From the NCBI GenBank assembly GCA_034521575.1, contig JAXHMJ010000001.1:389282-453281 (forward strand): DNA of 64,000 bases, given 5' to 3'. Shown in pieces: positions 1 to 64,000 of this stretch. A program made the position numbers and the translations under genes. The DNA comes from a candidate division KSB1 bacterium. GTDB taxonomy: Bacteria > Zhuqueibacterota > Zhuqueibacteria > Residuimicrobiales > Krinioviventaceae. How positions within the stretch are numbered: position 1 is the first letter of the stretch; each line of letters opens with the position of its first letter. Below the pieces are notes generated by a model. That model had not been told where the DNA came from, did no database searches, and saw only the letters and a program-made list of their open reading frames with translations.

Positions 1-323
1 TAGCCGCAGTCATGATCCATCCACCCGTCGCCATAGCCGTCGCCTTGCTCGAGATCAAGCGCACCGCCGCTGTTAAAGGCAAAGATGTCTTTAGCCAGAT
101 TCAGGCCCTTGCCGCCGTTGTTGGCAAATTCGACCAGGCCCTGCATACCGTCGGTGATCTGGCTGCCGTGCGAGGTGTGTCCGTAGACAATGTGCAGAGA
201 GTCTTTTGCAGATTCGATGGCTGTCTGCGGTATTTGTGTGATATCCGTGCAATGGTGATCAACTATGATTTGCGCAGACAAGAGCTGAGCCAACAGCATG
301 ACTCCCGGAATCAAATATCTCAT
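1..323 (-). CDS. Secreted protein, 3' part beyond window edge
   Basis: The frame starts at ATG 323-321 behind a GGAGG ribosome-binding site and stays open to base 1, giving about 107 residues, so the C-terminal part is missing. The N-terminus is a signal peptide (MRYLIPGVMLLAQLLSAQ). The mature part contains YGHTSHGSQ and later LDLEQGDGYGDG. The YGHTSHGSQ block recurs in secreted proteins of uncultured FCB-group bacteria, but I cannot name a function for it. It lies just downstream of, and on the same strand as, the frameshifted glycosidase-like gene that ends at 336, so the two may be co-transcribed. The reading is confident as a gene and poor as to role. Confidence 0.7.
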   Translation of the reverse strand, partial: MRYLIPGVMLLAQLLSAQIIVDHHCTDITQIPQTAIESAKDSLHIVYGHTSHGSQITDGMQGLVEFANNGGKGLNLAKDIFAFNSGGALDLEQGDGYGDGWMDHDCG

Positions 324-335
324 AATGCCTCCTTT

Positions 336-3313
336 TTATTTCATCAATAGTATTTTCTGCGTCCGCCGCCGGGTTCCGGCTGCAAGTTCGACGAGATACA
401 AGCCGGCGCCGAGCTGATGACCCTGCGAATCACAGCCGTCCCAGGTTACTTTGTGCACACCGACCCTGCGCCGGGCATCAACCAAAATGGCAACCTGTTG
501 TCCGAGAATATTATAAATTCGCAGAGAGATGTGCTGCGGTGAATCCAGGATATAGCCAATAACGGTCTGCGGATTGAATGGATTCGGCGATACGTTCAAC
601 ATTAAATCAGAATTTCCATTCTCAGGCGACTGCACCGCGCTGTTGAAGTCACCCTGCAGCCGGTAAAACATTTCAGTTTCAGTTTTGGAGATACGGTGAT
701 ACCCGTTCGCAAGCGTTTCAACATCAGGGGATATGCTGGAATACACGCCGGAAACCTGGATATTCTCAAGCGGCCAGGGCAGCTCAGCCGCACATATATC
801 CACATACGCCTGATCCCCGATAAGCGTCATAAGAATATCAGAGTCCCGTTTGCGCAACAATACCGATCCGGCGGTGCGCACACCGTGCAGTTCAGCCGTG
901 AATGCCTGCGGCTGAATGAACAGCCGGTCCCTGAGTTCAGCTGCGGCCAGTGCGGCGCCGGATTCTGATCTAATCCGGTACACGCGTTCGTCGCCGTTCG
1001 TTGCGAAAAATCCTTTTGCAGAGAGTGTATGGCCCTCGGTTGTCACCGGCTCATCACTGAAATTGACCATGACCCGCCAACCGTTACTCGGATTCGGGTG
1101 CGCTGCAGACGCTTGTCCGCGGACAAAAAGTCGTGTGCGGTCATAGCCGCAAATCCGCAAGAGCGCGTGACCGCGGACACCAGGTTCATGCTGGTGATAA
1201 AGCGTTCGCGATGCTGCCGCCAGTACTGCGGCGACGGCGGCATGATCAGCGGCATGGAGGCGTACAGGATATTGTACAGTTCTTTGTCGAGCCAGTATTC
1301 GGGGACTTTGGACAGGCCGTCACCGGTGTACCAGGTGGGCACATGCACATCGTGATACACCAGTCCGTGCAGCGGGATGCGGCGCGCCGGGTTCATATTG
1401 TAATCGATAAACTCATCGCCGGGATCCGTGACCGGTGTGGCCCAGTCGTAACCGGCATGGTCCGACGGCATAATGGACAGGGTACCCTCGCCGTAATCAA
1501 CCACCGGAAAGGCAAAATCGCGCGCCTCTTCGCTGCCGGTGACCAGATTGAATTCGTTCTTTACCACGTTCAGCGCCTGAACGCGGCAGCGGCCGTCCTG
1601 GCGACGTGTTGTAGGATGTACTGTTGAATAGCACTCAACCAGTGCCGAGGCCAGTTCCACGTCAATAAACCGGGCATTATACAAATTTTCCGCCAGATCG
1701 TCCGTCAGGCGCTGATGCGCGTAATTGGGATGCGTAGCCGAACAGGTGTAATAGCCCTGAAACGGCGTGCCGTCGTCCAGATACGCCAGCCAGCCCTCGC
1801 GTAGCGATCCGTCGCGGTTGACGATTACATCTTCGGGATAGCCGTCCGTGCGGTACCAGTCTTTCTCCGGGTGGGTCGGCGGCCAGACGTCCGTAAAAAT
1901 ATCATAGCGGCTGGATAAAAGTCCGTGGTTGTTAATATGCTGAATAACATCGGTGAGATCGGTTTCATTGTTCCAGCCGCCGCCGAGCGAGATGATGCCC
2001 CGGTCCATGCCAAAGAGCAGCAGCGAGTCGATAAATGCCGGGGACCGGAACTGCGGGTGCAGCGCCCAGAAATCGACCGCCCCCTCGAGTTTTGCAACGT
2101 TCGGATTGTTATACATTTTTTCGGAAAACGGTTTGACATATCCCTGCTGTTCGGCAAATGACCGGTAGCGCTGCGCCATGCTTACATACCCGCCGGAGGC
2201 AAAAAAAGACAGATAAAAGTGACGAGTGTACCCAAAGGTGCCCTTGACAGGCAGGTGCCGCATCTGTAAGGATGAAAAGTTACTGTCCTGCGGTTTGAAA
2301 CTGCGGATCATCGTATCCCAGGGATCCTGTGTATACAGCATATAACCGTTTTCCAGATTGGTCACTCCGGCAAATCCCATCGTGGCTTTCCAGTCATACA
2401 GACTGAACTCCCAGAACGGAAACTCTTCCTGCACCGGCAACAGCATACCCGCGGCCCAGGGGATGACCAGGTAATCGTTGTCCCGACTCGTTGCAAATCC
2501 GGGAAAATCATAATGGTAATTAAGCAAAGCAGCAGAGTCACCGGCGCATTTGAACGCAATGGTTTTATCCCGGAGGTGCAGGGAGAGCATGACTTCGAGG
2601 TCGGATGATAACAGGGTGGCATGAATGGCGAGAGAATCCGCAGCCGAATCCACCTGGCTCACAATCCAGTCGCTCACCCCTGAAAATTCATAGGTTTGAT
2701 TGATGTCCTTGTCGATGATATCCAAAGCCATTGACGGAACGGTGAGGTTAACGCTTAAATGATCGTTCTCCAGGCTATACTGCATTTCATCCGGCAAGGC
2801 GCCCTGAAGCTGCAGGGATACCTCGTCAATATAAAGCTCGCAGGTGCCGGCGCCGATAAAGCGGGCCCGGATGCACGCCACGTTCTCCGGAATAACAAAC
2901 CGCGATGAAAACAGAGAATAAGTCTCGCCGGATTCAAAATACCGGGACCCATGCGCCCAGTTCAGGACGTTCTGCTGTTCATCATATAGGATGACGGAAA
3001 GTTCCGCCCAGTCCCGCAGCTGGACCGCCAGAATCCGGGCTGAAAAGTCGTATATTTCTCCGGGGTTGGCTGAAATTTTTTTAGACTGTTCAAACGACCA
3101 GTCTTTTTCTCCCCAATGTTCGATGTGCAGCGCATGTGTTCCGGTGTAGACATGCTTTTCGACAATTGCGGCCTGTCCGGCGCCTGGCTCGCGCGTCCAC
3201 AATTCGTTCCAGCCGTTCATTCCACCCTCAAATCCGGGATTGGTCAACAGATTCTGCGCCGGCAGCAGGGCGGCGTCAAGGAGAATGAAAAACAGTATTA
3301 AGAATTTCATCAT
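336..3313 (-). pseudogene. Secreted glycosidase-like protein with T9SS sorting domain, one-base frameshift
   Basis: Two overlapping minus-strand frames (3313-1043 and 1160-336) read as one protein of about 990 residues. The order is a signal peptide, a carbohydrate-binding-like jelly-roll domain (residues about 20-170, starting NPGFEGGMNGW), a large central region that resembles DUF5696/GH101-type TIM-barrel glycosidases, and a C-terminal T9SS type A sorting domain (SPNPFNPQT, IYNILGQQV, GLYLVEL). The barrel frame runs through HDFLSADKRLQRT and then goes out of frame; the other frame resumes at NGWRVMVNFSDEP. Restoring one T to the TT at 1084-1085 joins them cleanly, so a missing base in a homopolymer is likely. 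The enzyme family is inferred from general likeness and could be wrong; secretion by T9SS is well supported. Confidence 0.7.
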
Positions 3314-3553
3314 GGCCTCGTGTGTGATCAGCGAATCATGAAAATAGGAAAAAGGAAGAAAGAATCAAAGAAAAAGTCAAGGCAGCGGCTGCGTATTCAG
3401 TACATACCATAGTACGTACTGTTGTATTTTGCCCACCTAAATTGCAATTCACTTTTTAGTTGAAAGCTAAACAGATTTCTGCGTATATTGTGTCGGGATG
3501 ACAATAAAGAAAAACAATCGTGTAAACAGATTTGATTGAAAAACGTCTTAATA

Positions 3554-4153
3554 ATGTGTCCATCAGATATGGAACAGGTCATGAAGCCGGATGATAAAGA
3601 AGCAAATAGATGGGTCATCAAAGCAAAACAAGGCAACCGTAAGGCCTTTGACCGTCTGGTGAACCTGTATCAAACCCCTATTCTGGCTTTAACCTACCAT
3701 GTTCTGGGTGATTATGATGAGGCAAAAGACGCGGCTCAGGAAGCGTTTATCCGTGCGTTTGAAAACATCTCGCGGTTCAAACAGGACAGCCGGTTTTCAA
3801 CGTGGCTGTACCGCATTGCTGTCAATGTAGCGCTGGATGAAACGCGCCGCAAAAAACGCCGGAAAACCGACCCCCTGAGCGCAACAAAATTATTAAAATC
3901 AGACGCTCATACAGAAACTCCGGCCCAGGAATACGAACAGCGCCAGGAGAACAAAGAACAGCACAAACGCATTTTCAAAGCCATGCAGCACTTGTCAAAA
4001 CAGCAGCGAACCGCAACGGTGTTGAAATATTTTCATGACAAATCTTATAAAGACATTGCAGATATACTCAACTGCTCCCAGGCCACGGCGCGAACGCATG
4101 TATTCCGGGCGCTTCAGCACATGAAAGACTATTTTGAGGGATCCTCAACATGA
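3554..4153 (+). CDS. ECF-type RNA polymerase sigma factor (RpoE-like)
   Basis: Group 4 sigma-70 factor that directs RNA polymerase to a stress or envelope regulon. Region 2 is clear (AFDRLVNLYQTPI ... DEAKDAAQEAFIRAFENI, then FSTWLYRIAVNVALDETRR), and region 4 lies at the C-terminus (LSKQQRTATVLKYF, then YKDIADILNCSQATARTHV). There is no strong Shine-Dalgarno site. The ATG at 3554 is chosen over an upstream TTG at 3536, and ATGs at 3569 and 3584 are also possible. The stop overlaps the start of the next gene by four bases (ATGA), so sigma and anti-sigma factor are translationally coupled. The regulon cannot be told from the sequence. Confidence 0.9.
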   Translation: MCPSDMEQVMKPDDKEANRWVIKAKQGNRKAFDRLVNLYQTPILALTYHVLGDYDEAKDAAQEAFIRAFENISRFKQDSRFSTWLYRIAVNVALDETRRKKRRKTDPLSATKLLKSDAHTETPAQEYEQRQENKEQHKRIFKAMQHLSKQQRTATVLKYFHDKSYKDIADILNCSQATARTHVFRALQHMKDYFEGSST

Positions 4154-4911
4154 ACACATGCCGTTACAATCAATGGATTTTATCCTATATTGACGGGACG
4201 CTAAATCCCGGACAGGAACAGGAAATGCGAACGCACCTCGAGTCCTGCCGGGCGTGTCAAAAAATTCACTCAAATATACTGACCGCCCACCGGCAGCTCA
4301 CTGAAAGCCCGCACCCAAAATTACCGCCATCACTGATTTCTGACTTTGGCCGCGAACTGAACCGGCAATTATCGCAACGCGTTCCGGCGCATCGCCCACT
4401 CCGTGACACACTGAAGCAGATCATGAACCCAAAGCAGTGGATCCGGAAAACCGTTTATGCCACGGCGCTTGTCGTCATCGGCATTTTTATCGGGCGCGCC
4501 TGGTATGCACCGGATTCACTACCGCAGCGCGCCGAATCGGATTATTCCGTGCAGTCATACACGCCTCTGGTGAGCGAATACCTGGTCGAGTCCGAAATTC
4601 TTCTGCTTGCCCTGGACCGCAGTTCGGTCGAGATGCCGGAACACGTGTTAAGCTTTGACCGGCAGCTGGCCCGCTCCGTGCTTGATAAAAGCAGACGCAT
4701 TCAGCCGGTATTGCAGCAGGAAACAGACAAACAGTTTATCCGCTTTGTCAACCAACTGGAAATGATATGCATGGAACTAACCAATCGGGATCCGCAACAA
4801 ATACGGACAACGTTTAACGAATTAAAAGCCATGATTCGGGAAACCGGTTTGATCGATGAAACTCACCGGCTCCGGGATGAGCTGGGTTACTCCGATATCC
4901 CTAATATTTAA
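4150..4911 (+). CDS. Membrane anti-sigma factor with zinc-binding N-terminus
   Basis: The protein has 253 residues. The N-terminus carries the zinc anti-sigma (ZAS) signature: His29, Cys33 and Cys36 in HLESCRACQKIH. A single membrane segment lies at about residues 99-117 (ATALVVIGIFIG), and a periplasmic domain of about 130 residues follows. This is the standard layout of an anti-sigma factor that holds its ECF partner at the inner membrane until an envelope signal releases it. The gene overlaps the sigma gene by four bases and is followed after 11 bases by the GWxTD protein. The periplasmic sensor part is not one I recognise. Confidence 0.85.
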   Translation: MNTCRYNQWILSYIDGTLNPGQEQEMRTHLESCRACQKIHSNILTAHRQLTESPHPKLPPSLISDFGRELNRQLSQRVPAHRPLRDTLKQIMNPKQWIRKTVYATALVVIGIFIGRAWYAPDSLPQRAESDYSVQSYTPLVSEYLVESEILLLALDRSSVEMPEHVLSFDRQLARSVLDKSRRIQPVLQQETDKQFIRFVNQLEMICMELTNRDPQQIRTTFNELKAMIRETGLIDETHRLRDELGYSDIPNI

Positions 4912-4922
4912 GAGGCAGCGCG

Positions 4923-6416
4923 ATGAGAAACAGACTCGTGATTTTGATAATCATCTTATGCGGGGGCATGGGACCTTTGCACCCGGCATCGGTTCAAAAC
5001 ATGCTGAATACCGCAAAAAAACAGCGTTTCGATCAGCAGTGGGATCAGGCGGTGCAGACATATCAGAACATTCTCAATGCTCACCCGGAAAGCGCCTATA
5101 CCGAAGAGGTTATGTTTTGGCTGGGCTTTTGTTATAAAAACCGGGGAAACCCTGACAAGGCATTTGAAATATTCGGCCGGCTGTCTGATACGTTTCCGCA
5201 AAGTCCCTGGACCGATGACGCCGTCGAACACCAGATTCTGATTGCCGAAAGCCAATATGAGCAATCAGAGTATCAATCGTTCCTGTACAATCACCTGCGC
5301 AACCAGGACCCGGATATCAGATTAGAGGCGGCACTGGCCGTGGGAAGACAGGGGGACCGCCGGGCGCTACCGGTTTTAAAGGTATATAAGGATCGCGATG
5401 AACAGGCGAAAGCCCTTGTACGGCAGTTTAATAATGAAACAGACAAACGCCCGACACCAAACAACCGCCGGTCTCCCAGAGACCAAATTGTCTATTTTCC
5501 GGAAGACCGCTTTCGTCAGTACAAGCAGCTGGTGAAAAACGCAAACACCTGGAGCCGGCATGAATTGACTTTGTTTGGAATGTGGCATGTCTTATCGGAT
5601 GAAGCCTTTGATACTCTGTATCAGAAACCGATGGAGGCACAAAAACGCCTGATCGATCTGTACTGGCGGCATCATGATCCGACCTTGACCACTCTGGAAA
5701 ATGAAGCCAGGCAGGAATTCAATGTCAGAGTGCTTCAGGCGCATCAGCGGTTCAGTTATTATGATGAACTGGACGACTTTTTTTATGCACCCTGGGATGC
5801 GCGCGGCGAACTGCTGATCAAATACGGTCCGCCGGACACCCGGCTAAAAGTGCAGGACGGAGAGATCTGGGAATACAATCGCATGGATCAGATCAGCTTT
5901 TATGTGCGTTTGTCTGTAACCAATATTTTCGGGCGGGGTATTTTCATTCATAAATATCGCGGCATGTCCCGAAAAGATATGGAACGCAGCAGCATCTCGC
6001 TTAAAGATCTCTATGAAAAATATATATTTACTCCCCGATTTTTCTTTGATCTGAACCGCCATTTCGATCTGGTGGACGTGACACTCGAGGAAAAAGTTCC
6101 GGCCCCGAACGGTGTTACCGTATCCTATTCATTTCCGGTTGATCAGATGGCATGGGTGGAAATGAACAAGGCGGCACATATTCAGTATGTGGAACATGTT
6201 GTGGTGTATGATGATGAGTTTGAAATGGTGACCGATCAAAGCCTGCCCTGTCAGGTCACGCGGGCAGACGAGGCTGAACTGCGGAAACTGGGGCAGGCGC
6301 GCAACATCATCACATTGTCTTTAGAACCCGGTGATTATACGCTGGGTCTGAGAATTAAAGACGAGCATTCTGATAAAGTCGGAATTGCAAAACGCGACAT
6401 CACCGTACTGCCGTAA
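4923..6416 (+). CDS. Exported TPR / GWxTD-domain protein
   Basis: The protein has 497 residues and an N-terminal signal peptide (MRNRLVILIIILCGGMGPLHPA). TPR-like repeats cover residues about 30-100 (FDQQWDQAVQTYQNILNAHPES), and a short HEAT-like stretch follows (LEAALAVGRQGDRRALPVL). The C-terminal half has the GWxTD-type pattern: a DLYWRHHDPT segment, then FYAPWDARGELLIKYGPPD. Such proteins are frequent in FCB-group bacteria and are thought to act in the periplasm or at the outer membrane, but their biochemical role is unknown. It is preceded by an AAGAGG ribosome-binding site and is the third gene of the sigma/anti-sigma operon, so it is a likely target or partner of that regulatory pair. 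Confidence 0.8.
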   Translation: MRNRLVILIIILCGGMGPLHPASVQNMLNTAKKQRFDQQWDQAVQTYQNILNAHPESAYTEEVMFWLGFCYKNRGNPDKAFEIFGRLSDTFPQSPWTDDAVEHQILIAESQYEQSEYQSFLYNHLRNQDPDIRLEAALAVGRQGDRRALPVLKVYKDRDEQAKALVRQFNNETDKRPTPNNRRSPRDQIVYFPEDRFRQYKQLVKNANTWSRHELTLFGMWHVLSDEAFDTLYQKPMEAQKRLIDLYWRHHDPTLTTLENEARQEFNVRVLQAHQRFSYYDELDDFFYAPWDARGELLIKYGPPDTRLKVQDGEIWEYNRMDQISFYVRLSVTNIFGRGIFIHKYRGMSRKDMERSSISLKDLYEKYIFTPRFFFDLNRHFDLVDVTLEEKVPAPNGVTVSYSFPVDQMAWVEMNKAAHIQYVEHVVVYDDEFEMVTDQSLPCQVTRADEAELRKLGQARNIITLSLEPGDYTLGLRIKDEHSDKVGIAKRDITVLP

Positions 6417-6427
6417 CCTTGCAAACA

Positions 6428-6958
6428 TCACCCGGATCCGCGCAGACCAACCCGGGAATAGAGCAGGTTGTAAAGCGCCAGCGCAAAGGCACCTCCGGCA
6501 ACAGCTGTGATAAACTGGGGAAAGGACATGGCTGCAATCAATGCGTCCGGTAGATGTTTGCCCAGCAGCAGCGGCAGCAGAAAACGCGCGGTGGCAAACA
6601 GCCACAGGGTTTTCAGCAGTGCGGCGGTCAGCAGCGCAATCCAGGTTCGCACTGAGGACAATAAATTCCGGTTGACGGACGGCCGAATGAGCGCAAACAC
6701 TCCCACCCAAATCGCATTACCGACAATAATAAAGGGAACCATCGGCGCCAGCAGTGGCGGCAGCTGACCGCGAAACAACGCAACCAGCGGTGTGAGCATT
6801 CCGAGAAGGATTCCACTCAGGGGGTCCAAAATCAACGCCGTAATGAGCAGCATCATATTGATCAGCGGACCGGTGATCAATTGCGGCAATCCGAACAACT
6901 GAATAATCAAAGTCAGCGTTAATAAAACGACAATTCGAGTCAGTTTGCGTAGGGGCAT
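6428..6958 (-). CDS. ECF-transporter S-component-like membrane protein
   Basis: The protein has 176 residues, almost all hydrophobic, with about five or six membrane spans. The pattern (LITGPLINMMLLITALILDPLSGILLGMLTP ... PFIIVGNAIWVGVF) is that of substrate-binding S components of energy-coupling-factor vitamin transporters and related small membrane proteins. The substrate is unknown, and no EcfA or EcfT gene lies in the window. The gene converges with the GWxTD gene (12 bases between stops) and is divergent from the protease gene. An AAGAGAAC ribosome-binding site precedes the ATG at 6958. Confidence 0.65.
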   Translation of the reverse strand: MPLRKLTRIVVLLTLTLIIQLFGLPQLITGPLINMMLLITALILDPLSGILLGMLTPLVALFRGQLPPLLAPMVPFIIVGNAIWVGVFALIRPSVNRNLLSSVRTWIALLTAALLKTLWLFATARFLLPLLLGKHLPDALIAAMSFPQFITAVAGGAFALALYNLLYSRVGLRGSG

Positions 6959-7105
6959 TATAGTTCTCTTGTTTTGTTCAGAACCCTAATGTTATGATTT
7001 CCAGCCTGAAAATCAATATTTTTATTAATTTCCTTGCATTTTTCGGCGGCGTTGAGTATCATTTAAACGACAAATAACAGGATTGAGCAACAGTCAGGGG
7101 TGCAA

Positions 7106-8118
7106 ATGGCCACATTTAAAGATATTTCAAAATTAAAACGCAAATCCAGAGCGCTTTACCGCAAACAAAATATCACAGGCATGGGAGTGGGGTTCAAGCA
7201 CACCGGCGGACAAAAAACCGACAAGCCCAGTCTGGTGATTTTGGTAAGCCGCAAGCAACGCGAGAGCGAGTTGTCGCGGCGCAACCGGATTCCAAAACGC
7301 ATCAACGGCATCGAAACGGATGTGATTCAGGCGGGTCAGGTGGTTGCACAGTCCGGCCGCCGGACGCGCCTGCGACCGGCTGAAGGCGGGATCAGTATCG
7401 GTCATCCGAATGTGGCATTCGGCACCCTGGGCGCCGTGGTGCGCGATGCCGCCACGGGTGAACGGCTGATTTTGTCCTGCAATCACGTGCTGGCCGATCA
7501 CAACAATGCGGAACCCGGAGACCTTATCCTGCAGCCGGGAGATGCCGACGGCGGAGAACCGGATGAGGATACTCTTGCGCATCTGGTGCGTTTTGTGCCG
7601 CTGTATTTTCAAACAGATGCCGCCAGTACGGGCAGCCCGTCTGAATGTAAAATTGCCAGATGCATGGCCGCCGTGCTGAACGCACCGGCCGTCCTGATTG
7701 GCTGCCAAACCCGGTTAAAAGCGGTTTATAACAAACCAATCAATTTCGTGGATGCGGCAGTGGCTCGGCCTTTGAGCGAGGATATGCTGAAAGACGAAAT
7801 CAGGGACATGGGTGCTGTGCGGGTACGGCGGAACTGACCGCCGGAGATGCGGTTAAAAAAAGCGGCTGCCGCACTGGATTAACACAATCGGAAATCGTTC
7901 TGATCGATACAGAAACCGAGGTCACGTATGGCCGTCATCGTGCATTTTTTGATGGTCAGCTGGCAACCTGGGCTCTATCAAAAGGCGGAGATTCCGGTTC
8001 GCTGCTGGTGGATGAACAGAACCGGGCGGCGGGACTGCTCATGGCCGGATCGGATACACTGAGTTTTTTCAATCCGATTGACCGGGTGATGGAAGCATTA
8101 GAGATTGAAATGATTTGA
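7106..8118 (+). pseudogene. Trypsin-like serine protease (Nal1-like), one-base frameshift
   Basis: The frame opens at ATG 7106 (AGGGG six bases upstream) and stops at 7837. The same protein continues in the next frame to TGA at 8118, giving about 337 residues in all. A full chymotrypsin-fold triad is visible across the join: His in SCNHVLAD, Asp in NFVDAAVA, and Ser in KGGDSGSLLVD. The frame break is at the GGG of 7821-7823; adding one G restores VRGTAELTAGDAVKKSG, including the KSGxxTGLT block typical of this protease family. There is no signal peptide, so the enzyme would be cytoplasmic. It is probably a functional gene with a homopolymer error rather than a decayed one. Confidence 0.75.
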
Positions 8119-8161
8119 ACCTGAAATTCGACAGGTTTCATGCAAATAAGCGCTATCCCGT

Positions 8162-9535
8162 TTAACTTTGCCGATGAAAAACAAACGGTAAATTCACAGT
8201 GACCGAACCGCTGGTGATCGGTTTGAAGCGCAGGCGTTTAATAATGCCGATCACTTCGGTGATAAAAGACTGATTGGAAATCGACGTTTCTGCAATCTGT
8301 ACCTGACTGACCCGTCCGGATGCCTCAATGGTCACATCCAGAGAGATTTTACCGCCGAGCGACGGCTCCTGCCGCAGGTATTTGTTGTACGCATACATAA
8401 TGCGGCCATGCTGGGCATTGATAACAGACATTACGTTTTGTGCCGAGCGGTCGGCTCTGGCCTGAGAAGAGCCGCGCATGCTCTGCGGAGACTGTATGTT
8501 GATCTCTCCTTTTTTCTCCAGCTCTACGCTTTCAATATCCGAATTGGATGACATGATATCGTCCACATCACCGGCAGCGCCCATGGCAAGCAGCTCATCA
8601 AGTGCATCCATATCACCGCCGCTTCCGGTCCCGTCTCCGCTACCGGAGCCGATGCGTTTGCCCGTTTGCAGCCGCTGGGTCTGCATGACTTTATCCAGAT
8701 TTTCAGCCACCCCTTTATCAATTAAAAAATCTACAGCCTGGCTGGACTGATGGGAAGCGCCGGAACCGCCGATGAGCCCCAGCAGTCCGGCGGATTCCAC
8801 CGTCTGATCGGATCCTGCGGATGACTCTGATTGTCTGCCGGAGCGCCGTTCTTCGGACTGTTCTCCGGAGGCAGCTTCCTGTTCCTCAGCTGCAGCGGAA
8901 CTCTGCTGTCCGGTTTGCGAGCTGGCAAGGGTTTCCGGTTCCGGCTGCTGTTCACGAATCATAAAGCGGGCAAAACGTTTTTGAGCCTGTTGGGATTGCG
9001 GCGGTTCTTCGGGCGGCAATTCCGTATGATTGATATGCCAGACCCACCAGCCTTCGAACGCCAGAAAGAGAATCAGCAACAGTTTAAAAATTCCATCGCT
9101 CAACAGAGCTTTGCGCGCCGCCGAGCGCCAGGAAAAATCATGATAGAAAAGCGTACGGGCCGGCGCAGATGCATATTGAAAATGAACCTGTTTATCTCCC
9201 ACCTGCAGCGTACCGGTATGTCCGGGTTCCACTTTGAGCTGATACATTCCCTTTTCTTTGGGCAGAATATCCTGGATAATCAGGCTTTGCAGCGAGATTT
9301 CGGACTCCCGGTAGCGCAAATGCCCGCCCATAGCCGGGTGCAATAGGATATGGCACTGATTTTTTTTCAGATGAATCAGAGACTGCGAGCGCGGATACCG
9401 ATGATCGTACACCAGCACATCATTGTTCGGTGTCCTGCCGACCGTCAACGCATCGTTCGGACGCAGGATGTGTTCAACCTCACCTCCCGAGTCCTGAATA
9501 ACAACTTTGATATGATTGTGTTTCGGTTTTGCCAT
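8162..9535 (-). CDS. FHA domain - membrane segment - TonB/AgmX-like protein
   Basis: The protein has 457 residues. Residues about 10-90 form a forkhead-associated domain (LTVGRTPNNDVLVYD, then the SQSLIHL segment). A single membrane helix lies at about 150-172 (GIFKLLLILFLAFEGWWVW). A long Gln/Ser/Glu/Gly-rich periplasmic linker follows. The last 90 residues match the AgmX/PglI-type TonB C-terminal fold (GRIMYAYNKYLRQEPSLGGK ... ASGRVSQVQI ... IKRLRFKP). FHA domains bind phosphothreonine peptides in the cytoplasm, so this looks like a TonB-type force transmitter with a cytoplasmic phospho-reader. It is the last gene of the ExbB/ExbD operon, which supplies the motor. The fusion is read directly; the control role is inferred. 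Confidence 0.85.
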   Translation of the reverse strand: MAKPKHNHIKVVIQDSGGEVEHILRPNDALTVGRTPNNDVLVYDHRYPRSQSLIHLKKNQCHILLHPAMGGHLRYRESEISLQSLIIQDILPKEKGMYQLKVEPGHTGTLQVGDKQVHFQYASAPARTLFYHDFSWRSAARKALLSDGIFKLLLILFLAFEGWWVWHINHTELPPEEPPQSQQAQKRFARFMIREQQPEPETLASSQTGQQSSAAAEEQEAASGEQSEERRSGRQSESSAGSDQTVESAGLLGLIGGSGASHQSSQAVDFLIDKGVAENLDKVMQTQRLQTGKRIGSGSGDGTGSGGDMDALDELLAMGAAGDVDDIMSSNSDIESVELEKKGEINIQSPQSMRGSSQARADRSAQNVMSVINAQHGRIMYAYNKYLRQEPSLGGKISLDVTIEASGRVSQVQIAETSISNQSFITEVIGIIKRLRFKPITSGSVTVNLPFVFHRQS

Positions 9536-9552
9536 TTATTTCAATCGGTTAA

Positions 9553-10065
9553 TCATTCTTTTTCCAGGACGGCAAGATGCATATTGTTGTATCCCACGCG
9601 TCCGCATGTCAGCATGATACGTTTCAGCAGATCAAATGTAATATTCCGGTCACCCTGTATCGCTATCGAGCCGCGGAATCCCTGCATGTTTGCAGACATT
9701 TTACCAATGCCTTCGGTCATTTCGCGCAGACGAAGCAGTTCGTCCTGCAGCGACGAAAGCACCAGCTCTTCACCGGATAATACGGCGTCGAGTCTTTGAA
9801 GCGGCCGTCCATCAACCAGAATCCACTCCTGGGTGATGGCGATGACCGACATGGTGGTGGGCGCCTGCTGAGATGTCGATTCCGGCAGGCGCAGGTCCGG
9901 CGTGATGGTCATGATCTGGCCTTCAGCGCTGTAACTTTTCAGTAAAAAGACCAACAGGATCGTAAACATATCGATCATGGACGTCAATCGCAACCCGAAC
10001 GTGCCTCGGCCCAGGCGTTTGGTGCCTGTGGCCAGTTTTAATGTGCTGTCTCTTTCAATATCCAT
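9553..10065 (-). CDS. ExbD/TolR-family biopolymer transport protein (second copy)
   Basis: The protein has 170 residues. It has a short cytoplasmic N-terminus, one membrane helix with the conserved Asp (LTSMIDMFTILLVFLLKSY) and a periplasmic domain. ExbD/TolR proteins form the proton-driven motor with ExbB/TolQ and pass energy to a TonB or TolA partner. Here the partner is most likely the FHA-TonB protein encoded 17 bases downstream. It lies 15 bases after the first exbD-like gene. Two different ExbD paralogues beside one ExbB is a layout also known from Myxococcus gliding clusters. Confidence 0.9.
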   Translation of the reverse strand: MDIERDSTLKLATGTKRLGRGTFGLRLTSMIDMFTILLVFLLKSYSAEGQIMTITPDLRLPESTSQQAPTTMSVIAITQEWILVDGRPLQRLDAVLSGEELVLSSLQDELLRLREMTEGIGKMSANMQGFRGSIAIQGDRNITFDLLKRIMLTCGRVGYNNMHLAVLEKE

Positions 10066-10080
10066 TTGCTTTCACCTGTC

Positions 10081-10551
10081 CTAACCGGAAATGGAAATAT
10101 TTGGAAATCCGGCTTGCCTACAATTATCCATAACAGTAATAATTATATGATATTCGATGTTGTCTTCCGGAGAGATGATAAAGTCATCAATATCCGGATA
10201 TTTTTCCTTAACCTGATCCAGCTGCATCCTGAGTTCAGACCACACATAGCTGCCATTTTTTTGGGGGATGGGATCAAACTTTAAATCCGGGCTTTTTATC
10301 TGCAGATGATCCGGATGGATCAATAAAATATTGAGCACAGCCGGTTGAGCCGGCCTGGATGTGGCCCGGGCCTCTCCGGAGCGATCCAGGTTCGGAAGAG
10401 ACAGTTCCAGCACGGCAATCCGGACGAACGTGGCTGTCAGCAGCAGAAACGGGATCAAAATGAGGAAAATGTTCATCACCGCCGTCAAATTCACATCCGC
10501 ATCGCGAACGTGTCCGCGCAGCTTACGGTTCAGGGTCTGTTTCAGATTCAT
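10081..10551 (-). CDS. ExbD/TolR-family biopolymer transport protein (first copy)
   Basis: The protein has 156 residues. The layout is N-terminal basic segment, one membrane helix (LTAVMNIFLILIPFLLLTATFV) and a periplasmic domain. At the position where ExbD/TolR proteins carry the proton-relay aspartate, the helix reads LTAVMNIFLI, with Asn in place of Asp. The second copy has Asp there (MIDMF). This copy may therefore be a structural rather than a proton-carrying subunit. Its ATG overlaps the stop of the ExbB-like gene (ATGA), so the two are translationally coupled. Confidence 0.85.
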   Translation of the reverse strand: MNLKQTLNRKLRGHVRDADVNLTAVMNIFLILIPFLLLTATFVRIAVLELSLPNLDRSGEARATSRPAQPAVLNILLIHPDHLQIKSPDLKFDPIPQKNGSYVWSELRMQLDQVKEKYPDIDDFIISPEDNIEYHIIITVMDNCRQAGFPNISISG

Positions 10552-11171
10552 GAATTCCTCGATGTCAGGAACGCGTACAATCTTGCAACTTTTTCGTTAA
10601 TCTCGTCAATTAATTCATTGGTTTTTTCCAGGATAAAGGTATATCCGATCAAACAGGGAATGGCGGTGATGATCCCGAACGCCGTGGTGTTCATGGCGAT
10701 CGAAATGCCTGCGGTCAGAAGCGCCGCTTTATCCGCTGCGTCCGCATGTGCAACCGCGGCAAAGGCGTTGATCAATCCCAGAATCGTTCCAAGTAGGCCC
10801 AAAAGTGTGGCGACATTGGCAATCATGGCCAGATAATGCGTGCGTTTTTCCAATTTGGGCATTTCCACCATGGCGGCGACTTCCAGAGCGTTTTGAATAT
10901 CTTTCGGGGATTTGTGGCTTGCCATCAGGCCTTCTTTGGCGATAGTGGGAAGGGCCGCAGAAGACTGATTGCAGTACTGGATAGCGCCTTTAACATCGCC
11001 GTTTTTCAACAACTCACCCACCCGGTTCATAAAGGTATCCGAATCAATTCGATTTTTGAACCGGATTACGATCAACCGTTCAATAATGATGACCAATCCC
11101 AGAAGCAGGGCGAACAGAATGATAAACATGACAGGACCGCCCTGGGAAAAAAATCTGATTATGCTTTGCAA
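10548..11171 (-). CDS. ExbB/TolQ/MotA-family proton channel protein
   Basis: The protein has 207 residues and three membrane helices: about 14-33 (VMFIILFALLLGLVIIIERL), about 115-140 (ANVATLLGLLGTILGLINAF) and about 155-180. The ATLLGLLGTILGLI block is the family hallmark. With the two ExbD-like proteins it should form a proton-powered inner-membrane motor that energises the FHA-TonB protein. Within the operon it follows the small exported protein and overlaps the first exbD-like gene by four bases. Confidence 0.92.
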   Translation of the reverse strand: MQSIIRFFSQGGPVMFIILFALLLGLVIIIERLIVIRFKNRIDSDTFMNRVGELLKNGDVKGAIQYCNQSSAALPTIAKEGLMASHKSPKDIQNALEVAAMVEMPKLEKRTHYLAMIANVATLLGLLGTILGLINAFAAVAHADAADKAALLTAGISIAMNTTAFGIITAIPCLIGYTFILEKTNELIDEINEKVARLYAFLTSRNS

Positions 11172-11196
11172 ATTAAACCTCCGCGTTTAAAAATCA

Positions 11197-11553
11197 TTAC
11201 CATTCTATCACATCCCGGCGGATCTGTGTACCCGGGGACATGTATTTGGTTTCCACCACCGACTGTTTATCAATCGGGCGAAAAATTTCATTAAAAAAAG
11301 ACCGTTCTATGTTGATATCATCAATTTCAGGCGTCTGGCCCGGCAGAAAAAAAACAGCCTGGGGTTTTTCCAGTTCTCCCTTGACCTCAATTTTATCAAT
11401 AAACAGGCGCGTGTCATCCCGGGTTACATCCGGATGTGTGGCCAGTGAATCACTTGCCGACAGCGAGTCCGGCCGGGCGCTGTCTGTCAACGTTTGCGCC
11501 GAAAGCGCGTTTATCATGATAAACAGAAAAACAATCATTGTTCTGGTGTACAT
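11197..11553 (-). CDS. Small exported protein of unknown function
   Basis: About 118 residues from ATG 11553, which has a GAGGCAGG ribosome-binding site and starts 7 bases after the stop of the long TPR gene. An upstream in-frame start at 11601 would lie inside that gene and is less likely. The N-terminus is a signal peptide (MIVFLFIMINALSAQ). The rest is acidic and Ser/Asp-rich, and contains FIDKIEVKGELEKPQAVFFLPG. I do not recognise a family. Its constant place between the TPR proteins and the ExbB motor suggests a periplasmic accessory of that machine. 'KPQAVFFLPG' looks like a short conserved segment worth searching. Confidence 0.7.
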   Translation of the reverse strand: MYTRTMIVFLFIMINALSAQTLTDSARPDSLSASDSLATHPDVTRDDTRLFIDKIEVKGELEKPQAVFFLPGQTPEIDDINIERSFFNEIFRPIDKQSVVETKYMSPGTQIRRDVIEW

Positions 11554-11560
11554 ACCTGCC

Positions 11561-14404
11561 TCAGGGATCATTGCTGGATATAGATTGTGAATTAATTTCA
11601 AGCGTCAATTCTTTTATTCGGCTGCGGCTGCGTTTGACCCAGATATTGTTGATCTGGTTGGCTTCAGCTTGACTCACATTCTTTTGGAACGCCTGCAGAG
11701 CTTTTTCCTTGTACGGAAACGCCGACTGCCGGAGCCTCGACCGGTAGAGTTTCTGCTGTTCCTCATCCAAATGCATGGGAGACGGTGATTCTTCGAACGC
11801 CCGCACCAGTTCTTCAAACGCCATACCCACCCGATGCAGTGAAGCGGTGGTCCATTCCGCCACCTGGTATTGTACCGCTCCGGTGTAGGCCTCTAATACA
11901 TGCTGAAAACTGGCGGTTTTGCGTTCAAGATTTGTCTTTAACGGGGGCTCTATATTGAGCTTTTTATAATCTTCAAACAACATCTCTCCAAGCATAAATT
12001 GAGATGCGGCCACATAGTAAATATCAGCATTCCGGCCGTTTTGATAAGCCGCGATGACCCGTTGAAACAATTGGCGCGCCCGGGGATATTGAAACCGCTG
12101 GTACGCCATTTGTCCGCTTTTGTATAAAAACTCTACACTCTCCACCCGGTCAGGAAAGGTTTCCGCATAGCGTTGATACACCGTTTGAGCGGCAGCCAGA
12201 TTTCCGGAATTTTCGTAATGCAGACCGGCTTTTTTCAAAGATTCCGCATTAAACGGGGAATCGGGGTAGCGGTCCACAAGCCGGATCAAATCGGATGCGG
12301 ACAATATCCAGTCCTTTTGTTCTTCATGCAGAACAGCGGCCTGATACAGCGCTTTGTCCGCCATGGATGAGGAGGAATGCTCGCGCTGCAGGCGTTCGTA
12401 CAGTCTGGCGGCCATGCTCTTTCGATTGGCATTCTGATACTGTACGGCGGCATTGTAAAGCGCACGTTCCTGAAACACACTGTCATTCGAGGTTTCTGCA
12501 ATGGACAAAAGCAGATCACCGGCCTGCACATAATGTCCCTGCCGGCTGAGCTGATCGGCTTTTTTAAATTTTGCCGAGGCCGCCATCTGAGAGGCCTGCC
12601 TGGCACGGTCCGTGGAATCGGATACCGATACTTTATCAAACATTTTTTCGGCCTTGTTGTACTCTTTGGCCTTGAAATAAGCGTGTCCGGCGTTCATATA
12701 TGCGGTCACCAGATACGGTGAACTGCCCTCCTGTATGATTTGATTGTAGACCTGCACTGCTTTTAAATGCTGGTCGAGCGACGCCAGAGTTTCCCCGAAT
12801 TTCATATACACCTGATCCACCCAGTCACTGGCCGGATACAGGAGAATAAATTCATTGCAGGCCTGAAGCAGCTGAGCATCGGACTCATACGACACCCGTA
12901 TGGACAGGGTGTCCGGTGTGGCGAGAAAATTGACGATTCGTGTGATGAACGGCGGCTGTTCTTCATCCTGATGCAGGGCGTCTACACGCGCCAGAATGCG
13001 GTTGAACGCAGCTTCTTCGCGAAAGCGCGAATCCGGGTAAAGGTCAACCACCGTCTTGTAAATTTCCGCAGCTTTTTCAGAATCATCAAGCTGATAATGA
13101 CAGTCTGCAAGATAATAATGCAGGGTATCAGTATTGGCCTGGTCCGGAAAGGCATCGATATATTCGGTGTACAGATCAATCGCTGAATGATAATTCTGTT
13201 TTTCACCGGTTCGGGAGGCCAAAGACTGGTAGTAGGTGCCGAGATACACCAGGTGTTTTCGGGCCACCGCCATTCCGTGCTCATACAGCGAATCCGACGC
13301 ATAATGGCTCGACCATTCACCGCCCGGGCCGAAAAGATCAATCGCAGAACGGCGGACTCGGTTGGCCTGTTGGATATCCCCGGCGTTTTCATAATTCTGA
13401 ATGATAGCGGCGTAAATTTGCGAAAGCTCGGGATCATAAGGATAAAAATCACAAATAATCTCATAGGTTTGCACCGCTCGCAGATAGAATGTCCGCTGTT
13501 CATACAAACCGGCCATGGTTTGTAGAATAGGCTGTGTAAAAGGCCGGTTTTTTAAAGATTTTAAAAAGTTTCCGGCTGTGGAGGGCTCGGCGTACTCGGT
13601 GAACGCGCTGGCGATATAATAGATGGCTTCCGAACGAAGATCTGTCTTGGGTACGTTTAATTCCTGAGATTCCACCCGCTCCAGCATCTCCAGATCCTGA
13701 ATGAGCGTCAAAAATGAACTGATGGCATCCGGATAACGCTCCAGGTTATAATACGACCACCCCAATTTATACAAGGCCATGTCAAAATACGGATTATCCC
13801 ATTGCTGCAGCAGGTTTTTATAATGCACAATGGCATTTTTAAAATCACGTTTATTGAAATAATACTCGCCGATCCGGAACCGGGCTTCAAGCGCCAAATC
13901 GGATCCTTTAAACTGTTGCACCAGCTGTGAAAACGTCTCCTGCGCCTTTTGCGGGTTGCCGCCCTGAAGAAAGGTAATGCCGAGTGTATACATAACACGG
14001 TCGGCGAACGCAATGTCCGGAAACGAGTCCAACAGAGTCTGACAATAGTAGACTGTTTTTTCAATGCGTCTGACGGGCATATCTGGTTCAGTGTTTCGCT
14101 CACCACGGTCGTATTGCTCAAGTTTGCGTTCATAATTTTGCATTTCCTGCTCGTACAGCCACCTGGAGCGTTCTGAATACAGTTCAGCCAGTTGATACAT
14201 CACGGTCGGGACGAACGCCCCGTCCGGATATTTTTCAATTAACGTTTCGTGTTCGTTAATGATCTGCTCCAGATGACTCGGATCACCTCCCGCCTCCTCA
14301 ATCATGGCATTGACCACCCCGCTCTCCTGAGCATACAGAAAACCGCCGGAGAACAGACAGCATACTAAAAGGGTGAAACGATGTCGGGTCACGAATTTGA
14401 TCAT
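11561..14404 (-). CDS. Long periplasmic TPR protein of the ExbBD/FHA-TonB operon
   Basis: The protein has 947 residues: a signal peptide (FTLLVCCLFSGGFLYAQ) followed by at least twelve TPR units of the BamD/YbgF type along nearly the whole length (for example ALYKLGWSYYNLERYPDAIS, AYMNAGHAYFKAKEYNKAEK, LYKSGQMAYQRFQYPRARQL). Such proteins act as periplasmic scaffolds. In Myxococcus gliding clusters, long TPR proteins lie beside AgmX, TolQ and TolR homologues, which is the arrangement here. It starts 2 bases after the stop of the preceding TPR gene. Confidence 0.85.
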   Translation of the reverse strand: MIKFVTRHRFTLLVCCLFSGGFLYAQESGVVNAMIEEAGGDPSHLEQIINEHETLIEKYPDGAFVPTVMYQLAELYSERSRWLYEQEMQNYERKLEQYDRGERNTEPDMPVRRIEKTVYYCQTLLDSFPDIAFADRVMYTLGITFLQGGNPQKAQETFSQLVQQFKGSDLALEARFRIGEYYFNKRDFKNAIVHYKNLLQQWDNPYFDMALYKLGWSYYNLERYPDAISSFLTLIQDLEMLERVESQELNVPKTDLRSEAIYYIASAFTEYAEPSTAGNFLKSLKNRPFTQPILQTMAGLYEQRTFYLRAVQTYEIICDFYPYDPELSQIYAAIIQNYENAGDIQQANRVRRSAIDLFGPGGEWSSHYASDSLYEHGMAVARKHLVYLGTYYQSLASRTGEKQNYHSAIDLYTEYIDAFPDQANTDTLHYYLADCHYQLDDSEKAAEIYKTVVDLYPDSRFREEAAFNRILARVDALHQDEEQPPFITRIVNFLATPDTLSIRVSYESDAQLLQACNEFILLYPASDWVDQVYMKFGETLASLDQHLKAVQVYNQIIQEGSSPYLVTAYMNAGHAYFKAKEYNKAEKMFDKVSVSDSTDRARQASQMAASAKFKKADQLSRQGHYVQAGDLLLSIAETSNDSVFQERALYNAAVQYQNANRKSMAARLYERLQREHSSSSMADKALYQAAVLHEEQKDWILSASDLIRLVDRYPDSPFNAESLKKAGLHYENSGNLAAAQTVYQRYAETFPDRVESVEFLYKSGQMAYQRFQYPRARQLFQRVIAAYQNGRNADIYYVAASQFMLGEMLFEDYKKLNIEPPLKTNLERKTASFQHVLEAYTGAVQYQVAEWTTASLHRVGMAFEELVRAFEESPSPMHLDEEQQKLYRSRLRQSAFPYKEKALQAFQKNVSQAEANQINNIWVKRSRSRIKELTLEINSQSISSNDP

Positions 14405-14406
14405 AA

Positions 14407-15750
14407 TTATTGTTGGTGCCGTAATGTTTGACGTTTCAGAAATTTGGCCCGGGTGATACCATACTCTGCATAGGCAATCCAGTTATGTTCACTCTTAACC
14501 GGTCGGCTTTGCTGTTTTAGCTGATCGATTTCCTGCTCCAGGCGGTTCATTTCCTTGCGCTCACGTTCAATATCGCGAAACAACTGAAAATGGGTGCTGG
14601 TCATGTTGCCTTTCCGCTGTTCAAACGGACTGTAAGAATTTTCGGACTGATTATAAATTGATTTGACCAGCTTGGATTCCAGGGACAGCAGCTCCATTTT
14701 GCGTTTCTGGATCCGCTGTTTCTCAAACAGCAGCTCCTTCTGCAGGGAATCCCGGTGCGCGGATGACTGCAAGTCCTGATGATGTTCAATGAGATATTCA
14801 TAGATTTCAACGGCATTGTCATATTTCCCCAGTTTCAAATAACAGCGTCCCAGCAGAAAAAGGCACTCGCTGGTCTGAGGGCTGTTTTCATAATTATTGT
14901 ACAGGAGCGTCAACAGGGAAGCGGCTTTGTTCCAGTTTTTTTGATTGGCCTCTGTCCATCCTGCCGCGAGCAGGGCATCAGGGTGCTTGCTGCTACTGGG
15001 ACTGACCGTCCGAAAATGAGACAGAGCATCCTTAAAGTACCCCATTTCATAATAGACATAACCCAGGGTAAGATGGGTCTCATCCAGAATAGACTGGCGT
15101 TCGTCATCAGTGGGTGGCATTTCCGAGAGGACGCGCAATATTTCGAGTGCTTGCTCGATATTTTTCATTTGCAGCAAAGAGACGCCCCGGGTATAAAGCG
15201 TATGTTCATAATAGGGGCTCGTTGAATTCGCCAGCTCCAGCGTTTCATTGCAGGCGGGATAATCTCCCAGATGATAATAGGCCAGACCGGCATAATAACC
15301 AGCGTAATTGAGTATGCGTTGAGCCGGATTGGATCGACGCAGAATTTTAAAATATTCGATACAGGAACGATAATTGCCCCGGTCATAGTGAATTCGTTCG
15401 ATACCGAGAATGGCTTCCGGCAAATACTCACTTTTTACATGTTTTCGCAGCATAAACTTGTAAATCCGTTCTGCGCCTTCATGCAGATTCACTTCATACA
15501 GACAATTGCCCAGCATCAACAGAGCATGATCCATCTGTGAATAACCCGGATTAAAATCGAGTAGAATGGAAAGTTCACGTGCGCAATCCCAGAATTTCAT
15601 TTCTTTATAAAGCTGCAGGGCCTGAAAAAACATCTTGTTCGATACTTTTTCCACCTGAGCCTGTTGTGTTTCCTGAGCCTGCAATTCAACCACGCCGGTC
15701 AGGAAAACCAGGCAATACACTGCAACCCTAATGTTTATTCTCTTTTTCAT
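14407..15750 (-). CDS. Periplasmic TPR protein with C-terminal coiled coil
   Basis: The protein has 447 residues: signal peptide (VAVYCLVFLTGVVELQAQ), TPR repeats over about 30-320 (LYKEMKFWDCARELSILLDF, AGLAYYHLGDYPACNETLEL, CLFLLGRCYLKLGKYDNAVE), then a charged helical tail (FRDIERERKEMNRLEQEIDQ) likely to form a coiled coil. It is the second gene of the operon and is packed tightly against the longer TPR gene. A scaffold role between outer and inner membrane parts of the machine is inferred. Confidence 0.85.
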   Translation of the reverse strand: MKKRINIRVAVYCLVFLTGVVELQAQETQQAQVEKVSNKMFFQALQLYKEMKFWDCARELSILLDFNPGYSQMDHALLMLGNCLYEVNLHEGAERIYKFMLRKHVKSEYLPEAILGIERIHYDRGNYRSCIEYFKILRRSNPAQRILNYAGYYAGLAYYHLGDYPACNETLELANSTSPYYEHTLYTRGVSLLQMKNIEQALEILRVLSEMPPTDDERQSILDETHLTLGYVYYEMGYFKDALSHFRTVSPSSSKHPDALLAAGWTEANQKNWNKAASLLTLLYNNYENSPQTSECLFLLGRCYLKLGKYDNAVEIYEYLIEHHQDLQSSAHRDSLQKELLFEKQRIQKRKMELLSLESKLVKSIYNQSENSYSPFEQRKGNMTSTHFQLFRDIERERKEMNRLEQEIDQLKQQSRPVKSEHNWIAYAEYGITRAKFLKRQTLRHQQ

Positions 15751-15773
15751 GCCCTAAAATGACACCCTCTGCA

Positions 15774-16784
15774 TTAAAACGGGAGATCTTTTTCCTTTTC
15801 TTTTTCCAGTTTTTTGCGATATTCTTCAAGTTCTTTGTTGATGTCCTGCCGCTGCCGCCGAATTTCGTTGATATTTTGTTCTTTGAGCTGTTCGCGTTCC
15901 AGTTCCTGGATGTTTTTTTTATAAAATAAATGAAAAGAATAGGTCATTCCAAACATAATTCGCCAGTCTGCATAATCTTCGTAAAACCGATGTGACTGAT
16001 TGCCGGCTTTCCGTTTAGACTGCGAAAGATCAATATCCCCGGCCACATCAAAGAGAATCTGGTAAGGTCCATAAAATTTTACACCCTGGGTATATCGAAC
16101 CGAGTTATAAGATGCGGGCAGGTCTGTTTTATTGAAAAAATATTCGCCGCTCAGTTCACTGTAAATCAATACTTTTTTCACAGCGTATTTGACAGCCAGT
16201 CCGCCTATCAATTGATCCGTGATGCCGGCAAACACATCATTGCTTATATTATGATCCTTATAGCCCAAATTCAAACTCAATTTAAGCGGTATATTCAAAT
16301 TGGATTCTTTAAAATTAAAGGAAGCCGCTGTAAGCATCGCCCATCCCAGTCCGTCTTCGCTATACGGTTCAAAGGGAATCGGGTGGATTGCGGCTGTTGG
16401 AGCCTCCAGATACCCTGCGGCAGCCAGAGAAAATAAAGGGGTTGGCTGCGCCAGGGTATGCTTTAAACCGATTTTTGTATCTCCGGGAGGTGCAAAAATA
16501 TGCCTCTGATCATCATGATACGGGATCACATGAAGAAAAACTTCGGTTGCATAAGGCAGACCGAGAGAAAAACCCAGGTGCCAGGTATACAATTCGCTGA
16601 GAGATGACTCTGTATTCAGCTGCGTAGCATAGCCCTGAAAAACCGAACTTGTGTAAAACCGGCCATACTCGATGGCATCCGCTTCGTAAATCCGCATCAA
16701 TCCTTTGCCGCCGCCGATGGAAACCTGGGCGGCAAGCAGAGACGGTGATAATAATATTAATAATAATAATAATTTGTTTGCCAT
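15774..16784 (-). CDS. Outer-membrane beta-barrel-like protein, first gene of the ExbBD operon
   Basis: The protein has 336 residues: a clear signal peptide (LLLLLILLSPSLLAAQ), then alternating amphipathic strands with aromatic girdle residues (for example LYTWHLGFSLGLPYATEVFL, IPLKLSLNLGYKDH, GVKFYGPYQILFDVAGDIDL) that suggest an outer-membrane barrel. It ends in a charged helical tail (about 285-336, rich in Glu, Lys and Arg), which is unusual for a barrel and may reach into the periplasm to contact the TPR proteins. I do not recognise a named family. It is the promoter-proximal gene of the operon. Confidence 0.65.
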   Translation of the reverse strand: MANKLLLLLILLSPSLLAAQVSIGGGKGLMRIYEADAIEYGRFYTSSVFQGYATQLNTESSLSELYTWHLGFSLGLPYATEVFLHVIPYHDDQRHIFAPPGDTKIGLKHTLAQPTPLFSLAAAGYLEAPTAAIHPIPFEPYSEDGLGWAMLTAASFNFKESNLNIPLKLSLNLGYKDHNISNDVFAGITDQLIGGLAVKYAVKKVLIYSELSGEYFFNKTDLPASYNSVRYTQGVKFYGPYQILFDVAGDIDLSQSKRKAGNQSHRFYEDYADWRIMFGMTYSFHLFYKKNIQELEREQLKEQNINEIRRQRQDINKELEEYRKKLEKEKEKDLPF

Positions 16785-16904
16785 TTTAGGCTCCAGTCAA
16801 TTAATCGCATTCAAAAAGAGATAATAGAGTCATATCACATAGCACATAGTATGCCGTTGGCCTGAAAAAATTGTAAAATATTTGTACCCCTCACTACCGA
16901 CAGC

Positions 16905-18149
16905 TTAAAACAAAGGCACCAGAGTCACAATTTGGGGTTTATGCCCGGATTCAACCGTATTGTATACTTGCGTTTCAAAAGCCTGAAAATCATGAGAATA
17001 AAAAATATGGTCAATACGCAAAATGTTGATTTTTTCCGCTTTGACGGGTACAGGCACTTTGTCGGTTATACGATATTCTGCAAAAGTAGTTCCCAACCCC
17101 CACCCGGCGGACGCAAAACTATTCTTTAAATATTTTGAATACAATTGATAGACCCAACTGTTGGGGGTATCGTTAAAATCCCCGGTGACAATTAAGGGCC
17201 GCTCCACCGGAAATAACCTGGAAGCCAGCTGACGAGCCTCGTCGCGGTGACGCATGTAACCGGTTTGAGCGTCATGATTATACAACTTAAAGTCCCGTTT
17301 GCCCATAAACTGTTCGAGGAGATAATTGGCACTGTGATGTAAATGGCAATTATACACATCAATTTGTTTGTCACGCCAGCTGACCGAGGCATGCGTAATG
17401 GTGATCGGGCTGTCCGGGTCGTACTCTGAATTAATGCTCACCAGCTCGGAATGAAGAAACGGGAGACGGGACAAAATGGCGCCGCCACCATAATCCGACA
17501 CACGTCTTGACCATTTCTGATAGGGATATTGATCGGATAATTGGTCAACGAATACACGACGCTGCCCGGTTTGAAATTCCTGGATGCAGATTATATCCGG
17601 ATTTTCTCGCCTGATAAACCCGACCATTTGCTCGGATTCCATCCGCTCTGCATCCATACCGATATTCCAGCTCATCACTCTTAGATTCTGAGGTGCTTTT
17701 GCATCCGGTTTGACAGGAGGAAGCAGCTGAGTATTATAATGATAAACCAAACACAGCACCACCAGCGTATAAAATAAATGATGAACGGATAGACTTTCCC
17801 TGTATGCAGAATACAAGAGAATGACGAAATATAAAATCAGTAAAACAAACAGGTATCTGAAAAATGTCGGCAGGTACAAGAGGCCGGCCAGCGCAATGCA
17901 AACAGCAAGCGCATACAGAAGCATTTTGACCGGGATCGGACGCTGTTTACTGATCAGCCCAACCGCAATGAACGGAAGCAGCAGCGCCACAGGAATCCAG
18001 ATCACATCGGAAAGCAAGCTGGCGCCCATATCCGTCACTGCATTGACACTAAAAAGCCCGCTACGTATGGTTACGTTCCATACAATCAGTTCAAGACACA
18101 GGATACAGAGCCAGATCAAAGAAAGGATTATCGTTTTAAATTTATTCAC
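16905..18149 (-). CDS. Membrane-anchored endonuclease/exonuclease/phosphatase (EEP) family protein
   Basis: The protein has 414 residues. The first 145 hold about four membrane helices. The rest is an EEP (DNase I-like) fold with its motifs: MSWNIG (Asn), CIQEF (catalytic Glu), TGDFNDTP (Asp and Asn) and IDHIFYS, followed by SGHKPQI (the last His pair). Substrates in the superfamily range from nucleic acids to phosphoinositides and sphingomyelin, so the exact activity is unknown. The membrane anchor favours a phospholipid or other envelope substrate. It stands alone, between the motor operon and the ferritin gene. Confidence 0.85.
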   Translation of the reverse strand: MNKFKTIILSLIWLCILCLELIVWNVTIRSGLFSVNAVTDMGASLLSDVIWIPVALLLPFIAVGLISKQRPIPVKMLLYALAVCIALAGLLYLPTFFRYLFVLLILYFVILLYSAYRESLSVHHLFYTLVVLCLVYHYNTQLLPPVKPDAKAPQNLRVMSWNIGMDAERMESEQMVGFIRRENPDIICIQEFQTGQRRVFVDQLSDQYPYQKWSRRVSDYGGGAILSRLPFLHSELVSINSEYDPDSPITITHASVSWRDKQIDVYNCHLHHSANYLLEQFMGKRDFKLYNHDAQTGYMRHRDEARQLASRLFPVERPLIVTGDFNDTPNSWVYQLYSKYLKNSFASAGWGLGTTFAEYRITDKVPVPVKAEKINILRIDHIFYSHDFQAFETQVYNTVESGHKPQIVTLVPLF

Positions 18150-18348
18150 ACAACCATTGTCGTTTTTTCTGTAAATATACGATCTTGGCGCGAAAAAAGC
18201 AAAATCTTCAAGCGGTCAGACGCGTTTTTTTCAATAATTTTGAATCTTTTAATATTTTTCTGAATCAAATAAATAAAGATTTGCAAATTAATAAATAATA
18301 ATTATCTTTTAGCAACTCTATTGTCGTGAACAACAAAGGAGACCCCTC

Positions 18349-18858
18349 ATGATCTCAAAAGAGATGGAAAAAGCAATAAACGAACAAATTAATAAAGAAT
18401 TATATTCATCATATCTCTATTTATCCATGGCATCTTTTCTGGAAGCGGACGGTCTGGACGGCATGGCCAACTTTATGAAGGCCCAGGCTCAGGAAGAAGT
18501 TGAACATGCCATGAAATTTTACGGCTATGTCAATGAGCAGGGCGGCCGTGTTATCCTGGATGCCATCGAAAAACCAAAAGCCGAGTTCAAAGATGTCAAA
18601 GAGATATTTACGCTATCTTTTGAACATGAAAAATACGTCACCGGTCGAATCCATTCACTAATTGATCTGGCGCTGAAAGAGAACGACCACGCCACCAAGA
18701 CGTTTCTCGACTGGTATGTCACTGAACAGGTTGAAGAAGAAGCGACGATGAACAGCATTCTGGACAAACTGGACCGTATCGGAACGTCCGGACAGGGCTT
18801 GTTGATGCTGGATGCACAATTGGGCCAGAGAAGAGCTCCCGCAGGCGAAGGAGAATAA
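18349..18858 (+). CDS. ftnA: Ferritin (non-haem iron storage protein)
   Basis: The protein has 169 residues and is a typical bacterial ferritin. Ferroxidase-site residues are visible: Glu in NKELYSSYLYLS, the EEVEHAMKF Glu/His pair, and YVTEQVEEE in the fourth helix. It stores iron as a ferric mineral in the cytoplasm and limits Fenton chemistry. An AAAGGAG site lies upstream. The upstream region is very AT-rich and holds AATAATAATTATC (18294-18306), which partly resembles half of a Fur box; this is weak. The neighbouring ECF sigma factor and superoxide dismutase suggest an oxidative-stress neighbourhood. Confidence 0.93.
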   Translation: MISKEMEKAINEQINKELYSSYLYLSMASFLEADGLDGMANFMKAQAQEEVEHAMKFYGYVNEQGGRVILDAIEKPKAEFKDVKEIFTLSFEHEKYVTGRIHSLIDLALKENDHATKTFLDWYVTEQVEEEATMNSILDKLDRIGTSGQGLLMLDAQLGQRRAPAGEGE

Positions 18859-18944
18859 CAGGCTGATCTATTGCCGATGAATAGACTATTTGACTCGCGC
18901 CCTGATTAGTGGCAGCAGAGAGTAGAGTCTTTGGGAGGATGATG

Positions 18945-19526
18945 ATGATGAATGAAAGTCAAAGACAAAAACAGGCGTTCGAAGAGATTGCATTCGAACA
19001 CATGGATTCTCTTTACAGCACCGCACTGCGGTATACGCATAATACCCAGGAAGCTGAAGACCTTGTACAGGATACATATCTTCGAGCCTATCGATTCTTT
19101 GACAAATTTGAAAAAGGCACCAATTTCAAAGCCTGGATATTCAAAATCCTGACGAATACATTTATCAACCGATACAGAAAAAAAGTCCGGACCCCGCAAC
19201 AAGTCCAGCTGGAAAAAGTTGAATACGGACTGGAAGACAAAAACTCGGATGCCGATGAAGATGTCGGCGAGTGGGATGATTTTGACAAGGACAAGTATAA
19301 GGAACTGTTTGATGATGAGATTACGTCTGCCTTGTCACAGCTGTCGGATGATTTTCGTATGGTTGTATTGCTCGCGGATGTAGAAGGTTTTTCCTACAAG
19401 GAAATTGCTGAAATCATCGACCGGCCCAGCGGCACGGTCATGTCCCGGTTGTTCCGCGGCAGACGCATGTTACAGCGTATTTTGGAAAAATACGCACAGC
19501 GTGAAGGATATGTTAAAGAAGACTGA
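18945..19526 (+). CDS. ECF sigma factor, SigR/RpoE-like
   Basis: About 193 residues. Region 2 includes MDSLYSTALRYTHNTQEAED, LVQDTYLRAYRFFDKFEKG and NFKAWIFKILTNTFINRYRKK. Region 4 includes LLADVEGFSYKEIAEIIDR and PSGTVMSRLFRGRRMLQ. The acidic insert between the regions and the GTNFKAWIFKILTN block are typical of SigR-type factors, which often answer thiol or oxidative stress. Four ATG codons in a row (18939-18950) follow a GGGAGG site; 18945 or 18948 has the best spacing. No zinc anti-sigma gene follows directly, unlike the first ECF factor. A hairpin ends the transcript. Confidence 0.9.
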   Translation: MMNESQRQKQAFEEIAFEHMDSLYSTALRYTHNTQEAEDLVQDTYLRAYRFFDKFEKGTNFKAWIFKILTNTFINRYRKKVRTPQQVQLEKVEYGLEDKNSDADEDVGEWDDFDKDKYKELFDDEITSALSQLSDDFRMVVLLADVEGFSYKEIAEIIDRPSGTVMSRLFRGRRMLQRILEKYAQREGYVKED

Positions 19527-19532
19527 TTACAT

Positions 19533-19558
19533 CCACCGCAGGGATATCCCTGTGGTGG
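19533..19558 (+). terminator. Hairpin after ECF sigma gene
   Basis: A palindrome with 12-base arms (CCACCGCAGGGA / TCCCTGTGGTGG) starts six bases after the stop codon. It is followed by TGTTGTTATATT, a weak T-rich tract. It probably ends the sigma-factor transcript. Confidence 0.5.
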
Positions 19559-19563
19559 TGTTG

Positions 19564-19782
19564 TTATATTGATGACTTTGGACGGCGGGCTCCAAACAAC
19601 ACCGCACAAGGGGCATTTTTTGTGACCAGCCGATTCAGTTTTGTGCAATACAGGGCTGCAAACGTCCGGCAGCTTTTTGCGCCGTCAATATTTTCTTCAG
19701 ACGGAAACTCGGCATATTCGCAGGACAGATCACAAAACTTTATTTTTGAATTTGTAACCCCTGCGTTATTATTATCCTTCAT
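19564..19782 (-). CDS. Small cysteine-rich protein
   Basis: The protein has 72 residues from ATG 19782, which has a GAGGAT site upstream. The start lies 5 bases after the stop of the glycosyltransferase gene, so the two form an operon. Six cysteines are spaced in three pairs or near-pairs (FCDLSCEYAEF ... KSCRTFAALYCTKL ... NAPC), which suggests bound metal or disulfides. There is no signal peptide. I do not recognise the family with certainty; the pattern is like small zinc- or iron-binding proteins of anaerobes. Confidence 0.6.
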   Translation of the reverse strand: MKDNNNAGVTNSKIKFCDLSCEYAEFPSEENIDGAKSCRTFAALYCTKLNRLVTKNAPCAVLFGARRPKSSI

Positions 19783-19787
19783 AGTAT

Positions 19788-20666
19788 TTATCCTCGTAAT
19801 GCAAACTCGCGTCCTTTTATAAAACCTGCTGTGTACACCAGCAGCGCTGTCAGAATCAGCGGAAACAACAGACAAAATTGTGCGAATAACATCAAATTAT
19901 TTTTCAAAAGTCGTTTACCGATCGCAAGTATGCGAACGCCGGGCAAAAATGGGATGAGCCACGGGACATTGACAAACACTTTTCCCTTTAGATGATAGCG
20001 GTGTCGATTGATCGCAGCGCCGTAACCCAGTTCATACTGATTGCGCATAATTTTTTTCAGATTGGTCCGGTTTTTGTGCCATATCACAGCTTCCGGTTGA
20101 TAAAAGAGCGCAAGGCCCTTGCGCTCGATTTGTCGGCAGTATAAACTGTCACTGCCCTTGACCTGATCAATGAACAAACCGTGCTCGCTGAACACATCCC
20201 GGCTGAATGAGAGATTACAGGTTCCAAAATGAGTATTGTCAAGGGTCTCTTTGGGTTTGATCAAATCACTGAATTCGAGCAGATAATCGCAAGTCCCCAG
20301 AATATCACCGGGAGTGCCGTTTTTAACCATGCCGCCGATCACCGGATAACCGCGTTCATGGCTCATGAGCAACTGTTCCAGCCAATCCGGATGCACAATA
20401 CAATCCGTATCTGTGAACGCCAGATAGTCACCCCGGGCTACCTTGATGGCTTGATTGCGGGCAGTGCCGGGAAAGGCACGCTGCGGCAGCCGAATCACAC
20501 GGATCTCGGGGAAACGCTCCTCTATCAAATCAGCCGTATCATCTCCGGTGGACTCGACTACAATAACTTCATATTCAAACGAGGTTCTCTGACGCATGAC
20601 AGAGGTCAGGGCGTCAAATATGACATGTTTTTGATCATAGGACGGTATAATAACCGAAGCTTTCAT
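19788..20666 (-). CDS. Family 2 glycosyltransferase
   Basis: About 292 residues from ATG 20666, with AGGAA upstream; a start at 20699 is also open. GT-A fold features are ASVIIPSYDQ at the N-terminus, the metal-binding TDTDC (DxD) block and the acceptor loop FSEHGLFIDQVKGSDSLYC. One or two hydrophobic helices near the C-terminus (LMLFAQFCLLFPLILTALLV) anchor it to the membrane. It transfers sugars from nucleotide donors to a cell-surface or lipid acceptor; donor and acceptor are unknown. It is followed in an operon by the small Cys-rich protein. Confidence 0.88.
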   Translation of the reverse strand: MKASVIIPSYDQKHVIFDALTSVMRQRTSFEYEVIVVESTGDDTADLIEERFPEIRVIRLPQRAFPGTARNQAIKVARGDYLAFTDTDCIVHPDWLEQLLMSHERGYPVIGGMVKNGTPGDILGTCDYLLEFSDLIKPKETLDNTHFGTCNLSFSRDVFSEHGLFIDQVKGSDSLYCRQIERKGLALFYQPEAVIWHKNRTNLKKIMRNQYELGYGAAINRHRYHLKGKVFVNVPWLIPFLPGVRILAIGKRLLKNNLMLFAQFCLLFPLILTALLVYTAGFIKGREFALRG

Positions 20667-20734
20667 AACCAGATTCCTGTTAATAGCATTTTTTTCCAAT
20701 GATCAAGGTAAGAAAATTTTTGTAGAAATGGAAT

Positions 20735-20766
20735 AAAAAATGCACCCGGAAGCGGGTGCATTTTTT
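20735..20766 (-). terminator. Rho-independent terminator after superoxide dismutase
   Basis: A perfect 8-base stem (TGCACCCG / CGGGTGCA, 20741-20760) with loop GAAG is flanked by six A on the left and six T on the right. It can work in either direction. On the minus strand it lies 13 bases past the sod stop codon. Confidence 0.85.
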
Positions 20767-20773
20767 AGAATGA

Positions 20774-21487
20774 TCAGGACACGGCGTGTTTATACCGCTT
20801 TTGTACGTTATCCCAATTGATGATTTTAAAGAAATTTTCAACGTATTCTGAACGCCGGTTTTGATAATTCAGATAATAGGCGTGCTCCCATACATCAATC
20901 ACCAACAAGGGTACGACACCCCACTGGGTTAAATTTTGATGTTTTTCAGCCTGAAGCACCACAAGCTTCTGACCCAGCGGTTCAAAGGCAAGAACACCCC
21001 AGCCGCTTCCTTCAACAGTTGAAGCAGCTGCAATATATTGCTGTTTGAATGTTTCAAAACTGCCAAAATCAGAATCAATTTTTGCAGCCAGTTCACCTGC
21101 GGGCTGGCCGCCGCCCTCTGGACTCATATTGCTCCAGAAAATCGCATGCAGAATATGACCGGACCCGGCAAAAGCGGCTTTGCCCGTGTAATGCTGGACC
21201 AGACTATAATCAGAATTTTGACGGGCTTTTTCCAATGCCTTTAACGCTGCATTCAGCCCCCTGACATAGCCAGCATGATGTTTATCATGATGCAAGCGCA
21301 TGGTCTGCTCATCAATAACAGGTTCCAGCGCATCATAATCATACGGCAGCGGCGGCAGCACATATTCGCCTTGTTCATTGGTTGCCGGAGTACCGGCAAA
21401 ACTCTCGTCACCCCAGAGTCCGGTGGCGGCAACCGCGGCTCCCGCTGCCAGAGCCGAATTTTTAATAAATGATCTTCTGTTTGTCAT
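20774..21487 (-). CDS. sodA: Superoxide dismutase (Fe/Mn family), Tat-exported
   Basis: The protein has 237 residues. The N-terminus is a twin-arginine signal (NRRSFIKNSALAAGAAVAAT) ahead of an alanine-rich stretch, so the enzyme is folded and loaded with metal before export to the periplasm. Metal ligands are the His in MRLHHDKHH, the His in GHILHAIFW, and Asp and His in DVWEHAYYL. The GHILHAIFW motif (Gly near the second ligand) is closer to manganese enzymes than to iron ones, but cambialistic use cannot be excluded. An AAAGGAG site precedes the start. It removes superoxide at the cell envelope. Confidence 0.9.
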   Translation of the reverse strand: MTNRRSFIKNSALAAGAAVAATGLWGDESFAGTPATNEQGEYVLPPLPYDYDALEPVIDEQTMRLHHDKHHAGYVRGLNAALKALEKARQNSDYSLVQHYTGKAAFAGSGHILHAIFWSNMSPEGGGQPAGELAAKIDSDFGSFETFKQQYIAAASTVEGSGWGVLAFEPLGQKLVVLQAEKHQNLTQWGVVPLLVIDVWEHAYYLNYQNRRSEYVENFFKIINWDNVQKRYKHAVS

Positions 21488-22089
21488 AGTTTTCTCCTTT
21501 TGTTAAAACCAATAGAGTAACAAAAAAAAGCCGGAAAAATATTCCAGGCCTAAATTTTACAAATTTTATACATACATTATTGTTGTTTTATGGACTTTAT
21601 GCCTTCATTTTTGTAATATTTACAGACAAAGTTGTCGGAAAGGATCAAGTTAGCTTAATTCACTATAAAACAAGAGAAAGCATGTGATATTTACTCGATT
21701 TACCCTCAAACCATCCCACAAAATTGAATCATTTTAATCTTTCTTTTTTGTATTTTTTATTATTTTTTAACACATATTTGTATCTTTCAAGTAAACACCT
21801 TTACACCGCGTCGTTCATATTCAACCAAGTCTAATAATAACAGTACCCTTAAATTCAAATGGTAAAGCATGACTGGCATTTTATTTGCAGATTAAATGAA
21901 TCCCATGATACAATGGATCGTCATTTAACTGCGAAACAGACCGTTTACTGTTATTCTTTCCGCATGCGATTGAATGTTTTGCGTCCCGTCTGACGTAAAT
22001 TCCTGGTAAAACTTTGATTCTATAAAGGGCAAACCGTACCCAATCAAAGAATTGTCTGCAAACGGGATTGAAATAAAAGGACAGAGCCT
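21488..22089. other. 602-base intergenic region between sod and gltB
   Basis: AT-rich divergent region between sod (minus) and gltB (plus), with no convincing gene. It holds the sod ribosome-binding site at the left and a sigma-54-type promoter at 21874-21889. No riboswitch fold was recognised. Confidence 0.7.
21874..21889 (+). promoter_or_regulatory. Sigma-54 (RpoN) -24/-12 promoter for gltBD
   Basis: TGGCATTTTATTTGCA matches the sigma-54 consensus TGGCAC-N5-TTGCW: GG and GC are separated by exactly ten bases. It lies about 200 bases upstream of the gltB start and points towards it. Sigma-54 control of nitrogen assimilation is well known, which supports the reading. The activator site was not identified. 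Confidence 0.6.
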
Positions 22090-25000
22090 ATGCCAAAAAC
22101 CAAACACGCTATACCCGTAAAACGAAATGCAGCCGGTGAATCACCGGACTTTGCATTATACCAGCGCCAATTTGAACACGATAATTGCGGTGTCGGATTT
22201 ATCGCGCACCTGGATGCCAAACCCCATCACAATATCGTACTGGACGGAATCAATATCCTGAAACATCTTGAACACCGCGGAGCCATCGGCGGGGACAAGG
22301 GAACAGGTGACGGGGCCGGATTGCTGTTCCAGCTGCCGCATGAATTTTTCCGTTCCCAAGAGGCCAAACTGGGATTCAGTCTGCCGGAAGCGGGCGACTA
22401 TGCAGCCGGGATGATTTTTCTTCCCACGGACAGTGGTCTGCGGCAGGACTGCCGGTCCATCATTGAAAAAGCCGCAACCGACAAGGGTTGTACCGTACTG
22501 GGGTGGAGGACCGTACCGGTGGACGGGAGCGGTCTGGGTCAATTGGCGCAATCCACCCAGCCTGTCATTGAGCAGGTGTTTATCAAAAAAAATGCCAACG
22601 ATGACAGCTTTGAACAGACGCTGTACGTAATCCGGCGCATTTCGGAAAAGAAAATTCAAAGCTGGGAGCAGGTAGACACCAGCCACTTTTATATTGTCTC
22701 GTTGTCCAGCCGGGTGATTGTCTATAAAGGACTGATCACGGGCACTCAATTGACCGAATTCTATAAAGATGTGAACAGCAAACTGTTAAAGTCCGCATTT
22801 GCTCTGGTGCATCAGCGTTACAGCACCAACACGCTTCCGACCTGGAAACTCGCGCAACCGTTCCGCTGGCTGGCTCACAACGGTGAAATCAACACCCTGC
22901 GCGGCAATATCAACCGTATGCGCTCGCGCGAAGCCAAAATACAGTCCGAGCTGTTTGGAGACGACATTGAGCATCTGAAACCGGTTATCGCGGAGGACGG
23001 CAGTGATTCCGCCGTTTTTGACAATGCATTCGAACTTTTGGTGCATGCGGGTCGTTCCCTGCCGCATGCCATGATGATGATGATCCCGGAAGCGCATGGT
23101 CCCAAGATTCGTATGAGTGAAGACAAGCGCGCGTTTTATGAATATCATTCTGCGTTAATGGAACCATGGGACGGACCGGCCGCCATTGCGTTCACTGACG
23201 GCCGTTATATCGGCGCCACCCTGGACCGGAACGGTCTGCGCCCGGCCCGGTATACGGTAACCAAAGACGGTATTGTGGTTATGGCGTCCGAAACCGGTGT
23301 ACTTGAGTTTGAACCGGAGCGCATTATGATGCGCGGACGACTTCAACCGGGCAAAATGTTTCTGGTCGATCTCAAACAAAAACGCATCGTTCCGGACAAT
23401 GAGATCAAGGCAAAAATTTCCAGACAAAAGCCGTATCGTCGCTGGGTGAAACAAAACCATATCGAACTGCGCGGTCTTTTTGCTCCGTCTCGGGTGCCGC
23501 ATATCGATACCGAAAAACTGCGTCAGCTGCAGCTGGCATTCAATTATACAGATGAAGAAATGCGAATGATTATTTCCCCCATGGCGGTTCGCGGACAGGA
23601 AGCTGTCGGATCGATGGGGAATGATGCGTCGCTCGCGGTATTGTCCGAACAGCCCCAGCTGCTGTTTAATTATTTCAAACAGCTGTTCGCTCAGGTGACC
23701 AATCCGCCGATCGATCCGTACCGCGAAGAACTGGTCATGTCACTGGAGAGTTTTGTAGGCCGGGAAAAAAATTTTTTGCAAGAAACCCCCGAACATTACC
23801 GCGGTTTGAAACTGCAGCATCCGGTGTTGACCTCGAGCGATCTTTCCAGAATCCGGCAACAGGACAATCCGTACATCCAGACCACGGAAATCGATATGCT
23901 CTATTCCCTGGAGGGCGGCGGAAAGTCTTTAAACGCCGCGCTTGACGGTATTTTCAGACAAGCCGAGGAAGCCATTAAAAACGGTTCTACTCTGATCATT
24001 CTTACGGACCGTAATATGTCTGTGGAGCGCGCCCCGATTCCGGTTTTGCTGGCCGCATCCGGTCTGCACCATTATCTAATCAAGCAGGGACTGCGTACCT
24101 CTGCCGGAATTGTTGTGGAAACCGGTGAAGTGAGAGAAGTGATGCATTTTGCATTGTTAATTGCCTTTGGAACCGACGCGATCTGTCCCTATGTAACCAT
24201 GGCTTCCATCAAGGAACTGGCCTCCGGCGGCTGGCTGGAACATGTGCCGACAGCCGAAGTGGCTATGGATAATTATATCGTTGCGGTGAAAAAGGGTCTT
24301 TTAAAAACCATGAGCCGCATGGGTATCTCTACCCTGCACAGCTTTTTCGGATCACAGATATACGAAGCAGTCGGTCTGAACCGGCAGGTCATTGATCAGT
24401 ATTTTTGCAAAACAGCGAGCCGGATCGGCGGTATCGGTTTGGAGGAAATTGCTGAAGAGGTGAAACGCCGCTATCGGATCGCATTTCCCGAAAAGGGTAA
24501 AATACCAAGTCTTTTGAATCCCGGCGGTGTATACCACATCCGCAAAAACAGCGAACAGCACATGTGGACCACGGAAGCGATTTACAAACTGCAGATGTCG
24601 ACGCGTTTAAACGATTATAACCTGTTCAAAGAATACAGCAGTTATCTTGACAATCAAGCCGCATCCATGACCCTGCTGCGCAGTTTACTGAGCTTTAAAA
24701 AAAGCAAACCCATTCCGATTGAAGAGGTAGAGCCGGTCGAGTCCATCACACAACGGTTTGTAGGCGCCGCCATGTCCTACGGATCGATCAGCAAGGAAGC
24801 GCATGAGGCCATTGCCGTTGCCATGAACCGTTTGGGAGCGCGCAGCAACTCGGGCGAAGGCGGCGAGGACCCGGCGCGCTACATCCCGCTGTCCAACGGC
24901 GACAGCAAACGATCGCGCATCAAACAAATCGCATCCGGGCGCTTCGGTGTGACCACGGAATATGTGATGAACGCGGACGAGCTTCAAATCAAAATGGCCC

Positions 25001-26674
25001 AGGGCGCCAAGCCGGGGGAAGGCGGCCAGCTGCCGGGACACAAGGTGAATGAAGAAATTGCACGCGTGCGGCACACCACGCCGGGCGTGACATTGATCTC
25101 ACCACCGCCGCATCACGATATCTATTCCATTGAGGATCTGGCCCAATTGATCTTTGATTTAAAAGCGGTGAATCCGAACGCGAATGTCTCTGTCAAACTG
25201 GTCTCTGAAGTCGGTGTCGGGACCATTGCCTCGGGAGTTGCCAAGGCAAAAGCGGATACAGTGCTGATCTCCGGTCACGACGGCGGCACCGGCGCCTCAC
25301 CGCTCACTGCGATCAAGCACGCCGGACTTCCCTGGGAACTGGGGGTTGCGGAAACCCACCAGTCCCTCATGAACAACCATTTACGCGACCGCATCCGCAT
25401 CCAGACGGACGGTCAGCTGAAAACCGGGCGAGATCTGGCGATCGCCACCCTGCTTGGCGCTGAAGAGTACGGATTCGGCACGTCCATGCTGATCTGTCTG
25501 GGTTGTGTGATGATGCGCAAATGCCATCTGAACACCTGTCCGGTCGGCGTGGCCACACAGGATCCACGCCTGCGTGAACGTTTCGGCGGCAGCGCTGATT
25601 ACGTCGAACGCTTTCTGCGATTCATTGCTCAGGAGTTCAGAGAACATATGGCCATGCTGGGATTCCGGACGGTTGAGGACATGGTGGGCCGGGTTGACAA
25701 GCTGAATTATAAAGCTGTCAAAACGCATTGGAAAGCCAAAACTCTGGATCTGAATCCATTGCTGGATTATACAGTGGATGACAGTGTTTCACGACACAAA
25801 ATACGTGAACAGGAAGCCAATCCCTATGAAGAGCTGGATCAGGAACTGATTAAACAAAGCGAACCGGCGATCAAAAACGGCGAACGCATCAACATCAGCA
25901 TACCGATCCGGAACATACACCGGACCGTCTGCGCGCGAGCTGTCCGGACATATTGTAAAACACCTGGGTCCGCGCGGACTGGAGAAAAATCCCATGACGA
26001 TCAATTTTAACGGTTCCGCCGGACAGAGTTTCGCGGCTTTTCTGGCGCCGGGTGTCAATATCATGCTAAAGGGCGACGTCAATGATTACATGGGCAAGTC
26101 CATGTCCGGCGGCCGCATTGTGGTGGTTCCGCCGGAAAACGCCGGCTTTGATCCGCATGAAAACATCATCGTTGGAAACGTGCTCCTGTACGGCGCCACC
26201 GGCGGTAAAGTGTATGTAAACGGTATGGCCGGCGAACGCTTTATGGTTCGAAACAGCGGCGCGGTCGGGGTGGTCGAAGGCGTCGGCGATCACGGCTGCG
26301 AATATATGACCGGTGGTGTGGCGGTTATTCTGGGTAAAACCGGCAATAACTTTGCCGCCGGTATGAGCGGCGGTATCGCCTATGTGTACGACGAAACCGA
26401 AATGTTCGACACACGCTGCAACCTGGACATGGTCGATCTGGAAAGCGTCTGGAACCAGACCGACCGGGAGCAATTGTGGAATTTAATTCAGAATCATTAC
26501 AACTATACAAACAGCGCACGGGCAAAATTCATCCTGGACAACTGGGAAGCGCAACTTCCGCTTTTCGTCAAGGTGATGCCCATAGATTATAAAAAGGTAT
26601 TGGAACGCATGCGGGTACACGAAGAAACCGAACGAGACGCTGTGGCGGCTACTGAGGAGGTGTTTGATGGCTAA
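22090..26674 (+). pseudogene. gltB: Glutamate synthase large subunit, one-base frameshift near 25930
   Basis: Two frames (22090-26010 and 25994-26674) join to about 1,527 residues, the normal GltB length. Order: class II glutamine amidotransferase with the nucleophile Cys after a short propeptide (DNCGVGFIAHLD), central domain, FMN-binding synthase domain, 3Fe-4S cluster Cys in CLGCVMMRKCHLNTCPVGVA, and the glutamate-synthase beta-helix domain (GGRIVVVPPENAGF). With GltD it makes two glutamates from glutamine and 2-oxoglutarate. The frame changes between RNIHRTV and ARELSGHIVKHLG; removing the T at 25930 restores it. All domains are intact otherwise, so an assembly error is more likely than a dead gene. 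The stop overlaps gltD. Confidence 0.92.
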
Positions 26675-28088
26675 AGCAACTGGATTTCTTGAATACAAAC
26701 GCGAAGAGGCGCCCAAACAGCTGGTGCATCAGCGAATTAAATCATACAAAGAGTTTACGAGTTGTCTGCCTCTGGAAAAACTGACCGTACAGGCGGCCCG
26801 CTGCATGGACTGCGGTGTTCCCTCCTGTCATTCCTACGGTTGTCCGGTGGAAAACCGGATTCCTGATTTTAATGATCTCGTCTACCGGGGGCAATGGAAG
26901 CAGGCTCTCGAGGTTCTGCATTCAACGAATAATTTTCCGGAATTCACCGGCCGGGTGTGTCCGGCTCCGTGTGAAACCGCCTGTACCCTGGGCATTAATC
27001 AGCCGCCGGTCAGTATTAAGCAGATCGAACTGCAAATCATTGAACGCGGATTTGAACAAGGATGGATTCAGCCTGAACTACCGGTTCAGAAAACAGGCAA
27101 ACGAGTGGCGGTGATCGGATCCGGCCCGGCGGGACTGGCTGCTGCCCAGCAGCTGGCTCGAAGCGGTCATGAGGTTGTCCTGATGGAGCGCGATGCAAAG
27201 ATCGGCGGTCTCTTGCGTTACGGTATCCCGGATTTCAAGCTGGAAAAATGGCTGATCGATCGGCGTATGGAGCAAATGCAAAAAGAAGGGGTGAAATTTG
27301 AGACAGAGGTGGAGGCCGGTCGCGATATATCCGCTCGCTATCTAAGCCGAATTTATGACGCGATTGTGATCACCGCCGGCGCGACAATTCCGCGGGACCT
27401 TGATGTTCCGGGACGCGATCTCGACGGTGTGCACTTTGCCATGGAATTTCTTGCGCAGCAGAACCGTCGAGTCAGCGGCGAATCCTTAAAACGCCCGGAA
27501 ATATCGGCAAACGGAAAACAAGTGGTGGTGATCGGCGGCGGCGATACCGGGTCCGATTGTGTCGGGACCAGCATTCGCCAGGGCGCCCAATCCGTGACCC
27601 AGATCGAACTTTTGCCCAAACCGCCCTTGACGCGGACCGAGCGTAATCCGTGGCCCGAATGGCCGAACATCCTGCGCACCTCTTCTTCTCACGAGGAAGG
27701 ATGTGAACGCAAATGGAGCCTGCTGACCAAAGAACTCAAAGGCGACAAACAGGTTTCCGCATTGCGCGGCGTGGAACTGGACTGGACTCTAAATGATAAC
27801 GGCAAATGGCAGATGCAGGAGAAAAAAGGAAGTGGCTTTGAACTCAAGGCAGATCTGGTCCTGCTGGCTATGGGATTTCTGCATCTGGATCCCGGCCCTC
27901 TTGTTAAAGACTGGAATCTGGAAACAGATGCACGCGGCAATGTGGTGGTCGACTCGAACTATATGAGTTCGAATGCCGGCGTCTTTGCCGGCGGTGACAC
28001 CGTGATGGGAGCTTCACTGGTGGTTCAGGCCATTTATCAGGGCCGGCTGGTTGCAAAAGCTGTGAACAGATATATAGATGCTGTTTAG
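26667..28088 (+). CDS. gltD: Glutamate synthase small subunit
   Basis: The protein has 473 residues from ATG 26667, with GGAGG upstream and inside the last codons of gltB (8-base overlap, coupled translation). The N-terminal domain binds two 4Fe-4S clusters (CMDCGVPSCH, CPAPCETAC). Two Rossmann folds follow: the FAD site VAVIGSGPAGLAAAQQL and the NADPH site VVVIGGGDTGSDC. The subunit feeds electrons from NADPH to GltB. It is full length. Confidence 0.95.
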   Translation: MAKATGFLEYKREEAPKQLVHQRIKSYKEFTSCLPLEKLTVQAARCMDCGVPSCHSYGCPVENRIPDFNDLVYRGQWKQALEVLHSTNNFPEFTGRVCPAPCETACTLGINQPPVSIKQIELQIIERGFEQGWIQPELPVQKTGKRVAVIGSGPAGLAAAQQLARSGHEVVLMERDAKIGGLLRYGIPDFKLEKWLIDRRMEQMQKEGVKFETEVEAGRDISARYLSRIYDAIVITAGATIPRDLDVPGRDLDGVHFAMEFLAQQNRRVSGESLKRPEISANGKQVVVIGGGDTGSDCVGTSIRQGAQSVTQIELLPKPPLTRTERNPWPEWPNILRTSSSHEEGCERKWSLLTKELKGDKQVSALRGVELDWTLNDNGKWQMQEKKGSGFELKADLVLLAMGFLHLDPGPLVKDWNLETDARGNVVVDSNYMSSNAGVFAGGDTVMGASLVVQAIYQGRLVAKAVNRYIDAV

Positions 28089-28122
28089 CAGCCGCTGACG
28101 CTTAAAAATTCTGTGTAACAAT

Positions 28123-28155
28123 AAAAAAGGGTATACTCTGGTACACCCTTTTTTT
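28123..28155 (+). terminator. Rho-independent terminator after gltD
   Basis: AAAAAAGGGTATAC and GTACACCCTTTTTTT form a long stem with one mismatch and a four-base loop, 35 bases past the gltD stop. Both flanks are suited to termination in either direction. The next gene converges from the right. Confidence 0.8.
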
Positions 28156-28210
28156 ATTGGGGAACAACCGGAACAGCCGGGAGCAAATCGACTATTCCGG
28201 TTTGGGAGGT

Positions 28211-29458
28211 TTACTCGTAACGAAGCGCTTCGACCGGTTCTACATGGGCCGCTTTTCGGGCGGGGAAAAATCCGGCCAGCAAACCAATGACAGCCAAAAG
28301 ACTGATGGTGATCAATACGATCACCGGAGACATGACGGGATTGCCGAGAAACTGCATCGGCCCGTCAGCTCCGGACGGAATCATACGCACCAGTTTGATG
28401 ATACCGGCAGCGAGCAGCAGCCCCACACCACCGCCAATCAGGGCAAACAGCAGGGACTCGAAAATAAATTGGGACAAAATATGCTGGCGCTTGGCGCCGA
28501 TGGCGCGTTTGACGCCGATTTCCCGGGTACGTTCCTTGACCACCACATACATAATATTGGCGACTCCAACGCCGGCGATGACCAGGGTCATGGCGCCGAT
28601 AAAGCCGAGAAAAATATTCAAGCCCGTAAACACCTTGGACGATTGTTTTTCCTGCTCGACAAAATTCCACATGGGCACAGCGTGTTTGTCCGAGGGGTCA
28701 AACTTGTACTTTTTTCCAAGAATCTCGCGAACGCGCTGTTCCACATACTCGGCATCCTTGGGAGTCACCGGATGGACAATCAATTCACTGATGTAATGAT
28801 AGCCGTAAATGCTTTCAAAGGTGCTGAACGGGATAATGGCGCGCCGGTCATCCGGACCGTTGTTCATAGACGTCTGCGTCTTTTTCGGCATAGTGCCGAT
28901 AATCGTAAACGGCAGTCCGTCCACCTGGACCGTTTCTCCCACCGGATTGGGTCGTCCGAACAGTTCTCCGGCAATCTCGCCGCCGAGAAACACAACGCGT
29001 CTGCGTTCGACCACATCATTCCGATTGATAAAACGGCCTCCAAAGGCGGGCGGCATCCGGCGCAGCCACTCGAATTCAGGAAACACGCCTTCCATATGTG
29101 TGCGTGCGGCTTTATCACCGTTGCGCAAATGCACGCCCCGGTTGTGTTGACAGCTGACACCGTCAATTTCCGGGATCGATTTTTTTAACAGCCACATATC
29201 CTCTTCCACCAGCCGAATACGACGGCCCACCGGCAGGCCTTTATATTTTTGTGTGGTTTGTCCGCCGTAAATCCTGATAATCATATCACCGGCATTCAAA
29301 AAACTTTCCCGCATTCTGAACCCCAGCCCTTTTCCAAACGCCATTAATAAAATAATGGAAAAAGTACCCCAGATAATGGCCAGGGTTGTCAAAAATGCCC
29401 GCAGCTTTTGCTGCTTAATGTCGGCAAAAAATTCTTTTAACATGATCAAGCTGTTCAT
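28211..29458 (-). CDS. ABC transporter permease, MacB/FtsX family
   Basis: The protein has 415 residues: one N-terminal membrane helix (AFLTTLAIIWGTFSIILLMAF), a periplasmic MacB-type domain of about 230 residues and three C-terminal helices. The family block VVKERTREIGVKRAIGAKR lies in the cytoplasmic loop. In MacAB systems such permeases work by mechanotransmission rather than direct transport. It is the last gene of an operon with a second permease and an adaptor; the ATPase is absent. Its ATG lies 22 bases after the stop of the second permease. Confidence 0.9.
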   Translation of the reverse strand: MNSLIMLKEFFADIKQQKLRAFLTTLAIIWGTFSIILLMAFGKGLGFRMRESFLNAGDMIIRIYGGQTTQKYKGLPVGRRIRLVEEDMWLLKKSIPEIDGVSCQHNRGVHLRNGDKAARTHMEGVFPEFEWLRRMPPAFGGRFINRNDVVERRRVVFLGGEIAGELFGRPNPVGETVQVDGLPFTIIGTMPKKTQTSMNNGPDDRRAIIPFSTFESIYGYHYISELIVHPVTPKDAEYVEQRVREILGKKYKFDPSDKHAVPMWNFVEQEKQSSKVFTGLNIFLGFIGAMTLVIAGVGVANIMYVVVKERTREIGVKRAIGAKRQHILSQFIFESLLFALIGGGVGLLLAAGIIKLVRMIPSGADGPMQFLGNPVMSPVIVLITISLLAVIGLLAGFFPARKAAHVEPVEALRYE

Positions 29459-29480
29459 ATGTCTTCCAAAAGTTTATCAT

Positions 29481-30720
29481 CTAATAACGCAAGCATTCAA
29501 CCACATCCAGCCGCGATGCTTTGCGCGCCGGGAAAAATCCGGCCAGAAAACCAACCAGAGCCAAAATCGATACGGACGTCAATAAAACAGTCCATGACAC
29601 TTCGGGGTGTCCCACATACTCCTCTATGGGCAGCATGCTGACGAGTTTAATCAAAACGAGCGCCAGGGCAAACCCGATAGCCGCACCGATACCGATAATA
29701 AAAAAGGTCTCGACGAGAAACTGGGTCATAATTTGTTTGCGGCGCGCGCCGATCGAACGCTTGATACCGATTTCCCGCGTCCGTTCTTTAACCACCACAT
29801 ACATGATATTGGCGAGTCCGATACCGCCGACCATCAGGGTGAGCGAACCCAGCACTCCCAGAAAAATTTTGAATCCGAGACTGAAAAAATGGATAAATTT
29901 ATCCTGGTCCGTCGTATCCCAGATACCCAGAGCGTTCTGATCCGACGGATCGAATTTAAAGCGTTTGCCGAACGCCTCATAAATTTTTATCCTGAACCTG
30001 CTTGGAGCGTGTGGGATCTTTGACCTGATAGACAATATCATTTAAATAGCGTCGACCCAATAACGATTCATGTGTGGTAATGGGAATAAACACCCGACTG
30101 TGGTCACGCACCCCGTAACTGGAAGGCTGCGTTTTTTCCTTGAGCACGCCAATCACCAGAAACGGTGTGTCATAAATATAGATTTGTTTGTTTACCGCAT
30201 CGGCGCCTTTGCCGAACAACAGGTCGCGCAGTTCATATCCGATAAACGCCACGCGCCGGCGTTCGTCCAAATCCGGTTGATTGAGCCAGCGTCCGCCCTT
30301 TTGAGCAATCACATTGCGCATGGGTCCGTATTCGGGTGTGATACCGGTGATCGCTGTCTTGTTCACCGTTTCGCCCACACGAACAGGTGTGTTGTAATTA
30401 ATATATTCCGGACTGATGGCTTTAAACGCACGAACCTGAGTTCTGAGATATTCGACATCATCGGGGCGAAAGCGTATGGAACGGCCGCGGTTATAGCCTT
30501 TGAACACTTTGGTGGTGGTGCCCGGCCACAAGATGGCGATTCCTTCACCCATACCGTGCATATTCTTTTTCATTGACTTTTCCACTCCGACACCAAAAGA
30601 AAGCAAAAAAACCACCGTCAGTGTCCCCCATATCAGGCCGAACATCGTCATCAATGTACGGGCTTTGTATTGGCGCAGGTAGAGTAAAACTTCCCGTAAG
30701 GTATCACGAAATTGAGCCAT
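29481..30720 (-). pseudogene. ABC transporter permease, MacB/FtsX family, one-base frameshift
   Basis: Two overlapping frames (30720-29977 and 30041-29481) form one permease of about 412 residues, with the same layout as its neighbour: N-terminal helix (TLMTMFGLIWGTLTVVFLLS), periplasmic domain, then VVKERTREIGIKRSIGARR and C-terminal helices. The break is at the T5 run 29984-29988; removing one base reads SKQVQDKIYEAFGKRFKFDP without interruption. ATG 30720 with AGGAT upstream is chosen over an upstream start at 30780, which would overlap the adaptor gene. The two permeases probably pair in one complex. Confidence 0.85.
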
Positions 30721-30730
30721 GTGTTTGATC

Positions 30731-31864
30731 CTAAATGATTTCTTTGGGTTCTTTTTCCAATATTTTTTGACCTTCTTCAAGACCGGAGGTCACTTCAATT
30801 TGAATGGCATCACTGAGGCCGGTTTCAATGAACACCTTTTCCGACTCTTCCTGACCCCTGGGTATCATCACGTAGGCCGAATCATTCTCAAATGTCACAA
30901 CCCGTTCCGGAACCGACAAAACGCTGTCTTTTTGCGCGATAATAATATCGGCGTTGGCGGAAAATCCCGCTCGCAGCTGTGCACCGTGCGTGTCGTCAAT
31001 GGCAATTTCAACCGGAAACACCGTGGTATTGTCCTTTTTTTCCGCTTTTAAGGAAATCAGTTTAACATGACCATCAACCTGTTGTCCCGGCAATGCACCG
31101 ATTTTCAGCTGACAAGGCATACCTTCGCTGATCTTGCCGACATCAATTTCATCGACCGTTCCCTTGAACACCAGATTGGACATATTGGCCATGCTGAGCA
31201 GAGGTGTGCCGGCCTGATAGGAAGTTAACGGAACCACCGGATCGCCTTGGTTAACCAGACGTTCCAGAATAAATCCGGTAATCGGAGCTTTTACCACGGT
31301 TTCAATATCACGATCATCAATTCGCACTTTGCCTTTTTCAATCAGGTCCAGCTGCTCTTTGTTGATTTGATACTGTAGCGCTGCCTGGTCATATCGCTGT
31401 TTGATCTCTTCGTATTCCTGATCGGACATCAAACCTTTTTCTTTCATCTGTTTTTTACGCTTGAGCTCTTTTAACAATTGCTCTTTCTCGATCCCGGCCA
31501 TTTCGACATTGCGTTTGGTGCGCGCAAGTTCCAGGGGAGTGGGGTTCGGGCGAACATCCATGACAACGAAGCCTTTTTCCACAAAGTCGCCTTCTTCTAC
31601 ATAAAGCTTTCCAACGACACCCGAGACTTTGGATTTCACGGCAATTTCATCAACCGGCTCTATCGCGCCTACGGCCAGAGCCTTGTCTATGATGGTTTTG
31701 CGTTCAACTTTTACCGTTTTTCGCCCTTGTTCTTCATTTTTGCCGCCGGAGCAGAAAATATATGCAGAAGCTGCAACTGCCAGTATCGTCACGCTCCAGA
31801 CAACCCATCTTGTCCGTCTTTTTCGTTTCAAAGTCATCCTCCCGCATTTGTTCACGGTTCTCAT
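30731..31864 (-). CDS. MacA-like periplasmic adaptor (HlyD/RND membrane fusion protein)
   Basis: About 377 residues from ATG 31864 (a GTG at 31873 is also open). The N-terminal membrane anchor is VVWSVTILAVAASAYIFCSG. It is followed by the lipoyl half-motif (AVKSKVSGVVGKLYVEEGDF), an alpha-helical hairpin with long charged helices (ELLKELKRKKQMKEKGLMSD), the second lipoyl half (VVKAPITGFILERLVNQGDP) and a beta-barrel/membrane-proximal part. It links inner-membrane MacB-type permeases to an outer-membrane channel. No TolC-like gene lies in the window. It is the first gene of the three-gene operon and is divergent from the amidase gene. Confidence 0.9.
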   Translation of the reverse strand: MRTVNKCGRMTLKRKRRTRWVVWSVTILAVAASAYIFCSGGKNEEQGRKTVKVERKTIIDKALAVGAIEPVDEIAVKSKVSGVVGKLYVEEGDFVEKGFVVMDVRPNPTPLELARTKRNVEMAGIEKEQLLKELKRKKQMKEKGLMSDQEYEEIKQRYDQAALQYQINKEQLDLIEKGKVRIDDRDIETVVKAPITGFILERLVNQGDPVVPLTSYQAGTPLLSMANMSNLVFKGTVDEIDVGKISEGMPCQLKIGALPGQQVDGHVKLISLKAEKKDNTTVFPVEIAIDDTHGAQLRAGFSANADIIIAQKDSVLSVPERVVTFENDSAYVMIPRGQEESEKVFIETGLSDAIQIEVTSGLEEGQKILEKEPKEII

Positions 31865-32024
31865 GTTTTTCACTACACTATACGGTAACTTTATTCATTT
31901 GTTACGTTCCCGCCATTGAATAAATCATTTCATGAAAATTATTAGCATATGCAGACAAAACATGCTTGCATAAATCATAAAATTTTGTATGTTGAGGAAA
32001 GAATTATAACCACAGGAAAAACTT

Positions 32025-33782
32025 ATGATCCAATTAAAACAGCTGTATCTCTTTATATTGTTCTATTCTGCTGTCCTGACTGCGGCTCCGTCGGACACCA
32101 GCCTGAACCTGAATATCACTTTTCCGGCAAGATATGATACGTTCAGCGTCGATCAACTCCGGATTACCGGCCGGGTGCCTTCCGGCGCCCGGGTATTTGT
32201 CAACGACCAAAAAGTATCGGTCTTTCCTCAGGGTTCATTTGTAACCCGGGTTGCGCTTCAGGATCACTTGAATCAAATCATCATTCAGGCTTATCTGGGA
32301 TTGCAAAGTGACCAAAATATTCTGTACGTCTATCGGCAGCCGGATTTGAAAACATCGCCAACTATGCCGCTCACCATTGAGCACGAAACCCTGACTCCCC
32401 GTGACAACATCTGGGCGGTCAATGGTGATATGATCCCTCTCGAGTTTAAAGGCAGTCCGGGAGCAAATGCCGCATGCAGGATAGAGAAAATGAATGGCAA
32501 TATTCCCATGCTTGAATTGCCGACCTCGCAAACCGGCGGAATCCGCGGCATATACCACGCAGACGTAACGCTGAAGAATCTGCCGCCGCACCGGCCACTT
32601 GGAATCAAATATACACTTGAAACAAAAAAAACAAAACGTACAGCAGCCGCAGCGGGTCAATTGATTATTTTATCCGACACCACTCCGGTCATCGGTCAGA
32701 CCCGGCATGAATCGCTTTTACACACTGCATCGGCCAGCTATTCCCCGTTAACCCGCTGCAGCGGCGGAGTGCATTTGCATATCACGGGACGCATCAACAA
32801 TCGTTACAAAATCAAACTGTCACCCGCGCAAACGGCTTATATTTCCTGCGACGATGTCACCCTGCTCCCGTCCGGCACGCCGCTTCCGCGGACAGCAGTA
32901 TCAGCGCCGACACTCCGCATTACCCGGGATTGGATCGAATTGCGCCTGTCGGTTGAACAGGCTGTTCCTTTTCAACTTGAATCGGATGATCGGCCCGTTA
33001 AAGTGGTGCTCACCCTGTACGGCGCCCACAAGGCTTCGCACTGGTACCGGTTGGCGCAAACCGATATCGTCAAGCGCGTGTCTTTTTCTCATCCGTACAG
33101 CCATGTCTGTGAATGTACAGTAACCCTGAATCAGGAATACTTATGGGGATATCAGGCGTTCTATGAGGGCAATGTACTGCGATTCAGGATACGCCGAACT
33201 CCGACAGTCGATCCGCAGCATCCGTTAGCCGGACTCACCGTCGCGGTTGATCCGGGACACGGCGGTGATGAACAAGGCGCGGTATCACCTTATGGGTTCA
33301 CAGAAAAAGATATCAACCTGCTTTGGGCGTTACAGCTCACTGAAAAACTGATGGACAATGGCGCCAAGGTTGTCCTGACACGCAGCAATGACACAACCGT
33401 TTCCCTGCGTGAGCGTCTGAATATGGCGCGCGCTTCAGATGCATTGTTCTTTTTATCGTTGCACAACAATGCGGTGGGTGCCGGCAGCGATCCGACCCGC
33501 GTTCAGGGTACCAGTACCTATTTCTCACTGTATCAGAACGAAGCGTTGTGCTCCAGTATTTTTTCTGAAATGCTGGACATTGGTTTTCATCCCTATGGAG
33601 AAATCTATAATATGTATTTTTTGACCGGAGCTCCGGATTTTCTTGTATCTCTGCTTGAAGGTGACTTTTTAACCAATCCGAATCAAGAGATCAAACTGGC
33701 TGATAAAACAACAACCCGACAAATGGCTGACGCGGTTTATCAGGGATTGATCACATTTTTGAAAAAAAGACTTGATTTTTAG
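32025..33782 (+). CDS. N-acetylmuramoyl-L-alanine amidase (Amidase_3) with long N-terminal extension
   Basis: The protein has 585 residues with a signal peptide (LYLFILFYSAVLTAAP). The catalytic domain covers about residues 395-580, with zinc ligands in AVDPGHGGDEQGA (His), GFTEKDIN (Glu) and FFLSLHNNA (His). It cleaves the amide bond between muramic acid and the stem peptide. The first 390 residues form beta-rich domains that are not a standard AMIN domain and may bind the envelope or regulate the enzyme. An AGGAAAA site precedes ATG 32025. It is monocistronic or paired with the small secreted protein that follows. Confidence 0.88.
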   Translation: MIQLKQLYLFILFYSAVLTAAPSDTSLNLNITFPARYDTFSVDQLRITGRVPSGARVFVNDQKVSVFPQGSFVTRVALQDHLNQIIIQAYLGLQSDQNILYVYRQPDLKTSPTMPLTIEHETLTPRDNIWAVNGDMIPLEFKGSPGANAACRIEKMNGNIPMLELPTSQTGGIRGIYHADVTLKNLPPHRPLGIKYTLETKKTKRTAAAAGQLIILSDTTPVIGQTRHESLLHTASASYSPLTRCSGGVHLHITGRINNRYKIKLSPAQTAYISCDDVTLLPSGTPLPRTAVSAPTLRITRDWIELRLSVEQAVPFQLESDDRPVKVVLTLYGAHKASHWYRLAQTDIVKRVSFSHPYSHVCECTVTLNQEYLWGYQAFYEGNVLRFRIRRTPTVDPQHPLAGLTVAVDPGHGGDEQGAVSPYGFTEKDINLLWALQLTEKLMDNGAKVVLTRSNDTTVSLRERLNMARASDALFFLSLHNNAVGAGSDPTRVQGTSTYFSLYQNEALCSSIFSEMLDIGFHPYGEIYNMYFLTGAPDFLVSLLEGDFLTNPNQEIKLADKTTTRQMADAVYQGLITFLKKRLDF

Positions 33783-33828
33783 ACGATAGTTTAATATAAT
33801 ATGATCATAGGAAAGGGTTTTTAAGGAT

Positions 33829-34239
33829 ATGAAAAGAGCAGGATTTACAGTAATAGCACTTTTTATCGTCACCGGAACCGTTTTTTCCGGAGCGGTTATT
33901 GATAATTTCAAGGCCAATACCAGTTTGAATCAGGTTGAACTGGAATGGACGGTAAAGAGTGAATATAACGTTAAGGAATACAATATCCTGCGCAGCCTCG
34001 ACAAAACGAGTTTTGAAGAAATTGACAAGGTTGCTGCAGAATACAATGATCGAGGCGAACACACTTACACCTATGTGGACGATAAAATTTTCAAGAGTCA
34101 GGGGAATACTTTTTATTATAAACTCGAGATCGTTCATTCGAACGGCACGGTCAGCGAATACGGCGAGCTGATCACTGTTTCCACCCAGACCTCCAGTTCC
34201 CGGCATACCTGGGGCAGTTTAAAAGCCATGTTCCGGTGA
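33829..34239 (+). CDS. Small secreted FN3-like protein
   Basis: The protein has 136 residues: signal peptide (FTVIALFIVTGTVFSG) and one fibronectin-type-III-like beta-sandwich (LNQVELEWTVKSEYNVKEYN, then FYYKLEIVHSNGTVSEYGEL). The pattern 'VELEWTV-S-E-NVKEYNI-RS-D' is the same as the FN3-like unit found ahead of T9SS sorting domains, including in the large protein at 59048-64000, but no sorting domain is present here. Role unknown. It lies 46 bases after the amidase gene and may be co-transcribed. Confidence 0.75.
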   Translation: MKRAGFTVIALFIVTGTVFSGAVIDNFKANTSLNQVELEWTVKSEYNVKEYNILRSLDKTSFEEIDKVAAEYNDRGEHTYTYVDDKIFKSQGNTFYYKLEIVHSNGTVSEYGELITVSTQTSSSRHTWGSLKAMFR

Positions 34240-35191
34240 ATTCCTGTAAAACGCATTGTACCAGTATTGATAATCGCGGGTTGTGACCATCCCGTCGCCA
34301 TTTATATCTGATATTCTGTATCCTGATAATCCATTTTTTGCCTGATTATACCATATTAAAAAATCATCCAGATCAACATCATGATCATGATCCAGGTCTC
34401 CGGCTTGCTGCGCCCATCTCTCTGATCCCACCGACACGCAACCCTGTTCATTGTAATACCTGTCTGAAGAGACTGTAAAATCATAGACAGAATCAGATAA
34501 ACTGTTCATTGTTAACTTTGCCGAGGATATAATGTGTTTATGATTGCGGTGAAACACATGCAGATAATACTCTCCGGACAGCACATTCGGCAAGCCGATT
34601 TGGGTTGTGTAACCGTCAGGTTCCACAACGCGGCCGTCCGATCTGAGCAAAAATGAATGCAGTGCGCGCGGTGTCGCGTTTAAAGAATCCTGAAATTCCG
34701 ATTTTGATCCAATCGACAATATGATCCGGGTGCGAATCGAGATTCCGCGGAGCATCGGTGTACGGCGAATCAGCGGGTAAAAGCTGATTTGAAGAAAGCG
34801 TTGTTTGCATGCTGTCCTGACCCGTTATGACGCCTTGCAAAAACACGCGTACCCCAGTGGTGATATATGGTAGTTTGGAAACAGAACTCTCATAACCGGA
34901 GCGGTTTCCCCAGCTGTCCGTGCAGGTGACTTTGTAGTACCAGCTGCGGCTTGTATCCAAATCTGTCAATTGAAATACGGTATCCAGCGTAGCCCCGATA
35001 AAATTTTCAGCCGCAGGAACAAACCCCGGAAATGATTTACGATAAACCTGATAATACAGCGGGGTGTCTTTAGATAGATCGCTGGTATCCTGTTTCACAC
35101 GATCCCAGGTTAATAACGATTGTCCGTCTGCAACGGTCGCAAAGCATAAAGAGTAAAATAACAAAAAACCGGCTATCAGAGTCCTGTTCAT
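34219..35191 (-). pseudogene. Secreted protein with dockerin-like calcium-binding C-terminus, one-base frameshift
   Basis: Frames 35191-34616 and 34755-34219 join to about 323 residues: signal peptide (LIAGFLLFYSLCFATVADGQ), an FN3-like region (YYQVYRKSFPG, SWYYKVTCTDSWGNRSGYES), a middle beta domain, and a C-terminus with two EF-hand-like loops (GDLDHDHDVDLDDFL, DINGDGMVTTRDYQ), as in dockerin type I. The frame changes between DHIVDWIKI and EFQDSLNATPRAL; dropping one base of the CC at 34698-34699 restores it. The dockerin-like unit suggests binding to a cohesin-type partner or simple calcium stabilisation. It converges with the FN3-like gene, overlapping it by 21 bases. Confidence 0.7.
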
Positions 35192-35324
35192 GGTAAAATT
35201 CCGCTGATTCTTTGAATATTTCCTTGGTAATTGTTGTTTTTATTATTAAAGTTATAGTTATTAATATTCACGCACCTATAAATAGAAACATAGTATCAAT
35301 TTTGCAGTCGATTAAGGAGGATGT

Positions 35325-36014
35325 ATGAAAGTTTTACGATTTTTTGCGCTTTTACTTGTATTCACAGTATTTTGCGCTGAACAGGAACCAGGCCGGACCC
35401 CGGCTGTTGAAAAAAAACAACAAAAAGCCCGGGAAGAACAAAAGATTATAAAACAGCCTGTACAGGATTCTGTGGCCCTGCAAGCCAAAATAGAAGAATT
35501 GGAACAACGCAAACAAACGCTTGAGCAGAGGGCTAAAAAGCTTGATGCTCAGCAACAAAAGCTTGCCGCACGTCAAGACAGTCTGAATGCACAACAACAA
35601 AAATTAGCGGAGCGTGAACAGGAGATAAAGCAGTTACACCGGAACAGCTGGTGGACCTTGATCATTGGTATTCTACTTATTTTAATTGCCCTGGTTCTTT
35701 TCATCATCCGGCCGCGCCCCAAATCAGGCAAAACCCAACCGGCACCATCACCCAAAGAACCTGAACAAGCCAAACCGGATACCCAAGAGGTGACAAAAAC
35801 AGAGCAAGCTGATCCGTTGTATGACAAAGCAGTCGAATCGGTGCTCAAAGAACAGAGTGCATCGGTAACACGCCTGCAAAAAGCATTAGGTGTGGGACGC
35901 ACCCGTGTCAATCATCTGCTTGAGGCTATGGAAGAAAAGGGGCTGGTCGGACCTTCCCGGCCCAACCGGACACGCGAGGTTCTAAGCACCTGGGAAGAAT
36001 ACACCAAATCCTGA
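35325..36014 (+). CDS. Membrane coiled-coil protein with C-terminal FtsK-gamma-like winged helix
   Basis: The protein has 229 residues: signal peptide or anchor (FFALLLVFTVFCAEQ), a long periplasmic Gln/Lys/Glu-rich coiled coil (about 50-105), one membrane helix (WWTLIIGILLILIALVLFII, about 111-130), a Pro-rich linker, and a cytoplasmic winged-helix domain (about 163-229: DPLYDKAVESVLKEQSASV, RLQKALGVGRTRVNHLLEAM, EEKGLVGPSRPNRTREVL). The last part is close to the FtsK gamma domain, which reads polar DNA sequences in chromosome segregation. A free-standing gamma domain on a membrane coiled coil is unusual. A strong AAGGAGG site and a strong terminator frame it as a single gene. Confidence 0.85.
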   Translation: MKVLRFFALLLVFTVFCAEQEPGRTPAVEKKQQKAREEQKIIKQPVQDSVALQAKIEELEQRKQTLEQRAKKLDAQQQKLAARQDSLNAQQQKLAEREQEIKQLHRNSWWTLIIGILLILIALVLFIIRPRPKSGKTQPAPSPKEPEQAKPDTQEVTKTEQADPLYDKAVESVLKEQSASVTRLQKALGVGRTRVNHLLEAMEEKGLVGPSRPNRTREVLSTWEEYTKS

Positions 36015-36021
36015 ACCCGTG

Positions 36022-36052
36022 CAAGGCCGGACTTGAGTCCGGCCTTGTTTTT
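36022..36052 (+). terminator. Rho-independent terminator
   Basis: Perfect 11-base stem (AAGGCCGGACT / AGTCCGGCCTT) with a two-base loop, followed by GTTTTT, eight bases after the winged-helix gene. Confidence 0.88.
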
Positions 36053-36755
36053 AAACCCATAAAAGGTACAACAACGCAGCCGTCGCCAAAGGGACGGTCA
36101 GATTATCCAATCCTTTCAAAGAAACGGCTTCGATCACAGTTGCGACGACCGCTCCGACACCGGTCGCGACGAGCAGGGTTGAAAACGAAAACACCGGTGC
36201 ATCCGGCGCAATCGGTGAGCCCGGAATCACCCAAAGCGATATGAAGATCCCAATGGCGCTGAACACCAGCATAGCCGCAGACCCTTCAAGCGTTTTTGTG
36301 GCATTAAAACATGTAAAGCTGTGCTTGCCCATGTAACGTCCTATTAACGCTGCCATTGCATCTCCCAGGGTCATGGCCATGATGCCCGCCATAGCGATAG
36401 ACACATGATCGGCCGGTCCATGGGGGTTCCACAGGAACGCCATGCACAGGGTAATGGAAACAGCAAAATAAACCGTACCCGGAGAATCTTCCTTTGAATC
36501 CATATGGCCGTAGGTTTGCTTTCTGTAAAACAGATAATTGAGAATAATAAAACTTGCATACGGAATCAAACCGGGCAGTTTGTTCTCAAACAACATCAAC
36601 ACTCCCCAGGTCCACAATCCGGCAAAAAGATGCGTCAGTTTTCGGGTGAAAAATTGAGGCAACTGATATTTTTTTCCCACATTTTCAAATAATGCCAGAA
36701 TACCAAATGCATACAAATAGGAGGCGATTAATCCCAACCAGTCCATTTTTGTCAT
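36051..36755 (-). CDS. CTP-dependent polyprenol/phytol kinase-like membrane protein
   Basis: The protein has 234 residues and about seven membrane helices. The CTP-transferase/dolichol-kinase family motifs are present: FTRKLTHLFAG near the N-terminus and MTLGDAMAALIGRYMGKHSF ... ATKTLEGSAAM in the loop. Members phosphorylate long-chain alcohols (dolichol, phytol) or make CDP-lipids; the substrate cannot be told here. AAAGGAG lies upstream of ATG 36755. It is the last gene of the operon that starts with the cyclophilin gene, 16 bases after the M1 peptidase stop. Confidence 0.82.
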   Translation of the reverse strand: MTKMDWLGLIASYLYAFGILALFENVGKKYQLPQFFTRKLTHLFAGLWTWGVLMLFENKLPGLIPYASFIILNYLFYRKQTYGHMDSKEDSPGTVYFAVSITLCMAFLWNPHGPADHVSIAMAGIMAMTLGDAMAALIGRYMGKHSFTCFNATKTLEGSAAMLVFSAIGIFISLWVIPGSPIAPDAPVFSFSTLLVATGVGAVVATVIEAVSLKGLDNLTVPLATAALLYLLWV

Positions 36756-36771
36756 GACAGGGCTCCTTTAT

Positions 36772-38730
36772 TTACGGATTTACAAGGATAAATTTGCGGC
36801 TTAGTGTCCGATCTCCGGCCTGCATCTTTAAGATATACAGTCCGCTGGACACCAGAGCGCCATCGCCGGCGGTTCCATCCCAGGATATTTTATACACATC
36901 GCTCAGATGCAGCCGGTTAACCAGAGTTCTGATACGTTCGCCCAATACATTATACACCGAAACCTCTACCGGCAGCGGCTCTTTTCTGCTGGAAACATGA
37001 TAGTTCACATACACGTTCTGACCCAGCCGGGCCGGGGTGGGATAAATCGGAGCCAAACCGGATAATTCATGCTCAAAGCCGAACGGAAGCGGCTCAGAAA
37101 TCATGTCAAATTCGCCAGGCAACGCCTGATCCGGGTCAATAGTCAATTTCACGGGCCGGGCCTCAAAACGCCGTTCGAAAATATGTTGTTTATGGGTAAA
37201 AAACAATGTGTCGCGCAGAGTCCGATGCGGAAACGTCCATTCAATTTCAAGCGGAAACGGGTGCGGGAACACATCAAACAACAGCTGATCGGTTTCAATT
37301 TGCGTCCTATAAGCATTTCCGCTTGTTTGGTAATCCCAGGCAATCCGCAGCTGCGGATATCCGGCACCCCATAGCCAGGTTGAGAAAAAATCATCCAGAG
37401 ACCGGCCGTAAATTTGTTCAGCCACTGATCGGAATCCGAAAACCGTTGCGTTGTCAAAAGCATAGCGGCAAGCGTAGGTTTTCAGGATTTGAAAAAATCG
37501 CTCATCGCCGGTGTGCCAGCGCAGCCGGTGCAGCACCCAGGATCCTTTATTATAAACCGTACCGCCCCACATAAATTCCGGATCATAAATGGAAAAATGC
37601 CCGCGCTGCAGGGTTTCGCGTTTATAAAGCGTAAACTGCCGCTGCAAATGCTCATTTTTGGACCGCTGCCCGTAAAAATCTTCAATAAAGATCACTTCAC
37701 TGTAAGAGGCGAACCCCTCGTTGAGCCAGATTTCCCGCCAGTCAGACAAAGTAACCCAATCTCCCCACCATTGATGCGCCAGTTCATGTGCAATTACATA
37801 TTCATAACGCAAATCTCCGGTAATTAATGACGAAGAATAAGTGGTCATACTCTGATGTTCCATAGCTCCTCTGTGAGGAACCTGCACCATGCTGTACTGT
37901 TCGAATGGATAGAGGCCAAAACGAGTTTCAAAAATACGCATCATATCCCCTATATTCTGCCAGTCGGTTTGCGCAGCTTGTGCAAATCCCGGAAGAATAT
38001 AAAATTTCAGAGGAATCTCACGTCCGTCCAGAGACGTATAGGTTGTTTTCAATGTATCATAGTCGGCAGCGGCGAACGCAATGAGATAGCTTGCAATCGG
38101 ATCGTCTTCGTACCAGTGAAAGGTTCGGGTACTATCGTATTCTGTGATTGAAATCAGTTCACCATTGGCCACCAGATCAAACGGCCGGGGAACGGTAACC
38201 GTCATGTCCAACGTCGCTTTGTCCGAAGGAATATCATTCGAAGGCACCCAATACCGAAGCATGGACGGAGGATTTGAATTCAACCCCTCCCCGTAACTAT
38301 AAATCACGCTGTCTTTGAAAAAGAAACCGCCGCTTCCGTCATTTCCTGGGTGGCCGTGATAAAACACTGTGGTTTTAAACTCGGTCTCGCCTGAAAACGG
38401 AATAATGACATGTTCCGATGTTTGTTCAAAGGGAGCCGGCTGTCCGTTCAGATGAACGGAATCGACATGTAACTCGAGCAGATCAAGTGTAAAGTTTTCA
38501 CTGTTATCATCAGTGCGTTTCAATTCAAGTTCAACTCTTGCGGATATGCTTTGTTGTTCCGGGAAAATTGCGAGATGAACATCATAATGGAGTACATTGA
38601 CAGGGTTCGAAAGAGGTTCAGAAAGAAAGAGAGAGGGCGAATTCTGGGTCGGTTTTTCCGGATGCAGACCATCAGCGCTCGCAGCGGAGACCACAACCCA
38701 TCCGATATATAATACCCGCAAAAATTTCAT
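36772..38730 (-). CDS. M1-family metallopeptidase with T9SS sorting domain
   Basis: About 652 residues from ATG 38730; this start overlaps the preceding stop (ATGA) and gives a good signal peptide (FLRVLYIGWVVVSAASADG). The zinc motif HELAHQWWGDW is followed by LNEGFAS with the third ligand Glu, and RGAMEHQSM corresponds to the GAMEN substrate-binding loop. The N-terminal beta-domain is present. The last 80 residues form a T9SS type A sorting domain (IYPTPARLGQNV, VYNVLGERIRTL, SGLYILKM). It acts outside the cell as an aminopeptidase. Confidence 0.92.
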   Translation of the reverse strand: MKFLRVLYIGWVVVSAASADGLHPEKPTQNSPSLFLSEPLSNPVNVLHYDVHLAIFPEQQSISARVELELKRTDDNSENFTLDLLELHVDSVHLNGQPAPFEQTSEHVIIPFSGETEFKTTVFYHGHPGNDGSGGFFFKDSVIYSYGEGLNSNPPSMLRYWVPSNDIPSDKATLDMTVTVPRPFDLVANGELISITEYDSTRTFHWYEDDPIASYLIAFAAADYDTLKTTYTSLDGREIPLKFYILPGFAQAAQTDWQNIGDMMRIFETRFGLYPFEQYSMVQVPHRGAMEHQSMTTYSSSLITGDLRYEYVIAHELAHQWWGDWVTLSDWREIWLNEGFASYSEVIFIEDFYGQRSKNEHLQRQFTLYKRETLQRGHFSIYDPEFMWGGTVYNKGSWVLHRLRWHTGDERFFQILKTYACRYAFDNATVFGFRSVAEQIYGRSLDDFFSTWLWGAGYPQLRIAWDYQTSGNAYRTQIETDQLLFDVFPHPFPLEIEWTFPHRTLRDTLFFTHKQHIFERRFEARPVKLTIDPDQALPGEFDMISEPLPFGFEHELSGLAPIYPTPARLGQNVYVNYHVSSRKEPLPVEVSVYNVLGERIRTLVNRLHLSDVYKISWDGTAGDGALVSSGLYILKMQAGDRTLSRKFILVNP

Positions 38731-38933
38731 TTTCGACGGCTCCGAAAACCTGTAAACACCAGAATCCCAATACCCAATACACCGCCCCACAGCATGAGCA
38801 CAAGGGTGCGCGGCGCTGAACACAGTATTAATTCTCCGGCCATCATCAACAACGCAATGCTTATATAGATGATGCCCCGTTTTTGCAGACTATTCAAAGA
38901 TTTAAATCGATTCCATAAATTAATCATATTCAT
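38727..38933 (-). CDS. Small membrane protein
   Basis: About 68 residues from ATG 38933 (ATG 38927 also possible). Both starts overlap the stop of the methyltransferase gene, and its own stop overlaps the M1 peptidase start, so translation is coupled on both sides. Two membrane helices (GIIYISIALLMMAGELILCS and LVLMLWGGVLGIGILVFTGF) and a basic tail (RSRRK). No known family was recognised. The overlaps on both sides are the main evidence that it is real. Confidence 0.7.
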   Translation of the reverse strand: MNMINLWNRFKSLNSLQKRGIIYISIALLMMAGELILCSAPRTLVLMLWGGVLGIGILVFTGFRSRRK

Positions 38934-39477
38934 GTATATCCGATAGTTGTTCATATTGTCTTAAAAGCTCATAGATCATCACCCCATACGCAACGGAAAC
39001 ATTCAGGGACTGCTTTATGCCGTGCATGGGGATTTCAACCGCGGCATCGGCTTTGTCCAGCAGGGATTGCCCCACGCCCTGATATTCGTGACCGATCAAC
39101 AGGCAGACCGGGAACCGATAAATCGGCCGGCGGAAATCACAGCTTGAATTCGTATGTTCAAGGGCAACAATCTGATATCCCTGCTGTTTCAACGTGGCAA
39201 TAAGCGGATTCGCATCAGGGACATAACTCCAGGGAACGGATTCCTCGGCGCCCAGACTTGTTTTTCGAATTTCATCGCGCGGTGGTTGTCCGGTGATTCC
39301 GCACAAATACAGATGCTGCAGACGCACCGCATCGCTGGTGCGGAACAAAGCTCCGACGTTATGCAGACTGCGTATATTATCCGCAATCACGACGACCGGA
39401 CAGCGCTCCAGGGTGCGTAAACGCTCCAGGTCGGGTTGTTTTTCCTGTATTTCTTCAAACGTCAGCTTTTTTATCAT
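38920..39477 (-). CDS. SpoU/TrmH-family RNA ribose methyltransferase
   Basis: About 185 residues from ATG 39477. The SPOUT motifs are clear: VVIADNIRSLHNVGALFRTS (motif 1), CLLIGHEYQGV (motif 2) and VEIPMHGIKQSLNVSVAYG (motif 3, SAM-binding knot). It methylates the 2'-OH of a ribose in tRNA or rRNA; the target base cannot be assigned. Its place inside an operon of secreted peptidases looks incidental. Confidence 0.9.
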   Translation of the reverse strand: MIKKLTFEEIQEKQPDLERLRTLERCPVVVIADNIRSLHNVGALFRTSDAVRLQHLYLCGITGQPPRDEIRKTSLGAEESVPWSYVPDANPLIATLKQQGYQIVALEHTNSSCDFRRPIYRFPVCLLIGHEYQGVGQSLLDKADAAVEIPMHGIKQSLNVSVAYGVMIYELLRQYEQLSDIHEYD

Positions 39478-39500
39478 ATTCAAATCAAAAATAAAAAATA

Positions 39501-40382
39501 TCAGAACCAGCGTGCAGCGCGACGGATTTCGGAAAGTTTTATTTCCGCTGCTTTTTCACCCTGTCGGATAAATTCCTGCAAGTGATCAAAGTGAGACCAG
39601 TGAAAATTACCCACCTGCGGCTGTATCAGGACATCTGCTTCTTTGACGAGTTCATCCCGGTAGTACTTTGATGTGATTCGGGAATTGCGCATGACGATAT
39701 CGACGGCGTTGTCCAGTCGGGGCTTTTCGGACAGCTCTGCGGATACATCAGAGGCAATAATTTTTTTGTGTTTGATTAACTTTTTGGCGGCACGTACAGG
39801 TACGGAAGAGGTTGCCGCTCCGTCAATCAGCAGTTTGCCTTCATATTCCACAGGCGGCAGCACACCGGGCAGTGCAGAACTGGCTGCAACCGCAGATGTT
39901 ATGGGTCCGCTACTGAGTATCACTTCATCGCCGGTCAATACATCGGTGGCCACGGCCGCGAAGGGAATCCGGGTTTCTTCGATCGGCTGTTCCCGCAGCA
40001 AAATTTCCAGAGCAAATATCATATCTTCGGGATCCAGATGAGTCTTTTTGGACCCCTTGCCCAGCAGCACCTGGTCCCGGAACCGGGTGGCGAGAGTGTC
40101 AAACCAGCGCTGTGATTCGCTTTTTTTATTCTTTTTTTCTTTCCGGGCCGGGGGGTCGGATCTGTTTTGCTCCAGATATTGCTGAAAATTGGATATCACG
40201 TTTTCAATGGAACCGGACTGCGCGTACATGGCGCCGACAATTGCTCCCATGCTGGTGCCCACGATTCGATCGATAGGTATCTTTTCGCGCTCCAGAACCC
40301 GCAACACCCCGAGATGTGCAAACCCTCTTGCCCCGCCTCCCCCGAGGGCCAAACCAATTGGTCGTTTTAGCAGAATACTCAC
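39501..40382 (-). CDS. Patatin-like phospholipase (RssA family)
   Basis: The protein has 293 residues. The oxyanion hole is GLALGGGGARGFAHLGVL, the nucleophile elbow GTSMGAIVGA (Ser), and the catalytic Asp lies in LIDGAATSSVP. No signal peptide, so a cytoplasmic or peripheral lipid esterase. Its ATG overlaps the stop of the subtilisin gene by four bases. Confidence 0.92.
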   Translation of the reverse strand: MSILLKRPIGLALGGGGARGFAHLGVLRVLEREKIPIDRIVGTSMGAIVGAMYAQSGSIENVISNFQQYLEQNRSDPPARKEKKNKKSESQRWFDTLATRFRDQVLLGKGSKKTHLDPEDMIFALEILLREQPIEETRIPFAAVATDVLTGDEVILSSGPITSAVAASSALPGVLPPVEYEGKLLIDGAATSSVPVRAAKKLIKHKKIIASDVSAELSEKPRLDNAVDIVMRNSRITSKYYRDELVKEADVLIQPQVGNFHWSHFDHLQEFIRQGEKAAEIKLSEIRRAARWF

Positions 40383-42040
40383 CTTTGCTTTCTTAATACT
40401 GTAAATTTTCCAGTGGATGTCTGATCGCCCAGTTTGACCCGGTAAATATAAATACCATTGGCAGGCGTACGCTCAGGTGTCCACATCAAAACCTGGCCTG
40501 CTCCGAGCACACCGGGTTCATGTAAGGATGCAATTTTTTGACCCAGAATATTGTGTATATCAATCGTAACCGGTATTTGTGATTTGGCGTCAATCATAAA
40601 TTTTGCGCTTCCGTGCTGAAAGGGATAAAAAGGATTCGGGTATTGACTGACAAATGACGTGGTATCCGGCAATCCCGCAACAGGCCCAAAGGCTTTGACA
40701 GCTTTGAGCACATCAATCAATCCAAATCCGTAAATATTATCCGGCCGGGTAAACCGGTCGGCTGTGGTCACCAGGGCCTGACGAACCTGCATGGGCGTCA
40801 GTTCCGGATGCGCCTGCAAAATTAACGCAACGGCTGCAGCGACCTGAGGCGCGGCGTAACTGGTTCCGGAGCCGTTGTTCGAATAGGCGCCGCTCGCTCT
40901 CACCAGAGTGCAGTTCGATCCCATGGCCACCACATCCGGTTTGATACGCCCGTCCGCGGTCGGACCTCTTGAGCTGAATCCGGCAATCATTCCGTTCAGG
41001 TCAACAGCACCGACGGCAATCACGCTGTCGCCGTCCGCAGGCGGGGTAACGATCGTCCAGGGATCGTTACCTTCATTGCCCGCCGAGGCAATCACAACAA
41101 TTCCTTTTTTCACGGCCAGATCTGCAGCCCGGGTAATGGGCGCCGTATCCCCGTCCGCATCAGAGGGTTCGTACCAGTCAATATAGCCGAGACTGGTGGT
41201 AATAATATCTGCGCCCTGCTGCTCGGCCCATTCAGCCGCTGCAATCCAAAAATCTTCTTCAACCTCGGTTTCGCTTTTTATATCTTCCGTCTTGGCCAGC
41301 AGGAATGAAGCTTCAAACGCAGGGGCGATCAGCCAGTTTTCGTGAAACCCGCCGATCAGCGACAGCACCGACGTGCCGTGATTGTGCTGACTGGATACAT
41401 CCACAGATTCATTTTCTACAATATTATCCCCGTAAATAAAATCACGGGTGTCTACAATATTCAGATGTTCAAACACCGGCAAATCGGTTTTAAATCCTGA
41501 ATCAAACACCCCGATCAGCACATCTTTGCCTGTCAATCCGAGTGTATGAGTTTCCGGCACGTTGATGAGTTCATTCTGGGTCAACGAGGGACCGTATTCG
41601 TACAATGTACGCATCGATTTCAGAGATTTGGACAACGGTTTTGCGGCGACCGGTTTGCGGCGGCCGCGCAGAACCGGCTGAATATGAGAAATAAATGTTT
41701 CAGAAAGCAGTTTTTGTTTCTGTTCCGGTGAAACCCGGACGCTGGCCGCGTTCAGCCAGCGGGAAACCACTACGGGCTGGATATCAAACTCGGTCAGTTT
41801 GTTCAAATACGGCTGATACACCGGACGATCGGTTTGATCCACCAGCCGTCTGCCGGTCGGAGTGACCTTGGCCCGGCGGGATTTGGCCCGCTCTGACAAT
41901 TCAGCTGCCACCCGCGTCCACCCGCTCTTTTTCAAAGCCGGCCCTTTGTCCTCGAAAAAAATCCAGACTTTTTCAGAAGCGGAAACAGCGGTAGCACCTG
42001 CGATCAACAGCAGACAGAAAGATACAAGATAGTTCTTCAT
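40379..42040 (-). CDS. Subtilisin-like serine protease (S8) with T9SS sorting domain
   Basis: The protein has 553 residues: signal peptide (SFCLLLIAGATAVSA), a propeptide of about 130 residues, then the S8 domain with Asp in LIGVFDSGF, His in HNHGTSVLSLIGG, the oxyanion Asn in VIASAGNEGN, and Ser in GSGTSYAAPQVAAAV. The C-terminal T9SS sorting domain is plain (YPNPFYPF, IHNILGQKIASL, GIYIYRVKLG). It is a secreted or surface protease, located between the cyclophilin and patatin genes. Confidence 0.94.
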   Translation of the reverse strand: MKNYLVSFCLLLIAGATAVSASEKVWIFFEDKGPALKKSGWTRVAAELSERAKSRRAKVTPTGRRLVDQTDRPVYQPYLNKLTEFDIQPVVVSRWLNAASVRVSPEQKQKLLSETFISHIQPVLRGRRKPVAAKPLSKSLKSMRTLYEYGPSLTQNELINVPETHTLGLTGKDVLIGVFDSGFKTDLPVFEHLNIVDTRDFIYGDNIVENESVDVSSQHNHGTSVLSLIGGFHENWLIAPAFEASFLLAKTEDIKSETEVEEDFWIAAAEWAEQQGADIITTSLGYIDWYEPSDADGDTAPITRAADLAVKKGIVVIASAGNEGNDPWTIVTPPADGDSVIAVGAVDLNGMIAGFSSRGPTADGRIKPDVVAMGSNCTLVRASGAYSNNGSGTSYAAPQVAAAVALILQAHPELTPMQVRQALVTTADRFTRPDNIYGFGLIDVLKAVKAFGPVAGLPDTTSFVSQYPNPFYPFQHGSAKFMIDAKSQIPVTIDIHNILGQKIASLHEPGVLGAGQVLMWTPERTPANGIYIYRVKLGDQTSTGKFTVLRKQR

Positions 42041-42057
42041 GCGAAACCCTGTTTTTT

Positions 42058-42789
42058 TTACAGATCAGTTTTGTTTATCATGTAAACTCTATAAAGATAG
42101 ACGGGTTCCACAGGAAAAGACGGCTCGCCGGTTGCGGGATTTTCTTTCACTTCCACGCTGCCGATCTCCTGCACCACATCCAGTCCCTTGACCACTTTAC
42201 CGAACACCGTGTATTTGCCGTCCAGCGGTTTGGTGCGTTCCCGGGACAGACAGATGAAAAACTGGCTGCCGGCGCTGTTGGGATCACGGCTGCGCGCCAT
42301 GGAGAGCACGCCAAGGTCATGCGGAATGTCATTGAATTCAGCAGGAATATTGTATCCCGGACCACCGGTGCCGTCATTAAGAGGCGAGTCATCACGGGTC
42401 ATAATATCACCGCCCTGTATAACAAAATCCTCAATGACCCGGTGAAAATAAGTACAGTCGAAAAAGCCGATTGTTGCCAGGCGCTTGAACGACCGGCTGT
42501 GCTGCGGGGCCACATCCGGGAAAAACTCTACAACAATATCTCCCATACTGGTTTCCAGAATCGCATATTCATCTTGTGCGACCTGTTCCACCTTGGTTTC
42601 CTGGGCCTCTTGTTGGATACTGTCAATTACGGCCTGAGATACCGGCTCACAGGGAGAGTCCGATGCCGTCTGAACGCTGTCCGCCTGTACCGCTTCATCT
42701 GACTCTGTGGCGGGTGTTGTTTTCTTTTCTTCCGTACAGGCAGCTGCAAACAGCGCTACCATTAATCCGGTTAGCAAAAGCTTTTTCAT
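42058..42789 (-). CDS. Cyclophilin-type peptidyl-prolyl isomerase, lipoprotein
   Basis: The protein has 243 residues. The N-terminus is a lipoprotein signal (LLLTGLMVALFAAACTEE, lipobox AAAC), followed by an acidic linker of about 50 residues. The cyclophilin domain begins at AILETSMGDIVVEFFPDVAP and has FHRVIEDFVIQGGD (active-site Arg), SAGSQFFICL and DGKYTVFGKVVKG. It should assist folding of exported proteins in the periplasm. First gene of the seven-gene operon 42789-36051; AGGAGA lies upstream of the start. Confidence 0.93.
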   Translation of the reverse strand: MKKLLLTGLMVALFAAACTEEKKTTPATESDEAVQADSVQTASDSPCEPVSQAVIDSIQQEAQETKVEQVAQDEYAILETSMGDIVVEFFPDVAPQHSRSFKRLATIGFFDCTYFHRVIEDFVIQGGDIMTRDDSPLNDGTGGPGYNIPAEFNDIPHDLGVLSMARSRDPNSAGSQFFICLSRERTKPLDGKYTVFGKVVKGLDVVQEIGSVEVKENPATGEPSFPVEPVYLYRVYMINKTDL

Positions 42790-42980
42790 AATCAGGTTTT
42801 CTCCTCTTACATGTTTTCAAATCAAGCGAATCGTTATTCACCTCAATTCATCTCTTAAATGTATAAAAAATCCGCACGATTTCAAATTGAAAGTTTGAGT
42901 GTACAGACATGCGCAGTATTCGGATTAAAATCGCCTGAACTTTTTATTGTTATTTCCCCTGCAAACCGCTAAGTTAAGTC

Positions 42981-45479
42981 ATGCCGAACAACACCCCAAA
43001 ACCCTTCGCTCAGGTTGTGTTTCCTGTCGCGGTTCAGCGCGCTTTTACCTATATCGTTCCGGAACGTTTTTACGAGGATGCATTGCCGGGCGTGCGTGTG
43101 CTGTGCCCGTTTGGACCCCGCAAGACCACCGGCTTTGTCATTGACCGTGTGGATACAACTGATGTTCCGAAAACAAAACTCAAAGAAATCGAGGAAGTGC
43201 TGGACCCTGTGCCGCTGTTCACTCCGGCGGTGCTGCAGACTGCCAAATGGATCGCGGATTATTATCTTTGCGGCTGGGGCGAAGCGTTGAAAGCGGCGCT
43301 GCCGCCGGGAATCAATATCGACTCGGAACGTCTGATCCGTTTGACGCATCCCAAACCGGATGAGCTGGCTGAATTCCTGCAGCCGCGCGCGCCCCGGCAG
43401 GCGGAAATCATCCTGCGTCTCGCTGCACAAAATTCCATGTCAGTCCGCCGTCTGGAAAAAGCCATGGGAATCAGTATTTATTCACCGCTGAAAACCCTGC
43501 GCCAGAAGGGGCTGGTGCGCATGGAACTGTCTCTGCCCGGACCCAAAGCGCGCATCAAATATGAAGTCATTGTTAAACTTTCATCCGATATTTCCTACGA
43601 TGATATGGGCGGGATCATACATGATCTTCATAGCCAGGCGCCAAAACAGGCGCAGGTGCTGGAATGCCTGATGGCCATGGAGGTACATGAACTGGCGCGC
43701 AGCGATCTGTATCAGGCGACAGGTGTCAACCGGTCCAGCCTCAAATCTTTGCTTGAAAAAGGATATATCAGCGAAGAAAAACGCGAAGTACTGCGCGATT
43801 ATTACGACCAAATGCAGGTAGAAAAGCCGGTCGACCTGACTCTGAATTCAGACCAACAGCAGAGTCTAAGCACTCTGAAATCAGCCCTGGACACCGGATC
43901 GTTTCAGACTCTACTGCTTTACGGCGTCACCGGAAGCGGCAAGACCCAGGTTTACATTGAAGCCCTGCATCACGCGCTAAAGAAGGGCAAGACCGCCATC
44001 GTGATGGTGCCCGAGATCGCCCTGACACCCCAGACGGTTCGGCGTTTTCGCGCCCATTTCGGCGACAAGGTGGCCGTGTTTCACAGCCGAATGTCCGCCG
44101 GCGAACGCTACGATTCCTGGCGCAAAACCTGGGAAGGCGAACATACTGTGGTGATCGGACCGCGTTCGGCAATTTTTGCGCCGCTGCGCAACGTGGGACT
44201 CATTGTGATCGATGAAGAGCATGAACCGTCGTACAAACAGACCGATCAGTCGCCGCGCTATCATGCCCGCGATGTGGCGGTGATGCGGGCGGTGCTTGAA
44301 AACGCGGTGTGCTTGCTCGGCTCCGCCACACCGTCCGTGGAATCGTATTATAATGTGCATTCCGGAAAATATAATCTGCTGCAACTGCCGCAGCGCATCG
44401 ACAATGTGCCCATGCCCGAGGTGCGCATTGTGGATATGAAACGCGAACCGCGCATCATCGGCCGCACCGATCCGATTATTTTTTCCCGTATGCTGCGTGA
44501 AAAAATTGAAGAAAAACTGAACAAGGGCGAACAGATTATTCTCTTCCTGAACCGGCGCGGATTCGCCACTTTGTTCAAATGCAAAGACTGCGGCTACCTG
44601 GCCAAATGCGAACACTGCGACATTACTCTGACGTACCATCTTCGCGGCCAGCTGCTGAAATGCCATTACTGCGGCTATACTCGCAAGTCGCCGGACACCT
44701 GTCCCGAATGCAACGGCACCGACGTGTTTCTGCGCGGCATCGGCACGCAGCGCGTGGAAGAGGAGCTGCACACCCTGTTTCCGGGCGTCGACTGTCTGCG
44801 TATGGACGTGGACACCACACGCGGCCGCCGGGCGCATGACAAGGTGCTGGCGCGATTCGCGTCCGGACAATATCCCATCCTGCTCGGCACCCAGATGGTA
44901 GCCAAAGGACTGGATTTTCCCAATGTCACGCTGGTCGGAGTGATTTCAGCAGACACCGAGCTGCTGTTCCCCGATTTCCGCTCGGCTGAACGCACGTTTC
45001 AGCTTTTAACCCAGGTGGCGGGACGGGCCGGACGCAAGGACAAACTGGGTCAAGTGATCATCCAGACATTTTCCCCGGATCATTACAGTCTGCAATATGC
45101 CAAAAAACACGATTACGACAATTTTTTCAAATCCGAATTATTTGACCGTCGTAAACTCAATTACCCGCCCTATAGCCGCGTGATCAACGTCCTGTTCCGC
45201 GGTGAAGACGAGGCCAAAGTCGAGCAAACCGCTGTTCGAGTTGCAGAATATATACCAGCGCACGAGTCTTTCCGTATGCTGGGTCCGGCGCCGGCGCCGC
45301 TGTCCAGGATTCAGAACAACTATCGCTGGCAGATCCTGCTTATGGGAGAAAAGGAAAAAGACGCGTCCGGACGCATCATGAAACAGTCCCTGAAAACCGG
45401 ACTGGAGACGTTTCATAAAAATCAGCGCCGGTCCAACGTCAGCATTGCTGTGGACGTGGACCCGAGTTCTATTTTATAA
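42981..45479 (+). CDS. priA: Primosomal protein N', replication restart helicase
   Basis: The protein has 832 residues, full length. The N-terminal DNA-binding domain starts FAQVVFPVAVQRAFTYIVPE. Helicase motifs: Walker A YGVTGSGKTQVYIEAL, DEEH in LIVIDEEHEPSYKQTDQS, LLGSATPSVES and the QVAGRAGR motif VI. Eight zinc-binding cysteines lie in the insert (CKDCGYLAKCEHC, CHYCGY, CPEC). It reloads the replisome at stalled forks. It is transcribed divergently from the cyclophilin operon. Confidence 0.96.
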   Translation: MPNNTPKPFAQVVFPVAVQRAFTYIVPERFYEDALPGVRVLCPFGPRKTTGFVIDRVDTTDVPKTKLKEIEEVLDPVPLFTPAVLQTAKWIADYYLCGWGEALKAALPPGINIDSERLIRLTHPKPDELAEFLQPRAPRQAEIILRLAAQNSMSVRRLEKAMGISIYSPLKTLRQKGLVRMELSLPGPKARIKYEVIVKLSSDISYDDMGGIIHDLHSQAPKQAQVLECLMAMEVHELARSDLYQATGVNRSSLKSLLEKGYISEEKREVLRDYYDQMQVEKPVDLTLNSDQQQSLSTLKSALDTGSFQTLLLYGVTGSGKTQVYIEALHHALKKGKTAIVMVPEIALTPQTVRRFRAHFGDKVAVFHSRMSAGERYDSWRKTWEGEHTVVIGPRSAIFAPLRNVGLIVIDEEHEPSYKQTDQSPRYHARDVAVMRAVLENAVCLLGSATPSVESYYNVHSGKYNLLQLPQRIDNVPMPEVRIVDMKREPRIIGRTDPIIFSRMLREKIEEKLNKGEQIILFLNRRGFATLFKCKDCGYLAKCEHCDITLTYHLRGQLLKCHYCGYTRKSPDTCPECNGTDVFLRGIGTQRVEEELHTLFPGVDCLRMDVDTTRGRRAHDKVLARFASGQYPILLGTQMVAKGLDFPNVTLVGVISADTELLFPDFRSAERTFQLLTQVAGRAGRKDKLGQVIIQTFSPDHYSLQYAKKHDYDNFFKSELFDRRKLNYPPYSRVINVLFRGEDEAKVEQTAVRVAEYIPAHESFRMLGPAPAPLSRIQNNYRWQILLMGEKEKDASGRIMKQSLKTGLETFHKNQRRSNVSIAVDVDPSSIL

Positions 45480-45542
45480 GCCGGCCCCGCCAATTGCTGT
45501 GTTATATTCTGTGTATATATCAAGCTACGACTTTTCCGGATC

Positions 45543-45768
45543 TTTGTCGTACAGCTCGCCTGCTGTGCGACAAATGGGAGGGGCAGGATGCAGCCTTTTT
45601 CAGGAATTTGCCGCGACCACTCGTCGCACAATCGGGGAATTGTACGACGAGGTCTGGTTTGGAGAGCATCATCCGTGATGCTGCCGTGCAGGGCCTGCCC
45701 GGAGAGCCCGGTTGCCCGTCCAGCACCTGCCCCGAACATTCGCAGCACAACAAAAAGCAGTTGTACTA
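45543..45768 (+). repeat. Cluster of three related palindromes (REP-like)
   Basis: Three hairpins with 13-base arms of related sequence: H1 45543-45574 (TTTGTCGTACAGC / GCTGTGCGACAAA), H2 45617-45649 region (CTCGTCGCACAAT / ATTGTACGACGAG) and H3 about 45737-45768 (TTCGCAGCACAAC / GTTGTACTACGAA). The arms align base for base and share a weak or mismatched pair in the middle. The form (GTCG-like head plus imperfect palindrome, in multiples) is that of REP elements spread by RAYT transposases. A further helix, GGGGCAGG near 45583 with CCTGCCCC near 45726, can enclose H2. Confidence 0.65.
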
Positions 45769-45868
45769 CGAAATCCTGTTTTGAATTCCGGGATTCAGCC
45801 GCGAATCACACGAGAGGGGTATGAGCAATATGTGTTGCGAGCGGACAGATGTCCCGGTTCCTTGTGCA

Positions 45869-45901
45869 CCCCGGATCGATATCCGGGGCGATCTTTTTTT
45901 A
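45869..45901 (+). terminator. Rho-independent-type terminator downstream of the palindrome cluster
   Basis: CCCCGGAT / ATCCGGGG stem with loop CGAT, then CGATC and seven T. It lies 390 bases after priA, with no gene between, so it may end either a long priA transcript or a separate non-coding transcript covering the palindromes. Confidence 0.7.
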
Positions 45902-45947
45902 CCTTTTTGAAATAGCAATAGCAGACCGTCTAGCTGCCCGGTCTATT

Positions 45948-46062
45948 GGTTCGCAAATCGTATTTTCCCCATTGCACAAAAAACTTTGTTTATTGTCTCC
46001 TTTCGCACGCGCCCTGACGCCCCGACTCTGTCCCCAATCCCGAATATCCACTTGTCCAAAAG
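45948..46062 (+). repeat. Dispersed repeat, copy A
   Basis: About 115 bases that align directly with 55676-55800 at roughly three-quarters identity by eye. Shared blocks include CCATTGCACAA, AAACTTTGTTT, TTGTCTCC and CGCCCCGACTCTGT. The small hairpin around AAACTTTGTTT is imperfect in this copy. It lies just left of the pectin locus. Confidence 0.7.
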
Positions 46063-46377
46063 TGGGCGCGGATATTAATTTTCGCGCCATCCACCATTGA
46101 TCACCGATTTTGACAGTAATGACCGGCAGGTTTCATCAGAATGGGTGGCAGATTCGTTCCCGAACATCCAATCAAAGAACACAAAAGACAGCTTCGCAGT
46201 GATCGTACATCAAGTCATTTTATTATGGTTAATCAATTCAGATTGATTTTTTTCAATTTGGCATATATGCTTCTGCATTATTTCAGAAAATGACATCTGA
46301 AAAATACCAGTTTTGCCACAGCTGATTTCAATACGATTCGTCTCAAAATCATCAAAATTGCCGGCCAAATCAAAAAG

Positions 46378-46510
46378 TTATCCCCCTTTCATATTCGAAT
46401 ACCAGCTATAATTGCGGATCAAATGCTGCCCCTTATTCGGTATGTGCTGCGTCACCTCCGGCAGAAACTCCAGCGGTTCAAATACCTGGAAATTGCGTGA
46501 CACCAATGTT
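46378..46510 (-). mobile_element. IS91-family (Y2) transposase C-terminal remnant
   Basis: The minus strand reads NFQVFEPLEFLPEVTQHIP, then GQHLIRNYSWYSN and a stop at 46378. This matches the end of Y2-type (IS91/IS801) rolling-circle transposases, which have a 'PLEFIARLTQHIP ... YYGWYSN' pattern. The rest of the gene, including the two catalytic tyrosines, is missing. It is a decayed remnant. Confidence 0.7.
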
Positions 46511-46637
46511 GAGTAATGTTGATTAATGTCGAAAACAGTTTTTCACCGTTTTTAACTTTAATTGTGAATAAATGGCATTTATATTGAACTCGAATTTAAT
46601 AGTCTCAAACTATTTCAATTTATTTTGAGGTGATCCT

Positions 46638-49622
46638 ATGAACCGATTTCTTTCTTGTTCCATTATGGTCGCAGTTATGTTTTTTTGTACTGGATTAATA
46701 TTTGGACAGGGCACTTTAAAGGGCGTTGTGATTGATTCGTCATCGGAAAGCGTGTTGCCCGGGGCCAATGTCTATTTTGAGGGTATGGCTTTTGGCGCCG
46801 CTGCGGATATAGACGGGGAGTATCGCGTCACCAACATTCCTCCCGGAACCTATCAGGTAAAGGTGTCTTATATTGGCTATTTAACCAAGTCTTACACCGT
46901 TCAGATTCAGCAGAATCAGACCGCTGTGCTCAATGCTGAACTGACGTATGAAACAATTCAGGGACAAATGGTGACCGTGACGGCACAGGCTGAAGGTCAG
47001 GTGGCGGCCATCAACCAGCAGATCACTTCGAATACTATTATCAATGTTATTTCCGAAGAAAAAATTCAGGAGCTCCCGGATGCCAATGCCGCTGAAGCGA
47101 TTGGCCGGTTGCCGGGGATATCATTGCAGAGAAGCGGCGGGGAAGCGAACATGGTCCTGATTCGAGGGATGCAGGCAAAATTTTCCCCGGTCACGGTCGA
47201 TGGTGTACGTATCCCCTCGACAGAAGAGAACAGCCGGGGCGTGGATTTAAGCACCCTTTCCCAGAGCTCTCTGGCCGGTATCGAACTCTACAAAGCCGTT
47301 ACGCCGGATATGGATGGCGACGCTTTATCCGGAACCATTAACCTGGTGACAAAAAAGGCGCCGGAAGAACGGCTTTTAAGAACCACTATTAAAGGAAATT
47401 ATAATGAATTAACGAATTCCGCAAATCAATATGATCTTTCATTTCGTTACGGGGAACGTTTTTTTAATGACATACTCGGTGTTCAGTTGTCAGGCAATCT
47501 CGATAAAAAAATCAGAAGCAATGAGAGCATTCGTGTCAGCGGTTCCCGATGGGAAGAACCGCTTCAGGAAATCGTGATGGAAAATTTTGATGTCCAATAT
47601 GTCGATGAAATCCGTTCGCGAAATGGCCTGAGTCTGTTATTGGATGTCAATACACCGGATGGCGGTTCGATAAGATTTAATAATGTGTATGGCGGCACCC
47701 AAAGAGATTATTTGACGCATCGCAAAGATTATCCGTTGAACGGAGATCAAACCACGTATGATTACCGCCAGCGTGAGCAGAATATCAATACCTTTAACAG
47801 TTCGATTCACGGGGACAATCATCTTTTGGGACTGGACATCAATTGGGGTGTCTCCTACGCAGAGTCAAAATCCGATTATCCGTTTGATTATCAATTGATA
47901 TTTTATGAGATTAACGGCATGCAGGCCCCGTATCCTCTCGTTTATGACTATGATGATGTTCCGAATAAAGTGATTCCTCTCGCAAGAAATAATTTTACTG
48001 AAGCCTGGCAAGCCTGGGGATATTACCGGAATCAGGATAACGTTGAAAAGGAACTCACCTCTTTCATTAATATTGCCAAATCGTACAGGTTCTCAAACAA
48101 TATCACCGGTGAGCTAAAAGTCGGCGCAAAATTCAAAAACAGAAAGCGCACCAATAAAACATCGGAAGATTTCTCGCCCTATTATCTGGATGGACAATGG
48201 AAGTTTGACGAGTTAGCGCCGGATGGAAGTGTCAGGCCAAAGGATTTTACCGGAACTTACTTTGAAGACTGGTTCAATGCCGGAGCGAATGGCGGAGCCA
48301 TGCCGCTGGAACATTTTTTCTCGGATGTCGAAACAAGGGATGTTTACGATGATTATAAATTATCACCAATCGTGGATAAAAAACGCTTGAAACAGTGGCA
48401 TGAACTCAATAAAAACGGTGTCGATCCCACAGGCAACCGGAAAGAAGTATGGGGCAATCCGCTTACTCGCGTGAATGATTATGATATTGAAGAAAAAGTG
48501 AATGCTTTTTATATCATGAACACCCTGAAACTGGGGCCGCAAGTTACGTTTACCAGTGGATTGCGGTCCGAGTATGAGAATAACGACTATCTGGGGTACT
48601 ATATGAAATCCAGAGTCGGCGGATTTCCACTGGCTGAAAACGTGTTGTTTGACACCACATCCACAGCTGACCAATTGGTTCTCCTGCCCAATTTTCATTT
48701 GGCCTATGAACCCACGGATTATTTAAAAATTCGGCTGGCTTCTTATAAAGCATTGGCCAGGCCGGATTTTAACATGCGTATCGACCGATATGTGGGTGGA
48801 AGAGGCGCCGTGATGGGATCTCCCTTTAATGTGCAGGTCGGGAATATCAATTTAAAAACAGCCAAAGCCTGGAATTATGAAATTAATACTTCTGTCTATC
48901 AAAATAATCTGGGTCTGGTCTCCCTGTCAGCCTATTACAAGGAAATTGAAAACATGTACCATATGCTAAGTCAATTCGGCACATCGGGTGAAGATGCGCT
49001 GCAATTCTTTGGCAGCAACTGGAAGAGCAATATGGGCAATGTATCTTATGATTTGTCGATTCCTTACAATTCCAATAAACCCACCAAAGTGTGGGGCGTT
49101 GAGTTTGAACATCAGATTAATTTCCATTTTTTGCCGAGCTATCTCAGCGGCATCGTACTGTCTTATAATGCATCTGCAGTCCGTTCGGAAACCCAGCTTT
49201 ATGTGCCGCAATTGGATTCAGTTTTTGTCGATCCTCCAGGGCCCATTGGCGGCGTATGGAAATATTCTAATTCTTTAAAAGAAACGATGACCAAGCTGGA
49301 AGGTCAGCCTGAATTCTTTTACAATATTGCTTTGGGGTATGATATCGGCGGTTTTTCAGGCCGGGTGTCTGTTTTCCATCAGGCGGAATACAACAATTCC
49401 ATCGTGTCCAAAGATTACAGGATCAACCTGGCGTTCACACGTGTGGATATCGCATTAAGACAGCGTATTAATGACAGTTTTTCAGTATTTTTCAATGTGA
49501 ACAATCTCACGAATTTTGAAGATGCCATTGATCGTAAATATGGCGAATATGATCTTCGAAAGTTCAGCAACAGTGAGAGATACGGAAGGACCATCGATTT
49601 GGGGGTCATTGCGGAATTATAA
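46638..49622 (+). CDS. TonB-dependent outer-membrane receptor (SusC-like), pectin locus
   Basis: The protein has 994 residues: signal peptide (AVMFFCTGLIFG), a carboxypeptidase-regulatory-like domain (about 28-105, GVVIDSSSESVLPGANVYFE), the plug (NAAEAIGRLPGISLQRSG, VLIRGMQAKFSPVTVDGVRI), and a 22-strand-type barrel ending in an aromatic-rich last strand (YGRTIDLGVIAEL). It imports oligosaccharides using TonB energy; its neighbours point to pectin fragments. A strong GAGGTGATC ribosome-binding site is present. No SusD-like gene follows, which differs from Bacteroidetes loci and fits loci in other phyla. Confidence 0.92.
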   Translation: MNRFLSCSIMVAVMFFCTGLIFGQGTLKGVVIDSSSESVLPGANVYFEGMAFGAAADIDGEYRVTNIPPGTYQVKVSYIGYLTKSYTVQIQQNQTAVLNAELTYETIQGQMVTVTAQAEGQVAAINQQITSNTIINVISEEKIQELPDANAAEAIGRLPGISLQRSGGEANMVLIRGMQAKFSPVTVDGVRIPSTEENSRGVDLSTLSQSSLAGIELYKAVTPDMDGDALSGTINLVTKKAPEERLLRTTIKGNYNELTNSANQYDLSFRYGERFFNDILGVQLSGNLDKKIRSNESIRVSGSRWEEPLQEIVMENFDVQYVDEIRSRNGLSLLLDVNTPDGGSIRFNNVYGGTQRDYLTHRKDYPLNGDQTTYDYRQREQNINTFNSSIHGDNHLLGLDINWGVSYAESKSDYPFDYQLIFYEINGMQAPYPLVYDYDDVPNKVIPLARNNFTEAWQAWGYYRNQDNVEKELTSFINIAKSYRFSNNITGELKVGAKFKNRKRTNKTSEDFSPYYLDGQWKFDELAPDGSVRPKDFTGTYFEDWFNAGANGGAMPLEHFFSDVETRDVYDDYKLSPIVDKKRLKQWHELNKNGVDPTGNRKEVWGNPLTRVNDYDIEEKVNAFYIMNTLKLGPQVTFTSGLRSEYENNDYLGYYMKSRVGGFPLAENVLFDTTSTADQLVLLPNFHLAYEPTDYLKIRLASYKALARPDFNMRIDRYVGGRGAVMGSPFNVQVGNINLKTAKAWNYEINTSVYQNNLGLVSLSAYYKEIENMYHMLSQFGTSGEDALQFFGSNWKSNMGNVSYDLSIPYNSNKPTKVWGVEFEHQINFHFLPSYLSGIVLSYNASAVRSETQLYVPQLDSVFVDPPGPIGGVWKYSNSLKETMTKLEGQPEFFYNIALGYDIGGFSGRVSVFHQAEYNNSIVSKDYRINLAFTRVDIALRQRINDSFSVFFNVNNLTNFEDAIDRKYGEYDLRKFSNSERYGRTIDLGVIAEL

Positions 49623-49795
49623 ACAGTGATTGATTTTTAATCCAAAAGAAAATAAACCAGGCACTAATCAATAAAGGGAAAGGAGGAATAAAATTAAAAA
49701 ACACATAAATTATTTTATTCATTAAAAAAAAGGAGATCTGAGAGTTCATTACAAAACACTGAAAAGGTTTTATTCATTAACTGGAGGAAATTGAA

Positions 49796-51475
49796 ATGCA
49801 AAACGGCAAAATGATTATCATTTTTATGCTCATGGTATCCGCATCTTTGTTCGCACAGGATGTGGTTGTGCTTGAACCATCCGACGGCAGCGCAGGCACC
49901 TTTCTCAACGAGCAGATTGTTGCCGACACAACGGCCACCGGTGGTTTACTGCCAAATCGTGTCTACGAACTGCAAAGAGGTGAGGTTTATCTTGTCAATG
50001 CTACTCTGAGGATGGCACAACCCGGCGAAACCCTTCGTTTGCGCGCTCAGGATGGCGACGGCCCATTGCCGGAAGTTTATATGTGGGAAACAGGCACAGG
50101 TGATAATCCTGAACGTCCTCCCGGATATTTCATTCGTACACAAGGTGGCGATCTTGAACTAACAAATATCGCTATCTCTGGTTATTATGAGTATGAACCG
50201 GAAAAATTGGACAACATTCAGGGCGGTCTGCTTAGAAATGATGTTGAAGGTGCCTCTTTCTTCTTGGACGGTTGTATTTTCAAAAGTGTCAGAGGTCAGG
50301 TCATGCGAGTCAACAAGAACGCGGTGACTGTCAGTGTGACCAATTGTATCTTCGCGGATCTTGGATATTTGCTCACCTCTAATTTGGGCGCCGGCAAAGG
50401 GATTGATTTGCGCGAAAGCGAAATCGTTGAATTTATCATGGAAAACAATACGTTTGTCAATTATCAGGACCGAGTGGTTCGTCATTACAATTGGGGAGAT
50501 CCTCTCGAAGGTACCGGCCTGATTCATAAAGGGCGTATTAATCACAATACCATCGTGAATGGCATGGGCTATCATGGCCTGCTTTCTCTCGGTAATGTAG
50601 GCGCTTCCATGCAAATCACCAACAATTTGTTTATCGATGCCTTTGGCCTGGGTGAAGATTCCACAGATGCTTCCCGTGCGGCTGAATGGGCCAACACCGG
50701 TGAAGTTTATGCAAACGGCAACAACAAGATTACCTGGATTTTCAGTGCTCCCAATGATGTCACCCAGTGGGATATCAGCAATAACTACTTTGCTATCAGT
50801 GATTCGGGTCAGGCTTTCCTGGATGACTTTGATTTTGGTCCGGCGCCTCGGCTGTCGGATCACATTAAAGGCAAATTAGGCGCTGCTGCCGCGGATGCTT
50901 TTACACAAATCGACATTCAACTTTCCGATATACCCGATATGATGACCAATTTAATGCGCTGGTATGAAGATCCAAATGGCGGCAACAAGTCCAAAGTCAC
51001 GGATAATTTTGACAAGACCACGGATGATATGGACCGTCAAACACTGGTTTATTATCGCGACACATTCGACTGTTCCTATGCCACAGGATCGGCTGCCTAT
51101 ACAGGCGCAGAAAACGATTATCCGGCAGGTGATCTGAACTGGTTCCCGGATAAAAAAGCTGAATGGGAAAGCGATATTACCGTTTCCGTAAAAGACTCAA
51201 GATCCATGCCGGAACAATTCATACTGAAAAATAATTATCCAAATCCATTCAATCCATCAACGAAAATCAGCTTTAATCTGCCTAAATCAGATATGGCAAC
51301 TTTAAGCGTATACAATATGCTGGGACAACATGTTGCCACTCTGATCAATGAAAGATTGGATGCCGGATATCATGAATTCAATTTTGACGCATCATCACTT
51401 TCCAATGGCGTTTATTTTTACAAATTGGTATGTGGTGATTTTACAAGTGTTAAAAAGATGATGCTAATCAAATAA
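49796..51475 (+). CDS. Secreted right-handed beta-helix protein with T9SS sorting domain
   Basis: The protein has 559 residues: signal peptide (IIIFMLMVSASLFAQ), a parallel beta-helix region (about 100-400: DLELTNIAISGYYEY, SFFLDGCIFKSVRGQVMRVN, MENNTFVNYQDRVVRHYN, INHNTIVNGMGYHGLLSLGN) like DUF4957 and pectate-lyase folds, a linker, and a T9SS type A sorting domain (NNYPNPFNPSTKISFNL, VYNMLGQHVATLI, GVYFYKLVCGDF). It probably binds or cleaves pectic polymers at the cell surface; catalytic residues could not be assigned. GGAGG upstream; terminator downstream. Confidence 0.85.
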   Translation: MQNGKMIIIFMLMVSASLFAQDVVVLEPSDGSAGTFLNEQIVADTTATGGLLPNRVYELQRGEVYLVNATLRMAQPGETLRLRAQDGDGPLPEVYMWETGTGDNPERPPGYFIRTQGGDLELTNIAISGYYEYEPEKLDNIQGGLLRNDVEGASFFLDGCIFKSVRGQVMRVNKNAVTVSVTNCIFADLGYLLTSNLGAGKGIDLRESEIVEFIMENNTFVNYQDRVVRHYNWGDPLEGTGLIHKGRINHNTIVNGMGYHGLLSLGNVGASMQITNNLFIDAFGLGEDSTDASRAAEWANTGEVYANGNNKITWIFSAPNDVTQWDISNNYFAISDSGQAFLDDFDFGPAPRLSDHIKGKLGAAAADAFTQIDIQLSDIPDMMTNLMRWYEDPNGGNKSKVTDNFDKTTDDMDRQTLVYYRDTFDCSYATGSAAYTGAENDYPAGDLNWFPDKKAEWESDITVSVKDSRSMPEQFILKNNYPNPFNPSTKISFNLPKSDMATLSVYNMLGQHVATLINERLDAGYHEFNFDASSLSNGVYFYKLVCGDFTSVKKMMLIK

Positions 51476-51509
51476 GTTGCATGTTCTTTCTTTGTCCAAA
51501 ATGACCAAG

Positions 51510-51547
51510 CCTGGGAGTGCCGTTTATTGGACACTCTCAGGTTTTTT
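51510..51547 (+). terminator. Rho-independent terminator after beta-helix gene
   Basis: CCTGGGAGTGCC and GGACACTCTCAGG form a stem with few mismatches around GTTTATT, followed by six T; 35 bases past the stop codon. Confidence 0.82.
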
Positions 51548-51629
51548 ATATACGCCAGGTTGTTGAACTCTATGAGTCGCAAAGAAAATTTTGAACCTGT
51601 ATTTGCCAGTACAATCAAGGATAAATTCT

Positions 51630-52394
51630 ATGAAAAAGGAATCCGGTCTCTTTAATTTTCGCCTGCTTTTGCTTTTTGTATTATTCGGTGTCATTATTAT
51701 TTCCTGTCAGGCGCCGCCTGATTCCAGGGCAGGTTGGCATCAACTTCCCGCCATCTTGAATCAAATCGTTGCCCCTGAATTTCCCAATCAGGAATTCGTA
51801 ATCTTTGATTTTGGCGCTCAAGGAGATGGCGTTACTGATTGTACGGAAGCATTCCGTAAAGCTATAAATGCTTGTCATGTTGCGGGTGGGGGCCGAGTAC
51901 GTATTCCTGCTGATGTCTTTTTAACAGGCGCCATTCATTTGAAAAGCAATGTCAATTTACATATTGAAAAAGGCGCGACGGTATTATTTCACCAAGATAT
52001 CAATAAATATCTGCCTGTGGTGTTTACACGGTTTGAAGGTGTTGAGTTGATGAACTTTTCTCCTTTTATATATGCCCACAATCAGGAAAATATCGCAATC
52101 AGCGGAGAAGGCATTTTAGATGGAAACTCAGACAGCACAGCATGGTGGCCGTGGGCTGGTAAGACATTATACGGGTGGAAAGAGGGAATGCCATGCCAAC
52201 GACAGGATCGTGACAGTTTGTTTGAAATGGCTGAAAAGGGTATTGCGGTTGAACAAAGGATTTTTGGAAATAATCACTATCTGAGGCCCAAATTTATTCA
52301 GTTTTATCAATGCAAGAACATTCTTATTGAAGGCAATTTACTGAATCATGTGACTGATTTACATTTGGAGGATGTAACGATAAATGGTATTTAA
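51630..52394 (+). pseudogene. GH28 polygalacturonase lipoprotein lacking its catalytic core
   Basis: About 254 residues from ATG 51630 (AAGGA upstream). N-terminal lipoprotein signal (LLLLFVLFGVIIISCQ). The GH28 start is standard: FDFGAQGDGVTDCTEAFRKA, then GGGRVRIPADVFLTGAIHLK and ISGEGILDGNSDSTAWWPW. After FIQFYQCKNILIEG the sequence jumps to NHVTDLHLEDVTINGI, which in GH28 enzymes comes from near the C-terminus. The middle of about 200 residues that carries the catalytic aspartates (DGCNPD, GDDCIAIKSG) and RIK is absent. The frame is kept, so a shortened, presumably inactive protein can be made. The last 11 bases overlap the pectate lyase gene. Confidence 0.82.
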
Positions 52395-53739
52395 CAATAA
52401 ATTAAATTCCCCTTTGATAGCAATTACCCTCGTTTTCATCGGAGCAATCATACTCAATGGACAACAACTCTCATTCCCGGGCGCTGAGGGATTTGGCCAG
52501 TATACTTCCGGTGGCCGTGGTGGACGAGTGATCGAGGTTACGAATTTAAACGCTTCGGGTCCAGGAAGTTTTCGGGCGGCCGCTCAAAAAGTTGGTCCGC
52601 GAATCATTGTCTTCTGTATCTCTGGAACGATCCCCCTGGAATCCGAACTCATTATTGAAAACGGCGACCTGACCATTGCCGGGCAAACAGCTCCTGGAGA
52701 CGGCATTTGTATCAAGAATTATCAAGTAAACATAAATGCGGACAATGTAATTGTGCGTTACTTACGTTTTAGACCTGGTGATGAAAAGCAGAAAGAAGGA
52801 GACGCGCTCTCTGCGATTTTTCAAAAAGATATCATGATCGATCACTGCTCTTTCAGTTGGGGCAATGATGAAGTGGCCACCGTGCGTGACAATGTGAACG
52901 CCACAATGCAGTGGTGCATGATCAGTGAAAGCCTCCACCATTCCTCGCATCACAAAGGCGATCATGGCTATGGCGGCATCTGGGGCGGTATGGGCGCGTC
53001 ATTTCATCACAATCTTCTGGCGCATCATACCAGCCGAAATCCGCGTTTTCACGGAAGCCGCTATCATGGAAAACCGGAAAGAGAATTGGTTGACTTTAGA
53101 AACAATGTGATTTATAATTGGGGATTTAACAGTGGCTATGGTGGCGAACAAGGACAGCAGAATTTGGTCGCCAACTATTACAAGGCAGGTCCTGCCACAA
53201 AAGAGGATTCATTGAAATTCCGCATTGTTGAACCCTGGGATAACCTGGGCAAATGGTATATTGCTGATAATTATATATTTGGATTTCCAGAAATCACAAT
53301 GAACAACTGGTCCGGGGGTGTTCAAGGCAAAAATTTAAATTCGATTCGGGTTGATCATTCCTTCCCTGCGCCTGCTATTATACAACAAAACGCTGAAGAA
53401 GCCTTTCAATTGGTGTTGGCTCAAGCGGGAGCCACTTTACCAAAACGCGATGCAGTGGATCGCCGCATTGTCGAAGAGGTCAGGTCCGGAACGGCACAAT
53501 TCGGAGGCATCTGGGGAGAGCACACAGGAATTATCGATTCTCAAACGCAAGTCGGCGGTTGGCCCGTGCTTCGATCCAAAAATGCGCTTGCGGACACAGA
53601 TCATGACGGCATGCCAGATGTTTGGGAGCAAGAGAACGGATTGGATATTAACAATCCCAAAGACCGCAACGGTGATTTCAATGGTGATGGGTACACCAAT
53701 TTGGAAAAGTATTTAAACAGTCTGGTAAAATTAAAGTGA
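52384..53739 (+). CDS. Pectate lyase (polysaccharide lyase family 1)
   Basis: The protein has 451 residues: signal peptide (PLIAITLVFIGAIILNGQ), a PL1-type beta-helix (FPGAEGFGQYTSGGRGGRVI, SGPGSFRAAAQKVGPRIIVF, IRYLRFRPGD-like VRYLRFRPGDEKQKEGDA, DHCSFSWGNDEVATV) with the RFHGSRYHGKPERE segment, and a C-terminal calcium-binding repeat (DTDHDGMPDVWEQENGLDIN, DFNGDGYTNLEKYLN). It cleaves polygalacturonate by beta-elimination, producing unsaturated ends that GH105 would remove. GGAGG lies upstream of ATG 52384. No T9SS domain, so it may stay in the periplasm. Confidence 0.93.
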   Translation: MVFNNKLNSPLIAITLVFIGAIILNGQQLSFPGAEGFGQYTSGGRGGRVIEVTNLNASGPGSFRAAAQKVGPRIIVFCISGTIPLESELIIENGDLTIAGQTAPGDGICIKNYQVNINADNVIVRYLRFRPGDEKQKEGDALSAIFQKDIMIDHCSFSWGNDEVATVRDNVNATMQWCMISESLHHSSHHKGDHGYGGIWGGMGASFHHNLLAHHTSRNPRFHGSRYHGKPERELVDFRNNVIYNWGFNSGYGGEQGQQNLVANYYKAGPATKEDSLKFRIVEPWDNLGKWYIADNYIFGFPEITMNNWSGGVQGKNLNSIRVDHSFPAPAIIQQNAEEAFQLVLAQAGATLPKRDAVDRRIVEEVRSGTAQFGGIWGEHTGIIDSQTQVGGWPVLRSKNALADTDHDGMPDVWEQENGLDINNPKDRNGDFNGDGYTNLEKYLNSLVKLK

Positions 53740-53783
53740 ACTTTGAACAAGATGAGTATCATTCAGCAATTGAAAACGGGTGG

Positions 53784-53828
53784 GTCCCCGATAAAAACAT
53801 TCGGGGACGACATTTTTCCTTTTTTAAA
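53784..53828 (+). terminator. Hairpin with T-rich tail after pectate lyase
   Basis: Perfect eight-base stem (GTCCCCGA / TCGGGGAC) with a nine-base loop, then GACATTTTTCCTTTTTT. Confidence 0.65.
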
Positions 53829-53957
53829 AAATTTGCCAAGTCCAGTCGCTTGTTTTTTCCAAGGTTCAAACTATCATTCTACAAACTTTAATGTATTTAG
53901 AAAATTGCCATAAAAGATTTAATCCTGAAATATCAAAAGCACACCTCCTTGCTTCGA

Positions 53958-55137
53958 TCAAGGCATAAGCTTGTGAATTTCAACACTTGCTGTAATGAAC
54001 GGCCCGACACCTTTGCCGTCATTGCTAACAACCTCTTCATTGACATAATAATTAAAAGATCCATCTAGGCCGTAGCTCAGTCCGGCTGATCGACAGATTT
54101 GATTCAAATTTAGTGTTCCGTCAGGATTTTCACTGACAAACTGCTCGATAATTCCTTTATAAGCCTGGTCTGCCACCTGGTGAAAAGAGTCGTCCAGATA
54201 TCCTTTTTTCTCACACCTTTGGCCAGGGCATAGGTGAACATACAGGAAGCGGAAGTTTCGAGATAATTCCCCGGTTCCTTTGGTTTGTCCATGATCTGCC
54301 ACCAGGCTCCGCTTTCTTTATCCTGAGTTTTTTTAATGGCCTCGGCCAGTCGGGCCAAAATATCAATCAGCTCTTCACGCTGCTCGTACTCTCTGGGAAG
54401 GATTTCTATGACATCCACCAGCGCTATGGCATACCATCCCATCGCGCGCGCCCAGAACTCTGAGGATTGGCCGGTTTTGGCATCTGCCCATTTCCGGGTC
54501 TTTTTTCATCCCAGCCGTGATATAACAGGCCTGTCCAGGGATCGCGGGTATGTGTTTCCGATAATTTGAATTGCAGCACGACATCATCGTATATTTCGGG
54601 TTTTTGAACAATTTCCCATATTCCGCGTAAAACGGCTCGCCCATATACAGACCGTCCAGCCACATCTGGTACGGATATTTTTTTTATGCCAGAATCCGCC
54701 CTCCGAGGTACGCGACTGCTCTTTCAATTGTGTGTACAGCAGGTCTGCGGCTTTTTTGTATTTTTCATCATTGCTTTCCTTGTACAGAAACAAAAGCATG
54801 CGGCCCTCATTGATTTCATCGATATTGTAATCATCAAGATCATAATCATCGATCGAGCCGTCCGGGTTTACCGAAAAATCAACACTGGATTTGATATACT
54901 TGAAATATTTACGTTCTCCGGTCAATAGCCAGAATTCCTCAAATCATCGCAAAACCGTGCCGGTCACATAATCTCATTTGTAATCATTATCCGGATGCCT
55001 GACAATTACGGATTCCGCCATGCGTATTCCCCCATTGCAGTCCTTGGGACGGCAATTGGCTTTTCGGGTGCACAATAAATGCCTGCAGCCACACAAACAA
55101 AAAGCAGTATAATTATCGGATAGAATTTTTGTTTCAT
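53958..55137 (-). pseudogene. GH105/GH88 unsaturated rhamnogalacturonyl hydrolase, multiply broken
   Basis: Read across frames, the minus strand encodes a GH105-type (alpha/alpha)6 protein: signal peptide (QKFYPIIILLFVCVAAG), MAESVIVRHPDNDYK, DYVTGTVLR, LLTGERKYFKYIKSSVDFSV, MWLDGLYMGEPFYAEYGKLF, DPWTGLLYHGWDEK, RAMGWYAIALVDVIEILPRE, SGAWWQIMDKP, YLETSASCMFTYALAKGVRK and DGSFNYYVNEEVV to the stop at 53958. At least four frame changes and one or more stops (a TGA for Trp after DNDYK) interrupt it. The enzyme would remove unsaturated uronic acids left by the pectate lyase. It is convergent with that gene. The number of breaks indicates real decay. Confidence 0.82.
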
Positions 55138-55157
55138 CTTTATCTCTGACCCTGCGG

Positions 55158-55190
55158 TTTTATGCATCTCCGCTTCGCGGTAGCATAAAA
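55158..55190. repeat. Hairpin, 33 bases
   Basis: TTTTATGC and GCATAAAA are perfect outer arms with an inner CCGC-TTC-GCGG stem. It lies just upstream of the GH105 pseudogene start. It could be a REP-type palindrome or a terminator. Confidence 0.55.
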
Positions 55191-55297
55191 GATAAAAAAT
55201 CGTTCTTTGACAACTGAATACATTTTGCTATAAACCTCTTTCTGATTTAGATTGAATTACCTAACTCTTAACAATCACACATCAAAGGAGGATTATC

Positions 55298-55512
55298 ATG
55301 TCAAGGCTCGTAGAAAAATTAAAGATTGAATTGTCGTTATTCAATTACAGCGAACGTACCATTACCATCTACAGCTATCATGTGGCAAGATTTCTAAAGA
55401 CGATTCAAAAAACTGTTGAATCAGTGACCTTATTCAACAGTATCTTTACAACATAAAACGGTTAAAAAGGCCAGCCAGGCCAATCTGCCACAGGCCTTTA
55501 GCGCGATCAAAA
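55298..55512 (+). pseudogene. Tyrosine recombinase N-terminal fragment, frameshifted and truncated
   Basis: ATG 55298 has a very good AAAGGAGG site. The first 52 codons give a core-binding (SAM-like) domain (IELSLFNYSERTITIYSYHV, ARFLKTI) and stop at 55456. Other frames continue the same family: DLIQQYLYNIK and then KKASQANLPQAFSAIK up to about 55512. There the sequence changes abruptly into tRNA sequence. The whole catalytic domain with the tyrosine is missing. It is a remnant of an integrase of an element that recombined at the adjacent tRNA gene. Confidence 0.72.
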
Positions 55513-55595
55513 TAGCTCGTTGGGCTCATATCCGCCGGTTGGCGGACAAGTCCTCCAACCGGCGGACGCAGGTTCAAATCCTGCCCGCGCTACTA
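55513..55595 (+). pseudogene. Initiator tRNA-Met (CAT) 3' fragment interrupted by a palindrome
   Basis: 55513-55530 (TAGCTCGTTGGGCTCATA) matches the end of the D arm and the anticodon 5' half with CAT anticodon of tRNA-fMet. 55567-55595 is the T arm (GCAGG TTCAAAT CCTGC) and acceptor 3' strand (CCGCGCT A) ending CTA instead of CCA. Between them, in place of the anticodon 3' half, is a 36-base palindrome (55531-55566). The 5' acceptor and D-arm half is missing, replaced by recombinase sequence, although AGCGCG at 55500-55505 could by chance pair with CGCGCT. The normal terminator position downstream suggests that the 3' half is at its native site. Confidence 0.7.
55531..55566. repeat. Palindromic insert inside the tRNA fragment
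   Basis: Arms TCCGCCGGTTGG(CGGA) and TCCAACCGGCGGA around ACAAGTCC; 12-13 perfect pairs. It looks like a mobile palindromic repeat unit. Confidence 0.65.
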
Positions 55596-55599
55596 GAGT

Positions 55600-55630
55600 A
55601 AAAAGGAGATTCAGAATGGATCTCCTTTTT
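55600..55630 (+). terminator. Rho-independent terminator after tRNA fragment
   Basis: AAAAAGGAGA / TCTCCTTTTT perfect ten-base stem with an eleven-base loop, five bases after the tRNA-like end. Works in both directions. Confidence 0.78.
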
Positions 55631-55675
55631 GATTTTCACAAATTATAGCCCCCTGATACTCTCACTGGTCTCACT

Positions 55676-55800
55676 GGTTCCCAAATTTCATTTGGGAACC
55701 CATTGCACAAGAAACTTTGTTTCTTGTCTCCCTTTACACGGCCTCTATACCCCACGCCCCGACTCTGTACTCCATCCCGCATATCAAATTATTCAAAAGA
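55676..55800 (+). repeat. Dispersed repeat, copy B
   Basis: About 125 bases in the same orientation as copy A (45948-46062). This copy keeps two perfect hairpins: GGTTCCCAAAT-TTC-ATTTGGGAACC (55676-55700) and ACAAGAAAC-TTT-GTTTCTTGT, followed by CTCCC and later CGCCCCGACTCTGT. Consecutive hairpins suggest a small non-autonomous mobile element. Confidence 0.72.
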
Positions 55801-56232
55801 ATACGTAATGAACAAGAGTGTTTATACGTAATGTCACGGGGAAAATGATCATGTATGGATAAACAAGGGGGCTCCTGCTGCGAGGGTTTCCTCCCGCCTA
55901 ATTTATTCAGCTCGGCCCGTTTGTCTTTTTACAGCCCGTTTTCATCGCACAGCAGATGCAAAATACAGCAGTGCCGGAATCCATAGTAATGTCCCATTCC
56001 CGCAGAGTTTCGGAGTGATTTTTTTGCAGTGCAGCATCCGCGTTATTTTAATCTATTTTAATGGGGGGCGGCATAGCTTTATTTAACAATAGTTTATTAT
56101 GGTTGCAACATTATTGGGAAATGTGTGGGAAAAATACGGGAAATGAAAATAATTCTAATTTTTTTAGTAAAGCTCAAGCAGGTAAAATAGTTGACATGTT
56201 TTGCTCATAGATGAATGACGTTCTTTGATATG
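55801..56232. other. Gene-free stretch
   Basis: About 430 bases between repeat copy B and the integrase pseudogene. No coding frame with family likeness, no clear hairpin and no RNA gene were seen. Confidence 0.6.
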
Positions 56233-57040
56233 TCAGGTTTTTGATGACCAGGGATTGTCAGGATTCATATCGAGTGGGCTGATGATCTCTTTGGGATGTG
56301 GGCATTCCAGCATTTTTGTATAGATCATGGTGGTTCGCACATCACTGTGTCCTAAAAGCTCCTGAACGGTGCGGATGTCATATCCGGCTTTGAGCAAGTG
56401 CGTTGCAAAGCTTTACCCCATGAGATAAGTAAGCATTTCCTTTTTCTGAATATATTTTTTTTAAACGTAAACTTTTTGATCTCATTTGTAATCAATACAA
56501 CCTATCTCACGGGGTAAACATGCGTTTCATGCAAATGATAACGACGGCAAGTTTCCGTGTCCGGAATGCGGGTTAACTGCTTGGCGGGAAGAAAGAACTG
56601 CCGGGCCAGTTCTTTGGCGCTGTTTTTGTATTTTCGTTCCATTTGATCGGGCATAAATACGCCGGCATAATTTTTCGACAGGTCATGTTTGTGCAGTTCT
56701 TTGACGCGACGCAGATGCTCCTGCAGATCCGGTATAATTTTTTTGGGCAATAGGACTTTTCTAAACTTGCGGCCTTTGCCAAATACGGTGAGTGTTCCAT
56801 TGTCAAAATCAAAATTATGTACGCGTAGATTGATAGCTTTGCTTAAACGCAAACCACAACCATAAAGCAAATAAATGCAAGAATATTGGATTTATTTTTA
56901 GCATGTTGTGAATATTTACCGCAAAAAACGAGGTAATATCGCAGCCACTTTAGAAAAGACGGGATTTTATCAACTGTTATTTTATTATTTTTTAAATATT
57001 CAAGGCAATGTTTTCTGATGGATTCCGGTATGTTTAGCAC
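56233..57040 (-). pseudogene. Integron-type tyrosine integrase (IntI-like), deleted and interrupted
   Basis: From GTG 57040 the N-terminal domain reads SIRKHCLEYLKNNKITVDKI and FLKWLRYYLVFCGKYSQH, then joins directly, with a frame change near 56880, to LLYGCGLRLSKAINLRVHNF of the catalytic domain; the stretch between is deleted. The catalytic part includes LRRVKELHKHDL and CRRYHLHETH, typical of the IntI-specific insert region. After that a 107-base TIR element is inserted, and the rest ([35 protein letters not shown] in two parts) continues to TGA at 56233. The segment with the second catalytic His/Arg block before SFATHLL is missing. Inactive. Confidence 0.82.
56412..56518. mobile_element. 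MITE-like element, 107 bp, inside the integrase pseudogene
   Basis: The ends are 16-base inverted repeats with one mismatch: TTTACCCCATGAGATA at 56412-56427 and TATCTCACGGGGTAAA at 56503-56518. The interior is AT-rich and non-coding. It separates HLHETH from SFATHLL of the integrase. No clear target-site duplication is visible. Confidence 0.7.
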
Positions 57041-57068
57041 CCCTGTTTTCGTTTATCATTAAATTTGA

Positions 57069-57093
57069 AGTGCTAAACGATCTATTTAGCACT
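57069..57093. promoter_or_regulatory. Inverted repeat upstream of the integrase pseudogene
   Basis: AGTGCTAAA and TTTAGCACT are perfect nine-base arms seven bases apart. GTGCTAAAC occurs a third time at the integrase start codon (57040). This could be an operator or an integrase-binding site; function unknown. Confidence 0.4.
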
Positions 57094-57244
57094 CAAGCGG
57101 AAAAAATTTATTTGAAAAAAGCAAATATTTTTATTGATTTTATAAACTATTTTGAATAGTTTCTTTTGAATTCTCATCAGAAACTTTATACTTACTGGTT
57201 ATGTGGTATAAAGCTTAACTGTTCTAATGTGAGGAGGTCAGGAT

Positions 57245-58894
57245 ATGAAAAAACTTATGAGGTCATTTGTTCTATTAGCATTTTTATTCTTTAAATTCGG
57301 TGCAACGAGTATAGTTATAGGCCAAGTAGAGATCCCATGTCCAGATTATAGTAATTCAAATACAGATTGGTGGCTGTATCAATTTCAAGGCTATCCAGAC
57401 TACACAAATCATAATTGTGGGCCCGCCTCAGCTGCAATGGTAATTAATTACTTAAAAAATAGAGGAATTACTACTACTTATCATGAAGTCATCTCAATTG
57501 ATTACCCGGATGTCCATTGCTATGCGAGGTGGAATTATTGTCAAGGTAACGGACACCACGGTGATTCAACTTGGTTTGAGAATTCAGATTGGTCTGTTCC
57601 AGGGGCCAAAACTGCCCAAATTCAGAATGCTCTTTCATTTGAGGGTATAGAATCACGTACTCTTACAGGATATGATTGTCTAAATGATGGAACAGGCATA
57701 AATAATATTCAAAATGCACTAGACCAAGGGAAACCTTGTATTTGTCTTGTGGCTCCAATGTATTACAGAGATGATGTAACAGAATATTTTAGCCATTGGA
57801 TAACTGTTTATGGTTATGATGATAATCATATATATCTAAATGACCCAGGATATCGCACAGGGCAAGGATTCAAAGCTAATAAATCTGATTTTGGCAATGC
57901 TTTATGGAAAGTACAAGAACTTTCAACCATAATTATTGTCGAACACACAAATATTAATTCTGATCTTGTTGCTTATTATCCTTTTAATGGCAATGCTAAT
58001 GACGAAAGTGGACACGATAATGATGGTTCTGTGTATGGTGCTACTTTGACGACCGACAGATTTGGCAATGCGGATTTCGCTTTTAAGTTTGATGGTCTGG
58101 ACGATTATATTAAACTTGACCAAAACCTAGATTTTGATCACGAACAAGAACAGACTATTTCAACATGGATCAAGGTTGATACCATTATAGGTTATAGAGG
58201 AACAATTTTCTCATCTGCTAACTCTGGAATATGGCCTTTTGGTCAGTATTTATTATTTATATATGATTCCTATCAAGTTCAATACCATGTTAGATATCGC
58301 GAGAATTTTAATCAGATTTTAATAACTGATGAGAGAATTAATAATGCTTGGAACTTAATAACGGTTTCAAAAGATAGTCTAGGCATACTAAGGGCTTACA
58401 TAAACGGTCAATTAGTAGAAATATTCGAATCTTCGCCTGGTTTTAATACCCCTGACGTATATTTTGAAACAGTGATAGGAGCATATAGAAAATTAGATGG
58501 ATATACTAACTTTTTTTGCGGCTCTATTGACGATATTCGAATCTACAAGCGAGCTTTGTCAGACGGAGAGGTTCAGACCTTATATAGCGAAATAACTGAA
58601 GTTACTAAAAGTTCTACTATGGCCCCATCTAAATATTCTTTATATCAAAACTATCCGAATCCATTTAACAGTTCGACCGTAATTTCATATACAATATCAA
58701 ATCCAGGTTTCGTTACTTTGGAAGTATATGATTTACTTGGAAGAGAAGTTCAAACATTAGTAGAAAAATTTCAAGAGACGGGTATATATTCAGTGAATTT
58801 TCATTCGGATAATATTCCGAGTGGTATTTATTATTACAAATTAAAGCTCAGAAATAATTTTATAGAAACAAAGAAAATGTTACTTATCCGGTAA
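57245..58894 (+). CDS. Secreted C39-like cysteine peptidase with LamG domain and T9SS sorting domain
   Basis: The protein has 549 residues: signal peptide (FVLLAFLFFKFGATSIVIGQ), a papain-like C39 domain with Cys in NHNCGPASAAMVINYL, His in EYFSHWITVYGYDD and Asp in YLNDPGYR, a LamG/concanavalin-like domain (about 240-450: DLVAYYPFNGNANDESGHDN, FCGSIDDIRIYKRALSDGEV), and a T9SS type A sorting domain (YQNYPNPFNSSTVISYTI, VYDLLGREVQTLV, GIYYYKLKLR). It is likely a surface peptidase that binds sugars or proteins. Strong GAGGAGG site. Codon and base use are visibly AT-rich compared with the region left of 45 kb, which points to acquisition from elsewhere. Confidence 0.9.
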   Translation: MKKLMRSFVLLAFLFFKFGATSIVIGQVEIPCPDYSNSNTDWWLYQFQGYPDYTNHNCGPASAAMVINYLKNRGITTTYHEVISIDYPDVHCYARWNYCQGNGHHGDSTWFENSDWSVPGAKTAQIQNALSFEGIESRTLTGYDCLNDGTGINNIQNALDQGKPCICLVAPMYYRDDVTEYFSHWITVYGYDDNHIYLNDPGYRTGQGFKANKSDFGNALWKVQELSTIIIVEHTNINSDLVAYYPFNGNANDESGHDNDGSVYGATLTTDRFGNADFAFKFDGLDDYIKLDQNLDFDHEQEQTISTWIKVDTIIGYRGTIFSSANSGIWPFGQYLLFIYDSYQVQYHVRYRENFNQILITDERINNAWNLITVSKDSLGILRAYINGQLVEIFESSPGFNTPDVYFETVIGAYRKLDGYTNFFCGSIDDIRIYKRALSDGEVQTLYSEITEVTKSSTMAPSKYSLYQNYPNPFNSSTVISYTISNPGFVTLEVYDLLGREVQTLVEKFQETGIYSVNFHSDNIPSGIYYYKLKLRNNFIETKKMLLIR

Positions 58895-59047
58895 AGTGAT
58901 ACGATCAGATTAAACCATCCATGGTATTTTGATATTATTTAAAGCTTTGGATACCAGAAATTAAAATACTCTTTTCAGCATTATAAACAGTAAAAGGTAG
59001 TGACTGACTAATTCGATGAATGCTCTCCTTATTATTCTTGATTGTAT

Positions 59048-62000
59048 TTATTTCAACAATGTCATTTTGCACATCTGGGTAAACTCTCCAGCTTTTATTT
59101 TGTAGACATAAATGCCGGCCTGCAATTGCTCTGCATTAAATTCCTGCCTGTAAAAACCGGGTTTTTGATATTCGTCTACAAGTGTTGCTACTTTTTCACC
59201 CAGGATATTATAGACTTCTAGTCGCACATGAGTTGCTTTTGTTAGATGGTATGTTATGATCGTGCCCGGATTAAATGGATTGGGGTAGTTCTGATGCAGT
59301 GCAAAAGTTGCGGGTGGATTTACCCGGAGCGATGTAACAGGCGAATAGGAAAAAGAAGCATCCAGATTGATTTGTTTCAAACGATATATATATTCACCGG
59401 GTTCACTGATAGTTTCGTCCATATATTCATACACAATCATGCTATTAGAGGTTCCATTGCCTTTTATAAAGGCGAGCTTTTCCCAATCTCCACCTTTTTT
59501 ATCATTTGCTCTCTGGATATCAAATCCGGCATTGTTCGATTCCGAACGGGTTGTCCAGAGTAATTTAACATGTTCGCCAACTTGTTCTGCATTAAATTGA
59601 ATAAATTCCACAGAGGTAGCAATACTGCCTTGTAAAGGAATATTGATCTGTGAATGATCCGGATCATTGCATGCCAGATTTAATAATGCCGTTTTATCAC
59701 CCGCTGAGGTGGGCGAAAATCCAATGTTCATAGTATGAGTGGAGTCCTGTTCCAGATTGAATGGAGCTGCCCCGCTTTGAATAAAAAACTGACTTGAATC
59801 CGCTCCTGTTATTTGTGATTTTGAAACGGTGAGTAGTGCTTTACCGCTGTTCAGGATGTGAATAGCGCTGAATTGAGAACTGCCAATCGCTGTATTATCA
59901 AACTGGCAGGCCGTAGGAACAACATGAACCTCGGGAACATACTCAATACCGTTGCCAATTAATGCAATTTCTTCCTTACTTTCGTCCGGATCGTCACTGA
60001 CGATATTCAGTATGGCATGTTTTTCACCGGCTGATGTCGGAGAAAACTGGATGTGCAAATCATGTGATTCATTGACAGATAGTGAGAAACTGGCATGATT
60101 ATTGAAAAACTTGAATTGATCCGAGTGATCGCCCGAGATTGATAGGCTTGTTACATTTAGTGTTGAGCCACCGGCATTCAGAATAGAGAGCATTTCTGTT
60201 CTGGATTCCTCGATTGCAAGCTCTCCAAAATTTATTTCATATCTGCTAATGGAAATCTCCGGTGGTTCAGCCTCTCCGGTTCCAACAAGAGTCAGTACTT
60301 TGGGATTTTCATCCGGATCATTGCTGTAAATTTTGAGATATGCAGTTTTTTCACCGGCTGTTTGCGGACGAAATGAAATAATTAATTCATGAGTGTAATC
60401 CGGATTAATGCTAAAAGAACCAGCCCCCTCTTTTATGGAGAATTGGTCAGATTGATTTCCATCGATTGAAACGCTGGAAATATTTAAAGATTTTTCACCC
60501 GTGTTATGAATTGAAAATGAATGATCTTTTGTTTCATTAACTTTGACAATCCCAAAATGATAACTTGATGGTGAAACAGCGATATCGGGCGGATCAAGTT
60601 CTCTGGCTTTGATAAGCACCACATAATTGCTGATATGTGTACCATCAAAGACAGCCCCCGAGGCTTTGTTTCCGCCAAGTTGAATAGTACCGCTTTGAAA
60701 CTCCTTTTCCCATAGATACAAGCGTTCCACTTTAACTTCCGAAACACCGATGCTTTGACCTGTATTGGAGAATTGCTGTGTAATCCAGCTTGGTTTGCTG
60801 ATTGCCCGGCCATCATAGGCTATATAGACAGTAACATCACGACTGGCATCAAATGAAATAAACGGATTCGATGTTTCTTCCTTGTCATCATTCGCTGTTT
60901 GAATCCAAAGCAATTTTTCAAAGGCTGCGGGAATGTTCGAAATAGTATAGTCGCGGTCAATGTAATATGGATCTCCTTCATCCAAAGAGTCAGCAATATA
61001 AGTGCCTGGTGACAGATTAGTGATTATATTTGTTTCAGGTTTTGGTCGTGCGGTCAACGAAACGGATACAGTCTGAGGACTATTGGACGCATTTGAATCT
61101 TTTATGGTAATAACAGCACTGTAATTTCCCGGCGACAAATCGGACGTAGTATAATGAATGGTAATGATGTCGCTTTCACTTGCCAATACGCCTGAATTGG
61201 GAGTGCAGGATAACCAGGAACAATTATCACGGATGCTATAGGACAGCGTACCGCCGCCTGAATTCGAGATCTCAAAGCTTTGATCCAGAGCGTTATGACC
61301 CACAATACAGGTGTTATTCAACGTTTGCGGCGATCGGGAAATTTCCGGATCTTCCTGCGCCGATGTAATCGTGAAATAGTGGTCACTTTGATCAATAGGA
61401 AAACCATCATAATCAGATATTTTAATCAGACAGTTGGATGATGGTTCGTTAGGAACAGTCCATAGATATTGCCCGTCATCGGATGTGCCTGATACAATAG
61501 TATGCCAACTTGTTCCAGAATTTGTCGAATATAGTATTGTGACCGCCCCGCTTGTTCCTTCTGAATCCCATCTGATAGAATGCTGACTTTTAACCTGCCA
61601 GGTTTCACCACCATTGGGACTAGTGATTGAAATAGCAGGTTCTGAGGTGATTTCAAAATATTCACTGCTCTCCGCTACAGGACTACCATCAGTGTCTGAT
61701 AGTTTTACAAGGCAGTTTGTTGAAGGTGTATTGGGAATCGTCCAGCGGTATTGCCCGTCATCCGATGTGCTTGATGTAATAATTGACCAGTTTGCACCCG
61801 CATTTGTAGAATATTGTATTTTGACTGTACCGCTCGTTCCGCTTGATTCCCATTCGATCAATTTTTGCTGTCCGACTTGCCAGGATTCTCCACCATTGGG
61901 TTGGATTAATGTGATATAATCATTTTGACTGATTTGCACTGTTATTGTATTCGACCAATTAGACACCACACTGGTATTATGCTGACTCCTGGCACGGGCT

Positions 62001-64000
62001 TTGACGGTTTTGCTTCCCGGGCTGGTGAAGCTATGAGACCGCGTCGAAGAACCCCAACTCGAAAGAGTTCCATTATGCCAGTCGAATTGATATTCTACAC
62101 TATGGTCTAAATTGCTTGCCGCACCGCCTGTAGAAAATGACAGGCTTTCTCCGACCTCACCGGTGGATGGACCTGTCGGTGTTGAGGGGGTGGAAACTGT
62201 TTCCATGGTTTCATCAAAATAGGCTGTCACTTGTTTATCCTGATCCATGATTACGGTTTCAAAGTTTTCAGCCCCGCTTAAATCGCCACCCCAGTGGTCA
62301 AATTGATATCCTTGGGCACCAAAGGCCTGGAGTGTTACGGATTCATTGTATTCAAAATTTGTCTTGTCAGGTGATTTGGCAACCGTTCCACTGCCGGCCG
62401 GATTAACGGCGATGGTTAGATTGCAATATGATATGGATACGGTTTTTGCACTCGACCAGTCAGAAACCACGTTTGTATTGACCTGGGAACGGGCTCTTGA
62501 CTGAATTTGAAAGCTTCCGGAGCTGTTATACGAATGATTGCGGGAAGACGCACCCCAGGAAGATGTATTCCCATCCCCCCATTTATATTGATACTCGACT
62601 GGATTTTCCAGATTGCTGCTGGAACCACCGGTTGAGAAGGACAGGGGTTGTCCGACTTTGGCGGTTGAGGGGCCGCTTGGACGATTGGGTACAGTAACAT
62701 ATTCTTCTTGCTCAATGGAAAAACTAAAAATATCTGACCAATTACCTATGGGTTTACCTGAACGGACGCGCCAATAATAGGTATTCCCTGGATTCAGACT
62801 CTCGTCGATTTGAAAATATGTATTTAAAATGTCATATTGAGTTTTTACTTTATTACTAAAATTAATATCTTTTGCTATCTCAAATAGATAGTTTTCTGCA
62901 CAGGAAACTGAATTCCATTGAAATGTGGGTTGAGTTTCCGAGATATTAGAATTGTTATTTGGAAATTCTAATTCGGGGGCATTCAAACCATCAAAATAAA
63001 AAGTCCATTCTTCAGAATAATCCGACCATTCTCCGTTTACGTAGGCTTTGACTTTCCATTGGAATTCACCCTCATCCTTAGGATGATAGTCGTAGCTTGT
63101 ATTGCCATTAGAAGAACCAGATTCAAAACTTGTCCATCCTGGTGCTTTGATGTATATTTTGTAATTTGAGGCATTAGGTACTGGTTCCCATTCGAAAGTA
63201 ATTTTGCAGGATTGATGGCTGTTATTATTAGGATATAATAACACTGGCTTTATTGATGCAATAGTTTCAAAGCTTAGTATTTCACCCTCTGCCCATCCAC
63301 TGTTATTTTTTGCCCATGCACGAAAATAGTATTGAGTTCCAGGATTGAGATTTGAGAGATTAAACCAAAATAAATCGCCAGACACATTAATATCACCATA
63401 ATAACTTGAGCTAGGATCGTCTGATACCCAATTATCTGAACTCCAATTATTATCGTTTTCACTTGTTCCCCAATCAAATCTTCTTTCAGTTATATTTGAG
63501 CTGCCATTATCTGTGATTTTGGCATTGAGAATAGCAGCGGTTTTAATAATCGCCGATGCAGGTTTAGTTTCTACGGTAGGTATTTGTGCAGAACTCCCAA
63601 AATTAAATGAATTATAAAAAATATAAGAGTAAAGATAATTGCCACCATAACTGCCTCCCCAGGTAGCTCCGACATATGGAGTATAAACATACAAGTCTGC
63701 AGTTGCAATATTTGTTGGTGTTACAAATATACCATCTTCAGAAAGTTTTGTAATATCAACTCCCCATCCAATTTTTTGTCCGAATGTTTCAATTTCCTGC
63801 CAGTTTTTTCTTAATTGCCATGTTCCAGCATTTATTTGTTGTGCAAATCCATAGAAACTTGGATCTTCATAACCCATTGCCTTTAATAATACTCTATCAT
63901 CAGGTTTAGAATTCATGTAGATCAAGGATTGTTCTTTTTGAAGAGTAGTAATTATAACTTGAGGATTAATTTTATCAGGTGTTATGTCATAACTGTGATA
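59048..64000 (-). CDS. Giant multidomain T9SS-secreted protein, 5' end beyond window
   Basis: The frame is open to base 64000, so more than 1,650 residues are seen and the start is outside the window. Near the visible N-terminus, INPQVIITTLQKEQSLIYMN and YGFAQQINAGTWQLRKNW match a domain known from secreted peptidoglycan-active or glucosaminidase-like proteins. Then come FN3-type domains, two PKD-like units (VGQPLSFSTGGSSSNLENPV and VGESLSFSTGGAASNLDHSV) with an InlB-type beta-repeat (FDHWGGDLSGAENFETVIMD) between, two repeats of the GGESWQVGQQKLIEWESSGT type, a BACON-like domain, four choice-of-anchor D (SPD-2-like) domains, an FN3-like unit and a T9SS sorting domain (HQNYPNPFNPGTIITYHL, VYNILGEKVATLVDE, GIYVYKIKAG). 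Likely an adhesin or a cell-surface hydrolase scaffold. Confidence 0.88.
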   Translation of the reverse strand, partial: YHSYDITPDKINPQVIITTLQKEQSLIYMNSKPDDRVLLKAMGYEDPSFYGFAQQINAGTWQLRKNWQEIETFGQKIGWGVDITKLSEDGIFVTPTNIATADLYVYTPYVGATWGGSYGGNYLYSYIFYNSFNFGSSAQIPTVETKPASAIIKTAAILNAKITDNGSSNITERRFDWGTSENDNNWSSDNWVSDDPSSSYYGDINVSGDLFWFNLSNLNPGTQYYFRAWAKNNSGWAEGEILSFETIASIKPVLLYPNNNSHQSCKITFEWEPVPNASNYKIYIKAPGWTSFESGSSNGNTSYDYHPKDEGEFQWKVKAYVNGEWSDYSEEWTFYFDGLNAPELEFPNNNSNISETQPTFQWNSVSCAENYLFEIAKDINFSNKVKTQYDILNTYFQIDESLNPGNTYYWRVRSGKPIGNWSDIFSFSIEQEEYVTVPNRPSGPSTAKVGQPLSFSTGGSSSNLENPVEYQYKWGDGNTSSWGASSRNHSYNSSGSFQIQSRARSQVNTNVVSDWSSAKTVSISYCNLTIAVNPAGSGTVAKSPDKTNFEYNESVTLQAFGAQGYQFDHWGGDLSGAENFETVIMDQDKQVTAYFDETMETVSTPSTPTGPSTGEVGESLSFSTGGAASNLDHSVEYQFDWHNGTLSSWGSSTRSHSFTSPGSKTVKARARSQHNTSVVSNWSNTITVQISQNDYITLIQPNGGESWQVGQQKLIEWESSGTSGTVKIQYSTNAGANWSIITSSTSDDGQYRWTIPNTPSTNCLVKLSDTDGSPVAESSEYFEITSEPAISITSPNGGETWQVKSQHSIRWDSEGTSGAVTILYSTNSGTSWHTIVSGTSDDGQYLWTVPNEPSSNCLIKISDYDGFPIDQSDHYFTITSAQEDPEISRSPQTLNNTCIVGHNALDQSFEISNSGGGTLSYSIRDNCSWLSCTPNSGVLASESDIITIHYTTSDLSPGNYSAVITIKDSNASNSPQTVSVSLTARPKPETNIITNLSPGTYIADSLDEGDPYYIDRDYTISNIPAAFEKLLWIQTANDDKEETSNPFISFDASRDVTVYIAYDGRAISKPSWITQQFSNTGQSIGVSEVKVERLYLWEKEFQSGTIQLGGNKASGAVFDGTHISNYVVLIKARELDPPDIAVSPSSYHFGIVKVNETKDHSFSIHNTGEKSLNISSVSIDGNQSDQFSIKEGAGSFSINPDYTHELIISFRPQTAGEKTAYLKIYSNDPDENPKVLTLVGTGEAEPPEISISRYEINFGELAIEESRTEMLSILNAGGSTLNVTSLSISGDHSDQFKFFNNHASFSLSVNESHDLHIQFSPTSAGEKHAILNIVSDDPDESKEEIALIGNGIEYVPEVHVVPTACQFDNTAIGSSQFSAIHILNSGKALLTVSKSQITGADSSQFFIQSGAAPFNLEQDSTHTMNIGFSPTSAGDKTALLNLACNDPDHSQINIPLQGSIATSVEFIQFNAEQVGEHVKLLWTTRSESNNAGFDIQRANDKKGGDWEKLAFIKGNGTSNSMIVYEYMDETISEPGEYIYRLKQINLDASFSYSPVTSLRVNPPATFALHQNYPNPFNPGTIITYHLTKATHVRLEVYNILGEKVATLVDEYQKPGFYRQEFNAEQLQAGIYVYKIKAGEFTQMCKMTLLK

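Follow-up and report, generated by a model that had tools for sequence, protein, structure and literature searches.

Does a run of eight genes that encodes an ExbB-type motor and a TonB-like protein with an FHA domain specify a machine that transmits force across the cell envelope, what would such a machine do, and is it switched by Ser/Thr phosphorylation? These questions were raised by positions 8162-16784 of the window (the whole 64,000-nucleotide stretch of a KSB1 bacterium that was analysed). An earlier note, made from the sequence alone, had described an eight-gene trans-envelope motor operon there, and had proposed that its TonB subunit carries a cytoplasmic FHA domain through which the machine is gated.

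Organization of the operon

The eight-gene reading was confirmed for all ORFs, their strand and their coordinates, and Pfam, NCBIfam and fold comparisons support it. All are on the minus strand and run from 16784 to 8162, and neighbouring genes either overlap slightly or are 2-25 bp apart (Table 1). A 12-strand outer-membrane barrel comes first, followed by two TPR proteins and a small exported protein; next are ExbB and two ExbD proteins, and last is a protein with an FHA-TM-linker-TonB arrangement. Pfam scans of the window proteins found MotA_ExbB once, ExbD twice and TPRs. A plasmid search gave no match. Matches to consensus promoters and terminators were left out of account.

Table 1. Positions in the window of the operon genes and of the transducer domains.
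Feature	Position	Strand	Evidence
Outer-membrane beta-barrel, signal peptide, 12 strands, C-terminal 40-residue periplasmic helix	15774..16784	-	AF2, Foldseek; conserved gene 1 of operon
Exported TPR protein, 447 aa, YbgF/BamD-type TPRs, GltE-like position	14407..15750	-	Pfam, NCBIfam
Long exported TPR protein, 947 aa, GltD-like position	11561..14404	-	Pfam, NCBIfam
Small exported protein with conserved motif	11197..11601	-	Alignment
ExbB/TolQ/AglR-type proton channel subunit	10548..11171	-	PF01618, 1.8e-28
ExbD1; Asn27 (codon 10471-10473) at the TM proton-binding Asp site	10081..10551	-	PF02472, 2.8e-17
ExbD2; TM Asp32 kept (codon 9970-9972)	9553..10065	-	PF02472, 9.6e-13
GltG-like transducer, 457 aa: FHA-fold domain, TM, disordered linker, TonB C-terminal domain	8162..9535	-	NF033760, 8e-25; NF033768; model; fold search
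Degenerate FHA-fold cytoplasmic domain, residues ~5-125 of transducer	9161..9523	-	Model, fold search, alignments
Transducer TM helix, residues 148-170	9026..9094	-	AF2 model
TonB-like C-terminal domain, residues 343-457 of transducer	8165..8509	-	NCBIfam, model, fold search, profiles

All structures were predicted as AF2 monomers only. The barrel model has a pLDDT of 85.5, 12 strands and a C-terminal helix at residues 292-332. Its Foldseek matches include KdgM (TMt 0.86, rmsd 3.0) and FapF, which gave the best E (5.8e-8). Pfam and NCBIfam scans assigned the small exported protein to no family, and an alignment of its homologues shows the motif DKIEV-G-LEKPQAVFI-PG--PEIDDI-IERSFF-EIFRPVEK. The true start of this ORF is probably an ATG at 11571, 11553 or 11538.

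Two other ORFs of the window lie near the operon. The protein encoded at 7100-7837 on the plus strand matches the NARROW LEAF 1 N-terminal domain (PF25608, 3.6e-7) and has homologues downstream of the operon in seven relatives. A small multi-TM protein is encoded at 6428-6958 on the minus strand; its homologues are downstream of the operon in five relatives.

Conservation across the phylum

Relatives from within the family, the order and the class, and members of a second class of the phylum, have the same eight genes in the same order, a recurrence that rules out chance. Loci cut by contig ends miss the end genes. All operon comparisons were made within KSB1-type genomes, and there the conserved gene order bears out the proposal of a dedicated proton-driven machine related to AglRQS-Glt. 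The long TPR gene has a match in 80 of 82 phylum genomes, including all 49 of good quality, with the limit that in part of the second class this match is only a ~1500-aa paralogue belonging to the second machine described below. A closer-set profile search of contigs for the transducer returned 15 loci. Most were labelled KSB1 or Calditrichota, and the rest carried generic bin names and one Actinomycetota bin name. The gene for the 447-aa TPR protein is split into two ORFs of ~200-300 aa each in several genomes (L048, L049, L054 and L124-L129).

The operon has variable flanks, in which some genes recur: those for TsaD, a YbbR-like protein, a VWA-like membrane protein and a pair of histidine kinase and response regulator. 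These names were read from the sequences, with profile scans covering only some of the genes. At 14 loci (within L031-L052) a ~725-aa VWA-like membrane protein is encoded directly upstream of the barrel on the same strand; it is absent from this position in the window. The near-universality of the operon in the phylum suggests that its envelope task is one of housekeeping and not tied to a specialised lifestyle.

The transducer and its FHA-fold domain

The tail of the transducer matches the AgmX/PglI C-terminal domain model (NCBIfam NF033768) above the cut-off (74.9 vs 40 bits), and its match to Pfam TonB_C is slightly under the cut-off (7.1e-5). The GltG model (NF033760) matches residues 27-455 at 8e-25; the score of 87 bits is well short of the 650 bits set for an equivalog. 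On these profile matches the window transducer is classed as a homologue of GltG, not as a certified equivalog. Every one of 28 transducer homologues is matched by the GltG model (best E 1.6e-34) and has the AgmX/PglI tail. The TonB-like C-terminus and the gene order were the two points on which the earlier note had staked its reading beforehand; the former is kept in 28 of 28 homologues, and the latter is conserved as described above.

The AF2 model of the transducer has a confident N-terminal beta domain (residues 8-122, pLDDT ~92) and a TM helix at 148-170. A long linker, modelled with low confidence, leads to a confidently modelled C-terminal domain, which falls among TonB CTDs in the PDB comparison (Z ~8), and sequence profiles agree (TonB E 1.3e-8). 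Pfam FHA has no match in the window transducer nor anywhere in its genome, and since assignment by Pfam failed, a fold search was required. In the PDB the predicted N-terminal domain is matched best by FHA domains (Foldseek probability 1.00, E ~3e-3), among which it also falls by VIA (Z 9.1 over 95 residues, rmsd 3.1). An FHA fold is thus confirmed for the domain as modelled.

Alignment of this family with the FHA domains of EmbR and ArnA shows that G-R/K-x-x-x-N-D is kept, that P-K-x-H replaces S-R-x-H and that x-G-E replaces N-G-T. Among 26 homologues, the Arg of GR is present in 12, and neither the Ser of SRxH nor the Asn of NG is present in any. The Ser position is Pro in 25 of them and Gly in one. 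From these residue patterns, the FHA-fold domain looks unable to read phosphorylation.

Some of the homologous domains match the cytoplasmic FHA-like family of T3SS YscD as well as, or better than, FHA. All of ten N-terminal domains align to positions ~204-324 of the GltG model, several with weak individual scores, and the annotated FHA domain of M. xanthus GltG is at 26-90 (PMC3169522). The piece held in common with GltG is, judged by these alignments, most likely a membrane-proximal FHA-like domain and not the annotated FHA domain; it is this membrane-proximal domain that is suggested as the shared ancient part.

Hanks kinases are present in 36 of 40 relatives, and the window's own genome has one, sited on another contig. 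PP2C_2 was not detected in that genome. A kinase or PP2C phosphatase gene, for which the earlier note suggested looking in other genomes, was not seen near the operon, among the matches listed. In two genomes, G022 (97% complete) and G028 (100%), the operon is present with its FHA-fold domain, and no Hanks kinase was detectable.

Two unlike ExbD subunits

An alignment of the two ExbD proteins with ExbD and TolR of E. coli K-12 places the TM Asp opposite Asp in ExbD2 and opposite Asn in ExbD1. This pairing holds in 37 of 37 operons, that is, in all 27 operons of the class (window included) and in 10 further operons, and the paralogous second machine has the same split. In Myxococcus, the D28N substitution in AglQ abolishes motor function (PMC3858216), and AglQ and AglS are both stated to carry the TM Asp (PMC9389320). 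The invariant Asn of ExbD1 means that the motor is not identical to AglRQS, and still allows it to be called a variant. Whether the two MotB-like subunits of the Myxococcus machine, AglQ and AglS, pair as hetero- or homodimers has been left undecided by reviews (PMC9389320, PMC9120999). We infer from the residue pattern that the axle is a heterodimer of ExbD1 and ExbD2 and has a single proton site. An invariant split in a nearly phylum-wide operon points to such a one-Asp axle, which is directly testable.

Joint loss of the motor and the FHA-fold domain

Five genomes of family f2 (G010, G014, G016, G018 and G020) have the barrel, both TPR proteins, the small protein and the transducer in an operon without ExbB or ExbD. 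The transducers of these motorless operons (L051, L052 and L121-L123) have a different, helical-looking N-terminus in place of the FHA domain. Another member of that family, G021, has retained the motor as well as the domain. The domain is thus found in every motor-bearing operon examined and in none of the five motorless ones, and their loss together links it to the motor. Seen in a single family, the co-loss probably goes back to one evolutionary event. No relative of ExbD2 was found elsewhere in three of the five motorless genomes, and in the other two the sole relative belongs to the second machine.

A second machine and other motors

A second machine was recognised at five loci (L108-L111 and L113). 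It comprises a TPR protein of ~800-1000 aa, a TPR protein of ~1530 aa, ExbB (where the ORF was called), an ExbD with Asn, an ExbD with Asp, and an AgmX-like TonB protein without FHA; L108 also has a small exported ORF. It is present in most phylum genomes, and an apparent aspartyl-tRNA synthetase gene comes next. As a motor without FHA, it indicates that the domain is not generally needed for such motors. The window's genome has one copy of the first machine, and the second was not found there. This genome has five MotA/ExbB loci, and at least two of the four others adjoin other ExbD/TonB-like genes. Among the five is another cluster of TPR, ExbB, ExbD and TonB-like genes (L118, C5:1199000-1209000).

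Proposed function

A role as a trans-envelope force transducer is well supported for the operon. Gene content, synteny, predicted folds, residue patterns and the co-loss of motor and FHA domain make it likely that this is a housekeeping transducer of the Glt/Nfs-core type, whose axle is a heterodimer with one Asp and whose cytoplasmic domain docks independently of phosphorylation. ExbB would form the ring, and ExbD1 and ExbD2, presumably one of each, the axle. With the proton-binding Asp on ExbD2 only, ExbD1 may be specialised, for example in binding peptidoglycan or the transducer. The GltG-like protein would couple to the motor through its TM helix, and its degenerate FHA-fold domain may serve, if the FHA-like domains of T3SS YscD-type proteins are a guide, as a phosphorylation-independent dock for the motor or a scaffold. 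The flexible linker of ~170 residues would take the TonB domain through the peptidoglycan to a complex of barrel, TPR and small proteins at the outer membrane, which the transducer would pull or move, the direction of force being conjectural. In a narrower form, whose chances are put slightly below even, the axle is an obligate heterodimer in which a single proton-binding ExbD gives asymmetric, perhaps stepwise or hand-over-hand, force, and the FHA-fold domain is a non-phospho latch that was lost with the motor.

The homology of the core and the Myxococcus precedent (PMC3858216) would also fit a machine that drives gliding or surface-polymer transport, as do Agl-Glt and Agl-Nfs. This is unlikely, if far from negligible: an NCBIfam scan of the eight operon proteins recognised no Group A gliding genes, the core alone was argued by Luciano et al. 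to be insufficient for motility (PMC3169522), and the operon is nearly universal across diverse MAGs.

That same near-universality, together with TolQ-like and YbgF/BamD-like matches, is consistent with a substitute for Tol-Pal, in which the motor would pull the barrel/TPR complex and so constrict or stabilise the outer membrane at division. The TolB N-domain was undetected in the window's genome and in 30 of 49 good-quality phylum genomes, and Agl-Glt itself can produce constrictions (PMC5349195). However, TolB matches elsewhere in the phylum are weak, so that its absence is uncertain, and no Pal or TolB partners are in the operon. The AgmX-type tail belongs to the gliding family and not to TolA, and the genome has its other MotA/ExbB motors, some beside ExbD/TonB-like genes of their own. 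One chance in a few is as much as we would give this reading.

The motorless operons bear on a further alternative, in which the proteins of the periplasm and outer membrane serve mainly as a structural tether, with the motor as an auxiliary. Five genomes have kept the barrel, TPR proteins, small protein and TonB-like protein in this way, but all other operons examined retain the motor, and operons that lack it may rely on another ExbBD, much as Nfs relies on AglRQS (PMC3858216), which leaves the tether improbable. Gating by Ser/Thr phosphorylation, in which the FHA domain would read phosphothreonine and switch the transducer, is very improbable and was rejected: the predicted fold and the widespread Hanks kinases are in its favour, but the phosphothreonine residues are absent, the domain most likely does not correspond to the FHA annotated in Myxococcus GltG, no kinase or PP2C gene was seen near the operon, among the matches listed, and operon genomes without detected Hanks kinases exist. 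The housekeeping force transducer remains the preferred reading, with the caution that an FHA domain here should not be taken as phosphorylation control.

Comparison with known systems

Inner-membrane proteins of T3SS of the YscD/PrgH type resemble the KSB1 transducer in layout: an FHA-like domain in the cytoplasm, then a TM helix, then a periplasmic part. That last part consists of ring-building modules in YscD/PrgH and of a TonB linker and CTD in the transducer, and sequence similarity is weak. Tol-Pal and TonB-ExbBD share with the KSB1 machine a 5:2-type motor and a TonB/TolA-like transducer that acts on the outer membrane. The KSB1 operon differs from both in its two distinct ExbD genes, one without Asp, and in the cytoplasmic FHA-fold domain, and from Tol-Pal in having no TolB or Pal.

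The Nfs/Exo spore-coat machine of Myxococcus likewise combines a GltG-like transducer with TPR proteins. It is powered by the AglRQS motor (Wartel et al. 2013; PMC3858216), which is thus borrowed, whereas the KSB1 motor is encoded inside the operon except in the five motorless genomes.

The closest likeness is to the Agl-Glt core, defined by Luciano et al. (2011) as AglRQS with GltC, GltD, GltE and GltG (PMC3169522). Both systems have one ExbB/AglR gene and two tandem ExbD/TolR genes, TPR proteins, and a GltG-type protein with a cytosolic FHA-type domain, one TM helix, a linker and an AgmX/TonB C-terminus. GltG was already described in 2011 as having cytosolic FHA and TonB parts, and AglR binds GltG/NfsG in M. 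xanthus (PMC3169522). The core genes form a single operon in gammaproteobacteria, Geobacter and Fibrobacter, as they do in KSB1. Unlike the Agl-Glt core, the KSB1 operon contains the 12-strand barrel and the conserved small exported protein, has only two TPR genes, lacks the annotated N-terminal FHA (26-90) of GltG, and has an ExbD1 without the proton-binding Asp. No Glt-specific NCBIfam TPR model, for GltC, GltD or GltE, matched its two TPR proteins. The role of the core complex outside gliding was unknown as of Luciano et al. 2011 (PMC3169522), and a nearly phylum-wide operon matters for a complex that has no known function outside gliding and sporulation. The concept is not new: the KSB1 operon is a variant of the proton-driven core machine already known from gliding and spore-coat assembly in Myxococcus.
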